Below are positions 1 through 64,000 of a stretch of DNA of 64,000 nt, one piece after another. Below the pieces are notes generated by a model. It had not been told where the DNA came from and did not search any database. It saw only the letters and a list, made by a program, of their open reading frames with translations. The position numbers and the translations under genes were made by a program. The stretch is from the NCBI GenBank assembly GCA_020152595.1, contig JAIGNY010000132.1, positions 1,916,001 to 1,980,000 on the forward strand, written 5' to 3'. Every line of letters starts with the position of its first letter. Position 1 is the stretch's first letter. This stretch comes from Chiridota heheva (lineage: Eukaryota > Echinodermata > Holothuroidea > Apodida > Chiridotidae).

Positions 1-598
1 ATAAGAGAGTGACGTTAATCACTCACGTGATAATGTAATATGAAAAATCAAGCATCATCATATCATGTTATTTATGTTATTACTAGGTCATATCTGCAGG
101 TGACTTCAAGGATAGAAAGGGCATTCTAATATAGCATCTCATCGCTTCAAGCATGGATAACAAATCCAAGTGGGAAGTAATAAACATGAATTTACAAGTA
201 TAAATAAACTCCGATCGAAACAACTTCGTTCTTACGCCTTACAACACATCGTCTTATTGTTTTCTATACTTTTTTCATCCGAACTTAGATGATTATTTGG
301 ATATCGTGTTAAAAACAATTGTTGCCTCCGTGACTTTTCCGAAATTCTTTTTCTTTTTCAAAACACCTAAAATGACAGTATGTGACAAGTTGATCCTGAT
401 TTTGTTTACATTAATATATTCGTTATCACCAAATTATATATGTTCCCGCGAGAACTTAAGGTGTCATGTTTTGAAATGTGACAAAGTTTTATCTTTCTGA
501 CATCCAAATGATTTTTAACAGAACCAAAGACTCAATCGAGCTTTTCTACATTTTTTTTTTTTTTGCCAAAGTATAGTGACTGTCATACATTTCGTATC
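1..598. other. AT-rich DNA without recognised feature
   Basis: I see no gene, tandem repeat or element end here. A 67-codon frame at 297-500 shows no family resemblance and is likely chance in AT-rich DNA. Confidence 0.5.
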
Positions 599-600
599 TA

Positions 601-1270
601 CCAACCCTCGACAATTGTGTATGCTTTGTGGTCGCCAACTCAGATGAAACTCATTTCCAAACTTTTTATCGCCAAAAAATACTTGCCAGTACAAAAAACT
701 GTTTTGAGATTATAATTTTGAATGAAAAAACCCTTCTTCTCTGTCTTGCATGAATAATTTAACTTCTTATTTTAATGACAACTCTTTTTAATCTAAAAAA
801 CGAACAAAAACAATTATCGAAATTAAAGAGTGATCGCAAAGCATACGATGATCATTTCCATCGGCTGATCAGGAAAATGATCATAGTTTTTTTTTTCCTT
901 TTTCCAGGCACCTCTCTGCATGTATTACGTGCGCTAACTGGCTAACGTCCATCTGTCAACTGTTGTGCAGTGATATGATATAGTACTTAAATTGTATCGG
1001 CGCCATGTGGCTTTGGGGAAAAGTTACAGTATGAAATTTCGGAATTAGGGCTGCCAGTAATTTTGGGGCAGAAAAGAAGAGAAGAATAAAGGTGTTTCAT
1101 GCTACCAAAATATTTTTCAGTTAATTTCTTACTCAAACAAACTTTTCTTTGGTCGCCAGGTGAGACATAAAGTGTTATCTCTTTGGCGAATAAAATCATC
1201 ATTTTTCAATTTTTGAGTCGCCAAGATTTAAGTGTTCATCGTCATGGCGACAGGAATTGTCGAGGGCTGG
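601..1270. mobile_element. MITE with terminal inverted repeats and TA flanks
   Basis: The left end reads CCAACCCTCGACAATT and the reverse complement of the right end reads CCAGCCCTCGACAATT. The repeats continue loosely inward, with GTCGCCA motifs on both sides. Both ends are flanked by TA (599-600 and 1271-1272), as expected for Tc1/mariner-type target duplication. The 670-bp interior has no credible reading frame, so this is a non-autonomous element. The superfamily rests only on the TA flanks, which can occur by chance in AT-rich DNA. Confidence 0.6.
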
Positions 1271-1272
1271 TA

Positions 1273-3487
1273 TTTATTGATCTAGAACTTAAATATTAGG
1301 TCGATGCGTGCTCAGGTGCGGATCCAGGGGCTACAATGCCCAACCCCGTGCTGCCACAAAAGTCGTAAACAAAAAAAAGGACTAACATTTAATAATTTTA
1401 GGAACAAATTTAAAACTATAAAAAACTCATCCCAAAGTCTTAAAACCAACTATTGTAACAAGGCCTATAGATAATTGTTTGGGGTGTGAATGAACATTTT
1501 CCGCCGACAAAAAGTCTCACATATATGACACCGCCTGGCGTCTTTGCTTTGCGTGAAATGCAAAGCCCCTTGATATGGGGAGTCTAGAGGCCCGCTTAAG
1601 GGCCATGTTGTGTTCCAGGGGCCCTGAGCTTTCATCAGTTGTAGGGGTCATAAATGGCTTTAAAGATCACTTGAATATTTACCAATACATAGGCATACAT
1701 GAAAACTAAGTAGAAATATCTTAATTTTTAAGCAGGCCTTTACACGTTTCTACTTGCAATTTCAAGCAAAGTTTCGGGATAAATTGATAATGAAAAATTC
1801 CAAATAATCTGGACTGCTCAAATGGAAGCACTGGCAGGAGAGATGCAACCCCTTCGTTGACACACCTTTCAATAGGGGACCCCTAATCAGTGGTGTAGTA
1901 ATTTAAAAGTAAGTAATAAACTTCATGGTCTCTTAGTGCGTCGCCGGAGAAATGGGTTTTTGTGCCACAGCAGTTAAGATGAAAAAGTTCAGGGCATTTG
2001 CACAATAAATTATGTGAAAAATAAATGCGCCTGCACATGCATAGTGTGCTTTAAACGGCACGGGGTTCAGGAACCCTGGAAGCTTTGAAGCCCCGTAACT
2101 ATATGAGAGTAACTATAGAATACCCTACAAATTGAAAGCTCCTTTTTTTTAAGGTGGAGTGCGTAGTCGTAGTGAGTTTCATTGTTTGTTTTATTAGGCC
2201 CTAACTTCCTAAGTCCCATATTATTTTCCTTTTTGGACAAAAAGTTTCAAGTTTACACTGGGGAAGCGTGCAACATGCATCCTAGTTTCTAGATATGCCT
2301 TTGCAATTTGCACAAACATGACGTAATGACAGCCAAAAGTACTAGCAATGGCTAGTTGAAAGTTTTAAATCTTAGTCATATAATTTGACAGTTGCGAAAT
2401 TTACTTTAAAAAAAACAACTATACATTAATCGTGGCATATATATACACAGCAGTTCAGATGGTGTCTGCCAACATATATGAATATGCAACGTTGAACATT
2501 CTAATGTTGTATATATATATTCATATCTAATTACGTCATTATTATTCTTGTACATGATTGGCTGAACAAATCTGTAATGGCAATTCTAGCCTGCAGAAAA
2601 AAAAGATGCGATCAGGGGCGATGTCTGCAGGTGGGGGAAGAGGAGGGTTGTACCCATATCATCATGTTGGCGGAACTTCTGCCTTTGAGGGGCTCTGTTT
2701 TCAGGAGGAGCCTGATGCATTTATCGAATTTTTCGAAATGAACTGTGAATAACAGAGTAGTTGACTCGAATCACTGACTTTGACTCAAGTCGGATTCAAG
2801 TCACATTTTCAATATATAGGGGCACTTATCGTTACGGTTAATGGGAGTAAAACACAATGTTTCGTGGTTTCGACAAAAATTGCACATACCTCAACTAAAA
2901 AATCCCAGGGATTTAATTATTTGCCATGATATTTCAGCAAAAGACAAAATTCCCGCATCCCGGAATGGCTGAAAACGAGGTATTTTTGTGGAAACAATCA
3001 GACCTTAAACGTTACGCTATATAAGTACCTATTATGCGAAAATGACATTTTCGCGTAATGAGAACTTTAATAGCGTGATGGACTGCGCGAAAGGCTCTTT
3101 TTTTTCCTGGTTTCCAGCCTGTTTTCACACTAATTTTTGGGCACTTTCTGGCCATTAGTCATAGTGGCTTACTTTTCAGTACTTTACAGCGACGTTACGC
3201 CATCATATAGCTTTAACTTGTGTGTTTGATACATAAATTAATATCCTTATGCATGGTGTACCATCTGTCACTGTATTCATGCACACTCATCATTCGTTAA
3301 CTGACATGGCCAAAATCAAAGCTCAATACGAATTTGTGATGACGTTTAGTATAATATTAAAATGTGTCATTCCACTTGAAATTTGATTACCTGTATACGT
3401 TTTGGGCGATATTTGACCGTTACACGGTTTTAGTACATAACCCACCCTCTGAACTTCACCAACAGAAAATTTGGGATAAGTAGTACA
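1273..3487. other. Unannotated AT-rich DNA
   Basis: No gene is supported. A 64-codon frame at 2558-2752 has low-complexity glycine and no recognisable motif. A small perfect hairpin with 9-bp arms (GCGAAAATG and its complement) lies at 3036-3054. The segment around 1319-1640 has C-rich and G-rich patches like those at ends of other repeats here, but I could not define termini. Confidence 0.4.
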
Positions 3488-3803
3488 GAGGCTCAGTGGT
3501 TAAGGAGTCATGCTTGTATACGAGGGATATACCAGGTTCGATTCCCATCGCGAGCCCTGCATTGTGTCCTTGAGCAAGACACCTGCTTGCCCCAGTACTT
3601 CCCCGGTACTTCCCCAGTACTTCCCCGGTACTTCACTCAGCTGAAAAATGAGTGCCAGCACTGCTGGAGACTTGACCTGCGATGGGCTGGCGTCTTGCCC
3701 ACGGGGAGTCATGTGCTCTCATTCGCTTACGCCAAGGAAACCGGAGAGAAGCACCGGCCTTCCCAAGGCCCGAGTAGGGATTTACCTTATTTTAGTCCCT
3801 TCT
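3488..3803 (+). mobile_element. tRNA-derived SINE (SINE-2), copy 1
   Basis: The head has a Pol III A-box-like stretch (GGCTCAGTGGTTAAGGAG) and a B box (GGTTCGATTCC) about 40 bases later. The body contains a block close to GCGATGGGCTGGCGTC that is shared with the second copy at 9.25 kb. GATGGACTGGCGTCC-type blocks are common in SINEs of marine animals as far as I recall. The body also has a 22-bp unit repeated twice (alternating CCAGTACTTCC and CCGGTACTTCC, 3590-3634). Translated frames across this region are not genes. Confidence 0.8.
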
Positions 3804-4911
3804 ATACAAAATATCAGTTGTGATACCCTATAATCTTTTTTTTTTTTTTAACCAAATATTTTCAGGCATATGGATAAAATTTACGTCATAAGATATGTTT
3901 TCGTCTTGAAATTCCATACCCTTTTTTAGATACAATCATCCTAAAGTCATCCTAAACGTATGATGCAACATGGTCTAAAAATGGCAATGTGAAGATGTAT
4001 TTCGAAAAAGAAAGGCCTACATATCCCTTTCATCGTTAAGCAGTTAAGTAACTTCTGATCTCCTTTATAACGCCAATAAAAGAGTCACTATATACTTTAC
4101 GAAATTTATTTACCCGGCATTGAAAATTTTGAATTTGACTCTATAATTTCATATTGCAGCACACGTAATTTCTTAAGTTTGTTCAAATACCAGGGCCGTT
4201 GGAAACCTCAAATTAATGAAGGTCGGGTGGGGGTGCCAAGTTTACATCAAATGTGATCGAAACATACAAGCTATGGAATTATTAGCAGTTAACGGCTTAC
4301 TTCGATATATAGGGTAACCCCCACACGTATGCATGTAATTTGTAGCATTTTAAAAGAAATTTGATTGAAGGATAATATTTCTAAAAGCTAGGTTTCGAAA
4401 ATATTGCTTTCCCTTTTTCGAATGGCTAAAGTAATTTTACTTTTTCCGAAAAATGTAGATTATAATCGGAAATACTGGAAGAAGGTATACCGTCAAATCA
4501 AAAAATAATTATTTTTTTCACCAGGAAGATGGGAAAAGGTCTAGCGCTGCCACTGAAATGAGAAGGGATGATTTCCAGGGGAAAGCCAGGGTTGAGCGGG
4601 GGAAATGCAAGAGACAGGTGAGCGAATTCTTCCCGTTAGTATGAAAAAAGAGGAAGCTATGTATACATACGGATATAAATGATAATATCGATGATAAAAA
4701 CAATATCTTGCTTAAACTGTGATATTGCAATTTAAGTAATTACAACGTTTTTAAGACTTAAATTGACCATAATTCAAGTTTTTGATGTTAGCTCTTGATT
4801 ATTTTTTTAATCATTTTTTGCTTAGAATTGTATGCACGTCAATTTAGAACGTTAGCTGGGCCTATTTCGAGCTCTGCGCATATTGACGTTTTTTGTGTGT
4901 ATAAAACCTGT
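3804..4911. other. Unannotated AT-rich DNA
   Basis: I see no gene or defined repeat. There are a poly-T run at 3836-3850 and a C-poor stretch around 4200-4260. A 70-codon minus-strand frame at 4518-4730 is hydrophobic and low-complexity and has no supporting features. Confidence 0.4.
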
Positions 4912-5215
4912 ATCGGCGTAGCCATGGGGGTCGGCCGAGTCGTTTGATCAACAAGGGCTACCCAGAAAGTAAACTGGTTGGAAATTTTGCTGAAAAGTCG
5001 CACCAAAACATCCAACAATTTCGCTAAAAGGTCCAGAAATGTTTCTAAAAGATTCAGATTTTGAGGCAATGCCCTTTGTGTTTTTGCTCTTCAGTAAAAT
5101 GTAGCCTATTAACAGTTAAAAGACCGCTATTTTGAAACAATTTTGGAAAACATTTAAGACCATCAGCAATTTATTTTTTCGTCCCCCCCCCCCCTCCCAT
5201 GCTTTTCCTCCTTCC
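4912..5215. repeat. Dispersed repeat, copy 1 (partner at 57.45 kb)
   Basis: It begins with GGCGTAGCCATGGGGG and ends in a C-run. It shares ordered blocks with 57452-57690: AAAAGGTCCAGAAA, CAGATTTTGAGGC, CTCTTCAG.AAAAT and CAATTTTGGAAAA. The GCGTAGCC start and the C-rich end resemble the hAT-like elements in this window, but no 8-bp target duplication is visible. Confidence 0.55.
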
Positions 5216-5757
5216 AAACCAAAAAGCTGACAACACTTCTGAACTGTGATTTTGCTGGAAGAGAACGATTAAAGCTAGCTCTTAAATTATAAAAATCCTT
5301 TCTGGTCTATTTTAGTAGTTTTGAAATCATGTCAGTGTAAAACCTGTTTTGGCCGATTTTTAAACATAGAAACTATATCAACCCTATTGCATATATATTG
5401 TGCAAACACTAAATAGGAAAGGCACCTCAATTGTCGAATGTGAAGGGAAAAACGAATAACTTACCAGCAGTAGAGTTTTTACGAAGTCCCTGGTTTCCCG
5501 GCGAGAAGAAGTTATCCTTTCCGACTCACTCCAACCAACCCTAGTATATAAAAAAAAAAAAAGAAGCGAACTCTCATTAACGCGTTTCTACAAAAAACAA
5601 ACAAAAATGTATATCTTGTTTGCTACAAACTTCACAGTACTCCCAATGGTACCAAAGAAAATCATACAGCTGGGATAATTTCATGCGTGTTCTGTACGGT
5701 TATGCACTTGTCAAAGCGGAACGACGAACGGGTGTCTCGAATCAATTTTGACTTTGG

Positions 5758-6153
5758 ATGACTACTCATGCATCTACGGGCGCCATTTACCAAACGTCCT
5801 CTGTGGGTGATCTCTCTAACATTGAATTGAATGAGTTAAAATCAAGAACCTCGGCATCTTTACTCAGATTGCAATTTCACGGACAAAATATAATATTTCA
5901 AAAATTATTCGATAAAATGTTCGTTTGGTTGATTCCACAAGGAAATACTTCTGGGACTCGGAAAACTTGTCACCTGAAAAGTACATTGACCCTGACAGGT
6001 CAGGTCGAGCAATCATGTTATGAAAACAGATTAATACCGAAAATTCCACTTTTCGGTTTGAAAGAAGTATTGACACTTGGTACATTTATTGAAAAATATA
6101 TAATCGTGAAAAGGGTAATGTTTCAGCACGAATTCATTCAAATGGCAATGTAA
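5758..6153 (+). other. 131-codon open frame, function unknown
   Basis: This is the longest non-repetitive open frame in the first 15 kb. The predicted product has no signal peptide, membrane segment or motif that I recognise, and its composition follows the AT-rich DNA. No splice sites or polyadenylation signal are clearly placed around it. It may be chance or the remnant of a repeat. Confidence 0.15.
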
Positions 6154-6572
6154 AAATGGGAAAGGGCAATATTAAAACCTTTCGAAGGAGATGAAAGGTA
6201 TTATGCTGGAAGGAATTTCACCAAGATAAATTTTGCTCTTAGTATGTCAAGACTCAAGATTAACACTTGCTATAACTATGCAAAATGATGACAACTAAAC
6301 CTTTAAATATTTAGTGAGTGACAATATCCGCTTTCTTACAAAACCTCTGCGTACTTACAATGAATTTCCTTTACCTGTTTACTGGGTGGCAAGTCTTCAT
6401 CGAAATCTTGGATTCTAATTTACAGATTCCAATCAGCTGACCAGAGGAAAGGATACAGACCCCAAACAGTGAGGAGCTCTCGAGCGTGTGCAAATGAGCT
6501 ATGAAGTCATATTAATCATGGCTTCTGATTGGATGGGGTCTGCATCGGCTCTTTTACCGGAATATACTACTC

Positions 6573-6650
6573 ACCCCCCCACACACACACACACCCCGCA
6601 ACACCCCCACACACACACACCGCAACCCCACACACACACACACACACTCA
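6573..6650. repeat. (CA)n microsatellite with C runs
   Basis: Interrupted CA dinucleotide repeat in four blocks separated by short C runs. The 90-codon frame over it (6488-6760) is threonine/histidine/proline low complexity produced by the repeat. Confidence 0.9.
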
Positions 6651-7117
6651 CTGGTACACCCTTGTCAGCTTGGTGCACGGAGATATATAATCTCCATGCT
6701 GGCGCAAGCACTTCCTATTCGTTCGACGCTCAGCTTTACGACTGTGCGACATTAAAATGAAATTGGCCCTGAGTTAACGTTTCCCAGTGTGTAAATTGAG
6801 GCCACTTATCTGTACCACTGATTAGTATGAACCATGAGTAGTATGTATCTTATCTCATTTTCAACTTTCCTTCAAGCTATAGAGTTATCATTGCTTTAAG
6901 GTGGACTATAGACCCATGACTGGTGAATTTTGCAAATATTAAGTGACCTGTTTTGCCTCTCGAATGGATCAAAATTTATTGTTTATGATTCTCAGATAAT
7001 TTCTTAGTTTAAATGTTGGTGTTAGAGAAATTTTGCATCTGTCCACAAGGTTAAAAAGCGTTGCTGAAGATTTGTGAGTTTCTGAAAAAATGCGCCCTAA
7101 ATTTTTGGTCTAGTGCC

Positions 7118-7396
7118 GACGACCGTCAATGAGTGAACACACAATTACAATGACTGGGTCGTCGCCTGCGTATTCGGTTATGGTAGTAACACTGCTATTA
7201 CGAAACGCTTAATATGACCCGAACGCGAACACAGGTACGACGTACGGACAAACATAATATCGACAACCGAGTCAATGTCCACGGCCTTTGATAACCAGTT
7301 GTGGTGCACTGGCGTGTCTACCCAACCCAGGTTTGAACCCAGGGCCTCGTGGTCTGTAGACATGTATGATAATCGCTACACTACAGTTAGTAGATA
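7118..7396 (-). mobile_element. tRNA-derived SINE (SINE-1), full-length copy
   Basis: On the minus strand the head contains an A-box region GTGTAGCGATTATCAT and a B box GGTTCAAACCTG, spaced as in a tRNA. Against a generic tRNA-Val the span from A box to the end of the T arm has equal length, so a tRNA-Val-like origin is plausible. The body ends in a GTC-rich tail. The copy is flanked by a perfect 8-bp duplication, CTAGTGCC, at 7110-7117 and 7397-7404. Other copies lie at 14.93, 27.83, 54.60 and 58.47 kb. Confidence 0.85.
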
Positions 7397-7534
7397 CTAG
7401 TGCCCTTTTAACCTGAATATAAATATAAGATACATATTTCAAGAGCTTTCTGATAAGTCCAAATATTTATGCAAATACTGGCAAGTCAATGAAACATTGG
7501 TGACAAGTTTTTTGAGACGCGATTTCCTCTTTAA

Positions 7535-8127
7535 AGGAATATTCCCATGTTCTTTGTAACCTTTCACAAGAAAGAGGAAAAGTTTAGAAGCAATTTAGTG
7601 CACAAATCATGTTAATATGTTATTCCTACAAGGGGATATTCAATTTTAAGGTTCACAAAACATGCCAATAAACGAATATGAAAAGGCTCAGTATGACATC
7701 ACAGCCTGACAGCAACACATTCTCCCACAAAGTTTATGTATTTCATTAATCTATTATCCTGTTTTATTAGTAAAACCTGCTAGAAAAATAAATTGATGAA
7801 AGTTAGGTATTCATATACATTGCCACATATACCCTACTTCAATAACTTTTGGAAAATTGTTTCTAATCATACAGAAACAATCAATTAACGTTCAAAGAAA
7901 TACATAAACATTTGCAATGGAATTGTCTCTATGACAGTCTCAGTCTGACATCATCAAACACGAATTCATCATACTGTTCATACAAAAACTTTAAAATGCA
8001 ATTGGGAAATCTTTAAACATACATATCTCCTGAACGGAATATGATATCAACTTAATTTTTGTACCAAATTGGCTCTAAAAGTATGTTCTTTCAATTGAAA
8101 TTTTACAAAAATCCTAGGAATATTCCT
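7535..8127. mobile_element. TTAA-flanked MITE (family A)
   Basis: The ends are AGGAATATTCCC and, at the right, GGAATATTCCT. Both sides are flanked by TTAA (7531-7534 and 8128-8131). TTAA duplication is typical of piggyBac and Kolobok elements. At 593 bp without a reading frame, this is non-autonomous. Related sequence occurs at 13.70-14.14 and 18.62-19.4 kb. Confidence 0.8.
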
Positions 8128-8159
8128 TTAAATATGTACTGGACCAAACGGCATAGTAG

Positions 8160-8583
8160 CATATTATAACGGAGGGAGGGGGGAGAGGGGAGGGGGCAGT
8201 TTCCCGTCCCTAGATGTTGTTATTTTTCTTCTGATGTTTAGTGGACAAGTACAAATCTTTCGGTTTTTCACTTCATGATATTTTATCCCGTATTAATGAC
8301 AATTGGCTGATTGGTAGTTATAAAAGCTTAAACTGTCGCTTTTGGACCAAGGGCATAGGAAAGGTCACCTGCGTAATAAAAATATCGAACAATTTCCGGT
8401 TAAAAGAGGAAATATTGCACTGCTAAATTAATTACATTTCCTGAATTTTCTTCAATTTTCATGAAATATTGGATTTTCGGGCCAATTTCACCACAAATTC
8501 CGAATAATTTACCAAATTTTACCTCCCAACCGGGAAAAAAATATTTACCCCCTTTCTCCCACTCCAGGCTACGCCTCTGTGTT
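8160..8583. repeat. hAT-like repeat remnant ending in CTACGCCTCTG
   Basis: Starts with a G-rich block and ends with CTACGCCTCTG. Its right half (8430-8583) resembles 12290-12514: degenerate A/T-rich units of GAAATT/AATTTTC followed by ACCTCCCAACCGGG and a C-rich stretch. No left terminal repeat or target duplication was found. Confidence 0.45.
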
Positions 8584-8998
8584 GGACGTGAAACACTCTT
8601 CATTTAGTCACTCCAGAATTCTTTGCTGCAATTCAAATTGATCTTGAAACCGGTTACAACTTATTTTCTGCCCGGCCCTAACAAGGCTCAATCCGGCCCA
8701 TGCCAATCTGCCAATGCACATTATGCGGCACCCTTGGATTTGTTGCTATGAACATGTACTATGAACATGTAGACACTGGCTCAAAACATATTACACTAAA
8801 TATGAAACAAAAGAGACATGTGGTTATTTAAATATGAACTTTCTAAGTTTTTACATTAAGTCCCGCCTACTAATCAATATGCACGACATTAAAACCAAAA
8901 ACAATAGGGCACATCTACAGAACATGGGCTATCTTTGTACCACATATGACCTAATTCCGATGTATGGTTCTTGAGATATCGTGTTTACGACCTAGCGT

Positions 8999-9018
8999 CA
9001 CATACATACATACATACA

Positions 9019-9050
<32 letters not shown>

Positions 9051-9099
9051 CATGCACGCACGCACGCACACGCACGCACACACACACACACACACACGC
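8999..9099. repeat. (ACAT)n / (CACG)n / (CA)n compound microsatellite
   Basis: About 12 ACAT units followed by CACG and CA units. It accounts for the cysteine- and valine-rich minus-strand frame over 8951-9196. Confidence 0.95.
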
Positions 9100-9431
9100 C
9101 ATCAGACCGCATAGGTTCATGATGTTCATCGCATCGGTTCCTGATGCGGATCGCATCGGAAGCAAAATGGCGTTTTTGATACTTGTTTGTCCGCAAGAAA
9201 TGTTATTTGGCTTTTTCTAAAGAAGACAAAAATGGGGTTTTGGGTGGCTTTTTTGGGTAGCTTAGTGGTTAAGGAGTCATGCTCGTATTCGAAAGGTAGC
9301 GGGTTTGATTCCCGTCGTGAGTGTTCAGCGGGCATTGTGTCCTTAAGCATGAAGAAAACACTTTATACTCTATACTTGCTTCAGTCCACTAAGCTGTAAA
9401 ATGAGTACCAGCAATGCTGGAGAATTAATAT

Positions 9432-9523
9432 GCGATGGACTGGCGTCCCCAGTGGCGTCAGTAGACCCTTTTGATTTGCGATGGACTGGCGTACCCAGTA
9501 GCGTCAGTAAACCATTTTGATTT
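9432..9523. repeat. 46-bp tandem duplication across SINE/MITE junction
   Basis: Unit 1 is 9432-9477 and unit 2 is 9478-9523. Each holds the last SINE bases (GCGATGGACTGGCGT) plus the first ~30 bp of the inserted MITE, so the duplication came after the MITE insertion. Confidence 0.85.
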
Positions 9524-9681
9524 GAGGAAGGGGGATTAACTAATTTACCGAAGTTTTCATCGTCTTTGATGGAAGTTTTACCGACGCTGACATTGATTTA
9601 CCGACATGTCTTCAGTTTCACCAACAGCTTTATCAAAAGTGGGGGTGTAACACCCCACACACCCCGGTATTTACGCCTCTG
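9450..9681. mobile_element. hAT-type MITE inside SINE-2
   Basis: The left end is CAGTGGCGTCA and the right end (reverse complement) is CAGAGGCGTAA. A perfect 8-bp duplication of host SINE sequence, GGCGTCCC, flanks it at 9442-9449 and 9682-9689. Eight-base duplications and CAGTGGCGTA-like ends fit the hAT superfamily. It is non-coding. Confidence 0.85.
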
Positions 9682-9812
9682 GGCGTCCCGTCCAGGGGAA
9701 ATCATGTATTCTCATCCGCTTGCGCCATTGAAACCGAGGATAAGCACCGGCTCTGTGAGCCGAATGACTTGGATGGATTTAGCTTAGCGTTTTGAGACTT
9801 GTTTAGTCCCAA

Positions 9813-10515
9813 AAATTATTGTTTGGCTTTTTCTGAAAATGTTGGCTTTTCTGGCTTTTTAGAGACATATTTGGCCGCCAAAAGCCTTCTTTGGCTTAAT
9901 TTTAGTCTTTTTCGAAATTTGTTGATGGAGATTGACAAGAAAGTGGAATATTAATGCTCTGATATCATTCAGACCCCGTGATATTTTGCAATTTGAAGAG
10001 AAGAAAGCGCCCCCAACTTGGACGGGATGAAACTGCCAGTTTAATTTTCATCCCCTTCGAAGGACACGCTGAACGAGTTGAAAAGGTATTACGCAATTTT
10101 CGGCCACACAGGTCAGCAGGTAGTTGAGACAACTCAACAAAAAATGCTTTAATCTTATAAAAACTTAATATTTGAACATCAAAGAGTTCTTACTTGGATC
10201 ACTAACACCCTGAAAATTGATTTAATTATTTCATTTGGTGCAGAAATCGTAAAAATAGCACATTTTCAGCAGCGTATTTCTGAGTGACTTTCAAAATCTT
10301 GCCGACCCATAAGCGTAACCTTCTCCCCTTGACATTTTGTTGATAAACACCTGCGGTTTACGTTCATCAGTGCAATACACGCGTAAGGACTCTTTGTGAC
10401 CAGAGGTCAGGAGTCATGCACCATCGAGCATACTTACAAAAAGCAAAAACGTGCAGTGCGAAAAGGATTTTCCAAAGATAATGGTAGGCAACAGCAATTA
10501 CGAGATATTCATACA
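9813..10515. other. Unannotated DNA with TTTTGGCTTTTT-rich start
   Basis: The first ~100 bp repeat short TTTGGCTTTTTCTG phrases; beyond that I see no gene or defined repeat. Confidence 0.4.
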
Positions 10516-10523
10516 CATAAACT

Positions 10524-11204
10524 CAAGGGCGTTGGAAGCGGGAGGGGAAGGGGGGCTTTAGTCACCCCAGTCAAAATTTAGGGGGCTAAGCTATGCTTTA
10601 GCCCCCCTCCCACTTCTCATATACGAAAATCCCCTTATAAGACTTATTTATACCCACTTTAAATGATATAACTTTATAGGATATTGTCATATGTTCTAAT
10701 TTCTTCGATTATGTTGGTAAAAAAAAATAATGTAATTTCGATGGAGACTTTATTACTTCTTAGCACCCTCATAATCATTTTGAGCTGATCGAAAGTGTAA
10801 TAAACATAACATTTGCGTGCTACCGCAGACTCTGAGTGCGGGCAGCATATTTTTTTTTCCCCAGTAGTGTTTAATGCTTTTGGGGCAATTTGCGTTTATT
10901 CTGTTGAAAATTAGACAGTGATTTAGAAGGATTTCCAACTGATATCAATGCAAATTGTCCTAAACACTTCTGGGAGAAAAAAAATACGCGTGTGGGCATC
11001 TGTGACATCTAGAGTTCAAAAAGAAAATAACAAGAATGTCACTAGTTCATTCTTCTTTAAAAAAAAAGAAAAAAATTGCCCAAAGCGCCAAATATGCTTG
11101 AGAAACCATGCCAAAAACGAGGCTTTTGGGTGGGGATGGGGGTCGAGGTCCTTGGAGAAATAGAGCTTCAGCCCCCTCAAGAAAAAAATGTTCCTACGCC
11201 ACTG
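10524..11204. mobile_element. hAT-type MITE (family B), copy 1
   Basis: The left end is CAAGGGCGTTGGAAGCGGG and the reverse complement of the right end is CAGTGGCGTAGGAAC. A perfect 8-bp target duplication CATAAACT lies at 10516-10523 and 11205-11212. It shares nearly its full length with the inverted copy at 46216-46799, but carries about 100 extra bp around 10935-11040. The subterminal regions are G-rich on one strand and C-rich on the other. No reading frame is conserved between the copies. Confidence 0.9.
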
Positions 11205-11212
11205 CATAAACT

Positions 11213-12039
11213 CATACTTCTTTAAATATGACTCAATAAAATTATACATTGGTTACTTTTAAATTGGTTACTTATACACTTTACAAGTTTCTTTATGCCC
11301 AAAACTCCAAAGACATAACACATTCTGATGTTATTCAAATGAGAAATAAATAAAAAAATATATAAAAAAAGCCTTGTTTTGTCGTTATACGGGGAGGACG
11401 TTTTATTGTTGGAATAGTGTTCTTGATATACTTCAAAATGAATTTACGTCAAAATACGAAATATAGCGTCAATTTCAATGTTAAAAGGTTGAAGCTTCTA
11501 ACAAATTGTCCAAATAAAACAAATTTCACATATTTCACACCTTTAAAGGGCAAATCTTGTTAAACCGCGAAGTGAAATAATTTGTAAATAAACTGGAAAT
11601 TGCAAACCGCCACATGCGGTTACTGAAATGCCACAGGCACAGAAAATCAGGACAAAGCTCTGTTCAAGGGGCGAGTTCTCTAATGCATGTTGTAGAAGTT
11701 ACGTGATACCTTGGTTTTTTTTTTTTTAGTATGCGACCCGCCAGTGAGTGATCTCTTTCAAAAATTTGTTTGACATTTTTGTTAGCTTGATTTGACTTTT
11801 TTTCAGATTGATTTGGCTTTTTGCGCTTTGGGGCAATCTACCAGGCCCGACCTCAAACGTTAAGCTTATAGCCGAGGACGTAAATAATGCTTTGGAAATA
11901 AAAAAGATTAAGACGAAATAGTAATGGAAATAAAGAGCAATAATTCTCTTCGTGTACTGGAGGTCTCCCCCACCCCCCTTCCCCTCCTTATCCGGTCCGC
12001 GTGCTGAAGGGTGGGGGAGATTTCCCGCGATGTGCACGC
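11213..12039. other. Unannotated AT-rich DNA
   Basis: No gene is supported. A 103-codon minus-strand frame at 11726-12037 is lysine/serine-rich toward its end and resembles nothing I know. Confidence 0.4.
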
Positions 12040-12047
12040 GTCCTAGC

Positions 12048-12514
12048 CAGGGACGTAGAAAGGGTCAAATCTTAGGGAGAAACAAAAATCACGGTGACAA
12101 ATGGAAAACTTGCACTGATAAATTAAAGGAGCACTAGATCGAAAAGTGAGGTGCTCGTTTTTGCGAATTTCACAGATCTATTATCCATAATAGATAAACT
12201 TCATGCCTCCATAACCCACAGACAACATGAGGGCAAAGGCCACTTGAATATTCATATTAACCAGAAAATTGCTATGCCATTGCGTGCTAGATAAGCATTC
12301 AATTTTGGGGACCTCTGTAAAATTTGTTCAGATTTCGGGAAATTGTTGCCAGTTTTCGGGAAATATTACAAAAATATTTAATCATTTTACAACATTTTTC
12401 AATTTTATGTTAATGATTTTCCAATTTCACCTCCCAAGCGGGAAGAAAGCATGCAACCGGGAATATAAAATCCCCCCCCCCCCCCCTCTCCCCTCCCCGC
12501 TTCCTACGCCTCTA
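12048..12514. mobile_element. hAT-type MITE (family C)
   Basis: The left end is CAGGGACGTAGAAAGG and the reverse complement of the right end is TAGAGGCGTAGGAAGCG. A perfect 8-bp duplication GTCCTAGC flanks it at 12040-12047 and 12515-12522. The interior has degenerate TTTTCGGGAAAT units and a long C run (12470-12486). It is non-coding. Confidence 0.85.
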
Positions 12515-13007
12515 GTCCTAGCTGGTTACACTAAGCCTATATAGATATTTTAGACCACTCCGTTAAACCGTATCTTTGATCAAATCAGCATGCAATAATT
12601 CGCTAACACTGGTAATTCATCAGAAAAGTTCACCAGTGCACAATATTTTTCACGACGTATGAAATGCTTTTATGAATATAATGTTATATATGATTAAGAA
12701 CGAAACAAAAGCTGTCAAAACCCATTGATGATTTCTGTTATATTCGATTTGGTTGAGATGTTATGACGCAAAAGAAATCCGTAACCAGCTTATAGGTGTG
12801 AAAAAAACAAAAAACAACGTAACATGCATACAATATATTTAGCTTTACTGACACTAAAACTGGAGCAAAGTCTTTTATAATCAGATAATTGGCATATTTG
12901 GCAGACATAATACAAAACAAATTGTCTCACAGTGCAACAGTGACAATTAAGTATGGGTAACGCAGAACCATGCTATTATTTGCCCCCATTCATGATAAAA
13001 ACATTAA

Positions 13008-13588
13008 AGGAGACATAAAGTCTGGCTTTTTGTTCAATTAATATGATAGAAATGATAATCCTAAGTCATCTCAAGAAATTCACATCGTACAAAACAATTT
13101 AGCATATATTTTTTAATTTCTTGAAGCATTAATTTTGTCAATATAAACTTACATGGGCGCGGCCATTTTGTTTATACGCCCTTTAAAAAAATGATGTCAT
13201 AAACCGAGTACTGTATTTTCTTCAGAATCTTATTTCAAATTGTCTAACTTCTAAGAAATAATTTTTCGTTTGCATGACATGGGTCTATGAGTTTTATTTG
13301 CATATCATATTAATGATTTAAGCCCTTAACAGTACAATCTAATGTCACAGCATTTTGGGAAGAAAATTTCAAAGAGAATTCTAAAGAAATACATGTGTGA
13401 TAGCAAGTTATGTCATCATTAGCATGATTTCAACATAAAATTAGACAAGATGGCAGCGCCCATGTTACAACTTTAAACTTGGATAACTTGAGAATGGAAT
13501 AAGATATTATGATGGGATTTTTGGTAGTGAGTCTAGTTTTTAATTCTCTATCATATATCAAACTAGAATATTTGACTTTATGTCTTCT
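13008..13588. mobile_element. TTAA-flanked MITE (family D)
   Basis: The terminal repeats are AGGAGACATAAAGTC on the left and AGAAGACATAAAGTC on the right (reverse complement). TTAA is present on both flanks (13004-13007 and 13589-13592), as for piggyBac or Kolobok derivatives. No coding capacity is visible. Confidence 0.8.
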
Positions 13589-13699
13589 TTAAATTCACAC
13601 AACGAATTCGAAAATGTTGATATTAAACATAAAATATATTTGAAGGAAATGCAATAGGGTGTACATTGAAAGTCAAATAACAAAAGAAAAACGATTTAG

Positions 13700-14140
13700 G
13701 GCCTAAAGGAATATTTCCGTTCATTATTTTCACAGGCTCTATATATTATGATAGAGGACTACAAATTACAAAAAAAATGGAGAAAAACCATGATCATGAT
13801 ATTTCGTTTTAGAGTTACTGCATATCAAAGCTGTGTAATGTGTGATTATCATATAATGGCAGATCCAAGACAATTCTTTATGTATTTTTACATTTATTTT
13901 CCTTCATTTAGAGCGTAAGGTACACGAACAGGAGGGTAAAGCATGTTCTTGTAAAGTGCATGTTATATCCCATCTCAATATTTAAATAGAAGATGTTTCC
14001 AATAATTTAGAAACAGGCAATTAGTTTTCAAACAAACACATAAACATTGTCTTAGATCTGCAATTATATGACATCACACACATTGTCAGATTGTAGGGCC
14101 TATTACAGACGTACTGCAAGGTCACTTTTTAAGACACTTG
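13700..14140. mobile_element. Degenerate member of TTAA MITE family A
   Basis: It starts with TAAAGGAATATTTCCG and shares blocks with 18621-19100: AAGGTACA.GAAC, AAAGCAT.TTCTTG, GTGCATGTTA, TTTCCAATAATTTAG and TGACATCACAC. The right end is not defined. Confidence 0.55.
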
Positions 14141-14324
14141 GTGAAATCTTTGAAATCATGCAATTAACGTAAAAAGATATAAACATGGTTTTGTTACTAA
14201 TTAGTGTCTTCATATCATTTTGTATTTATTTATACCTCTCCTACTTGAATGTTCTATTTTGTTTCTTACCGAAGCTTATACCAATTTCCAGGAGCTTCAA
14301 GACGTTAAGCCTTACACACTTAAC

Positions 14325-14409
14325 AATTACAGGGAGAATGCTGCATCATGGGAAACTCCGTTCAATGAATTACAGGGAGAATGCTGCATCATGGGAAACT
14401 GTTCAATGG
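14325..14409. repeat. 43-bp tandem duplication with ZNF143-like motif
   Basis: Two near-identical units (14325-14367 and about 14368-14409), each containing ATTACAGGGAGAATGCTGC and ATCATGGGAAACT. On the minus strand each reads TTTCCCATGATGCAGC, close to the vertebrate Staf/ZNF143 consensus (core CCCANNATGCA). The motif match is seen in the sequence; regulatory activity is inference. Confidence 0.6.
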
Positions 14410-14885
14410 CGGCTTCCATAGTGTTTTTAGTCCTTAATTACTAGTAAGGGCATGAGTGGACTCTGTTGTCGTTATTACAAGCATACAAGTAACTTGAGTA
14501 GCCCTATAACGTGAGACAAAAGTTCGCTAACATTTTAAAGTTATTATCTAGTAAAAATTAATTTAAAAATTGAGGTTTTGACGCCAAATTAGGCTTCCAT
14601 AATAAATAACAGTTCCTTTTGGGTGAAATATGTATGGTTTTCAATAAGCATGATAAAAAACATTTTAGAGGCAAAATTTGAATCAATCACTGAGATTTTA
14701 ACGTTAGTTTGGTCCTATTTACGTTTTTACTGACGTGCTGCGTTGGTTGTTTGCGCTGCCCTAGCGATGCGCTTTGACTACCAAATTTTGGTTTGTTTAC
14801 AAAATTGCCGCGGGATGACGTCATTTTGCGTTTGGCGGAATAGGTCTATACTGAATTCTCATTAGTTAGTGGTGACGTCATTTCT
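14325..14885. promoter_or_regulatory. Candidate promoter-like region
   Basis: The region combines the two ZNF143-like motifs, a CAATGGCGGCTTCC element (YY1-like core ATGGCGGC) at 14404-14417, a CpG-dense stretch at 14730-14850, and two perfect CRE palindromes TGACGTCA at 14816-14823 and 14873-14880. Such clustering is unusual in this AT-rich window. No downstream exon is recognisable, so this could be part of a transposon or of an unseen gene. Confidence 0.3.
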
Positions 14886-14931
14886 GTTTAAGCTGCAGTT
14901 AACTGAATTTCGTACGATACACTGTACGCGC

Positions 14932-15112
14932 GCCAGTGCACCACAACTGCTTATTAAAGGCCGTGGTTGTCGATGTTACATCTGTCCGTATGTCGTACCT
15001 GTGTTCTCGTCTGGATCGTATAAAGCGTTTCGTGATAGCATTGTTACTACCGATTACGCAGATGACGACCCAGTCATTGTAATTAATTGTGTGTTCACTC
15101 GTCGTCGCCACT
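14932..15112 (+). mobile_element. SINE-1, headless copy
   Basis: Body of SINE-1 in plus orientation, starting at GCCAGTGCACCACAACTG and ending in the GTC-rich tail after GTGTTCACTCGTCGTC. The tRNA-like head is absent. The start point is the same as that of the headless copy at 27829. No clear target duplication was found here. Confidence 0.75.
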
Positions 15113-15449
15113 CGAGTCAAAGCAAGATAGCACTTATAAGTTATAATTGTTGACAAAACATCGGGAGAATGTTAAAAAGGTTCAATGAATTACCGCAATG
15201 TTTTCAACGGTAGGACAAATAAGTTTAGTCATATCATAATTGTTACCTATTTATTTGCCTTGAAATTGTGAACAGTTAGCCTACGAGTACGAGCTAGTTG
15301 ACTGTTCGCTTGAAGTTGGAGTAGCCTATGGCCTATCATTAAGCTAAATATGCATTGGCAATAGTTAACACTAGGCCTGGGTAGCCTAACATTAGTACTT
15401 AGGCCTAGGCTAGTAGTACTGACTGAAATCAGATGCGACATTCTCGAGG

Positions 15450-17778
15450 TATCTGAATCGGTTAAGCCGGCAAAAATCCTTCGAGAGGACATGAAAGTAT
15501 GAGTAAAAAAAACTAGTTAGCAATACAAGTGTTAGTAAGTTTAGCTTTGAAACAGTTGAGACTTATTGCATGTACAAATGTCTGACGGTAAAACATTCCA
15601 ATCCTAGCTTTAGTGTGTGAGGGAAGAAAGAGTGTTTATATACTTTCTTTTTGGCATAGCGAACCTAAAAATTAAGGTCATGATTATTTCTTGTATTACT
15701 ATTAGTTTTGACAGTGGGGATAAGTTCATCTTTATTGATGGCGACAAGATTCTTATTGATTTTATATAGCATATGTAGCCGGGTGTTGTATCTTCTTGTT
15801 TTTAGCAGGGGCCAATCTAATTCATGAAGCATGTTTTTTACACTAGATTTATAAAAGTAGTCTGCCATACAGAACATTCAAGTTTATCCACATCGCACTG
15901 GTGATGGGGGTCCCAGACTGCTGATACGTACTCAAGTACTGGCCCGACTAAAGCATTATTAGCAGTGGATTTAATGTCGGTGGGACAGTTTGAGAGGTTA
16001 CGTTTTAATAGGCCAAGTACAGAGTTAGCTCTTGGTTATGTTATGTATATGTTTATCCCATCTAAATTTATTATCAATTTCAACACCTAGGTACGGGTGG
16101 GAGTTGACATGTTTTAGTGGCTGGCTGCATAAGGTATAAACAGGTGATTTAAAGCATTTCTTAGAGGAAATTTACAATATTTAGCATTTAGAGAGGTTGA
16201 AATTCATTTGCCATTTGTTTTACCATTGATCAAGTTTGTTAAGATCATCTTGGAGGATTTGTTAGTCAGAGGGGTTATTAATTGTTCTGTACTCAAGGCA
16301 GTCATCAGCAAACAGTCTAACTATGCTGTTTATATTATCAGGGATGTCATTTACATATAAAAGGAAAAGTAATGGACCCAAAACAGTACCTTGTGGTACA
16401 CCAGATAAAACCTGTTTAGAATCAGAGATTTCACCATCACAGACAACACGCTGGATGCAGTTGTTGAGGAATGATGCAAACCAGGCCAGGAGATTTCCAT
16501 CAATGCCATAGACGGAAAGTTTGGATAACAGGCGCTGGTGTGGGACTTTATCAAAGGCTTTTGAGAAGTCAAGAATAGCCAAAGAGATGTTACTCTTTTG
16601 GTCAATTTGTTTAGAGATATCATTTATTGTTAAGAGGAGTTGTGTTTCAGTCGATCTTTTTGCACGGAAGCCATGTTGTAAATCAGTTAAGATATTATGC
16701 TCATCAAGGAGTTTTATCACATGTGAGTGGATTATATGCTCAAGGATTTTACTACAAATGCAGGTGAGTGAAATAGGTCTGTAATTAGCTGGGTTTTGTT
16801 TATCACCTTTTTTAAAAACGCTACATATGTTTGCTTCTTTCCACTTGTTAGGGATAGTACCATTATCGACAGAGGTTTGAAAGAGATCAGTTAGAATTTC
16901 ATAGAGGTCATCAGCATGTGTTTTTAGAAACCATGGTGGTATTTGGACATGAGGCTTTGTTGGGGTCTAGGTTATGCAGTTGCTTTTTGACACCTTCTGG
17001 GGTAATTATAAGTTGGTTTATTTTGCTGTTGGACAGTGGTTTACTTACAGGGATTTGGGAGGTGTTTTCTTCTGTGAAAACAACGAAAAACTGGTCATTT
17101 AGAATGTTAGCTTTAGTTTTACTGTCACTGCAGAGTTTACCATTATTTAGTAGATCAGACACACCTACAGAGTTACTTCTTAATCTTTTGATATAGGACC
17201 AGAATGCCTTTGGGTTTTCGTTAAGTGAGTTTTTAAGTTTATCACAGATGAAGGTGTTCCAGCTTCTTTGAGGTTTTTACGGACAGCCTTCCTAAAGCTT
17301 TTATAGGTAGTCCAGTCATTGGCTTGTTAATTAGTCTTAGCTTTTTTAAACAGTTTATGTTTTTTCCTGCAGAGACGGCATTGGATACGGGTGAACCAGG
17401 GCAGATTTAGTTTAGTTAAAGTGAATTTGTGAGGCGTGTTTTTATCAATAATCAGTTTAATTTCCTGTTCAAAGAAATTCCATTTTTCATCAACATCAAT
17501 GGAGTTATTGAATTGAGTATAATATTGCAGTTTAAATTTGGTCAGGTCTTCTTTTATTTGTTTTATATTAGCTTTTTTCTTTAAATAGATTTTACGTTTA
17601 GGCAACTTTTTACGAGGAGGGGAGATATTTAGGGTCAGTTCAACAATATCATGGTCACTTATACCGGGAATGACATTAGCTGAGGTAACAGCTGGTGAAT
17701 TGTTAGTAAAAACAAGATCAAGGATGTTGTTATCTCTGGTGGGTGACTGCACCATTTGTGTGAGATTGAATGAATTCT
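15450..17778 (-). mobile_element. 5'-truncated CR1/jockey-like LINE
   Basis: Minus-strand fragments follow LINE order. First is the C-terminal end of the endonuclease domain (17327-17780, with NILDLVFTNN and PGISDHDIV). Next is a linker with DPNKA (16911-17162). Then comes reverse transcriptase (16262-16720) with GFRAKRSTETQ, LDFSKAFDKVPH, SGVPQGTVLGPLLF and the catalytic LFADDC. The C-terminal tail (15665-15877) has WPLLKTRR..TRLHMLYKI. A 3' region ends near CCGATTCAGA. Frame changes and stops between blocks show it is dead. The 5' half is missing and the sequence joins a satellite fragment at about 17778. Confidence 0.9.
16262..16720 (-). pseudogene. Reverse transcriptase core of the LINE (broken)
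   Basis: A 152-codon open block covers the fingers and palm of a non-LTR reverse transcriptase. It has the FSKAFD block (first catalytic Asp region) near residue 52, GVPQGTVLGP near 105, and the FADD box at about 137-140. Flanking blocks lie in other frames, so no full protein is made. The family is clear; the clade (CR1 versus jockey) rests on remembered motif similarity. Confidence 0.9.
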
Positions 17779-18215
17779 TAATGGTGAGGTGTAATGTGCA
17801 TATTAATTAGGTTATTTGCATAACAATAGACTTTTGCATAAAGTATTTAACCTTGGATAATAATGTGGTACTTGTTATAGAGGTAGAGGACATGGGCACT
17901 GTTCAAATGAGCATGATTTGGGGTTGTGTTTGCATACTAATTAGCTAATTTGCATAACAATGAAAATATTTGTTTCTATGATACCTCTTAAAATAAAGTA
18001 GGAGTGGGGATTTTGTTTCACACAAATGATCATATATGTGAAGAGCATTGTCTACACTCAATAGTGAGGTGTAGTGTGCATATTAAGTAGGTTATTTGCA
18101 TAACAATAGACTTGCATACAAAATATTTAACCTGAGATAATAACTTGCTATTTGGTTCAGTGGTAGAGGGTATTGGGTACTGTTCAGTTGAGCATGATTG
18201 GGGATAAGGTTTTAT
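17778..18215. repeat. Fragment of ~290-bp satellite
   Basis: About one and a half units of the satellite that fills 50.1-52.9 kb. The blocks are AATGGTGAGGTGTAATGTGC, TTATTTGCATAACAAT (three copies here) and TTGAGCATGATTGGGG. It is joined directly to the truncated 5' side of the LINE. Confidence 0.85.
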
Positions 18216-18620
18216 CTAGCTAGCCGTGGAGCCATTGTTGCATGGCAAATTTCACAAAATCATGGCTGAAATTGTACACACGGCTTCATTATTGATATGA
18301 GAGTCGTGCTCACTGTGCTGGACTAAAAGCAGATTATCACATAAAGTAATTGTGAACCTCGGAAATAATATTTCTAACGTACAATTTGTCATCTTTAGTT
18401 TAAAAAAACCCAAAATGATTCTCATGAAAATTGCAAATTCGTATGGTGCTCACCCTTAGTCTTACGATATTTGCTCACGACTTCCCTTTTCTGTGGGATA
18501 AACATTAGCCAATCAGGTGTGTGAATAGAAATGTGATTATTAATAGTTTGGTGGGGTCTATATTTAAGGTCACTACGGTCAACCTATTAATACAAGTGTG
18601 ATTCCTATACTGAGAATTAA

Positions 18621-19409
18621 AGGAATATTCTCATGAATTTTCACGTTCACTTATTTGATAGCGGATTATTTATAAAAAAATTGTCCAAAAATCATGTTCA
18701 TATATATCTTAATCCATTTGTTACATTTCAACATCAGCAATGTATTGACAAGGGACGTACCGTTGCAATACAATATGTGATGTCATGATACTCACAGATC
18801 CAACTGTTCAAGACAATATTTCTGCAATTTTAGAAGGTTTGATTTCCCCCTTATTGAAAGTGCAAGGTACAAGAACATCTAGATAAAGCATTTTCTTGGA
18901 GAGTGCATGTTAGGACCTAATGTATATTTCATTTCAATAATTAAATAACTTTCCAATAATTTAGGAAGAGGCTATTAATTTGGAAAGAAGTACATAGAAA
19001 TTGCCTTGAAAGTGACATCACACTCTTTAATTAGACTTACTGCACCAGTCACTTTTCAACACAATGTACGAATTTGTTAAATGGCCTAACTCGCAAACGG
19101 AGTTTCTTTCATAGTCCTTTATCATAAAGGCCTACATATGAAAATGAAAATTAACGTGTTTACAGTGCAATGGTTGATTATACTACACAGATACATGCCC
19201 ATAAACGGAACACATGTATAATATGAGACTTATTAACTGTAGTAACTATTGTACTGTTCTGTAAAAACCTTTTGGGATTATGTACTCATGGACAGATGAA
19301 AACAAGGGAGAAAAGACTAAGATTTTTATTACCAACAATCAATTCAAAACAATTTTGACTGCTAGAAATGAAACATAATTTGAACGGAAATACACGGTTC
19401 ACCTACTCT
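18621..19409. mobile_element. TTAA MITE, family A (boundary uncertain on right)
   Basis: The left end AGGAATATTCTCATG follows TTAA (18617-18620). A right-hand TTAA at 19410-19413 and an inner ATTTCCGTTCA (reverse complement) that matches the family start suggest the right end, but the terminal repeats are imperfect. Interior blocks match 13700-14140. Confidence 0.5.
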
Positions 19410-19413
19410 TTAA

Positions 19414-20228
19414 GGTAAGATCTAAGTATGAAAGTTACAATATTAGGTCTTTCATAAAATGCTCCTGTAATCTGTGTCTCATAAATAATATATTGTGGTT
19501 TTTATTCCAGGCTGATAAAATAATCATTTGACAAATGAGTATCAGCGAACAACAGCAACTCTTTTGATACTTTTAGGTGTCTGTCATTTTGCGATACTGT
19601 ACTCTCTCTATTCATATGAAATTTAATGTGCATCCATTTCAGATATGTAAAATCATTGCATAAACTTGTTTGTGACTTGTATTCCATTTAGTCGGGTTAT
19701 GATTAAAACAATCAATTTAAATAAGTTAAATGTTGAATATGACTGCATCCCAAAATTAATTTTGTTTTGTTGATCTGTAATAAATTATGCATTTTCCATC
19801 AAATCTTGCCGACCATGCCACACTATTTACAGAAAATACTGCGAAAGAAAAATAGTTATTGCAAAAATGCATTTGCACAGTTAAAAGTTTGCGTTGCAAG
19901 TTTTATGTCTACATAATAATATACAGTTCTTATAAAGCACAACACACACTAAAGTCTCATTGCGCTGAAAAAAACAAATAAAATGAAAGAGGGGGAAAAT
20001 AGGGAAACAACTTATAGAAGTGAGAAAAGATGTGTTTTTAACAATGATTTTAAGTTAGGCACAGTTCGAGCCTCTTTGATATGTGTTGGTAGATTGTTCC
20101 AGAGAAAAGCAGCTGAAGATTAAAAGGAACAATGACCATATGACTTTGTAGAAACAGAAGGAGGTTTGAGCGATTACTTAGAACTAGAGCGTAGACAGCG
20201 AGCCGTAGTGTACATGTGGATAGCAACA
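19414..20228. other. Unannotated AT-rich DNA
   Basis: No gene or defined repeat is visible. Short frames here have no recognisable content. Confidence 0.4.
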
Positions 20229-20435
20229 CAAAGAAAGAAAAGAGAGTCAATAAACGAATACCAGTAAAAATAGTAATAAATTTAATTAAACTCTACAAAA
20301 CCAAATCAAAAAATAAAGGAGTAAACGGTAAACAAAGCAACATAATTTAATTAAACACTACATATTAGCTACACGGCAAAAGAAAGAAATCAAAAGTCAA
20401 TAAATGAATACCAGTAAGAAATATATCTGTAGAAG
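20229..20435. repeat. AT-rich ~84-bp repeat, isolated units
   Basis: Two or so degenerate units with AGAGTCAATAAACGAATACC, AGTAA and TTTAATTAAACTCTACA. The larger array of the same family is at 25372-25822. Confidence 0.7.
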
Positions 20436-20699
20436 CTAAATACTGTTGAGCGCATACCTCCATCCCCATTGCAATTCCAACATGCCTATAATAGTTTTAG
20501 AGTTTATTCGATCCCCATCAGAAATCCTAGGACCAAGATTTGATCTGTAATGATCATTTGTATTTCAAAAATTAAGGGGATTATCTTCTGATTGATTTCT
20601 TCCAAGGCCACATCAAGTTTTATTCAGGCTGAGTATTCAGTGTTTGACTTTCTTTCACACATTGTATCATTTTCCATTCATTGCAGAAACCAATTGTTT

Positions 20700-21235
20700 T
20701 ATTTTCTTTGATACACCTTGTTTTAAAGAATTGGTTGAGTGGTCAAGCATGTTTATCTTATATGAAAGAAGACTTCAAAAGAAACAAAATGGTGAAGAAA
20801 GCATTGCAAAATCTTATTCCGTTAAGGAGATATTTAGGTTAAAACTTTGGTATCATTTGTTTGGAAAGATTGAAATCAGACTAGTTGTGATGTCATAGCC
20901 AGAGATTCCGCAATGTCTTTTTGTATTCTATCATATTTTGTCCTGCGATTTCGTGGCTTAAAAACCATGGATGGAACATGTCAAAAAAGTACTAAAACTG
21001 ATTCTAGGAAGGGTATTTATAATATACCACCTGAAGAAAGTTTGAGGAAAAATTGGTGGAAAAATTAAATAAACTTTCTCTAAAATACATCACAATTAGT
21101 CTGATTTCAGTCGTTTCAACAGAAATACCAAACTTGAATTTATCCTTAATGCCAACCATCATTCCTCTTTCCCTCATCACTATGGCCAAAGTTCATGATC
21201 AAAGTTTGCGTTTCCAAACAAAAAATGGTCGTAAC
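20700..21235. mobile_element. MITE with long terminal inverted repeats (family E), copy 1
   Basis: It starts near TTAAAGAATTGGTTGAGTGG and contains AAAAGAAACAAAATGGTGAAG. A block GAAATCAGACTAGTTGTGATGT in the left arm recurs inverted at 21080-21115, giving arms of roughly 150-180 bp. Related copies are at 36.53-37.13 and 48.13-48.62 kb, and end fragments lie at 62.56 and 62.87 kb. No transposase frame was seen. Confidence 0.7.
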
Positions 21236-22060
21236 TTTCATTACAGTATTTTTGATTTTTATGCCAGATGTCAGTTTTGGACGTGAGTTTCAAAATTTTA
21301 GGCGTAAATAGAGCTCTAGTATTACTGTACTAGGCCTTACGTTAGTACATGTTTTCCTATTGACTAATGATCGCAGAGAATTAACGAGTAACATTACGAG
21401 TTTTAGCCTAGCTGAACCAAAGTTTGCTTAAGCTCTTGTAACGTCCCAGAAAATGATCTTTATCACGTAACATGTTTTAAGAATACGAATGTCATTATGT
21501 CAGTAAACATAATTACTGTAAGTAAATTGAAAATAATAAACAACAACTGTCATGGCCACCGCTAATACACCATACGCACATGACATAACACTGAAGGTGC
21601 AGTGCTAGTGCAGTGCATGTCTATTGTACACAGTACAGTATAAACAACAAGCATTGCATAATAACAAGTTCAAGTGCTCGAGTATTCGTACTGTATACTA
21701 GCAGCTACAGTAGCTAAGCCTAACCGCAAATGTGATACATACAGTACAACGCCTAGGGAACAACAACAAAATGGAATAAACGGTAAAACATTTAGATATT
21801 TGATCATATTTTGCTTATACATGTAATTGTAATATAAAACTTATTTTATAATGATTTGATTAACCAATTACCGTATATTTAGTATTTTAGTAAATTTTAT
21901 ACAGAAATTTTGGACGTAACTGATATTTATTTTGTACTTTGGAAGCAATTATTTGGACATAGGTATGTATTAGTAAAGCGTAAAAAATGGCCATTTTGGC
22001 GTAAAACGCAACCTTTGTCTATAATACTATTTCCAATTATCACTACTTTTCTATCCACCA
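21236..22060. other. Unannotated AT-rich DNA
   Basis: No supported gene. Short CAGTACA/TACTGTA phrases recur at 21590-21760 without clear periodicity. Confidence 0.35.
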
Positions 22061-22160
22061 CAGTGGCGGTGAGGGGAAGGGGAGGGAGGAACAACTTTGT
22101 CCCACGGGGGCAGATGCCTATAGATCGAACAAAATATGTTGCCCGTACAAAATGGAGGTA
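22060..22160. repeat. G-rich repeat fragment related to 56.94 kb
   Basis: It has CAGTGGCGGTGAGGGGAAGG followed by a purine stretch and AACAAAATATGTTGCCCGTA. The segment at 56938-57040 has the same order, with CAAAATATGTCGCCCGTG. The CAGTGGCG start suggests a hAT-type end, but no partner end or target duplication was found. Confidence 0.4.
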
Positions 22161-22499
22161 ATAAAGGAGGGGAAGGGGGAGGGAGCAAAGCAATCTTGTG
22201 GGAGGAATATGCCACCCCAAAATGCCACCATGGATAATGATATTATGTCTGCAATTCTCATGTCATTCCCTGCCAACCTTTTACTGTACCTTTTGACACC
22301 ATCTCTCCTCTCATGTTCATTACTGTCTCCCACATGACTAAATCTCTTTCATAAACAACATCCTATTCTTTATCTATCCTCCATCTCCCACCCTCAGGAC
22401 CTCATTTCATTCCTCCGTGTTTTACCTATACCCCCCCTCCCCTTTCCCCCTTGTACCCTCGTATTATCCAATCTCATGTAATACTGTACCATATCAATC

Positions 22500-22745
22500 A
22501 TTCAGATATAAATCCCAGATCTGGGCCAAATATAAATCCCAGGTGAAATCCAGATGTGGATTTGACATTTTTTCCAGATCTGGCCAAATATAGAATTGGG
22601 CAGATATAACTTCATATTAATTTTTGCCATATCAAACCTTGCCAGGGTCAGGTAAAAATTGATCTGTGATTTCCAGTTCTGGGATTTATATCTGGATTTC
22701 ATCTTCAAATTTATGTCTGGTAGAGATCTGGTGGAATTTATATAA
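22500..22745. repeat. Imperfect inverted repeat with CCAGATCTGG phrases
   Basis: ATATAAATCCCAGATCTGG-type sequence at 22505-22545 recurs inverted near 22670-22705 (CAGTTCTGGGATTTATATCTGG). The unit vocabulary (CAGAT, CTGGCC) overlaps with the ~70-bp satellite at 24.4 kb and the repeat edge at 35.05 kb. Confidence 0.5.
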
Positions 22746-22781
22746 ACAGTCCTTCACATCAATGAACCAGCTTTAAACTGT

Positions 22782-23912
22782 ATGAAGGACTTTCATTTGT
22801 CCAAAGTACCTACCCCCCTCCCTTCTATTCACCTGGGCCTCTCCACTCATCACCAAACCCACCCTAACCTCTTCATCAATCTCCACAACCGAATCAAATA
22901 CCAACTCTCAAACTACACCTCCATCTATACTGATGGCTCCAAAGAAGGCAACAAGACAGCTGCTGCTGCCGTCATCCAAGACATAACCCTCAGTAGCAGA
23001 CTTCCCGACTACTCGTCCATCTTTTCAGCTAAGGCAAAGGCCATTCTCCTCACCCTCAACTTTAGTGAGTACTCTCTGCTCAGCCACTTTGCCATTTTCT
23101 CTGACTCAAAGGCTGTTCTTACTTCTTTACTCAACTTTAAATGGGATAACTTCACATCCCACCTCCGAAACTGCTTTCGCCCACCCTCTGCAGGAAAAGT
23201 GTTCTTTTCTTCTGGATACCCAGCCATCTTGGCATCCCTGGCAATGACAGGGCTGATGCAGCTGCTAAGCTTGCCCTCAACCTCCCTCCTACCCCTTTTC
23301 CCAAAACCCTCTCTGACATTAAACCGCTTATCGCTTCCCTTGTTCGTGACCGCTGGCAAACCTCATGGAACTCCTAAATTGATAACAAACTCCACGTCAT
23401 CCAGCCCACCATTCTGATCAAACCCACCATCAACAACCTCTCTCGTATTGGCAACGTTCATATTACCCGTCTTTGAATAGGTCACACCCACCTCACTCAC
23501 TCCCACCTTATTGGCTCTCCCCAACCCCTCTGCAACAATTGCCATTGCACCCTCACAATCCATCACGTTCTCCTTGCTTGCCCCCTGTACAACCTTCCCA
23601 GAGCTTCCCTTGCTCCCCACAACTCAATTGCTGAGTTCTTCCAGAATAATTTTCTGCCTAAAATTATCTCCTTCCTTCATCATGCTTCCCTCTGCAACCA
23701 TATTTAATTCTCCTCTTCCACCCCCTCTCTCTACTTTGTTTTTGTTTCACCCATGCACCTCCTCTCTCGATCATAGCTTTCTGACTTTTTGTTCTTGAAT
23801 TTCTCTCATTCTCCCCCTGGTTTCTTTGCTTCCTACCTGTAGAATGATCTGACCTCTTATGCGCAATTTGACCCTCGTTTTTGTGGTGCCGTTAAGCCCT
23901 CATCAAACAAAC
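22782..23912 (+). mobile_element. 3' end of an RNase H-bearing LINE
   Basis: The frame starting at 22782 encodes an RNase H fold with SIYTDGSK (first catalytic Asp) and IFSDSKAVL (third). After a frame change near 23150-23205 come IPSHLGIPGNDRADAAAK and IGHTHLTHSHLIG with the C-x2-C zinc-knuckle context usual in the last part of I/jockey-type LINEs. The position normally Glu in FSAEAKA reads Lys. At least two stop codons lie downstream (near 23379 and 23475). The tail ends with CATCAAACAAAC near 23911. It is a dead 5'-truncated copy. Confidence 0.85.
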
Positions 23913-24340
23913 ATGTACAGTACCGCTCACGTAAAACTACCGCATACAAAACATAGAATTAAATAACACCGTGTAACGAAGTATATTCCCTTGTAATACG
24001 GTAGACAGTTTTAGCTGTCGCTTAAGTCCAATATAATCCTCGCATAAGCCATGTAGACACTCCACGCAGAGTCACGTATAATCCGCCCCACAAAATATAA
24101 TCCCCGCGTAAGCTTTTAAGCATAAATGTGTGTAATTCCCGTATAATCCTTCTTACATAGTCACAACTGAATTAGACGTTTTAACAGTAGTCAAATGTAA
24201 GCAAGAGCTTTCTTTTCTATTTGTTAGTTTCAGTATAAGAACAGAAATTCCCTAAAGATTCAACAAAAAAAGTTTGAAACAAAATATTTCAGGCATGACA
24301 GAAAGTTTAATGTGTTGGTGAAAAACCTAACATAGGGGAT
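23913..24340. other. Unannotated DNA
   Basis: Contains repeated TAATCC(C/T)CGTA(T/A)AAGC phrases at 24030-24150, possibly a decayed short tandem repeat. No gene. Confidence 0.35.
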
Positions 24341-24364
24341 TTTTTAGCTGGGATCAAATGTAGC

Positions 24365-25130
24365 ATTAACTCAAGTTTTTACTTGGCTTTATCTGGACAG
24401 TTCAAACTTAATCTATAGTTTAAATTCGCTTCAATAAAGGTATAAATAGTCAGATAAAACTTTATTTGTTTATCAAATTTGAACATTAAATCCACTTTAT
24501 ATCTAGCTTGATCTAGCCAGATTAAACTTTAATAGTGTATCAAAAGTAGCATTAAATCAAGCTTTTATCTGGTTTGATCTGGACAGATGAGACTTTATTT
24601 GTAGATCAAATTGGCTTTGATGAAGGTGATATCTGGCATGATCAAGAAAGATGAAACTTTATTTGTATATCAAATGTAGCATTAAATCAAGTTTATATCC
24701 GGCTTGATCTGGCCAGACTAAATTAAATTTGTACATCAAATTGGCTTTAATGACGGTTGTATGTGGCTTTATCTGGCCTGGTAAAACTTTATTTGTATTT
24801 CAAATGTAGCATTAAATCCACTTTGTATCTGGATTTATCTGGCCAGGTCAAACTTGATATGTAGATCAAATTGGCTTTAATAGAGGTTAGTATGGCTTTA
24901 TCTGGCCACATCAAACGTTTTTGGATATAAAATGTAGTATTAATCAAGAATATATCTGGCTTGATCTGGTCATATTAACCTTTATTTGGAAATCAAAACT
25001 GATTTTTATCAAGGCTGTAACTGACTTTTATCAAGGTTGTATCTGACTTTATCTAGCCAGATCAAACTTTATTTGTATATCAAATGTATTACATCATGTT
25101 TATATCTGGCCAGATCAAAGTTATTTAGCC
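24365..25130. repeat. ~70-bp satellite with ATCTGGCCAGAT palindrome, array 1
   Basis: About eleven diverged units built from TATCTGGCCAGATCAAACTT, TATTTGTATATCAAAT and either GTAGCATTAAATC or TGGCTTTAATCAAGG. The last two alternate, giving a ~140-bp dimer. The core ATCTGGCCAGAT is a perfect palindrome. Array 2 is at 35340-35775. Confidence 0.85.
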
Positions 25131-25371
25131 TGATATAATCTTTATTAATACCAAATCGTTTTGTAAAGGTCAACCCCCCTAACCATGAAATCCCTTTTGC
25201 TCTCTTCTTGTTAATTAAAACTTCAACATATACAATTTGTTTACTCACTAATTCTAGTGTTTTCAACCAAATTTCTTTTCTGCTCTCAATACTTCTAAAA
25301 TTCGTCATTAGTAGGCCTACTCCTAAAATCCATTGATACAGGTTTCCATACATACCATATTGTCAAAATAT

Positions 25372-25822
25372 CAGAAAAGAGTCCATAAATTAATACCAGT
25401 AAGAAACATTCTAATGAAACTACGTATAAACAACACAAGAAAAGAAAAAGGCAGTCAATAAATGCATACCTGTAATAAACATAATTCAATCAAACTACGT
25501 AATAACACAACAAAAGAAACGAGAGTCAATAATTGCATACCTGTAATAAACCTAATTTAATCAAACTCTACATAACAACACAACAAAAGAAAATTAGAGT
25601 CAATAAATGCATACATGTAATAAACATAATTTATTCAACCTCTACACAACAACACAACAAACGAAACAAGAGTCAATAATTGCACACCTGTAATGAACCT
25701 AATTTAATCAAACTCTACATAAACACAAAAAAAAAGAAAGTCGATAAATGTAATAAACATAATTAAATCCAACGCTATGTAACAACACAAAAAAAAAAAA
25801 AAAAGAGTCAAATGAATTACAG
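25372..25822. repeat. AT-rich ~84-bp satellite
   Basis: Five to six units of GAGTCAATAA.TGCATACCTG, TAATAAACATAATTTAATC and AAACTCTACATAACAACACA. Later units are shortened and end in poly-A. Isolated units are at 20.2 kb. Confidence 0.85.
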
Positions 25823-26139
25823 TACAAAATTTACTTGAAATGTGAATGCGAAGAGCATTAGGTTTATTTATCAGGAGATTTTACTAAGACTTCATGTATG
25901 TTTTCGTAAATATTCAATTGTTCTTAGAAGCCAATCTTTACCTATTAAATTGATGAAACTCCAGAGCTTTTGGGGACGTTGCCCAAGGTACATGTTCCTC
26001 CACGGAAATATTACCATTTGAATCTCACCCGTGTGGCCCTTGGACCCATGCTATGCGTATGCATTATGCCTGTGGCGTCAACAAATTATGTGCGCCTAGA
26101 AATTTGCAATGCACACCCATTTCTCCAATTTCCAGCTGA

Positions 26140-27733
26140 AACCCTGATTTGTGGATTGTGTGTGCATACTAATTAGCCTATTTGCATAGCAATGAAAATA
26201 TTTGTATATGTGGTATAATCACTTGAATGAAAGTGGGTTCGATTTTGCTTAAACAAATGATCATACAGTATATGTGAAGAGCATTGTTCACACTTAATGG
26301 TGAGGTATAGTGTGCGTTTGCTGCAATAATGTTTGACCTGAGATCAAAAATATATGGCTTATGACTTACTAACTTCACATTTCTAGTTTTGTTATGATAT
26401 TGACATTCCTGACATGAATAGCAATCAAAATGTTTGTTTTGCCATGGATAAAGAAGCAGATAAAAGTTCTTGCTTCTAAAGAATGTTAAATTAGGGGTTT
26501 TGGAAATTTAAACAATAAGCAGAATGTGGGGTAAAAGATGACATGATGATAAAGTAACTGAAGGAATTAGGATGAGGTAATGTGGGACAGGGTGGGACAG
26601 GGTGGGATTGTATGTAGGGCAGTGTGCGGTGGGATGTATGTCAGGATGTGTTGGCATGTTAGACAGGGTGGATTGGCATGTGGAAAAGTATGGGTCGGCA
26701 TGTGGAACAGGGAGGGTTGGCATGTGGAACAGGGTGGGTTGGCATGTGGAATGGGGTGGGTTGGCATGTGGAACAGGGTGGGTTGGCATGTGGAATGGGG
26801 TGGGTTGGCATGTGGAACAGGGTGGGTTGGCATGTGGAACAGGGTGGGTTGGCATGTGGAACAGGGTGGGCCAGCATGTGGAACAGGGTGGGTTGGCATG
26901 TGGAACAGGGTGGGTTGGCATGTGGAACAGGGTGGGTTGGCATGTGGAACAGGGTGGGTTGGCATGTGGAACAGGGTGGGTCGACATGTAGGACAGGGCG
27001 AGATGGCATGTGGTGGAATGTTATCTGGATTTCAGTTGTGATGGCATGTAGGTCATGCAAGTGCTGGAATAACATACAGTATCTGGTTTTCAGGTGTGAT
27101 TGCATGGAGTATAGATGTGGGATGACAGGTGAGACAGGTTGGGATGGAATGTGAGACAGTCTGGAATATACATTATTAGTGGTGAGGGGATTTGTATCAT
27201 TTCTAATGTCTAGTTTGTCATACATTGAGCAATAGCAATATTGTTTTGCATAACTTTGCTTTAATGTTATTGTACATTTTTCATGCTGCTTGACACACAT
27301 TTTTCCTTAAATTGGAAGTTGCATTACTACAATCCAGAATGTAGTTCTGGGAATGTGTAGAAGCTGGGGGAGGGTATCGGTTGGAAAGGTGGTTGAATGG
27401 CATTCTTTCATTGACATTGGCAGGTCAGGGCCTCTCCTTTCTTTGTTATTCAATTGATAGAACTAAAAGAGGTGTTGCAGTTATAAAGACTGCTAGATTT
27501 TACATGTTTTCTGAGTTACTTGAGCATTTTTTGTCCTAAAATATCTAGGAAAACTCAAAAAATATTTTGAAGCTTGTAGTGCAAATGAGAATGTAAGTGC
27601 ATCTTTCAGAGCTCAAGTAATTTGAAATCATCTGCCCCTGCTACCCTATTTATGTATATACTTCTCTCTATAAGCCCATTCTCTACACTACAGGTAGCTT
27701 TGAATAGTCAAGCATACTGTCCTTCTGACAGTT
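26140..27733. repeat. Duplicated segment, copy 1 (partner at 52.64-54.03 kb)
   Basis: It begins with about one ~290-bp satellite unit (26150-26340). A unique part follows (CTTCACATTTCTAGTTTTG), then a 22-bp minisatellite, then a shared stretch ending CATACTGTCCTTCTGACAG. The same order occurs in the same orientation in copy 2, with many substitutions and a different number of minisatellite units. Confidence 0.85.
26580..27010. repeat. 22-bp minisatellite
   Basis: Unit GGCATGTGGAACAGGGTGGGTT. The central ~14 units are nearly identical and both edges are diverged. Because 22 is not a multiple of 3, all frames rotate through one 22-residue cycle, and several 130-210-codon frames arise on both strands. 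They are not credible genes. Confidence 0.95.
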
Positions 27734-27828
27734 AAAGTTCTTTAAGGTACTGTCATACTGTACATTACATACCTTATAATCCAGAGTAGTGATTTCATAA
27801 GAAAAAAACAAAATTAACTGCCATTTTG

Positions 27829-28026
27829 CCAGTGCACCCACAACTGGTTATCAAAGGCCGTAGACATTGACTTGGTTGTCTATGTTATGTCTGTCCGTAC
27901 GTCATACCTGTGTTCTCGTCTGGGTTGTATTAAGCGTTTCGTGATAGCATTGTTTCTATCATAACCAATCACGCAGGTGACGACCCCGTCATTGTAATTG
28001 TATGTTCACTCACTCGTCGTTGTCGT
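27829..28026 (+). mobile_element. SINE-1, headless copy with target duplication
   Basis: It starts at CCAGTGCACCCACAACTGG and ends in GTCGTTGTCGT. A 10-bp direct repeat TGCCATTTTG flanks it at 27819-27828 and 28027-28036. The tRNA-like head is missing, yet the flanking repeat shows it inserted in this form. Confidence 0.85.
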
Positions 28027-28188
28027 TGCCATTTTGAACTTTGTACTTTCTTTCAAGTTTGTGTGTTGCTTGTCACAACTTATCCCATGCAGTAAGTACA
28101 TGTATACATTTTCTTATTTTAGAGTGCCTGATTTTGAAAACATCCTTTTTAGTTTCTAATATTTAAAACATAATTTATTATTTGCAGA

Positions 28189-28300
28189 AGTCCAACATTA
28201 CCACTCAAATACTGCCCCTGCCATTCCATCACCCTGAGGAGAGAGGAGGGATCTAAAGGTCCAAGCCAACAGAGGAAGCCTTGAAGTACTTCATACAGGT
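28189..28300 (+). other. Exon-like block between splice-like sites
   Basis: GC-richer than its surroundings, preceded by TTATTTGCAG and followed by CAG|GTAGAAA, which match acceptor and donor consensus. All three frames contain stops, so if it is an exon it is untranslated or non-coding. No transcript evidence is available. Confidence 0.2.
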
Positions 28301-31300
28301 AGAAAGGGTATTACAGTTTGTAATCATATCCTTGAGGCCAGCCACAAAAAAGAGGAAAACATGGGAATAGGTACAAATTCTGAAAACTTTGTGGAAAAAT
28401 TAAAATGTATTTTAGTGTAAATGTGTAAATATTGTTCGATCAGGAAAAATTGATCGCAGTAAGTTTCAACATCGAAGATGGCTATTTTGTATTATGAAAT
28501 TGATCTATTCCTAACTCGGCTCTTAGCGTTTTATACAAAGTTGAAAGTCATGTAGTCAACAATTGAAATATTTGTTATTTCATACCCATCAAAACATTCA
28601 AATCAAGAACTCCTGTGGGGAAAAGTCACTTACCTTTGGTATGGTTTTGGTGTGCCATAAGTCCAGAAAAAACAATTTTGTGTGATTGACATTTGACAAA
28701 ACTGGTCTTATCACTTTAAAATTGTCAAATCAATCACATTTTAAACTTGTGTACGATTTCCAGATATATCTTGATTTCGAGCATTTTCATTGGTTATGAT
28801 TTGGGGCATTGTCATTGAAAAGAAATTGATATGTCCAGTTTTATATGGTAGGATTATTAGAAGCATTCTGATTTGCTGGAAATCAAGTCTGCTAGAAATT
28901 GAAATACAGTACATGTTCGATTTCTTCTGAGTGATATAGCGGTTTTTGCTGGAAATCATCATAATGAAAGAAATGAAACATGAGTTTTTGTGTTTGAGTG
29001 GAAATGTTTATGCTTGATGATATATGTTATGATTTCATAATCACACAACCAGTTTTGACACTAGGCACCATGCAGGAGGGGGAGGGGGAATCAACTGTCC
29101 CCCAGGGAGAATTTTACGGTATTTTCACATATGCCTGCTTTCTTATTGGTTGGGAGGTGAGACTGGAAATTTATTAACATAAAACCAAAGAAAATTGTTA
29201 AAAGTGAAATAAATTTTCGGAAATTGAATAAAATTGCCAAAAATCAATCAAATTTCACAAACACCAAAGATGCTTGCCAAAAATAAATAAAAAAATCCTG
29301 TAGATGAGGGAAATTGCCCAAAAATGAAGAAACCTTCCTGAAAATTGAAGGAGATTTCCTGAAACTTAAAGAAATATTTCCTAAAAATTGCAGATTTAAA
29401 TGTTTGATGGTATCTTAGTTTACGGTTGCAGTTTTCCTAGGAAATATTTGGGGTTATTTCTCTCCTGTGCCCCCTGTGATGTTGGTCTTTCTATTCTGAG
29501 TATTCTCTTGGCTATTATATAATGTATCATTATTTTAGAATTTTATATCATGATTTATTTTACAATTTTCTACTATAGGGATCCAATAGCATTAAGTTTA
29601 TAATCATTTTGTATTTGTGATTAAGAGGTGGATATCGATTACTTCTTTTCCATTTTGTTTTCATAAGGATTGGAACATGCCGCACTATTGGAGACTGAGC
29701 CAGATGCTGATACAGCATTGGGAGAGCTTGAGACGTACACCAGAGCAAGTTTTTGTTGTTGTTCAGAGAGAAAGTGAAGTTGAAGCGCGTTAGTATTTTA
29801 ACTAGGGGGTGTAAAATATAAGATTTAGTGACGACCTCAAATATTCCTATTCAGCTGTTGAGAGAAGTGGTAATGGTTTAATGGCTCTCGCCGCCTTCGG
29901 AGGGGAAATTAAGCCGTCGGTCCTGATGTTAGGACAGTCACACCCTGCCTGGTTCTCTGAACACTATTCGAGAAGAGAACGTGGTATTCATCCACTTCCC
30001 GTCTTATCCCATTCTGGCCCAATCAAGTCCAAATCATTCTTAAAAATGAAGGAAATATCCCAAAAAATTAAAAGATTTTTTTTGAAATTGACTGAAAATG
30101 AAGGGAATTTCCCAGAGAAGTAGGAGAATTTGTTGTTTGTCGGTTGCATGCTTCTTCCAGTTTGGAAGGTATTATTGAGAAATAATTAACAAACAGTTGA
30201 AAAAAAATTGGTTAATTTGAAAGAATAAAATTTCCCAAAAAAGATGAAAATATTCTGGAGTATACTGGCACATGCTAACAAAAGCAATTTGCCTAATTAT
30301 GAAGAAAACTCGCAAGGGGAACTGTCACTTTCGAGGATTTTAAGACAAAAATTGATCATATTGAAGAGAGATTTTGGAAAATTATTGGAAAACTTTGGCA
30401 ACATTTCCCATTTGCCACACTAAAATAAAAGAATTTTGCTCCGAAAATGAAGAAAATTACTGGGGGAACGAGGAAAACTGCCACCTTAGAAGCTTTCTCC
30501 TTCCCGGTTATAAGCTTTCGCCTTCCCGGTTATACGCTTTCTTCCTGGTTGAAAGTTAAAATTGGGAAATTTTTAAACTAAAAGTGATATTGTTTTAAAG
30601 GGATGGCATTTGCTGTTGTTGGCCATTCATTGTAATTGTGTGTTCAGCCATTGGATATCAAGATTTGAAAGCCAAACGGAATGGTCATTTCTTAACCAAT
30701 CTCGACTTATTTAGCAAGTTTTATCATTGATTTAAAAGCAGGTAAGCTATTTTCTACTGCACCTGTCCATCATTTTTACCAAGAAAGCATCCCAAAAGGA
30801 ACACTTATCTTTGCTGCTCTGTATTAATTTGGAAATTTGGTAAAATTATTGGAAAAACATGGCAACATTTATCAAAAATTGTGATTGATTTTCCCGATTA
30901 ACAGCAATGATTAATAGAAAATTAATTTACCAGTGCCATTTTCTGCTTGTAAACTGGGAACTTTTCAGGGTTCCTTTATTTTATAATCGAAAACAGCTTC
31001 AAACTTTCTTGGTTGGTATTCTCAGCCTTAAGTTTTACTGACCTGATACCTGATTTACTGGCTAATTTCAAATTTTACTGTCAGGTATAAAAAATTGGTG
31101 TTCTGTTACTGTTGGGATATTTTACTTGTGCTGTATGTTACAATGCTAATTTTTTACTGTGTATCAATTTTACTAGTGCTATTTATCTTGTGATACAATT
31201 TGTTGAGGTTGTCGGTGTAATATTTTCCAAGGCATTAAAGAATTTTGCCAGGGTTTTCAAAATTAGAAAACTGCGTGGTATCATAAGGCGTGAAAACTGT

Positions 31301-31310
31301 AGTGGGACGA
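28301..31310. other. Unannotated AT-rich DNA with degenerate GAAATT repeats
   Basis: At 29160-29400, 30040-30130 and 30370-30480 there are loose repeats of GGAAATTGAAGAAAATTGCC. They resemble the interior of the hAT-like repeats at 8.4 and 12.3 kb. A TTGGTTGGGAGGTGAGA box at 29145 and CTTCCCGGTTATA at 30490-30540 fit decayed members of that group. No gene was found; a ~58-codon frame around 29625-29791 is unexplained. Confidence 0.4.
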
Positions 31311-31316
31311 TGAATT

Positions 31317-31496
31317 ATGCAAGCTCAAGCTAGAGTAGCTGGAGCAATATTACCAGCGCACGCTTATCACATCTATGTTGCTCATCATAATGCAGAAATG
31401 TATATGTGCATTGATGGGACTGGGAATTTTCGTGAAAAACAGGTTATCTCAACTAGACAAGAATTGAATAAAACCCCTTGGGGAATACACAAATAA
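31317..31496 (+). CDS. 59-codon small open frame, unknown
   Basis: The frame starts with ATG and encodes a product rich in His/Tyr/Ala in its first half (PAHAYHIYVAHHNAEMYMCI). Its composition is less AT-driven than that of neighbouring chance frames. A CAG|GTTATC donor-like site falls inside it. No homologue comes to mind; it may be an exon fragment or chance. Confidence 0.2.
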   Translation: MQAQARVAGAILPAHAYHIYVAHHNAEMYMCIDGTGNFREKQVISTRQELNKTPWGIHK

Positions 31497-31499
31497 TAT

Positions 31500-32590
31500 A
31501 CCAAACAAAGTTAATGCTTCTTTACGTGTTTTGGCCCGTGTTTGTTCTTTATGTGTTTGTCCGTTTGTCAGTCATAAGAAATATCTGAAGAAGGGATGAT
31601 TGGATGTTGATTATATTTAGTGTGGGGTTTTGTCACTGCATAATGAGGAAGTGATTACAATTTTGGTCATATAGGAACAGGAGAAGGGCAGAATTCGAGG
31701 GGTTGGTATGAAATGGAGGGTTAGTCTATTTTAGGATGTCAAGACTTACAGTATATAGGTCAAACTTTCCAATGGAATGTGCTAAACAATGAAATCATGC
31801 CCTGCAAAGAAATGAAAACAATCAATTTTTTGGCTCTTGGAAAATCTGATCAAGCGGGTTCTGGTATCAATGAGAATCAAAACAATTGGCTTCTTGCATG
31901 AAAGGACAATGATGGAATGTGAGTCTTGGCTGAACAGAACTCGAACAATGAATGCTCAGCTTGAATAAAACTTTAAAACGATGATCAGAGGGTTGATCCT
32001 GAAAAAATGGTTATAATGCAAATTGCAATACAGATCAGCAGTGAGAAAGAGATTGTTTGTGGATATAAGTTGGTGGGCCTAGGAATTCTGTGGTAGATTA
32101 TATTCTGGATGGAGAATGAACTGGGGGTGGAGGCATGCGCTCTACATAGTGCTAAAATTCTAACTTCCACCTGTTTTTGTTAAATTTGCACCTTTTGAAC
32201 AGAACAACTCTTGGTAATTATTACTTGTTGGTCTTGTTGTATTGGAAACTCCATTGAACTGTATAAGAAGTTTTATTAAAGCATTTTTCCTGTAAATGTA
32301 AATCAAGCTATATGTTTATGATTTTCCACTTTTATTATCCTTAATTGTTTGTCCTTATTATTTTTAGAATTTTTCATTGTATTAAAGCATTCCATGTTTT
32401 GATTAAAGTGCATAATAAAGTTATTTGCAGAGTATAAAATGTGTTCTTTTCTTTCTCAAGTCGTTTCTTGTATTGGGTTCAATGGTACTCTGAATTAGGA
32501 ACTTGGTTTCTGTTTGGAGCAAGTGAAGAAAATAGGTAAAATTTCATAGGTTCCATTATTGAGCATAATATAATAGTCAATGTGACCAGA
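31500..32590. other. Unannotated AT-rich DNA
   Basis: No gene is supported. AATAAAG at about 32410 could serve as a polyadenylation signal, but nothing links it to a transcript. Confidence 0.35.
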
Positions 32591-32830
32591 GAGGGGTTCA
32601 TTTTCAACGGTTGATCTAATCAGAAATTCAAATTTGACCAGTATTCTGTTCAAAAACATTTGAACCGGCTATCTGGTTCGTTTCTCAGAATGAACCGGAT
32701 CCGGGTCATTTTTATTTGAACCAGAACTCTGGATCAAAATGACCAGGACCGGTTCGGTGCCCCTGGGACTCCGAACGAGGGTAAAATTTGAACCGATTCA
32801 GTTCATATTTGACCAGAGTATTTTTAAGAG
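32590..32830. repeat. Degenerate repeat of GAACCGG / TTTGACCAG phrases
   Basis: Phrases such as ATTTGAACC, GAACCGGATCC and TTTGACCAGAGT occur on both strands in short succession, giving an imperfect hairpin. It is followed by a short (CATA)n run. Confidence 0.4.
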
Positions 32831-33850
32831 TGTACATACATACATACACATGGCTGCATAGGTTCCTTATCTGCTCATGCTATTAGTATTAGAACCAAAA
32901 AGGAAAAATAAAAATCAAGCATTAACTGTTGTATTCAAGTACAACTGAGCCCACTCATATAGGCCTATATACAACACTGTTTTGTAATTACTATATTCTT
33001 CAAGGTCACGTGATAACTTACGCTTATTAAACTGTTAAAGAATAAGAAATTGAGCTCTAATCTTTATTTGTTAACTATAAATCTTCTTCTTCCGGAATGA
33101 TCACGAGAAAACGCTTACACCTGAGTCATCTTTGGCAAAAATTTCTCCTCTAAAAACTACGCTGCAAATTTTTTCCCGCTATGGTACCACCGATCCATCA
33201 AGTATTCACCAATCTTATTTTTAGAGTCTATTATTTAAATAAATTCACAGTTTTAACTTTATTCCAAATTCCCGAGTTTCTCACTTAATTCCATGTTGAT
33301 TTCATTGATGCACTTTATGACGTAGGTGATCTTATTAATTAAATTTTGCTTAATGATTTTTCGTACTCCATTGATTTTATTACTATGCTTTGGTTTTAGA
33401 ATATTTTAATAAATTTCCTTTTTCGGAGAACTGTTATCTGGTTATTGTACAGTTGTAGGTCTACTTGAAAGTTTAGTTGGGACTAAATCCTAAGCACACC
33501 AATCTGCTAATGAAAGGATTTCTTCAATGGCAAACATGTTCATCTGTTCATATTGTATGATCAGTAGAGGCGTGGGGTTTTTTTGGAGGGGAGGGGACTT
33601 ATAATTTTTTTTAATTTAGGGGTAGGGTTCTCCAGGAGCCCAAAATTCAAAAAAGCTTTCAAAGATTTCAACATATGTTTAAGTACATTCTCAGAACCTC
33701 ATCCGTTTTGCACTGTTCAACAGTTTAGGAGAAAAGATGGACGTTTATGAATTTGGACCCACTTCTCAGATCCACCACTGCTTAATTAGAGTCTCCACCC
33801 CAGTGGCCCCTGCTCCTTGCTATTGTTTTTAGAATACCCCCTCTATGTAG
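32830..33850. other. Unannotated AT-rich DNA
   Basis: Contains AGAGGCGTGGGGTTTTTTT at 33565, like a hAT-element end, and CCACCACTG near 33772 as a possible partner, but no 8-bp duplication. No gene. Confidence 0.35.
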
Positions 33851-33854
33851 TGCA

Positions 33855-35040
33855 ATTTGGGCCCTCTCAGCAGTCCAGTCCAATCCGGACCCTCTCAGCA
33901 GTCCAATCCGGGCCCTCTCAGCAGTCCAATCCGGGCCCTCTCAGCAGTCCAATCCGGGCCCTCTCAGCAGTCCAATCCGGGCCCTCTCAGCAGTCCAATC
34001 CGGGCCCTCTCAGCAGTCCAATCGGGCCCTCTCAGCAGTCCAATCTGGGCCCTCTCAGCAGTCGAATTCGGACCCTCCCAGCAGTCTAATTTGAGCCCTT
34101 TTAGCAATCTAATTTGAGCCCTCTCAGCAGTCTAATTTGAGCCCTCTCAGCAGTCTAATTTGAGCCCTCTCAGCAGTCCAATCCAGGCCCTCTCAGCAGT
34201 TCAATGTAGGCAGTCGAATTCGGGCCCTCTCAGCAGTCGAATTCGGACCCTCCCAGCAGTCAAATCCGGGGCCTCCCAGCGGTCTAATTTGAGCCCTCCC
34301 AGCAGTCTAATTTGAGCCCTTTCAGCAGTCTAATTTGAGCCCTCTCAGCAGTCTTATTTGAGCCCTCTCAGCAGTCTTATTTGAGCCCTCTCAGTAGTCT
34401 AATTTGAGCCCTCTCAGCAGTCTTATTTGAGCCCTCTCAGTAGTCTAATTTGAGCCGTCTCAGCAGTCTAATTTGAGCCCTCGCAGCAGTCTAATTTGAG
34501 CCCTCGCAGCAGTCCAATCCGGGCCTTCTCAGCAGTCCAATCTAGGCAGTCGAATTTTGGCCCTCTCAGCAGTCGAATTCGGACCCTCCCAGCAGTCCAA
34601 TCCGGGCCCTTTCAGCAGTCTAATTTGGGCCCTCGCAGCAGTCCAATATGGGCCCTCAGCAGTCTAATTCACACCCTCCCAGCAGTCAAATCCGGACCCT
34701 CCCAGCAGTCAAATCCGGGCCCTCCCAGCAGTCTAATTTGAGCCCTCCCAGCAGCCTAATTTGAGCCCTCTCAGCAGTCTAATTTGAGCCCTCCCAGCAG
34801 CCTAATTTGAGCCCTTCCAGCAGTCTAATTTGAGCCCTCCCAGCAGCCTAGTTTGAGCCCTCTCAGCAGTCTAATTTGAGCCCTCCCAGCAGCCTAATTT
34901 GAGCCCACTTAGCAGCCTAATTTGAGCCCTGTCAGCAGTCTAATTTGAGCCCTCTCAGCAGTCTAATTCGGGCCCTCCCAGTAGTCTAATTTGAGCCCTC
35001 TCAGCAGTCTAATTTGCGCCCTCTCAGCAGTCCAATTCAC
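33855..35040. repeat. 23-bp minisatellite
   Basis: About 50 units. The first third follows GGCCCTCTCAGCAGTCCAATCC, and later parts drift to GAGCCCTCTCAGCAGTCTAATTT, with a mixed zone at 34500-34720. The open frames of 70-90 codons over it come from the repeat. Confidence 0.95.
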
Positions 35041-35339
35041 CTTTACAAAAATTCCAGATATATATTCCAGATCTAAATTCCAGATTAGGTAAATACATAC
35101 TAGACTGATCATATGAATTTGAAACAGAAATATTGATGCAGTTATTAATCTCTATTTCTGTATGAACATTTATGGGTGTCAATTATTGTGACTTCCATCA
35201 CATTTTCATACTTTATTGGTAGATGCTTAAGGAAGCACTCTAGTCAATACAGAGCCACACAAAAGGACTGAGCCTTCATATATGCATGCTGAATAAAATA
35301 TCTTGAAATTCCTTTTTCATTTACATATATGTAAATTTC

Positions 35340-35775
35340 CATTAAATATAGCATTAAATCAAGGTTATATCTGGCCAGATCAAAGTTTATTTGTTTATCA
35401 AATGTAGCATTAAATCCACTTTATATCTGGCCAGATCAAAATTGATTCGTATATCAAATTGACTTTAATCAAAGTTATATTTGGCCAGAAAAACTTTGTT
35501 TGTATATCAAACTGTCAAATGTAGCATTAAATCCACTTTATATCTGGCCAGATCAAACTTGATTTATGTATCAAATTGACTTTTAATCAAAATTATATCT
35601 GGCCAGATCAAACTTCATTTGTATATCAAATTTGCTTTAATCAAGTTTTTATCTGGCTAGATCAAACTTTATTTGTTCATCAAGCTTTCTTTATATCAAG
35701 TTTATATCTTGCTTTTTCTGGCCAGATCAAACTTTATTTACCCAGATATAAACTTTATTAAAGCCAGATGTAATA
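35340..35775. repeat. ~70-bp satellite, array 2
   Basis: Six or so units of the same family as 24365-25130, again carrying ATCTGGCCAGAT and alternating GTAGCATTAAATC / GACTTTAATCAAA halves. Confidence 0.85.
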
Positions 35776-36530
35776 AAGTTTCTTCGGATCAGCTTTAAAA
35801 AGATAATATACCAGGTAGAGCCGTTATTCTTTTTCGTATAAGTGTGTGTGAGGGGGTCATGTCCCCTGGCCCCAAAAATTACGGCCCTGATACCAGAGAG
35901 TTGTCATTCTCCAGTTCTAGAAAGTTGACTCCCTGATCAGCGGATGATACGCAAAACATTTCTTTGCTGGGCATGTAGAAAATAACACGTTATGCTGATG
36001 AAATGTGATTGATAGCTTATCGTCCCCGGGGAGTCCAAACGGAAATTTTTAATACATTTTTTATGATATCTTCAAGTTTCATGTAAAGTGTAAAGCTATG
36101 TATCTTGGTTGTATGGGTTGAAAGCAATATTGTGAAGGTATATTCATGTAATGTATGAGTATATTTGGGAATATTTGAAGGTTCGTGTTTTGACTGAGAA
36201 AAAAAAAAGGCTTAGATTTTATAAAAACCCATCAACAATATTCAATAATCGAAGATTGAAGACGGAATCTGGTGTCAAGAAACCTTTTTTATGGTTTGGT
36301 TTAGTTTTGTCCCTCTGACTGTCTGACATTTTACTTATTTTCCCCTCAACTTGTTTATTTTCTTCGTTTTCAGCGACAAATGAATATACCCAGAACAGCA
36401 GGAGGCTAGGGGTGCTCATAAGAACATGCAATTTGTTCACAATGTGCTTCTTCTATATGCGGCTATTTAACTGTAAACGACAATAGACCTTTAAAGTAAA
36501 CGGGCTTTATTTTGAATACAACAACAACAA
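35776..36530. other. Unannotated AT-rich DNA
   Basis: No gene or clear repeat boundary is visible. Confidence 0.35.
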
Positions 36531-36533
36531 AAA

Positions 36534-37128
36534 TTAAAGGACTAGTTCATTGGTCAAGATTGATCATCTGCTATGTCAGTATGTAAGAGGACTTCAAAAG
36601 AAACAAAATGGTGAAGAGTTTAATAGCTTATTCCGTTAGGGAGATATTGAAGTTCTTCTGATCTGTGTAGAAATAACTGTTGTAGTTAATCTACTATGGA
36701 ATGAAGTTGGCTCTCTCATCCTCACATTCTGAAGAATTGTTAACGCATCCAAGGATTTTCCACACAGCATCTTAAAGAAAATTGGTTTAACTGTTTTTAC
36801 TATTTTAATTATTTTTCATCAAATTTTCTTCAGGTGGTAAATTAGAACAACATTCGGTTTACCTACTTTCCTGACATATCCAATGGTTTTTAAGCAATAA
36901 AATCGCAGGAAAAAATATGATAGAATACATAAAGAATTTGAGGAATCTGAGTTACATCACAACTGATATTAGTCGTTTCCAATCAAATGATACAGATTTT
37001 TAAACTTAATTATTATCTCCTTAGCCGATTAAGATGAATGCTTTCTTAACCATTTCTTCGTAAGTCCTCTTTTATATAACAGTAGGCCTATAAGATTAAC
37101 ATGCTTGACCACTGATCTAATCCTTGAA
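36534..37128. mobile_element. MITE family E, copy 2
   Basis: The left end is AAAGGACTAGTTCATTGGTC and the reverse complement of the right end is AAGGATTAGATCAGTGGTC. Arms of over 100 bp include GAGGACTTCAAAAGAAACAAA on the left and GAGGACTTACGAAGAAATGG inverted on the right. The interior matches copy 1 (TATTCTATCATATTTT, CCTGCGATTT). It lies just outside the left arm of the large inverted-repeat structure. Confidence 0.75.
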
Positions 37129-37269
37129 AGTACAATAAACGGATGTACCGAACTGTTTTTGTAGTTTCGACTGTCTACTTCAGGAACGATTTGTAACCGA
37201 TTTTTAGCCGTTGTTTTTGATACTTTTCTAACCCCTTATAGGTGGGTCAATATACCATCAGACCTCAAC

Positions 37270-39050
37270 AAATTCTAACAAAATTGTCTGTCACGGTTTG
37301 GGGGCAATTTGGAGGTTGTGAGTGACAGAAAAAAAAGTCTTATCAAAATCTGACACCCGGAAGTGGTTTAAAACTTGGTTAAATCCAAGATGGCTGCCGC
37401 GGACGCTGACCCTGAAAATAGGGTAAACGGCTGTAACTTTCTTAATATTTGTAATAGAACAATAGGCTTTGGTTCTACTCCTACATGGTTTTAAAGGTCA
37501 AACAACCCATTGCTACAGAAAGAATTGTGTCCTGATCCCGAAAATGGGTTCAAACTGGGTAAAATCCAACATGGCTGCCGCGGACGCTGGCCCTGGACCC
37601 TGAAAATAGGGTAAATGGCTGCAACTTCCTTCAAATTTAGGATAGAACAATTAGTTTTGCTTCTTCTCCATGGTTTTAAGGGTCAAGCAACTCATTACTG
37701 CAAAAAGAACTGTGATCTGATCCCGAAAGTGGGATAAAACTGGGTCAAATCCAAGATTGCTGCCGCGGCCCGGAACCCTGAAAATAGGGTAAACGGCTGT
37801 AACTCACCTAATATTTGGGATAGAACAATATTTTTGTTCTACTCCATGGTTTTAACAATTTAAGGGTCACGCTACTTAGTGCTGCAGAAAGAATAATGAC
37901 CTGACCTCGGAAGTGGATTAAAACTGGATCAAATCCAAGATGGTTGCCACGGACGCTGGCCTGGGACCCTGAAAATAGAGTAAACGGTTGTAACTTCCTT
38001 AATCTTCCTTAGTATTTGTGATAGAACAATGAGTTTGGGGTTTACTCCATGGCTGTAAGGGTCAGGCTATTCACTGCTGCAAACAAAATATGACTTGACC
38101 TACGGAAGTGGGTTAAAACTGCGTTAAAGTGAAGATGGTTGCCACCATCACACCCTGAGAATAGGGCAAACGGCTGTAACTTCATTAATATTGGGGATAG
38201 AACAATATGTTTTGTTCTACTCCATAGTTTTAAGGGTCAAAAACTCGTTTCTGCAGAAAGAATTATAACTTGAACTCTGGAAGTGGGTTGGAACTGGGTA
38301 AAATCCAACATGGCTGCCGCGGGCGCTGGCGCCCGGATACTGAAATTAGAGAAAACGGCTGTAACTTCCTTAATATTTGTGATAGAACCAACTTTTGTTC
38401 TACTCCATGGTTGTAAGGGTCAAGCAACTCATTGCTGTAGAAATGATAATGACCTGACCCCAGAAGTGGGTTACAACCGGGTCAAATCCAAGATGGCTGC
38501 CACGGCCCGGACCCTGAAAATAGGGTAAACGGCTGTAACTTCCTTAATATTTGGCAGTTTGGGACAGAACAATCATTTTTCTTTCTACGCCATGGTTTTA
38601 AGGGTGAAACAATTTGTTGCTTTCAATAGAATTCTGACCTGAACATTCAAACCTTAAATCAAAGATGGCGGCCAATATATGGCTGCCAACAATACAAAAT
38701 GAAGTCACCAGTGCTGTACCAATAACTCCCTTTGGAATTGATATAAGGCGGCAGTGTTTGCTTCGTATGGTTGCTATTATTTACCATTAATATGTTGACG
38801 AGAGGATAATTGCAACAACTCTGAACAGTTTCTTTTAGAGTAAAACTTTACTTACATGGTTCAAAACAATGAATGCCAAGAGTAGACTAATATTTAGTTT
38901 AAACTTTGATGCATAGTAAGTGTAACCACACACACTTGTCAAATAACATCATTAACCCATTTACACATGTTACTGCTAGGCAAAACATGTGTTAGATGTC
39001 CTTTGTATGTCCCAATAATATTAAACAGCTGGATTTATTAATTATGCTTT
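37270..39050 (+). repeat. Left inverted arm of composite element
   Basis: Its outer end has GAGTGACAGAAAAAAAAGTC, whose inverted match is GTGACAGAAAAAAAAATC at about 48040-48055. Its inner end has ACTTGTCAAATAACAT, AACCCATTT, GGCAAAACA, GATGTCCTTT and AGCTGGATTT, all matched inverted at 46990-47095. Between them lie ~180-bp tandem repeats. Confidence 0.8.
37340..38675 (+). repeat. ~180-bp tandem repeat (8 units) in left arm
   Basis: Units contain AAATCCAAGATGGCTGCCGC, CCCTGAAAATAGGGTAAACG, GCTGTAACTTCCTTAATATT, GATAGAACAAT, CTACTCCATGGTTTTAAGGG and TGCAGAAAGAATT. The ATGGCTGCC box recurs near 37389, 37567, 37754, 37936, 38130, 38307, 38490 and 38664, so spacing is 173-198 bp. AAGATGGC(T/G)GCC resembles the YY1 core. 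Confidence 0.9.
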
Positions 39051-39578
39051 TATTGTTTTCATGGTCTCTGGTATTGTGGCCAAGCTCTTATAGCCGAGGG
39101 GCCTCTTGGTTGTCTTCCAGACCTTCTCTCTTATTGGGGCGCTCCCAGTTCAACGAGGGTGACAGTTAACACCAGCTTTCTTCTTGAACAGGTTCAGTCA
39201 TATCTTTGGACATTTCACAGACTGCCGCAGATCTGTTCACATCTTGCTTGCACTGAGCTACATAGTTTGTGATTTCTATAATCGATTCGTCATCTTCTCA
39301 GATTCAAGACCAGTTTTGCAGGCGCTGCACAACCGAAATTAGGATGACCCAGCCGTATATATGATTTTGATCCACTATAAGGGGATACAATTTGGTGACG
39401 TTATCGTAGTGACCATTGGCCTGCTGGTTTTTTTTTTTTTGTCTTCTTCCTAGGCTAGATGAGCAATGACAAATATATTGACCAATCAGGTGCGCAGATA
39501 GAAAGTTGAAAACATGATAGTCATGTTTATTTAGTGTACGAATATAAATACGAATATTTATATTTCAGTAGAGACGAG
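39051..39578 (-). other. Interior of composite element with short ORF
   Basis: On the minus strand, about 39171-39302 is open for roughly 43 codons and contains NYVAQCKQDVNRSAAVCEM, ending in a stop. It could be a last exon of the composite element's own gene, with the frame at 46.08-46.95 kb as an upstream part. This is inference; no known family is recognised. Confidence 0.25.
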
Positions 39579-39581
39579 TTA

Positions 39582-39762
39582 TAGTAGAGTCAAAATATGA
39601 AAAAAAGTGACCTTACCCCAAAAAAATTGCAAGAAAAGGTTTTTTGGCAGTTTTATTAACTATGGGGTCTGGAAAAGAACATATTAAAAGTTGGCATCAA
39701 TCGGATCTCCGGAAAGGGTTTAAATATGAGGTCATAAAAAAGATGGCCGCCGATATAAGAAA
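39582..39762 (+). repeat. Left terminal inverted repeat
   Basis: It pairs with 43768-43935. It has one ~10-bp extra stretch after TCAAAATATG compared with the right arm, and scattered mismatches. Confidence 0.85.
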
Positions 39763-39887
39763 TCGCTAGAAACTAGGCATAAGTCTGTAATTTAATAGTT
39801 TCTAATCATCGTAATAATGAAAATTATCACTAAAACTAAATATCTTGGCACCAGCATAATTTTTGAAACTTTTCTTGGCATCATCAA

Positions 39888-39962
39888 TAACGTCAGGACG
39901 TTATCTGTGACGTCAGGACGTGACCTGTGTTGTCATGACGTGATCTATCGCGTCAGAATATG
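39888..39962. promoter_or_regulatory. Left subterminal CRE-like cluster
   Basis: Five ACGTCA/TGACGT-type motifs in 75 bp, one a full TGACGTCA (39908-39915). A similar cluster lies at 43570-43655. They may be transposase-binding or ATF/CREB-like sites. Confidence 0.5.
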
Positions 39963-40157
39963 GTTTATTTTTTAATATGTGTGTTCCAGTCCAGATTTGA
40001 TGGCGCAGGGAGACATTTGATGATTTGAAAGAATTTCAAGTCATTTCTGAAGGTGGGACTTAAATTGATAGCAGTGATAACTCCATTACAAGTGGGGTTG
40101 GGGGTTCAAATGCACCATCACTTTTGATCAAGGTTTTTAATAGACAGTCTGTCTGCC

Positions 40158-43100
40158 ATGGGCTATTGCTCCTCATATAGTGAAGTGCAAAGGTTTGAGG
40201 AAAACGCCGCTTCTTCAGTGGCTCCTGATGTTTTAGGTGAGGACAAAGATATGCATGATATGATGCTTTTATTTGCCGCGGATAACGTTGACCACAACCT
40301 AATGACCCTGGATGGAAAGGGAACATTTCATGGTATGGGTATGGTAGCAGCCATAACACCAGGCACACGAAGCAGTCACACTATTCCGAGGAGAAAGATG
40401 TCTGACTTGAACATAGTTGATCAGACGAAGATTGAGATCAAGGATTACCGCTTCCCAAAGAACACTCTTCGTAGCATTAAGTTCACGTCTCTGCCACTTT
40501 TGAATGTTGTTAATCATAAGATTGATGTATTGTGGGAGGTGCCCTTCCGCTTCAAGCAAACACTACCAAATTGGCAAGGAGTGATGCACCTGCTACACAA
40601 GGACTGTCTCCACTCTGGACAATCATCAGTATTGTTCCTACCAATGATTGATATGAACCCTGGAGATAAGACATGTATCTTCTCTACACTCGACTATATA
40701 TGTGCTCTTGCTTCCAAGCACAGTGTCCCACCAATTGTAACCTTTGATCAGCCACTCTTTTGGAAAGCTTTTGAGATTATACATGAAGTTCAAGATGGTA
40801 GTCCACTCAGAGATGTTATTTTGTTATTGAGGAGCTTTCATACTTTCATGAATTTGTTGGGGGCCATAGGAACACTCATGGATGAAAGTGGACTAAGGGA
40901 AATCCTGAGACAGTGCATGGTGAAAACGCTGTAACTCATATGATGAGTGGCAAAGCTGTGCAACGTGCATTTCGTGAACATCTTCTTATTAAGCAGTGTC
41001 TCACGCATCAGATAGTGACCAAGGTAATTGAAGCCGATCCAAGTTTTGAAGATCTACTTAAAGAGCTGGGGAGATTGTATACTCAAAAGGAGACTAAGTT
41101 TAGATGCACTGCTGAAAGCAGACTGCATGGAAAGAATTTCCAATGCTCTCACCTCAAGAAAGTGTGAATTATCCAACAACTCAAAAACAAGCAAATTGTG
41201 GATTACTTATCAACGAATGTTGGGAGTTGGGTCATGGCAAATGCATCTCCATGCTATATATGACTGTTTGCCAATATTTGCTGCTGCTGGACACCCTAAC
41301 TATCTGAAGTCTGCTTATCTTTACTTACAGAAGATGAGGGATCTTGAAAGTGGAAAGTCCCCAGTGATTCAGAAATTCAAAAATGGATTCCATGTTATTC
41401 GACGCAGCAAAAATACTGGGCTGGCTTTAGTCCTGACTTAATGATCGAGCAGACACTAATGCGGTCGCTTAAAAGCACCGGTGGGCTAACAAGAGGAAGT
41501 GGCATGTCAGACCATCAGAGGGCCGTTTGGACAATGTCTGCCCCTGTATCTTCCGCCTACAACTACGCCATGCAGGAATTCTGTCAGACATCATATGCAA
41601 CAAGTGAACAGCACAAGAAGGCACCTGCTTCTCGTATGGACAGGGATATAAGAGACTTAGACAAACTTGCGACGAAGCTGGAACACTACTCTCCATTTTC
41701 CAATGAGGCAACCTTGCGCAACATTATCACAAGGATAAATGCTGATGAGGGTGTCAGTGTTGAAGAACTTTTCAATGTAGGCAGAGACACAGTAAAACAA
41801 ATGGAAGGACACCCAGTCTTCTCATATTCCCACAAAAAGAACACTAAAGTGAAGACATTAGCATCAGCTCAAGCTGTCAAAGTTACAGAGGATCGAACCA
41901 TTGATCCAGCTCTATTGTTTCAAAGGTTCCTTGTGGTATCACAGTCATATGATCTTTGCCTTGATGAAGTGATGCAATATGAGCCCTCCTCCTATCCACC
42001 ATCCTTATTTGAAGGAAAATATCTCTTGCGAAAACCAGATAAAGCACATCTTCTGGAAGTTTTGAAAGACCATGGAACTTCCTTATCAGATGGTGCTGTT
42101 CTTCAGTCCATTCCAAAGACTGATCACTATGTTCTTAACCGAGGTTCCCTCCTACATCGATTGAAATAGACCGAGGGGAGCACTTACACTTCAATTGCAG
42201 ATTCGTATGCATCTTTCACATCCGAACTGTATGGTAATGCCACTGTTGTCTTTGATGGGTACAATGGAAGACCATCCACAAAAGACAACACCCACCAAAG
42301 ACAAAGCCGAAGTCAGGTCACTAGCAAGGTCGACATTGTGGAGTCAACCAAATTTTCTGGGGAAAAAAGAGGATTTTCTTTCATACACAATGAATAAACA
42401 GGCCCTTATTAACCTGATGACATAATACTTGCGCCAGAAAGGCTGCAACGTTATTCAGGCTGAGGGTGATGCTGATGTCGACATCGTAAAAGCATCAATC
42501 ACAATGGCATCCTTCAAGTCAACAACTCTCATCGGGGAAAATACAGATCTTTTTGTTTTGCTCTTGTATCATGGAACTACGAATGACTGCAAAGACCTGT
42601 ACTTTAGATCAGACAAAGGTAAACCAAATGTGTATAGCATTAAAGTTTTGAAACTGTTACTAGGGGAAGAAGTGTGCTCTGATCTGTTGTTTGCCCATGC
42701 GTTTTCCAGTTGCGACACTACCTCACGAATTTTTGGGGTTGGAAAGAAGTCCATCTTCAGAAAGGTCATCAAGGGCGAATCTGTCTTGCGTGCTTGTTCC
42801 AAGATCTTTCGCACACCAAAGGCAAATCCAGAGACTGTAGAAACCACCGGCTGCAAACAAATGCTTCCATTGTTTGCTAAGACTCATTCTGACTCTCTGG
42901 CATCATTGCGCTACAGCTTCATTTGCAAAAAAGTGGCCACAGCAAAGACATTTGTGGCACCCGAAAGGCTGCCCCCAACAACATCAGCCACAAAACTTCA
43001 CTCACGGAGGGTATATCTTCAAGTTATGGTGTGGATGTGTACAGACGGTGGCATGGATCCTACAGACTGGGGCTGGAATGTACAAGGGGGTCAACTGATT

Positions 43101-43223
43101 CCACTCATGATGGACAAAAGCCCTGCTCCTGAAAGTCTGTTGAAAATGATACACTGCAACTGCTCGACAGGTTGCCGCACACTCAAATGTAGCTGCAAAA
43201 AACATGGCCTTGAATGTACCTAA
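40158..43223 (+). pseudogene. Broken gene for large PIN-like/CXC-domain protein
   Basis: I recall this as a multicopy uncharacterised family in marine invertebrates. N-terminal blocks in the first frame (40158-40934) are FAADNVDHN (residues 39-47), LDGKGTFHGMG and TFDQPLFWKA. The middle frames hold GSWQMHLHAIYDCLP and SLKSTGGLTRGSGMS. A nuclease-like segment follows with VVFDGYNG (about 42245), DADVDIV and GENTDLFVLLLYH (42534-42572); acidic residues in such blocks bind metal in PIN/FEN domains. It ends with a CNCSTGCRTLKCSCKKHG cysteine cluster (43156-43212). Four frame changes (near 40908, 41085, 41418, 42367) and stops at 42167, 42423 and 43221 disable it. The N-terminal part of the usual protein seems absent. 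Function in transposition is inferred from its position between inverted repeats. Confidence 0.8.
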
Positions 43224-43569
43224 GCCTGTGGACCTTGTCAAGAAGACACTTGTAAAATATATCCCTCAACCCAGTATCAGATGATGATGGTAATGAAGGC
43301 TGCATGTGACTGTAAAGGTAAAGCTGAAACACTAGAAATTACCAAACAAACCAATATGTGCATTTATGTCTTCTAATCTATAACTGCATAAGGAAAACAT
43401 TAAATGTCGATATTAATTCACATTAAATGCCGATATTAATTCATTAAGTGGTTGATGATGCTAAAATCTATACTGCAATGAACACGAATAGATGACAAAA
43501 AGTTAGCCAATAAAACCACAGCTCATCCAGGGCATCACAGTGAAAGAATCATGATATTAAGAAAAATAC

Positions 43570-43655
43570 ATGACATAATGACGTCATAGGACGTCATAGA
43601 TGACGTCATGGATGACGTCATAGATGACACTATCACAGCATAACGTCACACAGGT
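43570..43655. promoter_or_regulatory. Right subterminal CRE-like cluster
   Basis: Three perfect TGACGTCA palindromes (43579-43586, 43601-43608, 43613-43620) plus partial sites, several embedded in a TAGATGACGTCA(T/G)G-like tandem unit. A further one lies inside the terminal repeat (43793-43800). Confidence 0.6.
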
Positions 43656-43767
43656 ACATTGGTTAGATTAAAAAATTGACAATCATGTAAGATAATGATG
43701 CCTTAAACTTGATTTCATACTTAAAGGTGCCAGAAACCGTATGCAAATCATTGAAATTAAACATTTT

Positions 43768-43935
43768 ATTACATATTGGCAGCCATTTTGTATGACGTCA
43801 TAATTAGACCCTTTCCGGTGGTCAGATTTTTGCCAACTTTTAGTATGTTAATCGCCAGGTCAAATAGTACTAAAAAATGCAAAAAAACCTTTTCTTGCAA
43901 TTTTTTTGGGGTTATGTGGTATATTGACTCTACTA
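43768..43935 (-). repeat. Right terminal inverted repeat
   Basis: Inverted match of 39582-39762; it ends in TGACTCTACTA just before TTA. Confidence 0.85.
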
Positions 43936-44088
43936 TTACGTTAATTGTCGCATATGCATACATTCTCTCAGAGAGCATTTGAGTGGCGAAAGTTTAATTT
44001 ATCTGTCTATTTTCTAGCAAATAGTTACCACTAATTACCATTTATTATTATTATTCACGTTTCCCCGCGATGACACCCTCCCACACTT

Positions 44089-45775
44089 CAGGCGCGTAGC
44101 CAGGATTTTTTTAACGGGGTGGGCCTAGACCATCAGCCCTTCGTGAAGTTTGCCCTATTGTAACTGCGCTACGTACGCACCACTATGGGTTGGCGTGTAA
44201 CGTATATGGAGGAAATTTTTGAAAAACGCCCCTTAGACTTGCAGGAACTGCCCCCCAAAATGGGAGAAAGTGACAATATTTTCTTCAATTTTAGTCAGTT
44301 TCCCCTGGTGAAGGTTCCTTTACCCTCTCCAATGACGAAATGATCGATTTAAGTTCCCTTGTTCTCGCATTTTTCCTTAGAAATAAAAAACAAAACTCAA
44401 TAACAAAGGAAGTGATTTTTTCATCTTTCAGAAAAGTGTGCATGAAAGTCTGGGGGTATTTACCCCAAGGTTCTCCTGTAACTACGCTACGCGCAGGCGC
44501 GTACCCAGGATTTTTTTCTATCAAGGGGTAGGCCTGGACCATCGACCCATTTTCAGAGAGAAAATTAATTCCTGTTTTATAGTATATACCGCAACTTGTG
44601 TGCGGGGGATCGTGAGGCCGCTAGGATGCGTCTTATGATTATAGATGTATGAGGCAATCATGTGTCATGGCAATGATGTTAATATTTGGAACCTGGGGCA
44701 TAAAAACAATGAAGAGTGACGTCACATACATCCACAGTCGTCAATGGCAATGGTTATAAAAATAACTGTTTCGCACAAATACCTATTTGATACACTGAAA
44801 ACAAATTACAAAATGTTCCATGTTTTTCTTTGTTCCTTTATTTACGATCTGACGATTGAAACACTGTTCTAATACTCACTATGATAAAAGCATTTTATTT
44901 TAGAAATATCTGAAAGTCACACCACGGATTTTGCTGAGCTGCTGAGAGGACAAATAGACATAAGATTAAAAAAAAAAAGACTTTCACACTGACTGTCTGG
45001 CAAATCGATGACACCACTAACTAACATACAATTTTTTTTCAAAATGAAAGTCCTCCTGAGATTTTTGAAGTGGGCCTTCTGACTTCACTTAAGAAAGAAC
45101 TGAAGAAGATTTGTCCTCTTTCATAACAAGTAAAGTTTTTCCAAAGTTGTTATTAAAGTTGTTCAAACAGTTAAAATATGATTGAAATTTTCTTATAAAA
45201 TAATGAGAACCCTGCATAATTATCTCTGATGTCATTCTTAATGCTCACTGGGGTGAAAAGTCTAAAAAATGCCAAAAGGCGATGTTCCTTGAGAGTTATT
45301 GTTGTAGTGACTGTTAAAGAGGATAACGTTTGTTTGAAATATACTAACATGGCTTGGAATGGCATCAGTTTGTTATCATTTCTGTTCTCTTTTGTACAAT
45401 ACATTTTTTTCTGGAGCTTGTGTCTCATTTAATAAATATATTAATCGCTACAATAATATATTGAAGAAAATGAGGAGTATAGGTCTAGTTCAGTATTGTT
45501 ATTGAATGATACAAGTACCCCGACAAAACTATACTTAGTGACAAGTCACAGAAAATTACAACCCTAACAAATATTGCAACATGTGTGGTGTTAAGATTTC
45601 CTTGCCACAATTGGCACATGAATCACTTTGAAGGTATAAAATTACCTCGCTCTACATCACGAGTCAGAATATCTTATAATTTACTGGTCTATGAACATTT
45701 TTTTGTTTTTTGTTTTGCGAAGGGAGGGGGCCTTAGGCCCCCCCCCCCTACCCTTACCCTCTGGCTACGCGCTTG
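44089..45775. mobile_element. hAT-like element, 1687 bp
   Basis: The left end is CAGGCGCGTAGCCAGG and the right end (reverse complement) is CAAGCGCGTAGCCAGAGG. A perfect 8-bp duplication CCACACTT flanks it at 44081-44088 and 45776-45783. No transposase frame is visible, so it is non-autonomous or decayed. The left-end sequence is repeated internally at about 44494 (CAGGCGCGTACCCAGG, with GGTAGGCCTGGACCATCGACC matching the first copy), so a related element or tandem duplication sits inside. Confidence 0.8.
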
Positions 45776-46083
45776 CCACACTTACACTAGACTGCTAACC
45801 TCGAGCTTAGTTCTTCAAAAACTGCACATTACCTGATTACGAGAGAGCAATGACCTTATTTGCTTGTGTGGAAGGTCCTTGAGAGAACAAAACTACTTCC
45901 CAGCCATTAGGCTTTCTGAGATCTGAACTGCGCCTACGCAGTTCAGTTCTGATATACGCCTACGCTTATACAAATAGGTAGCGTCACATGTTGGAGCATA
46001 CGCAGTTTTAGCCAAGAGCTTAAACTTAATGAACATTCATAACGCCTTCATAGCAACAAGGTAAAGTACTAGAATCTGATTGG

Positions 46084-46952
46084 TCAATAAATTTGCCATT
46101 GCTTATCTAGCCTAGGAAAAACCATGGAAAAACAAATAGCGGGCAGACTGAACACCTGCATGAGCAGCAGTACGGCGTTGTCTTTTGCTGAGTTCCGAGC
46201 CGCATGGATGTGCAGCAGTGGCGTAGGAACAATTTTTTTCTTGAGGAGGAGGGGGGACTGAAGCTTTATTTCTCCAAGGACCTCGATCCCCATCCCCACC
46301 CAGAAGCCTCGTTTTTGGCATGGTTTCTTAGGCATGTTTGGCGCTTTGGGCATTTTTTCTCTTTTTTTCCAAAGAAGAATGAAGAAGTGAAAATCCTTCT
46401 AAATCACTGTCTAATTTTCAACGGAATAAACGCAAATTGCCCTAAACACTCCTGGGGAACAACAATTACGCTGCCCGCACTCTGAGTCTGCAGTAGCACG
46501 CAAATGTTTAATACAGCTTCGATCAGCTTAAAATGATTATGAGGGTGCTAAGAAGTGATAAAGTCTCCATCGAAATTACATTACCTTTTTTTATCAACAT
46601 AATCGAAGAAATTAGAACATATGACAATATCCATAAAGTTATATTATTTTAAGTGGGTATAAATAAGTCTTATAAGGGGTTTTCGTATATGAGAAGTGGA
46701 GGGGGGGGGGGGGCTAAAGCATAGTTTAGCCCCCTTAATTTTGACTGGGGATAAAGCTTCCCCCCCCCATCCCCCCAGCCCCCGCTTCCTACGCCCTTGG
46801 TGTGCAGGGCAGTGGAGGATGGCCATGCTGCTGAAAAAGCTTTTGACTTAAGATCCAACACCTTTCTCCGTGCCTTACACAGGCGATTCGAAGCTCTTAA
46901 GCGGCGGACAAACTTGTATCTATTAACCCCAAGCCTGTCCACAGCAGTGGTT
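46084..46952 (-). pseudogene. Reading frame of composite element split by hAT MITE
   Basis: On the minus strand, the part at 46952-46808 (LGVNRYKFVRRLRASNRL, basic) and the part at 46215-46084 (hydrophobic AVLLLMQVFSLPAICF, ending in a stop) lie in one frame if the MITE and one copy of its 8-bp duplication are ignored. The open stretch is about 90 codons. No family is recognised. The N-terminal side runs into the inverted arm, where a stop blocks it unless a splice site intervenes. It may be a fragment of the element's own gene or chance. Confidence 0.35.
46216..46799. mobile_element. hAT-type MITE (family B), copy 2, inverted
   Basis: Inverted relative to 10524-11204. The left end is CAGTGGCGTAGGAAC and the right end is CTTCCTACGCCCTTG. 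The target duplication is ATGTGCAG (46208-46215) and GTGTGCAG (46800-46807), seven of eight identical. It lacks the ~100-bp segment found in copy 1. Long G and C runs lie near the right end (46700-46712 and 46760-46768). Confidence 0.9.
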
Positions 46953-48060
46953 ACCGGGGATTCTCATGGAAGGAGGAGGTTAACAAATCCAGCTTTTTGA
47001 TGCTATTTGGACACACCTAAAGGACATCCGACACATCTGTTTTGCCCAAATGTTACATGCCTAAAATGGGTTAAAATGTTATTTGACAAGTTTGACCACC
47101 ATCTTTAATTTGTTTAAAGTTTAAATGGTCACGTCGTAATTATATTTACAGCAATGAATTGAAAAGAAGACAATCCGGTTACCGCTCCCGATCGGGAGAT
47201 CTCTAGATCGGAAGCGTGGACTGGTGGGGACCAAATGTATTGTTCTGTCCCAAATATTAAGGAAGATACAATCGTTAACCTAATTTTCAGGGTCCGGCGG
47301 TGGTGGCCTTCTCGGATTTGACTCAGTTTTTACCCACTTTTGGGATCAGATCACAATTCTTTCTACATCAATGACTTGCTTGACCCCTAACACTAGAAGC
47401 AATACCAAAACTCATTGTACTATCACACATTTTGAGGATGTTAGAGCCATTTACCCTATTTTCAGGGTCCGTTGGCAGCAGCCATCTTGAACATCCTGTT
47501 TTATGCTACTTCCGGGGATCAGGTCATAAATTAATCTCCACCAATGAGTTGCTTGATCCTTAAAACCATAGTAGAACCAACAACTATTGTTCTATCCCAA
47601 ACATTATATGACAGTCATTTGCCCAATTTTCAGGATCGACAACGGCCATCTTGGATTAAACCCAGTTTTAACTCCCTTCTAGGTGTCAGTTCAGAATTGT
47701 ATCGGTAGCAATGAGTTGCTTGACCCTTAAACCCACGAAGTAGAGACAAAAATTATTGTTCTATCTAAAATATTAAGGAAGTTACAGCCGTTTGCCCTAT
47801 TTTCAGGGTGCGGTGGTGGCAGTCTTCTTGAATTTAACCCAGTTTTAATCCACTTCCGAAAGTCAAGTCATACTTTTTTGCAGCAATGAGTAGCCTGCCC
47901 CTTAAAGCCATAGAGTAGAAACAAAACTCATTTTTCTATCCCAAATATTGGGGAAGTTTCAGCAAAAACGGGTCATCTGAAGCCTTTTTTGGATGTGACC
48001 CTGTTTTAACCCACTTCCGCGGTCAGAAATTAATAGATTTTTTTTTCTGTCACTCAGAGC
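46950..48060 (-). repeat. Right inverted arm of composite element
   Basis: Inverted counterpart of 37270-39050. It contains five ~170-bp units (ATCTTG/GGCCATC boxes near 47305, 47475, 47645, 47820 and 47972) against eight on the left. A 14-bp palindrome CTCCCGATCGGGAG lies at 47187-47200. Confidence 0.8.
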
Positions 48061-48129
48061 ATCCAGTAGGTCCCAAAACTACTGAAAAACCTAGATTTTG
48101 TTGGTGGTCAGGTGTTTTTTCTCATAATA

Positions 48130-48620
48130 ATTGACCCGCTTATTAGCTTTAAGGATTATTTCTATTGTTCATGCAGCAAGTTATTATATACAAACCACTT
48201 TAAAAGAAACAAAATGGTGAAGAAACTATTTCAATATCGACGTTTAAAATTGTGGGTAAGTGTATCTAGATGTTTACGGTATATAGTGGTGGTGCCCTGA
48301 TAACTCACTTGCCTACCAATTGTTAATGTATTGTACAGAAAATTAATTCAATTATTTTTGACTATAGTTTAACATTTTTCCTTACACTTTTCTTGAGGTG
48401 GTAAACCATAATTCTTATTCATGTCTTCTGTTTTATTAATTTTTAAGCAAGAGCATGTCAGGAAAATATGAAAGAATTTAAAGATGTTGTATTAAGGAAT
48501 TTGGGGATGTGTTGTCAGACTGTCAGAAATAGCTGAATAGTCTGTTTTCAGTCGTCTCTACAAAATTAAGACAGACCCTTAAATTTGAATATTTCTTTAA
48601 CGGGATAAGATATTTGACTG
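48130..48620. mobile_element. MITE family E, copy 3 (diverged)
   Basis: It contains TTTAAGGATTA, TTAAAAGAAACAAAATGGTGAA, CTTGAGGTGGTAAACC, TTTAAGCAAGAGCATGTCAG and CAGTCGTCTCTAC, matching 36534-37128 and 20700-21235 in order. It lies just outside the right arm, in the same orientation as copy 2. Confidence 0.65.
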
Positions 48621-48727
48621 ATTTCTTCTGCATTTTGGCAAAATGGGAAAATGAAAACAAGGGACAAGTAAAATAAATGAAAGTATGAAATGCATCGCAT
48701 TTAATTTCATCTTACAGAAACAATTAA

Positions 48728-48850
48728 ATCGCCTCCCTCTCCCCTCCCCCTCCCCTTCACCTCCCCTCCACGACCCCTCTTCCTAAGCCTTTCCCTTCCC
48801 CTCCTCCTCCCCCTCCCCCTCACCCTCACCCCTCACCCTCAAACCCTCTC
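48728..48850. repeat. Polypyrimidine CCCCTCCC tract
   Basis: About 120 bp of almost pure C/T with many runs of 3-5 C. The minus strand could form G-quadruplexes and the plus strand triplex or i-motif structures. Confidence 0.85.
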
Positions 48851-49117
48851 GGAACATAAAGGAATGTGAAATCACTGCAAGCCAAAGTGTCACCCCTTTG
48901 GAGCCTCTCAGAACTGGCAAAGGTTTTAAAGCAATATAGAGCAAGGTTAAAGTAATCGGCTATTTCACTTTCACACAATATTATAACAGAAACACATTGA
49001 CTAACTGACACAAGTATTCAACATCAAGTTCTATCCACTCATTCATAAGTTTCGTCATCCAGTAGCCACTTCTTGGGAAAATTTGCAAGTGTCAAAATGA
49101 AAATGATAAAAGGACCC

Positions 49118-50113
49118 GAGTAGCTCTATATCGACCGAGTGGCCTTTTATCGACCGAGTGGCCCTTTATCAAACGAGTGGCCCATTATTAACCGAGTGGC
49201 CCTTTATTGTCCGAGTGGCCCTTTATTGTCTGAGTGGCGCTGTATCGACCAAATGACATTTTATCGACCGAGTGGCCCTTTACCCACCGAGTGCTTCTTA
49301 TCGACCGAGTGCCCCTTTATCGACCGAGTGGGCTTTTTCGACCAAGTGGCCCTTTAACGACCGAGTCACCCTTACTCGACAAAGTGCCCCTTTATCGGCC
49401 GAGTGGGACTCTATCAACTAAGTGGGTCTTTTCGAACGAGTGAGCCTGTATCGACCAAGTGGCCTTTTATCGCCCAAATATGGACTTTTGTCAACGAGTG
49501 GTCCTTTATCGACCAAGTGCCCCTTATTGACCGAGTGCCCCTTTATCGACCGAGTGTCCCATTATCGACTTAGTTGCTGTTTTTGGACCGAGTGGCCTTT
49601 TATCAACCGAGTGGACCTTTATCGACCGAGTGACCATTTATCGACCGAATGGCCCTTTATAGACCGAGTGGTCCTTTATTTACCGAGTGGCCCTTTATCG
49701 ATCGAGTGGTCCTTTATCGACCGGGTGGCTCATTATAGACCGAGTGGTCCTTTAATTACCGAGTGGCCCTTTATCGACCGAGTGGCCCTTTATCGACCGA
49801 GTGGTCCTTTACCGACCGAGTGGCCCCTTACCGACCGAGTGGCTCTTTATACACCGAGTGGTACCGAACTTTATCGACCGATTGACTTTACCGACCGAGT
49901 GGCCCCTTACCGACCGAGTGGCTCTTTATACACCGAGTGGTACTTTAATTACCGAATGGCCCTTTATCGACCGATTGACCCTTTATCGACCGAGTGGCCC
50001 TTTACCGACCGAGTGGCTCTTTATAGACCGAGTGGTACTTTAATTACCGAGTGGCCCTTTATCGACCGAGTGGCCCTTTATCGACCGAGTGGCTCTTTAC
50101 CGACCGGGTGGCC
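49118..50113. repeat. 19-bp minisatellite
   Basis: About 50 units of CCCTTTATCGACCGAGTGG. A 19-residue cycle (containing LYRPSGPLSTEW) appears in all plus frames, giving a 247-codon frame at 49422-50165. I read this as a minisatellite rather than a gene because three frames stay open equally and indels of single units are common. Confidence 0.95.
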
Positions 50114-52870
50114 AATGAGCATGGTAGGGGGTTGTGTATGCATACTAAATAGCTTATTTGCATAACAATGAAAATATTTGTCCGGTTAAAGTATTTTGTA
50201 AAGTCTTGCTTAAAGTTGTTGGTTAATAATTTTGTATTGTAGTTAAAGTTTTCATAACTTAAGTTATGAATGGTGTAGATACATGTAAATTGGCATAGGG
50301 GTAGAGGACGTTGGTACTGTTCAAATGAGCATGCTTAGGGTTGTGTGTGCATACTAATTAGCTTATTTGCATAACAATGAATATGTTTGTCCGGTTAAAG
50401 CTTTCGGTTAAAATTGTCATAACTTAAGTTATGAATGGTGTATTTTCATGTAACTTGGCATAGGGTTAGAGGACATGGGTACTGTTGAAATGAGCATGAT
50501 TGGTGGGTTGTGGTGGATACTAATTAGCTTATTTGTATAACAATGAAAATGTTTGTATCTATGATATCTCTTAGACTAAAGTGGATTTGGGGATTTTCTT
50601 TGCACAAATAATTATAAGTGAAGAGGATTGTATACACATACTGGAGAGGTTAAGTGTGCATATTAATATGGGTATTTGCATAACAATAGACTTTCGTACA
50701 AAATGTTTAAAATAAGCGCATAACTAAGTTAAGATTTGTGTACATTCATGAAACTGTTACAAGGGTAAACGACTTCAAATAAGCATGATTGGGGGGAGGG
50801 GGAGGGAGTGGGGAAGAGGATGTGCATTCTAAGTAGCTTAAAACAATGGAAATATTTGTATCCATGATATGTCTTGAATTAAAGTGGATGTGGGATTTTG
50901 TTTACACAAATGATCATAGATGTAAAGATCATTGTCTACACTTAAAGGTGAGGTGTAATGCGCATATTAATTAAGTTATTTGCATAACAATAGAATTTAG
51001 TAGAAAATATTTTACCAGAGATAATAGATTGTTACTTGGTACAGTGGTAGATGACATTAGTACTGTTCAGTTGAGCATGATTGGGGGTTGTGTGTGTATA
51101 CTAATTGGCTTATTTGCATAACAATGGAAATATTATATTTAACCAGAGATAATAAATTGTTACTTGGTACAGTGGTAGATGGCATTGGTACTGTTCAGGT
51201 GAACATGATTGAGGGTTGTGTGTATACTAATTGGGTTATTTGCATAACAATACAAATATTAGTATATATGGTATCTCTTAAATTAAAGTGGGTGTGGGGA
51301 TTTCGTTTATACAACTGATCATATATATGGAGCATTGTCCATACTCAATGGTAAGGTGTAATGTGTATATCAATTAGGTAATTTGCATAATAATAGACTT
51401 GCGTACAAAATATCTAATCGGAAATAACACTTGGTACTTGATACAGTGGTAGATGTCATTGGTATTGTTAAGTTGAACATGATTTGCAGTTGTGTGTGCA
51501 TACTAATTAGCTTATTTGTATAACAATGAAAATAGTTGTATTTATGATATCTGTTGAATTAAAGTGGGAGTGAGGTTTTTGTTCACACAAGTGATTATAT
51601 AAGTGAAGAGTATTGTTCACACTTAATGTTGAGGTGTAATGTGCATATTGATTAGGTTATTTGCATAACAATATACTTCCGCTTAGAATATTTAACCTGA
51701 GATAATAACTTGGTACAGGGGTAGAGGACATGGGTACACTTTAAATGAACATGATTGGGGATTGTGTGTGCATACTAATTTGCTTATTTGCATAACAATG
51801 AAAATATTTGTATCTATATAACAAATAAGTTGTATTTATGATTAAATTAAAGATTATATGGGTATTGATTTTTATTATTACAAATGATCATACTGTAACA
51901 TACAGGGTGGATGGGTACATTGAACATGATTGGGGATTGTGTGTGCATACTAACACTCAATGGTGAGATAACTCTTAAATTAAAGTGGGTGTAGATTTTG
52001 TTTACACAAATGATCATATTACAATTGTCTACATGTTATTATGTTATTTGCATAACAATAGACTTGCGTACAAAATATTTAACCTGAAATAATAACTTGG
52101 CACTTGGTACAGTGGTAGATGTCATTAGTACAGTGAGATGGCATTGGTACTGTTCAGTTGATCATGATTTGGGGTTGTGTGTGAATACTAATTAGCTTAT
52201 TTGAATAACAATGAAAATATTTGTATCTATGATATCTCTTAAATAAAAGTGGGTGTGGGGATTGTCTACACCTAATGGTGAGGTGTGATGTGCATATTAA
52301 TTAGGTTATTTGCATAACAATAGACTTTCGCATAAAGTATTTTATGCGAAAATTATTTAACTTGGAACAGGGTTAGAGGACATGGGTACTGTTCAAATGA
52401 GCATGATTTGAGGTTGTGTGTGCATACTGATTAGGAGCGGGGATTTTGTTTACACAAATAATCATATATGTGAAGAGCATTGCCTACCCTCAATGGTGAG
52501 TGTAGTGTGCATATTAAGTAGGTTATTTGTATAACAATACACTTGCGTACAAATATTAAACCTGAGATAATAACTTGGTATTTGGTTCAGTAATAGAGGG
52601 CATTGGTACTGCTCAGATGAGTATGATTGTAGGGTTGTGTGTGAATACTGATTAGCCTATATTTGTATAGCAATGTATATGTGGTACCTCCTAAATTAAA
52701 GTGGGTATGATGATTTTGCTTAAACAAATGATCATATAGTATATGTGAAGAGCATTGTTCACACCTAATGGTGAGGTATAGTATGCATATCAATTAGGTT
52801 ATTTCCGTAACAAGAGACTTTGCTGCAAAATGTTTGAACTGAGATCAAAGTTATATCTCTTATAAATTAC
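50114..52870. repeat. ~290-bp satellite array with octamer motifs
   Basis: About ten units, each of two related halves: (a) GCATACTAATTAGCTTATTTGCATAACAATGAAAATATTTG and (b) GTGCATATTAATTAGGTTATTTGCATAACAATAGACTTGCGTAC (each listed in two parts in the genome, positions for example 50347 and 50655). Both halves hold ATTTGCAT. Other shared boxes are ACACAAATGATCATATATG, TACAGTGGTAGATG and TTGAGCATGATTGG. Units decay toward both ends. A fragment is at 17778-18215. Confidence 0.9.
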
Positions 52871-54034
52871 TAACTTCACATTTCTAGTTTTGTTATGATA
52901 TTAACATTCTTGACATGAATAGCAATCGAAATGTTTGTCTTGCTATGAATTAAGCAGCAAATATAAGTTTCCTCGCTTCTAAAGAATGTTAAATTAGGGG
53001 TTTGGGAAATAAAAACAATAAGCAGAATGTGGGGTAGAAGACGACATGATGATAAAGTAGCTGAAGGAATTAGGATGAGGGTGAGATTTAATGTGGGACA
53101 GGGTGTATTTGTATGTAGGGCAAGGTGGGGTGGGATGCTGGTCAGGATGCGTTGGCATGTTAGACAGGGTGGATTGGCATGATGTACAACAGGGTGAGTC
53201 AGCATGTGGAATAGGACGGGTTGGAATGTGGAACAGGGTGGATTGGCATGTGGAACAGGGTGGGTCGACATGTGGGACATGGCGGAATGGCATGTGGTGG
53301 GGTGTTATCTGGATTTCAGTTGTGATGTCATGGGAGTCATGCAATTGCTGGAATGAGATACAGTATCTGGTTTTCAGGTGTGATTGCATGGAGTATAGGC
53401 GTGGAATGACATTTGGGACAGGTTGGGATGGAATGTGGGACAGTCTGGAATATGCATTATTAGCGGTGAGGGGATTTGTATCGTTTCCAATGTCTAGTTT
53501 GTCATACGTTAAGCAATATTGTTTTGCATAATTTTGCTTTAATGTTATTGTACATTTTCATGCTGCTTGATTTTGCTTGACACACATATTTTCTTAAATT
53601 GGAAGCTGTATTACAATCGAGGATGTAGTTCTGGGAATGTGTAGGGAGGGGTTGGGGAGAGTACAGGTTGGAAATGGGTTGAATGGCATTCTTTCATTGA
53701 CATTGGCAAGTCAGGGCCTCTCCTTTCTTTGTTATTCAATTGATAGAACTAAAAGAGGTGCTGTTGTTATAAAGACTGCTAGATTTTACATGTTTTCTGA
53801 GCTACTAGGTGAGTAACCTTGAGTTGTTTGTTTTTGTCTTAGAATATTTGGGAAAACTCAACGATAAGATGTTGTGAAAATTAAGAAAGCAAATGAAAAT
53901 GTAAGTGCATCTTTCAAAGCTGAAGTACTTTGAAATCATCTGCCCCTGCTACCCTATTTATGTACATACTTCCCTCTATAAGCCCATTATCTATATTAGC
54001 TTTAAATAGTCGAGCATACTGTCCTTCCGACAGT
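52640..54034. repeat. Duplicated segment, copy 2
   Basis: Same order as 26140-27733: satellite unit, CTTCACATTTCTAGTTTTG, short 22-bp minisatellite (53090-53290, about 8 diverged units), and shared right part ending at CCTTCCGACAGTT. Here the satellite unit is continuous with the large array, which suggests the array is part of the repeated element. Confidence 0.85.
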
Positions 54035-54043
54035 TCTTGTTTT
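53920..54043 (-). pseudogene. Short conserved frame at right end of duplicated segment
   Basis: On the minus strand the frame reads through LSEGQYARLFKA and YINRVAGADDFK. The matching part of copy 1 (27610-27735) keeps most residues but has a stop in place of the Arg codon (CGA to TGA) and a 6-bp in-frame length difference. This suggests former coding sequence. Family unknown. Confidence 0.3.
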
Positions 54044-54299
54044 GTAATGTTAGAGCTTGGGGGTTGAAGTGTCAAAAACTGCCAAAATGAGTCCACACTG
54101 GGTCCAAAATGAGTCCAAAGTTGGTCCAAAATGGTTTCAGAATGGGTCCAAATAGATTAAAAAATTTAGACGCGCAAAACTCAAGACATTAAAAGGACGT
54201 ACACTACTAATATATTGTCACACCTGCATAACAAACATGTTTTCAAAGCCATTTCAGCTATACCTCCATAAAGAAAAATGACTGAAACTTTGACTAATG

Positions 54300-54515
54300 A
54301 CATGTGACGTACGGTGTGTATGAGCGTGCATGCGTGTTTGCGAACGCACGCACGTATGCATGGTTGCTTGCTTGAATGCATCATGCATGCATGCTTGTGT
54401 GCGTGCATGCGTGCGTGCGTGTATGCATGCATGTAGGTATGTATTTGTGTATGTGTATGTAGGTATGTATGTATGTATGTATGTATGTATGTATGTATGT
54501 ATGTATGTATGTATG

Positions 54516-54545
<30 letters not shown>
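54300..54545. repeat. (TATG)n microsatellite with CATG/TGCG-rich flank
   Basis: A perfect block of about 20 TATG units (54464-54543) is preceded by ~140 bp of diverged TGCATG/CGTG repeats. Frames of His/Thr/Ile-Tyr on both strands come from it. Confidence 0.95.
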
Positions 54546-54546
<1 letters not shown>

Positions 54547-54603
54547 TTTTAAAATTAAAATGAATATATATAATTGACTCCACCCACAACCTGTAATTTT
54601 CTC

Positions 54604-54872
54604 GACGACGACGAGTGAACACACAATTACAAAGACGGGGCGTCGCCTGCGTATTTGGTTATGATAGTAACAATGCTATCACGAAACGCTTAATACGACC
54701 CGGACGAGAACACAGGTACGAACGTACGGACAGACATAACATTGGCAACCAAGTCAATGTCCACCAGTTTTGATAACCAGTTGTGGTGCACTGGCGTGTC
54801 TACCCAACCCAGGCTTGAACCCAGGGCCTCGTGGTCTGTAGACATGTATGATAACCGCTACACCACAGTAGG
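54604..54872 (-). mobile_element. SINE-1, full-length copy
   Basis: Contains the tail CGACGACGACGAG, the body, and the tRNA-like head with B box GGTTCAAGCCTG and A-box region GTGTAGCGGTTATCAT on the minus strand. Target duplication not clear. Confidence 0.85.
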
Positions 54873-54884
54873 AATTTATCCCCA

Positions 54885-55280
54885 GCGTGGAATTAAGCAG
54901 CTTGGAATGAAGCTCCCGCGCAGCTTGGATCCAAGCCCTACATACAGCTATGAAATCAGCGCCCCTCCCCCCACACACAGCTTGGAATTAATCCCCACAC
55001 AACTTGGAATTAGGCCTCCCCACCGAGTTTGGAATTAAGCCCCACACCAAGCTCGAAATTAAGCCCCGCAAAGCTTGGAATAAAGCCCCCGGGCAGCTTG
55101 GATCCAAGCCCCACACATAGCTAGGAATTAAGCCGCCCACATCTTGGAATTTATCTCCCAGCTTGGAATTAAACCCCCATACAACTTGGAATTACGCCAC
55201 AACACAGCTTGGAATTAAGCCCCCACACCGAGCTTGGAACTAAGTCCCCGCATAGAGCTTGGAATTAATCCTCGCATACA
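54885..55280. repeat. ~25-bp minisatellite (CAGCTTGGAATTAAGCCCC)
   Basis: About 15 variable-length units around CAGCTTGGAATTAAGCCCC(A/C)CACA. It starts directly after SINE-1 and ends near 55280. Confidence 0.9.
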
Positions 55281-55339
55281 GCTTGGATTCGGGGATTTGT
55301 TATAGAAATCATTCCGGTTGGGATTAAGTTTGGAATTGA

Positions 55340-55727
55340 AATATTGAAATATATCTACTCAAATTTTTCCAAGCAGTTACAAATTCCTGAAGTTACAGAT
55401 ATATACATGCTGCATGTACCAATATTCTGATCATGCAATTCTTTCACTCAATCGGATGATTCATTCATGGGTTGATTATCATTAGCAGATAGTTCTTTGA
55501 CTCCACCTATATCCCTCAGATGCAATAAATATTCATTGCATACGAATGAATGAATATTCATTCAATACGCTTGATGCCTTCCACCTGTCGAAATATAGTT
55601 ATTCAAACTTTTCATGCAGTTACAAATTCCTGAAGATACAGATAAATGTCTCTATTATGCAATTCTTTCATTCATTCAGACGTTTCATTCATGGATTGAT
55701 TATCATTAGCAGATAATAAGCTTAAAG
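55340..55727. repeat. Tandem duplication of ~130-160 bp blocks
   Basis: Block 1 (55340-55500) and block 2 (55595-55727) share GCAGTTACAAATTCCTGAAG, ATGCAATTCTTTCA, TTCATTCATGG and TTGATTATCATTAGCAGATA. AATATTCATTC palindromic phrases lie between them. Confidence 0.8.
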
Positions 55728-56937
55728 CAATTAAGAGACCTCAGTGATCTGGTCATGGCATAAGCTTGACAATCTAGCGTCCCTTGTTAAATTCCTGGGG
55801 GTTTCCAAAAATTATAACATCTCCGAACAAAAAAATTGTTTCAACAAAATATTTTGATTTCCCCTTAATATCTGGTCTATTACATATTCATTATTAAATG
55901 AGTCGATGATTCAATCTTTTTCTTCATAGATGTACCCCTCCCCTGCACTCAAACACGCACTTTAACAGTTCAGAATATAATTTGATCCAATGTGTTTCTC
56001 TTAGTCCCTATCCCCCCCCCCCCCCCCCTCCATGAGTTATGCCCTTTTCGATCAAGTTATGTCCCTGGTCCAATTTATAAAGCTTGAGAGCATGCATAAT
56101 GTCAACAGTTTATTAAGCCTTTTGGATGAGGATGAAATGCCTATCTCCCCTCCAATAAAAGATAGGACTTTTTAATTCATGATGAATAAAAGCCTCTCTT
56201 CTTTTCTTTTTTTTCTTCCCACGGTCGCCTATTACAAAATTTCTTCAATTTTGTAATACTCAACAATTCTCTGTTTCGAGAGGAAGGGTCTATAAAACAT
56301 ACTGACTTGAAATTCTAATGGAATCTCACTAGGGCTCTTATGATTAACAAAATGAATTTAAGCAGATCTCAATATCCTCAGATATTGATTATCATGTAAG
56401 GAGTGACATTTAATAGAAGTCCATTAAATAACGTTATCTTCCCACCTGCACTACAACAGCTTCTAAAAAATAAGACATCGGAACCACGCAACTTTTTGGG
56501 TTACAGCTATTATTATTATAAATATTCCTTTGATCAACTTGTTCACTACAAATAATGGCAGATGCGTAATTGGAACTAATTTTTTTCCTTAACATCTTTG
56601 AACCAGAATTTTTTTTCTTCTTCATTTACCGTGTCATAATAGCCAATACTTCTTTCAACCATGGTGTATGTATTAGGTTTATCAGAGCATACAGTCTTCA
56701 TGCATACTTAATTGAGCTTGCAGAAGCAAGAAATCCAAAGTTCTCATTCGGAAATTGATTCTCTACGTTACTCAACAGTTCAATAATTTGTATCAAGACA
56801 TACACATGCAGAGATATGGTTTGGCCGGAGATGTTACGTATACTAGGAGTTGCCATTTCAGATATGGCAACTTCCTGGACATATATGCCTCTTATTCTAC
56901 ATCGGATGTATTATCAGAATCATGTACGCGTATAAGC
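55728..56937. other. Unannotated AT-rich DNA
   Basis: No gene is supported. Poly-C at 56012-56028 and poly-T runs at 56205-56215 are the only notable features. Confidence 0.35.
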
Positions 56938-57045
56938 AGGGGTAGCGCAGAGGAGGGGGAGGGGCCGGGTGGGGGTGGTCAGCTTTGTCTCAGAGACAAA
57001 GGCTAACATCAGACAAAATATGTCGCCCGTGCAAAAAATGTATTA
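56938..57045. repeat. G-rich repeat fragment related to 22.06 kb
   Basis: CAGGGGTAGCGCAGAGG followed by a G-rich tract and CAAAATATGTCGCCCGTG, as in 22060-22160. Confidence 0.4.
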
Positions 57046-57451
57046 TATCCCACGTTTCGCACATATTCCTCCAGTTGCCCACGCTACGCCACCACTTCGT
57101 GACCATTATAATACCCGCCTACCCCCACCCCTTCCCATTCGTACACCCCTCCGTCCGTCATTCCCTCCATCCGCCAATCTACACTTTATACCGTACGTCC
57201 CTCACCAGAATGTACCATCTGACCATCTTTGTTTTGTTCTGAAAGCTTAATAATGACAAGCTCTCATTTGCAGCCCTACAATAAACGGATAGGCATACAA
57301 CTACATTATTGGTTCAACTGTTGGGTATCTCCAACGGAGAAGGCGGATTGGCAATTTCCCTGGTTCGGAAATTTTTGAAGGTTCGAAAATTCGATGATGT
57401 TTATCTCCTGATTAAGATCGTATGCAGACTGTTACCTGAAAAAATTCCAGC

Positions 57452-57690
57452 ATGGGTATAGCCAGGAGGAGGGGAACCGGGTCGCTCGACTTCTCTCGAT
57501 TCCCACCCCCTATGGGTCCCCAAAAGGTCCAGAAAGTTTGCTAAACGGTCAGATTTTGAGGCGATCACTTTTTCTCTTCAGCAAAATAAACTCTCTCAAC
57601 AGTTTAAAGACCTCTATTTTTACACAATTTTGGAAAATTTGTTAAGCCAGCAGCAAATATTTGTCGTTCTACGCCCCACCCCTCCCCTAT
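57452..57690. repeat. Dispersed repeat, copy 2 (partner at 4.91 kb)
   Basis: Shares AAAAGGTCCAGAAA, CAGATTTTGAGGC, CTCTTCAGCAAAAT and ACAATTTTGGAAAA with 4912-5215, in order and orientation, and ends in a C-rich block. Confidence 0.55.
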
Positions 57691-57879
57691 ACCATACAAA
57701 AGGCAGATTATATCCATCCCGACTTGTCTAACTTAAAATATACTAAATATAACTATATACAAAATATCCTACTTGATAATATACGGCTAAAGAATCCCAC
57801 GCGAGTTCCACTTTCAGGGTTTTCGTTAGTTCAAATTTTCCGAATTCCGTAGAATAAATTACGATGAACAAGAATCGAC

Positions 57880-57899
57880 CAGGGAATTGCAATTCCCTG
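57880..57899. repeat. 20-bp perfect palindrome
   Basis: CAGGGAATTGCAATTCCCTG. Near-identical cores occur inside the ~51-bp units at 59325-59556. Confidence 0.95.
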
Positions 57900-57947
57900 A
57901 ATCGACAAAAGATTTCGCAGTAAGTTTTAAATTCGTAAATACATCAT

Positions 57948-57996
57948 CGTGGTCACCACCAGGTCACGGATCGTGGTCACCACTAGGTCACGGTCC
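57948..57996. repeat. Short direct duplication with GGTCAC boxes
   Basis: CGTGGTCACCAC(C/T)AGGTCACGG occurs twice, with AGGTCA half-site-like motifs. Regulatory meaning is speculative. Confidence 0.6.
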
Positions 57997-58261
57997 AGGT
58001 GTGAATCTACTGCAGCTGTTAGTGTTCAACTAGTCAATAGTATTGCCCTCCCGAGTCAAAAGTTAAAACAACATTTTGTAATTCAATTCAACTTCAAGTT
58101 GCGCTCAGAATAAATCTTCCAATAACTGAATAATATTTGTCATAACCTGCATCTTCAAGTTTTGTTATCTGCTAATATATTTGGTATGGTTGTAAATATC
58201 GTAATAAAATCAGTGCTTGTTTATGACGCCGAGGTCAAAGATGAATCTAGAGTATTTGAAT

Positions 58262-58860
58262 CTGAGTCTGAATCGGTTAAGTCGGCAAAAATCCTGCAAG
58301 AGGACACGAACGCCAACCGAGCGTAAAAAGTATGAGTAAATAAAAAAATAAAAAAATAACAGCTAGTTAGCAATACAAGTGTTAGTAAGTTTAGCTTTGA
58401 AACAGTTCAGACTTGGTGCATGTACAATGTCTGATGGTAAAGCATTTCAATCCTTTAGTGTGTGAGAGAGAGAGAGAGAGAGAGTTGAACACACAATTAC
58501 AATGACGGGGTCGTCGCCTGCGTATTCGGTTATGATAGTACAAATGCTATCACGAAACGCTTAATACGACCCGGACGAGAACACAGGTACGACGTACGGA
58601 CAGACATAACATCGACAACCAAGTCAATGTCCACGGCCTTTGATAACCAGTTGTGGTGCACTGGCGTGTCTACCCACCCCAGGATTGAACCCGGGGCCTC
58701 GTGGTCTGTAGACAGGTGTGATAACCGCTACACCACAGTAGGTAGATGGGAAGAAAGAGTGTTTATATACATTCTTTATAGCACAGGGAACCTGGAAATT
58801 AAGGTCATGATTATTTCTTGTATAAGTTCTGACGGTGGCGATAAGTACGGGGATTTGAAA
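58262..58860 (-). mobile_element. 3' tail of the CR1/jockey-like LINE, copy 2, interrupted
   Basis: 58262-58466 and 58749-58860 match 15450-15620 and 15620-15725 of the first LINE (AGTAAGTTTAGCTTTGAAAC, ATGTCTGA.GGTAAA, AAATTAAGGTCATGATTA). The two parts are separated by a SINE-1 insertion. Severely 5'-truncated. Confidence 0.85.
58467..58748 (-). mobile_element. SINE-1 inserted in LINE tail
   Basis: Starts with an (AG)n tail and TTGAACACACAATTAC and ends after the tRNA-like head (CTACACCACAGTAGG). The uninterrupted sequence GTGTGTGAGGGAAGAAAGAG at about 15611 gives the empty site. Confidence 0.85.
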
Positions 58861-59013
58861 ATGATGGTGAAGTCTATTCCTGCTAAAATTTGATTGTGGT
58901 AGGCTATAGGCTAGGCATATTTTAAAGACAACTTTTTGGTCAGAGGTTTATATCGTTTCTAATTAAGTACGTACTGTACACATTGTGTGTGCATGTACAG
59001 TACTACAGGGTGC

Positions 59014-59247
59014 TAGTCACTTCCGCGGCGGTTATTGATTGGTTGTCAACATTTGTTTATGACCATTTGGAAACGTAATACATTTGAAAGCAATTTGAAG
59101 CTTCACGTCCATACATACCTTAAAGACCAGCTGTCGTGATAACGTGGGTATAAGTATAAAATACAATTCAACGTTTATGATTGGAGGAAATATTGACAAA
59201 AATAAATTTAAAAACAATCAATAACAGTAGCGGAAGTGACGCCACTC
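59014..59247. mobile_element. Small MITE with GTCACTTCCGC ends
   Basis: The left end GTCACTTCCGCGGCGGTTATTGATTG and the right end (reverse complement) GTCACTTCCGCTACTGTTATTGATTG match over 26 bp with three differences. Length is about 230 bp, without a clear target duplication. Confidence 0.65.
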
Positions 59248-59324
59248 ATGGATATCATATTTACTGACTGACTGATAACCTATCATGCAATGACTTTATA
59301 ATTGGAACGAGATTACCAGGATAT

Positions 59325-59560
59325 TGCAATCCTTGCGCTAGGTTGGTTCCTCACCTTTGCACTAGGCAGGGAATTGCAATCCCTGCACTACGTTGGTTTC
59401 TCACCTTTACACTAGGCAGGGAATTGCAATCCCTGCACTAGATTGTTCCTCACCTTTACACTAGGCAGATGAAATTGCAATCCCTGCACTAGGTTGGTTC
59501 CTCACCTTTACACTAGGCAAGGAATTGCAATCCCTGCACTAGGTTGGTTCCTCGCGCGGT
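59325..59560. repeat. ~51-bp minisatellite with palindromic core
   Basis: About 4.5 units of GGTTCCTCACCTTTACACTA plus GGCAGGGAATTGCAATCCCTGC. The core is almost the palindrome found at 57880. Confidence 0.9.
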
Positions 59561-60315
59561 TGGGTGTCTCGTGATATCTGCACCTTCAAGGCCAGTATCG
59601 AACAAGTTAATCCCGGAGTTGGAGCGTAAACAATTGCCACCGGCTTCTCTCCAGTGCACAAACTGAAATTGAATTTATATATTTTCAGAGGCGACGGAAG
59701 ATGTTTGAATCTGGGGGGGCACAGGATCTGAGGGACACTTACCAACTGTCATATTTTGAAAGCATGTAGCACAGCAGTATAGCTTTATAAGGTCACCCCC
59801 CCCCCCCTCCCCTCCTCATTGCCAACCACCACCGGATAATTTCAAAACTTTTATTAGTCTGACAACTACTGCTGACCTATTTTCCTTCTTTTTTTTAATT
59901 TACAGCTTTAAATATTTAAAATATTTTGGTCCAAAATTCGCTAAAATACAACAAATCTATACCTGTATACCTGTACACCAAAATCTACACAAAAAATAAA
60001 AATAAATAAATGTGAATATTATAGATCATAAATCGTGAAATCGGAAGGATTTAGGCTTAGGCCCTATAGATCATGACTAGCCAATTGTATTAGTCATGAA
60101 TCGGAATATATTTCAATTTCTAAAATAACGTGAAAAGCATAAAGAGTTCTTAGATTACTATTAAGGAGGCCATCAATTTCTTGCTGAAAATGAATGTAGC
60201 TCGGTATATCAGTATTAATTAGACCAGATGGCCTAAATTCACACTCAGTCTTCAGCTGTTCAGCGAGCCCCAGTACAGTGGTAGAAGCAAAGTTAGAGGA
60301 GCTTTTGAGTGAAAT

Positions 60316-60752
60316 TTGTAATATTTTGCTTAATATCAATCTTCAATCTGTTAATAAAGTATATAGGCCTATATATAGTCTTTGAAGAAAAAGTTTTTCA
60401 ACATTTGAAAGGACAGGTTCCATCTCTAAAAACAGAAAAAGGGCACTTTGAACTGTTGAAAGGGTACTTTTTCATCTGAAAAAGGGCACTTTTCCGCTCT
60501 GGAAAAGGGCGCTTTTTAAACTTTTAAAAAGTGCGGGGTGGAGGGGGCGGTGGGAGGGGCGTCGTGGGAGGGGGGGGGATTGTTCCCTCTATTCCGCTGC
60601 TTATGCATATTTTCATAATTTTGTTGTTTTTATTATTCCATATTACTTTTTCTTCAAAGACTATATATATAGTTTTTATTGACAGATTGAAGATTGATAT
60701 TAAGCAAAATATTGATGTTAAGATTGATATTAAGCAAAATATTACAAATGCC
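60316..60752. repeat. Inverted repeat, ~80-bp arms around purine-rich loop
   Basis: The left arm (60316-60392) contains AATATTTTGCTTAATATCAATC and CTATATATAGTCTTTGAAGA. Both recur inverted at 60650-60750, where the AATATTTTGCTTAATATCAA part is duplicated. The loop holds GAAAAGGGC(A/G)CTTTT repeats and a G-rich run (60534-60579). Confidence 0.8.
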
Positions 60753-61300
60753 ACTCATTAAGCGCCTTTAACTTGGCTTAACAGCATGGGACTGTTTATT
60801 CTGCCAATGCCACAAGGACCGAGAGCTCCGAGCTCCGAGTTCCGAGGGCACATTCCTTCCTCTACTTTAGTATCCCTGGGCCCTCTCGAGCTATTCGATA
60901 GCAACAAAGAATGCGACAGTATCCCATGCAACCTGAATATAACCATGTATAACTGATAAATGTTTATGTTACCCTATCTGCTTGAGCCATGTCTTGCTAC
61001 TTTTAATATATTAACCGCTGGAATACGAAGTATTTGAAAACTAAAGAAAATCAAACATGTCCGACCTAACGAGAAGGGTGAGGGTTGTGCCCCTGAGACC
61101 CGTGTCGATTATGAAACGGGAAATACCACATAAATATCATGTACATGAAATTAACACGCGCTTTCTTTGGCTGAATATTTAATATCGTATAGAGAAAGTT
61201 GTTACCAAGTTTACGAGACAATATGCATGAGCAAATGACCCTTGAGCGCGCCTGGCTCCCGACGCCCCTGGAGGAATTTACAGGTCATCGAGGTTTGATG
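60753..61300. other. Unannotated DNA
   Basis: Short CCGAG(A)GCTCCGAG tandem phrase at 60818-60848; otherwise nothing recognisable. Confidence 0.35.
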
Positions 61301-61324
61301 TTTTGTTAACTTTTGCTAAACTGT

Positions 61325-61526
61325 ACATCTGCACCATGCAGCCATGGGGGAAACGGCAGGCGCCCATGTCGTTCCTTACCATGTTGCCCGTCCTCGTCGC
61401 CTACCTCACCCGTTCCACCTTTCTCGCCAGTGTCCATGTTTCGGCCTTCAATTTGTATTTACCAGGGAGCTGCTGTTTAGAAATAACAGCTACCTGGAAC
61501 CGTATACCAAGGATATGTTTCTTTAG
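61325..61526 (+). CDS. GC-rich possible exon, unknown product
   Basis: This ~200-bp island is clearly richer in G+C than its surroundings. The frame from 61344 reads MGETAGAHVV and ends with NNSYLEPYTKDMFL and a stop; another plus frame is also open. An AG precedes at 61340 (CACCATGCAG). Coding nature is suggested only by composition and residue mix. Confidence 0.2.
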
Positions 61527-61529
61527 CTA

Positions 61530-62560
61530 AAGTACCATATCCCTGAGTCAGTATCCCAATATACAAACATAAGTGTTGAATATTGAATATGCTAAATTTA
61601 TACTCACCTATCATTGCTTATCGGCTGTCAGACTGGTTTCTCACATCTGCGGGTAATAAACCAATCACGGCAACAAAAATGAAGTGAATTAATCTTTGTT
61701 GATGCAAAGCAATTGTTGGTTGCCAAAATCAAACTCACTTCATCACTATACGAGAATTAAATGACATATAGTCAAACAGGGATTTAAACAAATCCCTAAA
61801 CATATGGTGTAACTTCAGTATCCGAGGAAACAAAATCTTCGAAAAATACCATTTGTCGCAGAATCTGCGAAGGACTCGTAAGGTTATGTGATAAAGGTTA
61901 AAGTTTAGTCCCTTTTCCTGAAAACCCTACTCGAAACTATTGTAATGAAGTCCTTCATAGGCGATCGTATCTGAACTAGGATGTACGATCACAGAATGAG
62001 CGGAAATTAAACAGGGATACATATCCATTAAGTTAAAAACAAGCACCTGGTTTGAAGTACTAGAATGAATAATTTAAATTACATTGGTTTAAGTTGGATC
62101 AGTATTACAGCGTATCTTACTTGACCTTGTTCTATTACAAATTATAATTCCGTCACCGCTTATTGAATCGTACAATGACAGCCTGCCTCGCCCTATAACG
62201 CCGTGTATCTCTGCTAATCTCCCCGCTAGATCACGCTGACTATTTCACGCAAAAGGCTGAAAGGTAATCATGTAAGTCATGTATTTTTAATACAGCCTTA
62301 ATTGCATGGAAATTTCGTTAGTGAATTCTTTGAAAGAGATCCCTGTTTTAGCCAAATCAGTGTGATATCAATGGTAACGTTTGTCCTGACCGATTGCAAT
62401 CGAAACATTTTACAGTTTTAACAGGACTTCTTGACTCCAATCATAATAGACGAACAAAGTAAGCGACAAGGTCACTTAAACCAGGCAGGGAAATTATCTT
62501 ATCATTTCCCTGGTTTAACAACTTTTTATTTCTTATTTTTTTAATTAATTAATTTTAAAG
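61530..62560. other. Unannotated AT-rich DNA with one hairpin
   Basis: An inverted repeat AAACCAGGCAGGGAAAT / ATTTCCCTGGTTT lies at 62480-62518. No gene. Confidence 0.4.
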
Positions 62561-62562
62561 GA

Positions 62563-62960
62563 TTAATTCAGTGGTCAAGCAAATTTATCTTTAATGAACT
62601 GATGAAAGAGGTCTCTCATAAAAAAGATAATAAAAAGAAATAAAAAAGTAAACGAGAGTGGTATAGCTAGGACCCTACAAGCCGGGGGCGAGTGGGCCCT
62701 GCGGGCCCATTTGGTATAAAGGTATAAAATTATATTGTTTTTTCACAGGCCTCCCTTATAGAGCCCCGGACGGGCCCTTTTTAGGGGGCGACTGCCACCC
62801 TGCCACCCTTAGTTACGCCACTAGTAAAGAAACTACTAAAATATCTTATTTGTTAACTGGTTAAAGGATTAATTAGTTCAGTGGTCAAGCAATTACTAGA
62901 GGTGACTGGTGTAGTAACTCTACGGTAGAAGGCTAGCGCCCTTATCGGTAAATTCCTACC
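62563..62960. repeat. MITE family E end fragments
   Basis: AAAGGATTAATTCAGTGGTCAAGC at 62563 and AAAGGATTAATTAGTTCAGTGG at about 62862 match the ends of family E, in direct orientation, with a hAT-like insertion between them. The element appears decayed or composed of two fragments. Confidence 0.5.
62655..62822. mobile_element. Short hAT-like MITE
   Basis: Left end AGAGTGGTATAGCTAGG, right end (reverse complement) AGTGGCGTAACTAAGG. Possible duplication AGTAAACG / AGTAAAGA, six of eight identical. 168 bp, with GGGCCC-rich interior. Confidence 0.5.
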
Positions 62961-63280
62961 AAGTGTTAACAGGTTAAGGTATTTTGAAGAACATTTATTT
63001 CACTTTTTTACTTTTTGAATTATTTTCCCTCCAAATTTCTTATATATTCAATATTCGAAGCAATTGTTGGTTGCTCAATCCTTGTTAACATTTTGCAAAA
63101 TGTAGGAAGATTCATGGTGCCAGAGACGTAGGAACCCTGCAGCGTCGTTCAACGTCAACGTATCTATTATGGGCATTTCTCTGACCAAAATAGGAATATA
63201 GGGTTGACAATATGTTAAAATGCAATTCATTTTATTTTTTAGTTTCATTATTTCTTGGCATCAAATGGGCAATTTTGATC
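62961..63280. other. Unannotated AT-rich DNA
   Basis: Nothing recognisable on either strand. Confidence 0.4.
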
Positions 63281-63286
63281 ATATGC

Positions 63287-63372
63287 CACTTAGCAGTGCG
63301 GTAATAGTTCAGCCTATTAATCAACTGATCAAGTTTGGTTCTTAGGTTCGACTCCAGGCGAATGCGTTTTTT
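63287..63372 (+). other. tRNA-like Pol III promoter remnant
   Basis: TTAGCAGTGCGGTAATAG (A-box-like) and GGTTCGACTCC (perfect B box, 63343-63353) are spaced as in a tRNA, followed by T7 (63367-63373). A 7-bp acceptor stem is not evident, so this is not a functional tRNA; a SINE head or tRNA pseudogene is likelier. Confidence 0.35.
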
Positions 63373-64000
63373 TCATATCCTTTTTTTTTTTTTAAGGACA
63401 AGTTCTACAAACTTTGAAAATGTAACTTATGCAATTGGGAAAACATTCAACGTTCTTTTACCAATGTGCTGAGATTTATAGGTAATTGACGTTTGTTGAT
63501 TTGACGCAACCCATAACCTTAAGTACTCAATTTGAAAAACCGTACCTACCAGTCGTCAATTCTGGAGTTCGTTAGCAAGCAGTATATATGGAAAACATAT
63601 TAAGTATGTTAATCATTGGTCATGTTATCGACTAATCTCACACATGTTTATTGCCACAGAGATGTCAATGGCACCGAATAGTACTTTGGGCTCAACTGTT
63701 CACCTGGCTTGCCAGTAAATGTTACAGTTGTAAACAGATGTTTTTGCCATATCCTTTCGATGATAAGTTGGTGAATGGACGCACATTGACAAAATAGATG
63801 TTTCTGTATAAAGGTATGTCAATTGGTTGCCCTTTTAAATTTGAGATAAACCTTATTACACTTTGCATGGGTAGTTCATGTCTTTGAAGTCAGAAGAAAG
63901 CTCAGCAGGTAAGATAACGGAATCGGGTCGGGGGCGGAAGCTCTATCCCCCAGTCACAAAGTGCCCCTCCCCCATTGTCGGCGCCAGGCGCCACTAACTG
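63373..64000. other. Unannotated DNA to window end
   Basis: No gene seen. The last ~70 bp become GC-rich (GGCGCCAGGCGCC palindromic phrase at 63980-63993), perhaps the start of another repeat. Confidence 0.35.

Follow-up and report, generated by a model that had tools for sequence, protein, structure and literature searches.

Between 39,582 and 43,935 of the window, a stretch of 64,000 nt of Chiridota heheva DNA, a single interrupted gene lies between inverted repeats, which raises the question of whether the gene belongs to a mobile element and, if so, to which kind of transposon. An earlier note on this DNA had proposed a mobile element whose protein was a candidate new recombinase or the partner of one.

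The element and its gene in the window

The copy runs from 39582 to 43935; its inverted repeats are imperfect and about 165-175 bp long, its flanks read TTA/TTA, and it contains a single broken gene. The terminal inverted repeats of about 170 bp described in the earlier note are real: positions 43773-43912 pair with 39615-39756 over 142 nt at 80.3% (1.1e-30), the outermost 20 nt of the two ends pair at 90%, and the inverted-repeat score of 147 compares with a maximum of 33 among 425 random places in the window at about the same spacing. The TTA flanks are likewise present. No second copy of the element was found within the window. The features of the copy are as follows, with strand given where it applies.

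39579..39581: left target-site duplication TTA, from the flank sequence
39582..39756, + strand: left terminal inverted repeat with tip TAGTAGAGTCAA, from pairing with the right end and the same tip in genomic copies
39872..39956 (39890-39946 in one analysis): left subterminal array of four 25-nt copies at 20-bp spacing, with ACGTCA-type sites
40066..40069: internal deletion junction, where most long copies carry a further 1.25 kb or so that codes for the N-terminal part
40128..40931, + strand: gene piece 1, with ADNVDH (40278), TFDQPL (40740) and the FH of RSFHTFM (LRSFHTFM at 40827), the proposed first and second Asp and the His of a possible DDE core
40886..41164, + strand: gene piece 2, in a different frame
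41028..41438, + strand: gene piece 3, in a different frame, putatively the helical-looking insertion
41348..42166, + strand: gene piece 4, with the Glu of EQTLMRSLK at about 41447-41449, the proposed third catalytic residue
42170..42394, + strand: gene piece 5, with VVFDGY (42245), the first acidic block of the nuclease-like domain
42351..43220, + strand: gene piece 6, read through one stop, with AEGDAD (42459), IGENTDL (42531), FSSCDTTS (42702) and FGVGKK (42732), resembling the acidic blocks and following loop of FEN1/EXO1, and the CXC cluster from 43149
43221..43373, + strand: cysteine cluster continued past an in-frame stop, frame unchanged
43574..43628: right subterminal array of 12-bp units with TGACGTCA palindromes
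43773..43935, - strand: right terminal inverted repeat with tip TTGACTCTACTA, from pairing with the left end
43936..43938: right target-site duplication TTA, from the flank sequence

The interior is filled by one gene on the + strand, interrupted by stops and frame changes. The reading of one broken gene across the interior therefore holds with a correction, in that the N-terminus has also been lost, through an internal deletion at about 40066-40069. Both protein features named in the earlier note, the acidic nuclease-like GENTDLFVLLLYH segment and the terminal cysteine cluster, which we take to be the type called CXC, are found in this gene, and the cluster continues beyond the last stop. As it stands, the window copy cannot yield a functional protein.

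Copies, target duplications and deletion forms

The 1.1-Gb assembly was searched across its 3744 contigs, window included. The whole element as query yielded at least 99 matching stretches, with 35 of the 390 candidates scored, and at least 19 end-to-end matches at 92-100% identity, the window's own among them (18 covering positions 1-4354 of the element and one covering 1-4351). Target duplications were read in the window copy, the first 20 fetched loci and 13 further loci. Tips were accepted at up to two mismatches each in the first 20 loci, where both were found in 17, and were sought by a short pattern list in the further 13, where both were found in 6. An exact 3-bp duplication flanks 21 of the 24 copies with both ends found (the window copy, 15 of 17 first-fetched and five of six further loci), while the base composition gives a chance expectation of about 2% for a 3-bp flank match. 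The duplicated triplets were TAT, CAA, ATA, TTA, AGT, TCA, AAA, TAA, GAC, ATT, TTC, ATA, TTA, TGT and TAA at the first-fetched loci and ATA, CGA, TCA, AAA and GTG at the further loci. No extension of the duplication to 4 bp was seen among the first 20 fetched loci. Duplication failed in L014 (ATG/ATA), L017 (ATA/CAT) and L030 (AAA/CTA).

Several places stand outside this count. L027, whose right tip has three mismatches, was left unscored and has flanks ATT/TAA without a duplication; L046, with a decayed left tip and flanks ATA/ATA, is an additional copy beyond the 24. The left tip was not found in L013 and L028, the latter the same copy as L030, and a tip was missed by pattern in L031, L034, L036-L039 and L042. 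L002-L009 duplicate loci that were fetched a second time or the window copy itself, and were given no separate count.

As the duplications are exact and of mixed sequence among the copies, the element is a transposon that makes a 3-bp duplication and has no fixed target triplet. TTA, the duplication that the earlier note proposed to look for in other copies, is only the target of this copy, and other copies carry other triplets. The same ends, gene and 3-bp duplications recur genome-wide, and this is a genuine transposon family; the earlier claim of a mobile element, together with its expectation that other copies would carry the gene between the same ends, was borne out. The median pairwise difference is 4.5% in a 29-row alignment of copies, which omits L013, L028 and L037-L039. 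No empty site was found among the fetched loci, where two of 2421 matches crossed a junction, both from a locus to itself and judged artefacts, and no copy among the loci examined has a fully open gene.

Longer forms explain the truncated gene. In seven fetched places (L030-L036) the element matched in two pieces, one reaching from the left tip as far as position 418 or 484 and the other starting at 489; 1,033 to 2,262 bp lie between them (1,251-1,260 in five of the seven). Four of these places measure 5,574-5,657 bp from tip to tip; the right tip of L030 falls outside the aligned stretch. The additional sequence of about 1.25 kb is N-terminal coding sequence with C-x2-C and H-x4-C motifs, and it continues the same gene in the long forms read. 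Because copies of about 5.6 kb have this additional coding sequence, the window copy derives from the longer form by deletion. Its junction spacing is common to 21 other aligned short copies; the loci were chosen by similarity to the short form, and the ratio of long to short forms among them is not representative of the genome. The window copy, L010 and L040 differ from one another by 0.6-0.7% and have the same four in-frame stops, and these near-identical copies sit at separate sites with TTA, TAT and AAA duplications, respectively. Since the stops are common to copies at separate target sites, we infer that a broken copy was probably mobilised recently in trans.

More distant relatives are present in the same genome. 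A 273-residue piece of the protein, with 141 of the 748 candidates scored, matched at least 148 stretches whose identity ranged from 47 to 100%, and three places of low identity were read: L045 (listed at 65%), L043 (57%) and L044 (47%). L045 has inverted repeats at 82% over 100 bp, tips TAGTCGGGTC and GACCCAACTA and a CAT/CAT duplication, and L043 has inverted repeats at 70% over 118 bp, tips TAGGTGAGTC and GACTCAAGTA and flanks CAC/CGC. In L044 no tip pair was found, and its internal inverted matches resemble a dispersed repeat. An alignment of the outermost 180 bp at each end showed conserved blocks common to the window copy, L045 and L043. Gene and related ends have stayed together in two of the three divergent relatives read. 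L046, listed at 66%, turned out to belong to the family of the window copy (tblastn identity 76-92%) and is left out of the divergent relatives. Tandem TGACGTCA subterminal arrays were not seen in L045 and L043, which have one TGACGTCA site each, and such arrays are therefore probably not a trait of the wider family.

A nuclease-like domain and a possible DDE core

No Pfam or NCBIfam profile matched the protein above its curated cut-off; PHROGs matches were no better than chance (E of 0.08 at best), and sequence search of the PDB gave either nothing or E 0.99. Neither a helicase profile nor a known transposase profile, Harbinger included, matched it in the profile searches. No relative was accepted from viral contigs or from bacterial and archaeal genomes; one weak viral match (L001, on a contig of 112 kb, with 33% identity across 77 residues) was judged a chance match after its reading frames were listed.

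The C-terminal part is likely a FEN1/EXO1-like nuclease, as judged from its motifs. Its conserved blocks, in their commonest forms among the copies, are VFDGY, AEGDAD, IGEDTDL, GCDTTS and FGVGKK; the window copy has lost one of the acids by decay, reading IGENTDL where 20 of 29 copies read IGEDTDL. Set against a profile built from human FEN1, EXO1 and GEN1, the joined piece has its four acidic blocks in matching order; it ranks 4 of 3001 (3000 shuffles) and scores 5.2 bits, compared with 2.2 bits without the first block. In the reverse test, none of 1000 EXO1 shuffles reached as high and GEN1 was weaker, with 11 of 1000 at or above; FEN1 itself was not reported, though 708 of 1000 of its shuffles were. 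The profile-profile local score of 26.0 exceeded all 600 column shuffles (maximum 23.3), with a probability of 6% given by HHalign itself, or 47% under another alignment setting that was run without shuffles. A single-sequence structure model of the nuclease-like part was poor (mean pLDDT 32). The protein thus resembles FEN1, EXO1 and GEN1 in the order of the four acidic blocks and in a glycine-rich loop after the last; it differs in that neither Pfam nor the PDB matched it by sequence, in that its nuclease-like part follows an N-terminal half resembling a transposase and precedes the CXC cluster, which has no Pfam match either, and in that no counterpart of FEN1's most N-terminal Asp was identified.

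The earlier note had recognised no DDE core in the protein, but its other half has motifs with conserved Asp, Asp, Phe-His and Glu, which could form a DDE core containing a helical insertion. The blocks ADNVDH, TFDQPL and LGSFHTFM are conserved among same-family copies in the 29-row alignment, and together with EQTLMRSLK they are also kept in the divergent relatives where aligned, apart from decayed exceptions. L044 reads TFVQLL at the position of TFDQPL, and the Glu of EQTLMRSLK, which is absent from the same-family copies L018 and L032, is present in L043, L044 and L045. The proposed arrangement of D, D, His and E with a helical insertion may be likened to those DDE superfamilies in which a C/DxxH signature is present, as stated in an excerpt of PMC9587614. 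Near TFDQPL and FH, a helix-strand-helix-strand-helix run was modelled with modest local confidence in a single-sequence model that was poor overall (mean pLDDT 43), and a fold search with this model returned no match below E 0.1.

Placement among known transposons

The Academ superfamily and its AcademX lineage are reportedly the subject of Kapitonov and Jurka in 2010 and Kojima in 2020. The AcademX nuclease is of the XPG type, and Academ elements encode a single protein, as this family does. We consider it quite probable that the window copy is an internally deleted, non-autonomous member of a family of cut-and-paste DNA transposons that belongs to the Academ superfamily, in an AcademX-like lineage, as compared with Academ by description only. 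On the same comparison by description, this is most likely a new family within that known superfamily. In an excerpt of PMC10045372, AcademX is given duplications of 3 or 4 bp and AcademH of 9 or 10 bp, a difference that its authors say seems tied to the encoded nuclease or helicase. The 3-bp duplications of 21 of 24 copies fall within the AcademX range as given there, and terminal inverted repeats around the gene and a transposon protein with a nuclease-like domain, here at the level of motifs, are further points of likeness. AcademH differs in its 9-10 bp duplications and its helicase, as far as that excerpt goes, whereas no helicase profile matched here. The long forms of 5,574-5,657 bp are also close to the mean of 5,565 bp for curated Academ elements in part of a mollusc survey (PMC10294476), in which Academ is amplified in bivalves.

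It is unlikely that the family represents a new eukaryotic transposon superfamily, whose FEN/EXO-type nuclease, joined to an unknown N-terminal domain, would cut or join DNA without a DDE core. Such a superfamily would account for the conserved acidic blocks of the nuclease, for models that gave no DDE fold and for the failure of every library searched to name the protein. The N-terminal half is conserved too, however, with D, D, FH and E kept in divergent relatives bar single-copy decay, and inverted ends with a short duplication of fixed length are typical of DDE enzymes. A new superfamily, like the new recombinase suggested in the earlier note, is also disfavoured because nuclease-bearing AcademX elements with 3-4 bp duplications have already been described, according to the excerpt of PMC10045372.

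Slightly less weight again falls on a PIF/Harbinger element, or one of another 3-bp superfamily, that carries the gene as a passenger. PIF/Harbinger shares the 3-bp duplication and has a TWA-type target preference, which the window's TTA fits, but duplications in this family are mixed (for example CAA, AGT, GAC and TGT) and have no TWA-type preference. Known transposase profiles, Harbinger's among them, were unmatched, the long forms read merely extend the same gene, and that gene recurs in the divergent relatives. A host multigene family that came to lie between inverted repeats by chance, or whose repeats spread with it by segmental duplication, would fit the at least 148 gene-like stretches in the genome; the exact 3-bp duplications at the tips of 21 of 24 copies rule it out, and near-identical copies flanked by differing sequence also speak against it, so that it keeps almost no probability.

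For the Academ-like family, the single protein would be the transposase. Its N-terminal cysteine/histidine part may bind the element ends, and an RNase H-like DDE core, formed by the Asp of ADNVDH, the Asp of TFDQPL and the Glu of EQTLMRSLK with a helical insertion after Phe-His, would cut and join. The FEN1/EXO1-like nuclease would trim or process DNA strands during excision or insertion, the CXC cluster would bind DNA, and the subterminal arrays may be additional protein-binding sites. The window copy would have been moved by protein supplied from other copies.

We know of no biochemical study of the nuclease-bearing Academ lineage, and this family raises the question of what part a flap-type nuclease would play in transposition. 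Similar multi-copy 'uncharacterized' proteins presumably exist, in marine invertebrates according to the earlier note. If the reading given here is true, such proteins are encoded by a transposon that was active not long ago, and their gene models can therefore be masked. One genome offers a concrete case, with the ends, the duplications and both the longer and the deleted forms.

Tandem and interspersed repeats in the window

Several repeats and a reverse transcriptase piece lie in the window besides the transposon, as follows.

26642-27013: large minisatellite, 22-bp units
33890-35037: large minisatellite, 23-bp units
49116-50113: large minisatellite, 19-bp units
7117-7304, 27838-28025, 58486-58656, both orientations: interspersed repeat family, copies 86-92% alike
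16262-16966, minus strand: reverse transcriptase piece (Pfam RVT_1 match)

Also present is a 185-bp tandem repeat of the CCGGAAGTGGGTTAAAACTGGG type with inverted relatives close by, which looks like a dispersed satellite-like repeat, its inverted relatives in another contig being matched by eye.

Window 37350-38554, 47296-47879: 185-bp CCGGAAGTGGGTTAAAACTGGG-type repeat and relatives
L044 (genome locus with a divergent relative of the element's gene) 842-940, 5260-5684: inverted relatives of this repeat, matched by eye

Relatives of the element's gene

Among the matches listed, a further relative was found on the same contig, ~9 kb past the window's right end (G000:C124:1989293-1990018). Within the gene of a divergent relative at locus L043, 11 tandem units of 52 bp (3918-4487) overlap the coding sequence.

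Subterminal arrays of the element

TGACGTCA, which we take to be a CREB/ATF-type site, is abundant in the element's subterminal arrays (window 39872-39956 and 43574-43628). Counted over the 64-kb window, five of the eight TGACGTCA sites fall inside the element, one of these five being in its right inverted repeat. These subterminal arrays are possible promoter or protein-binding sites.
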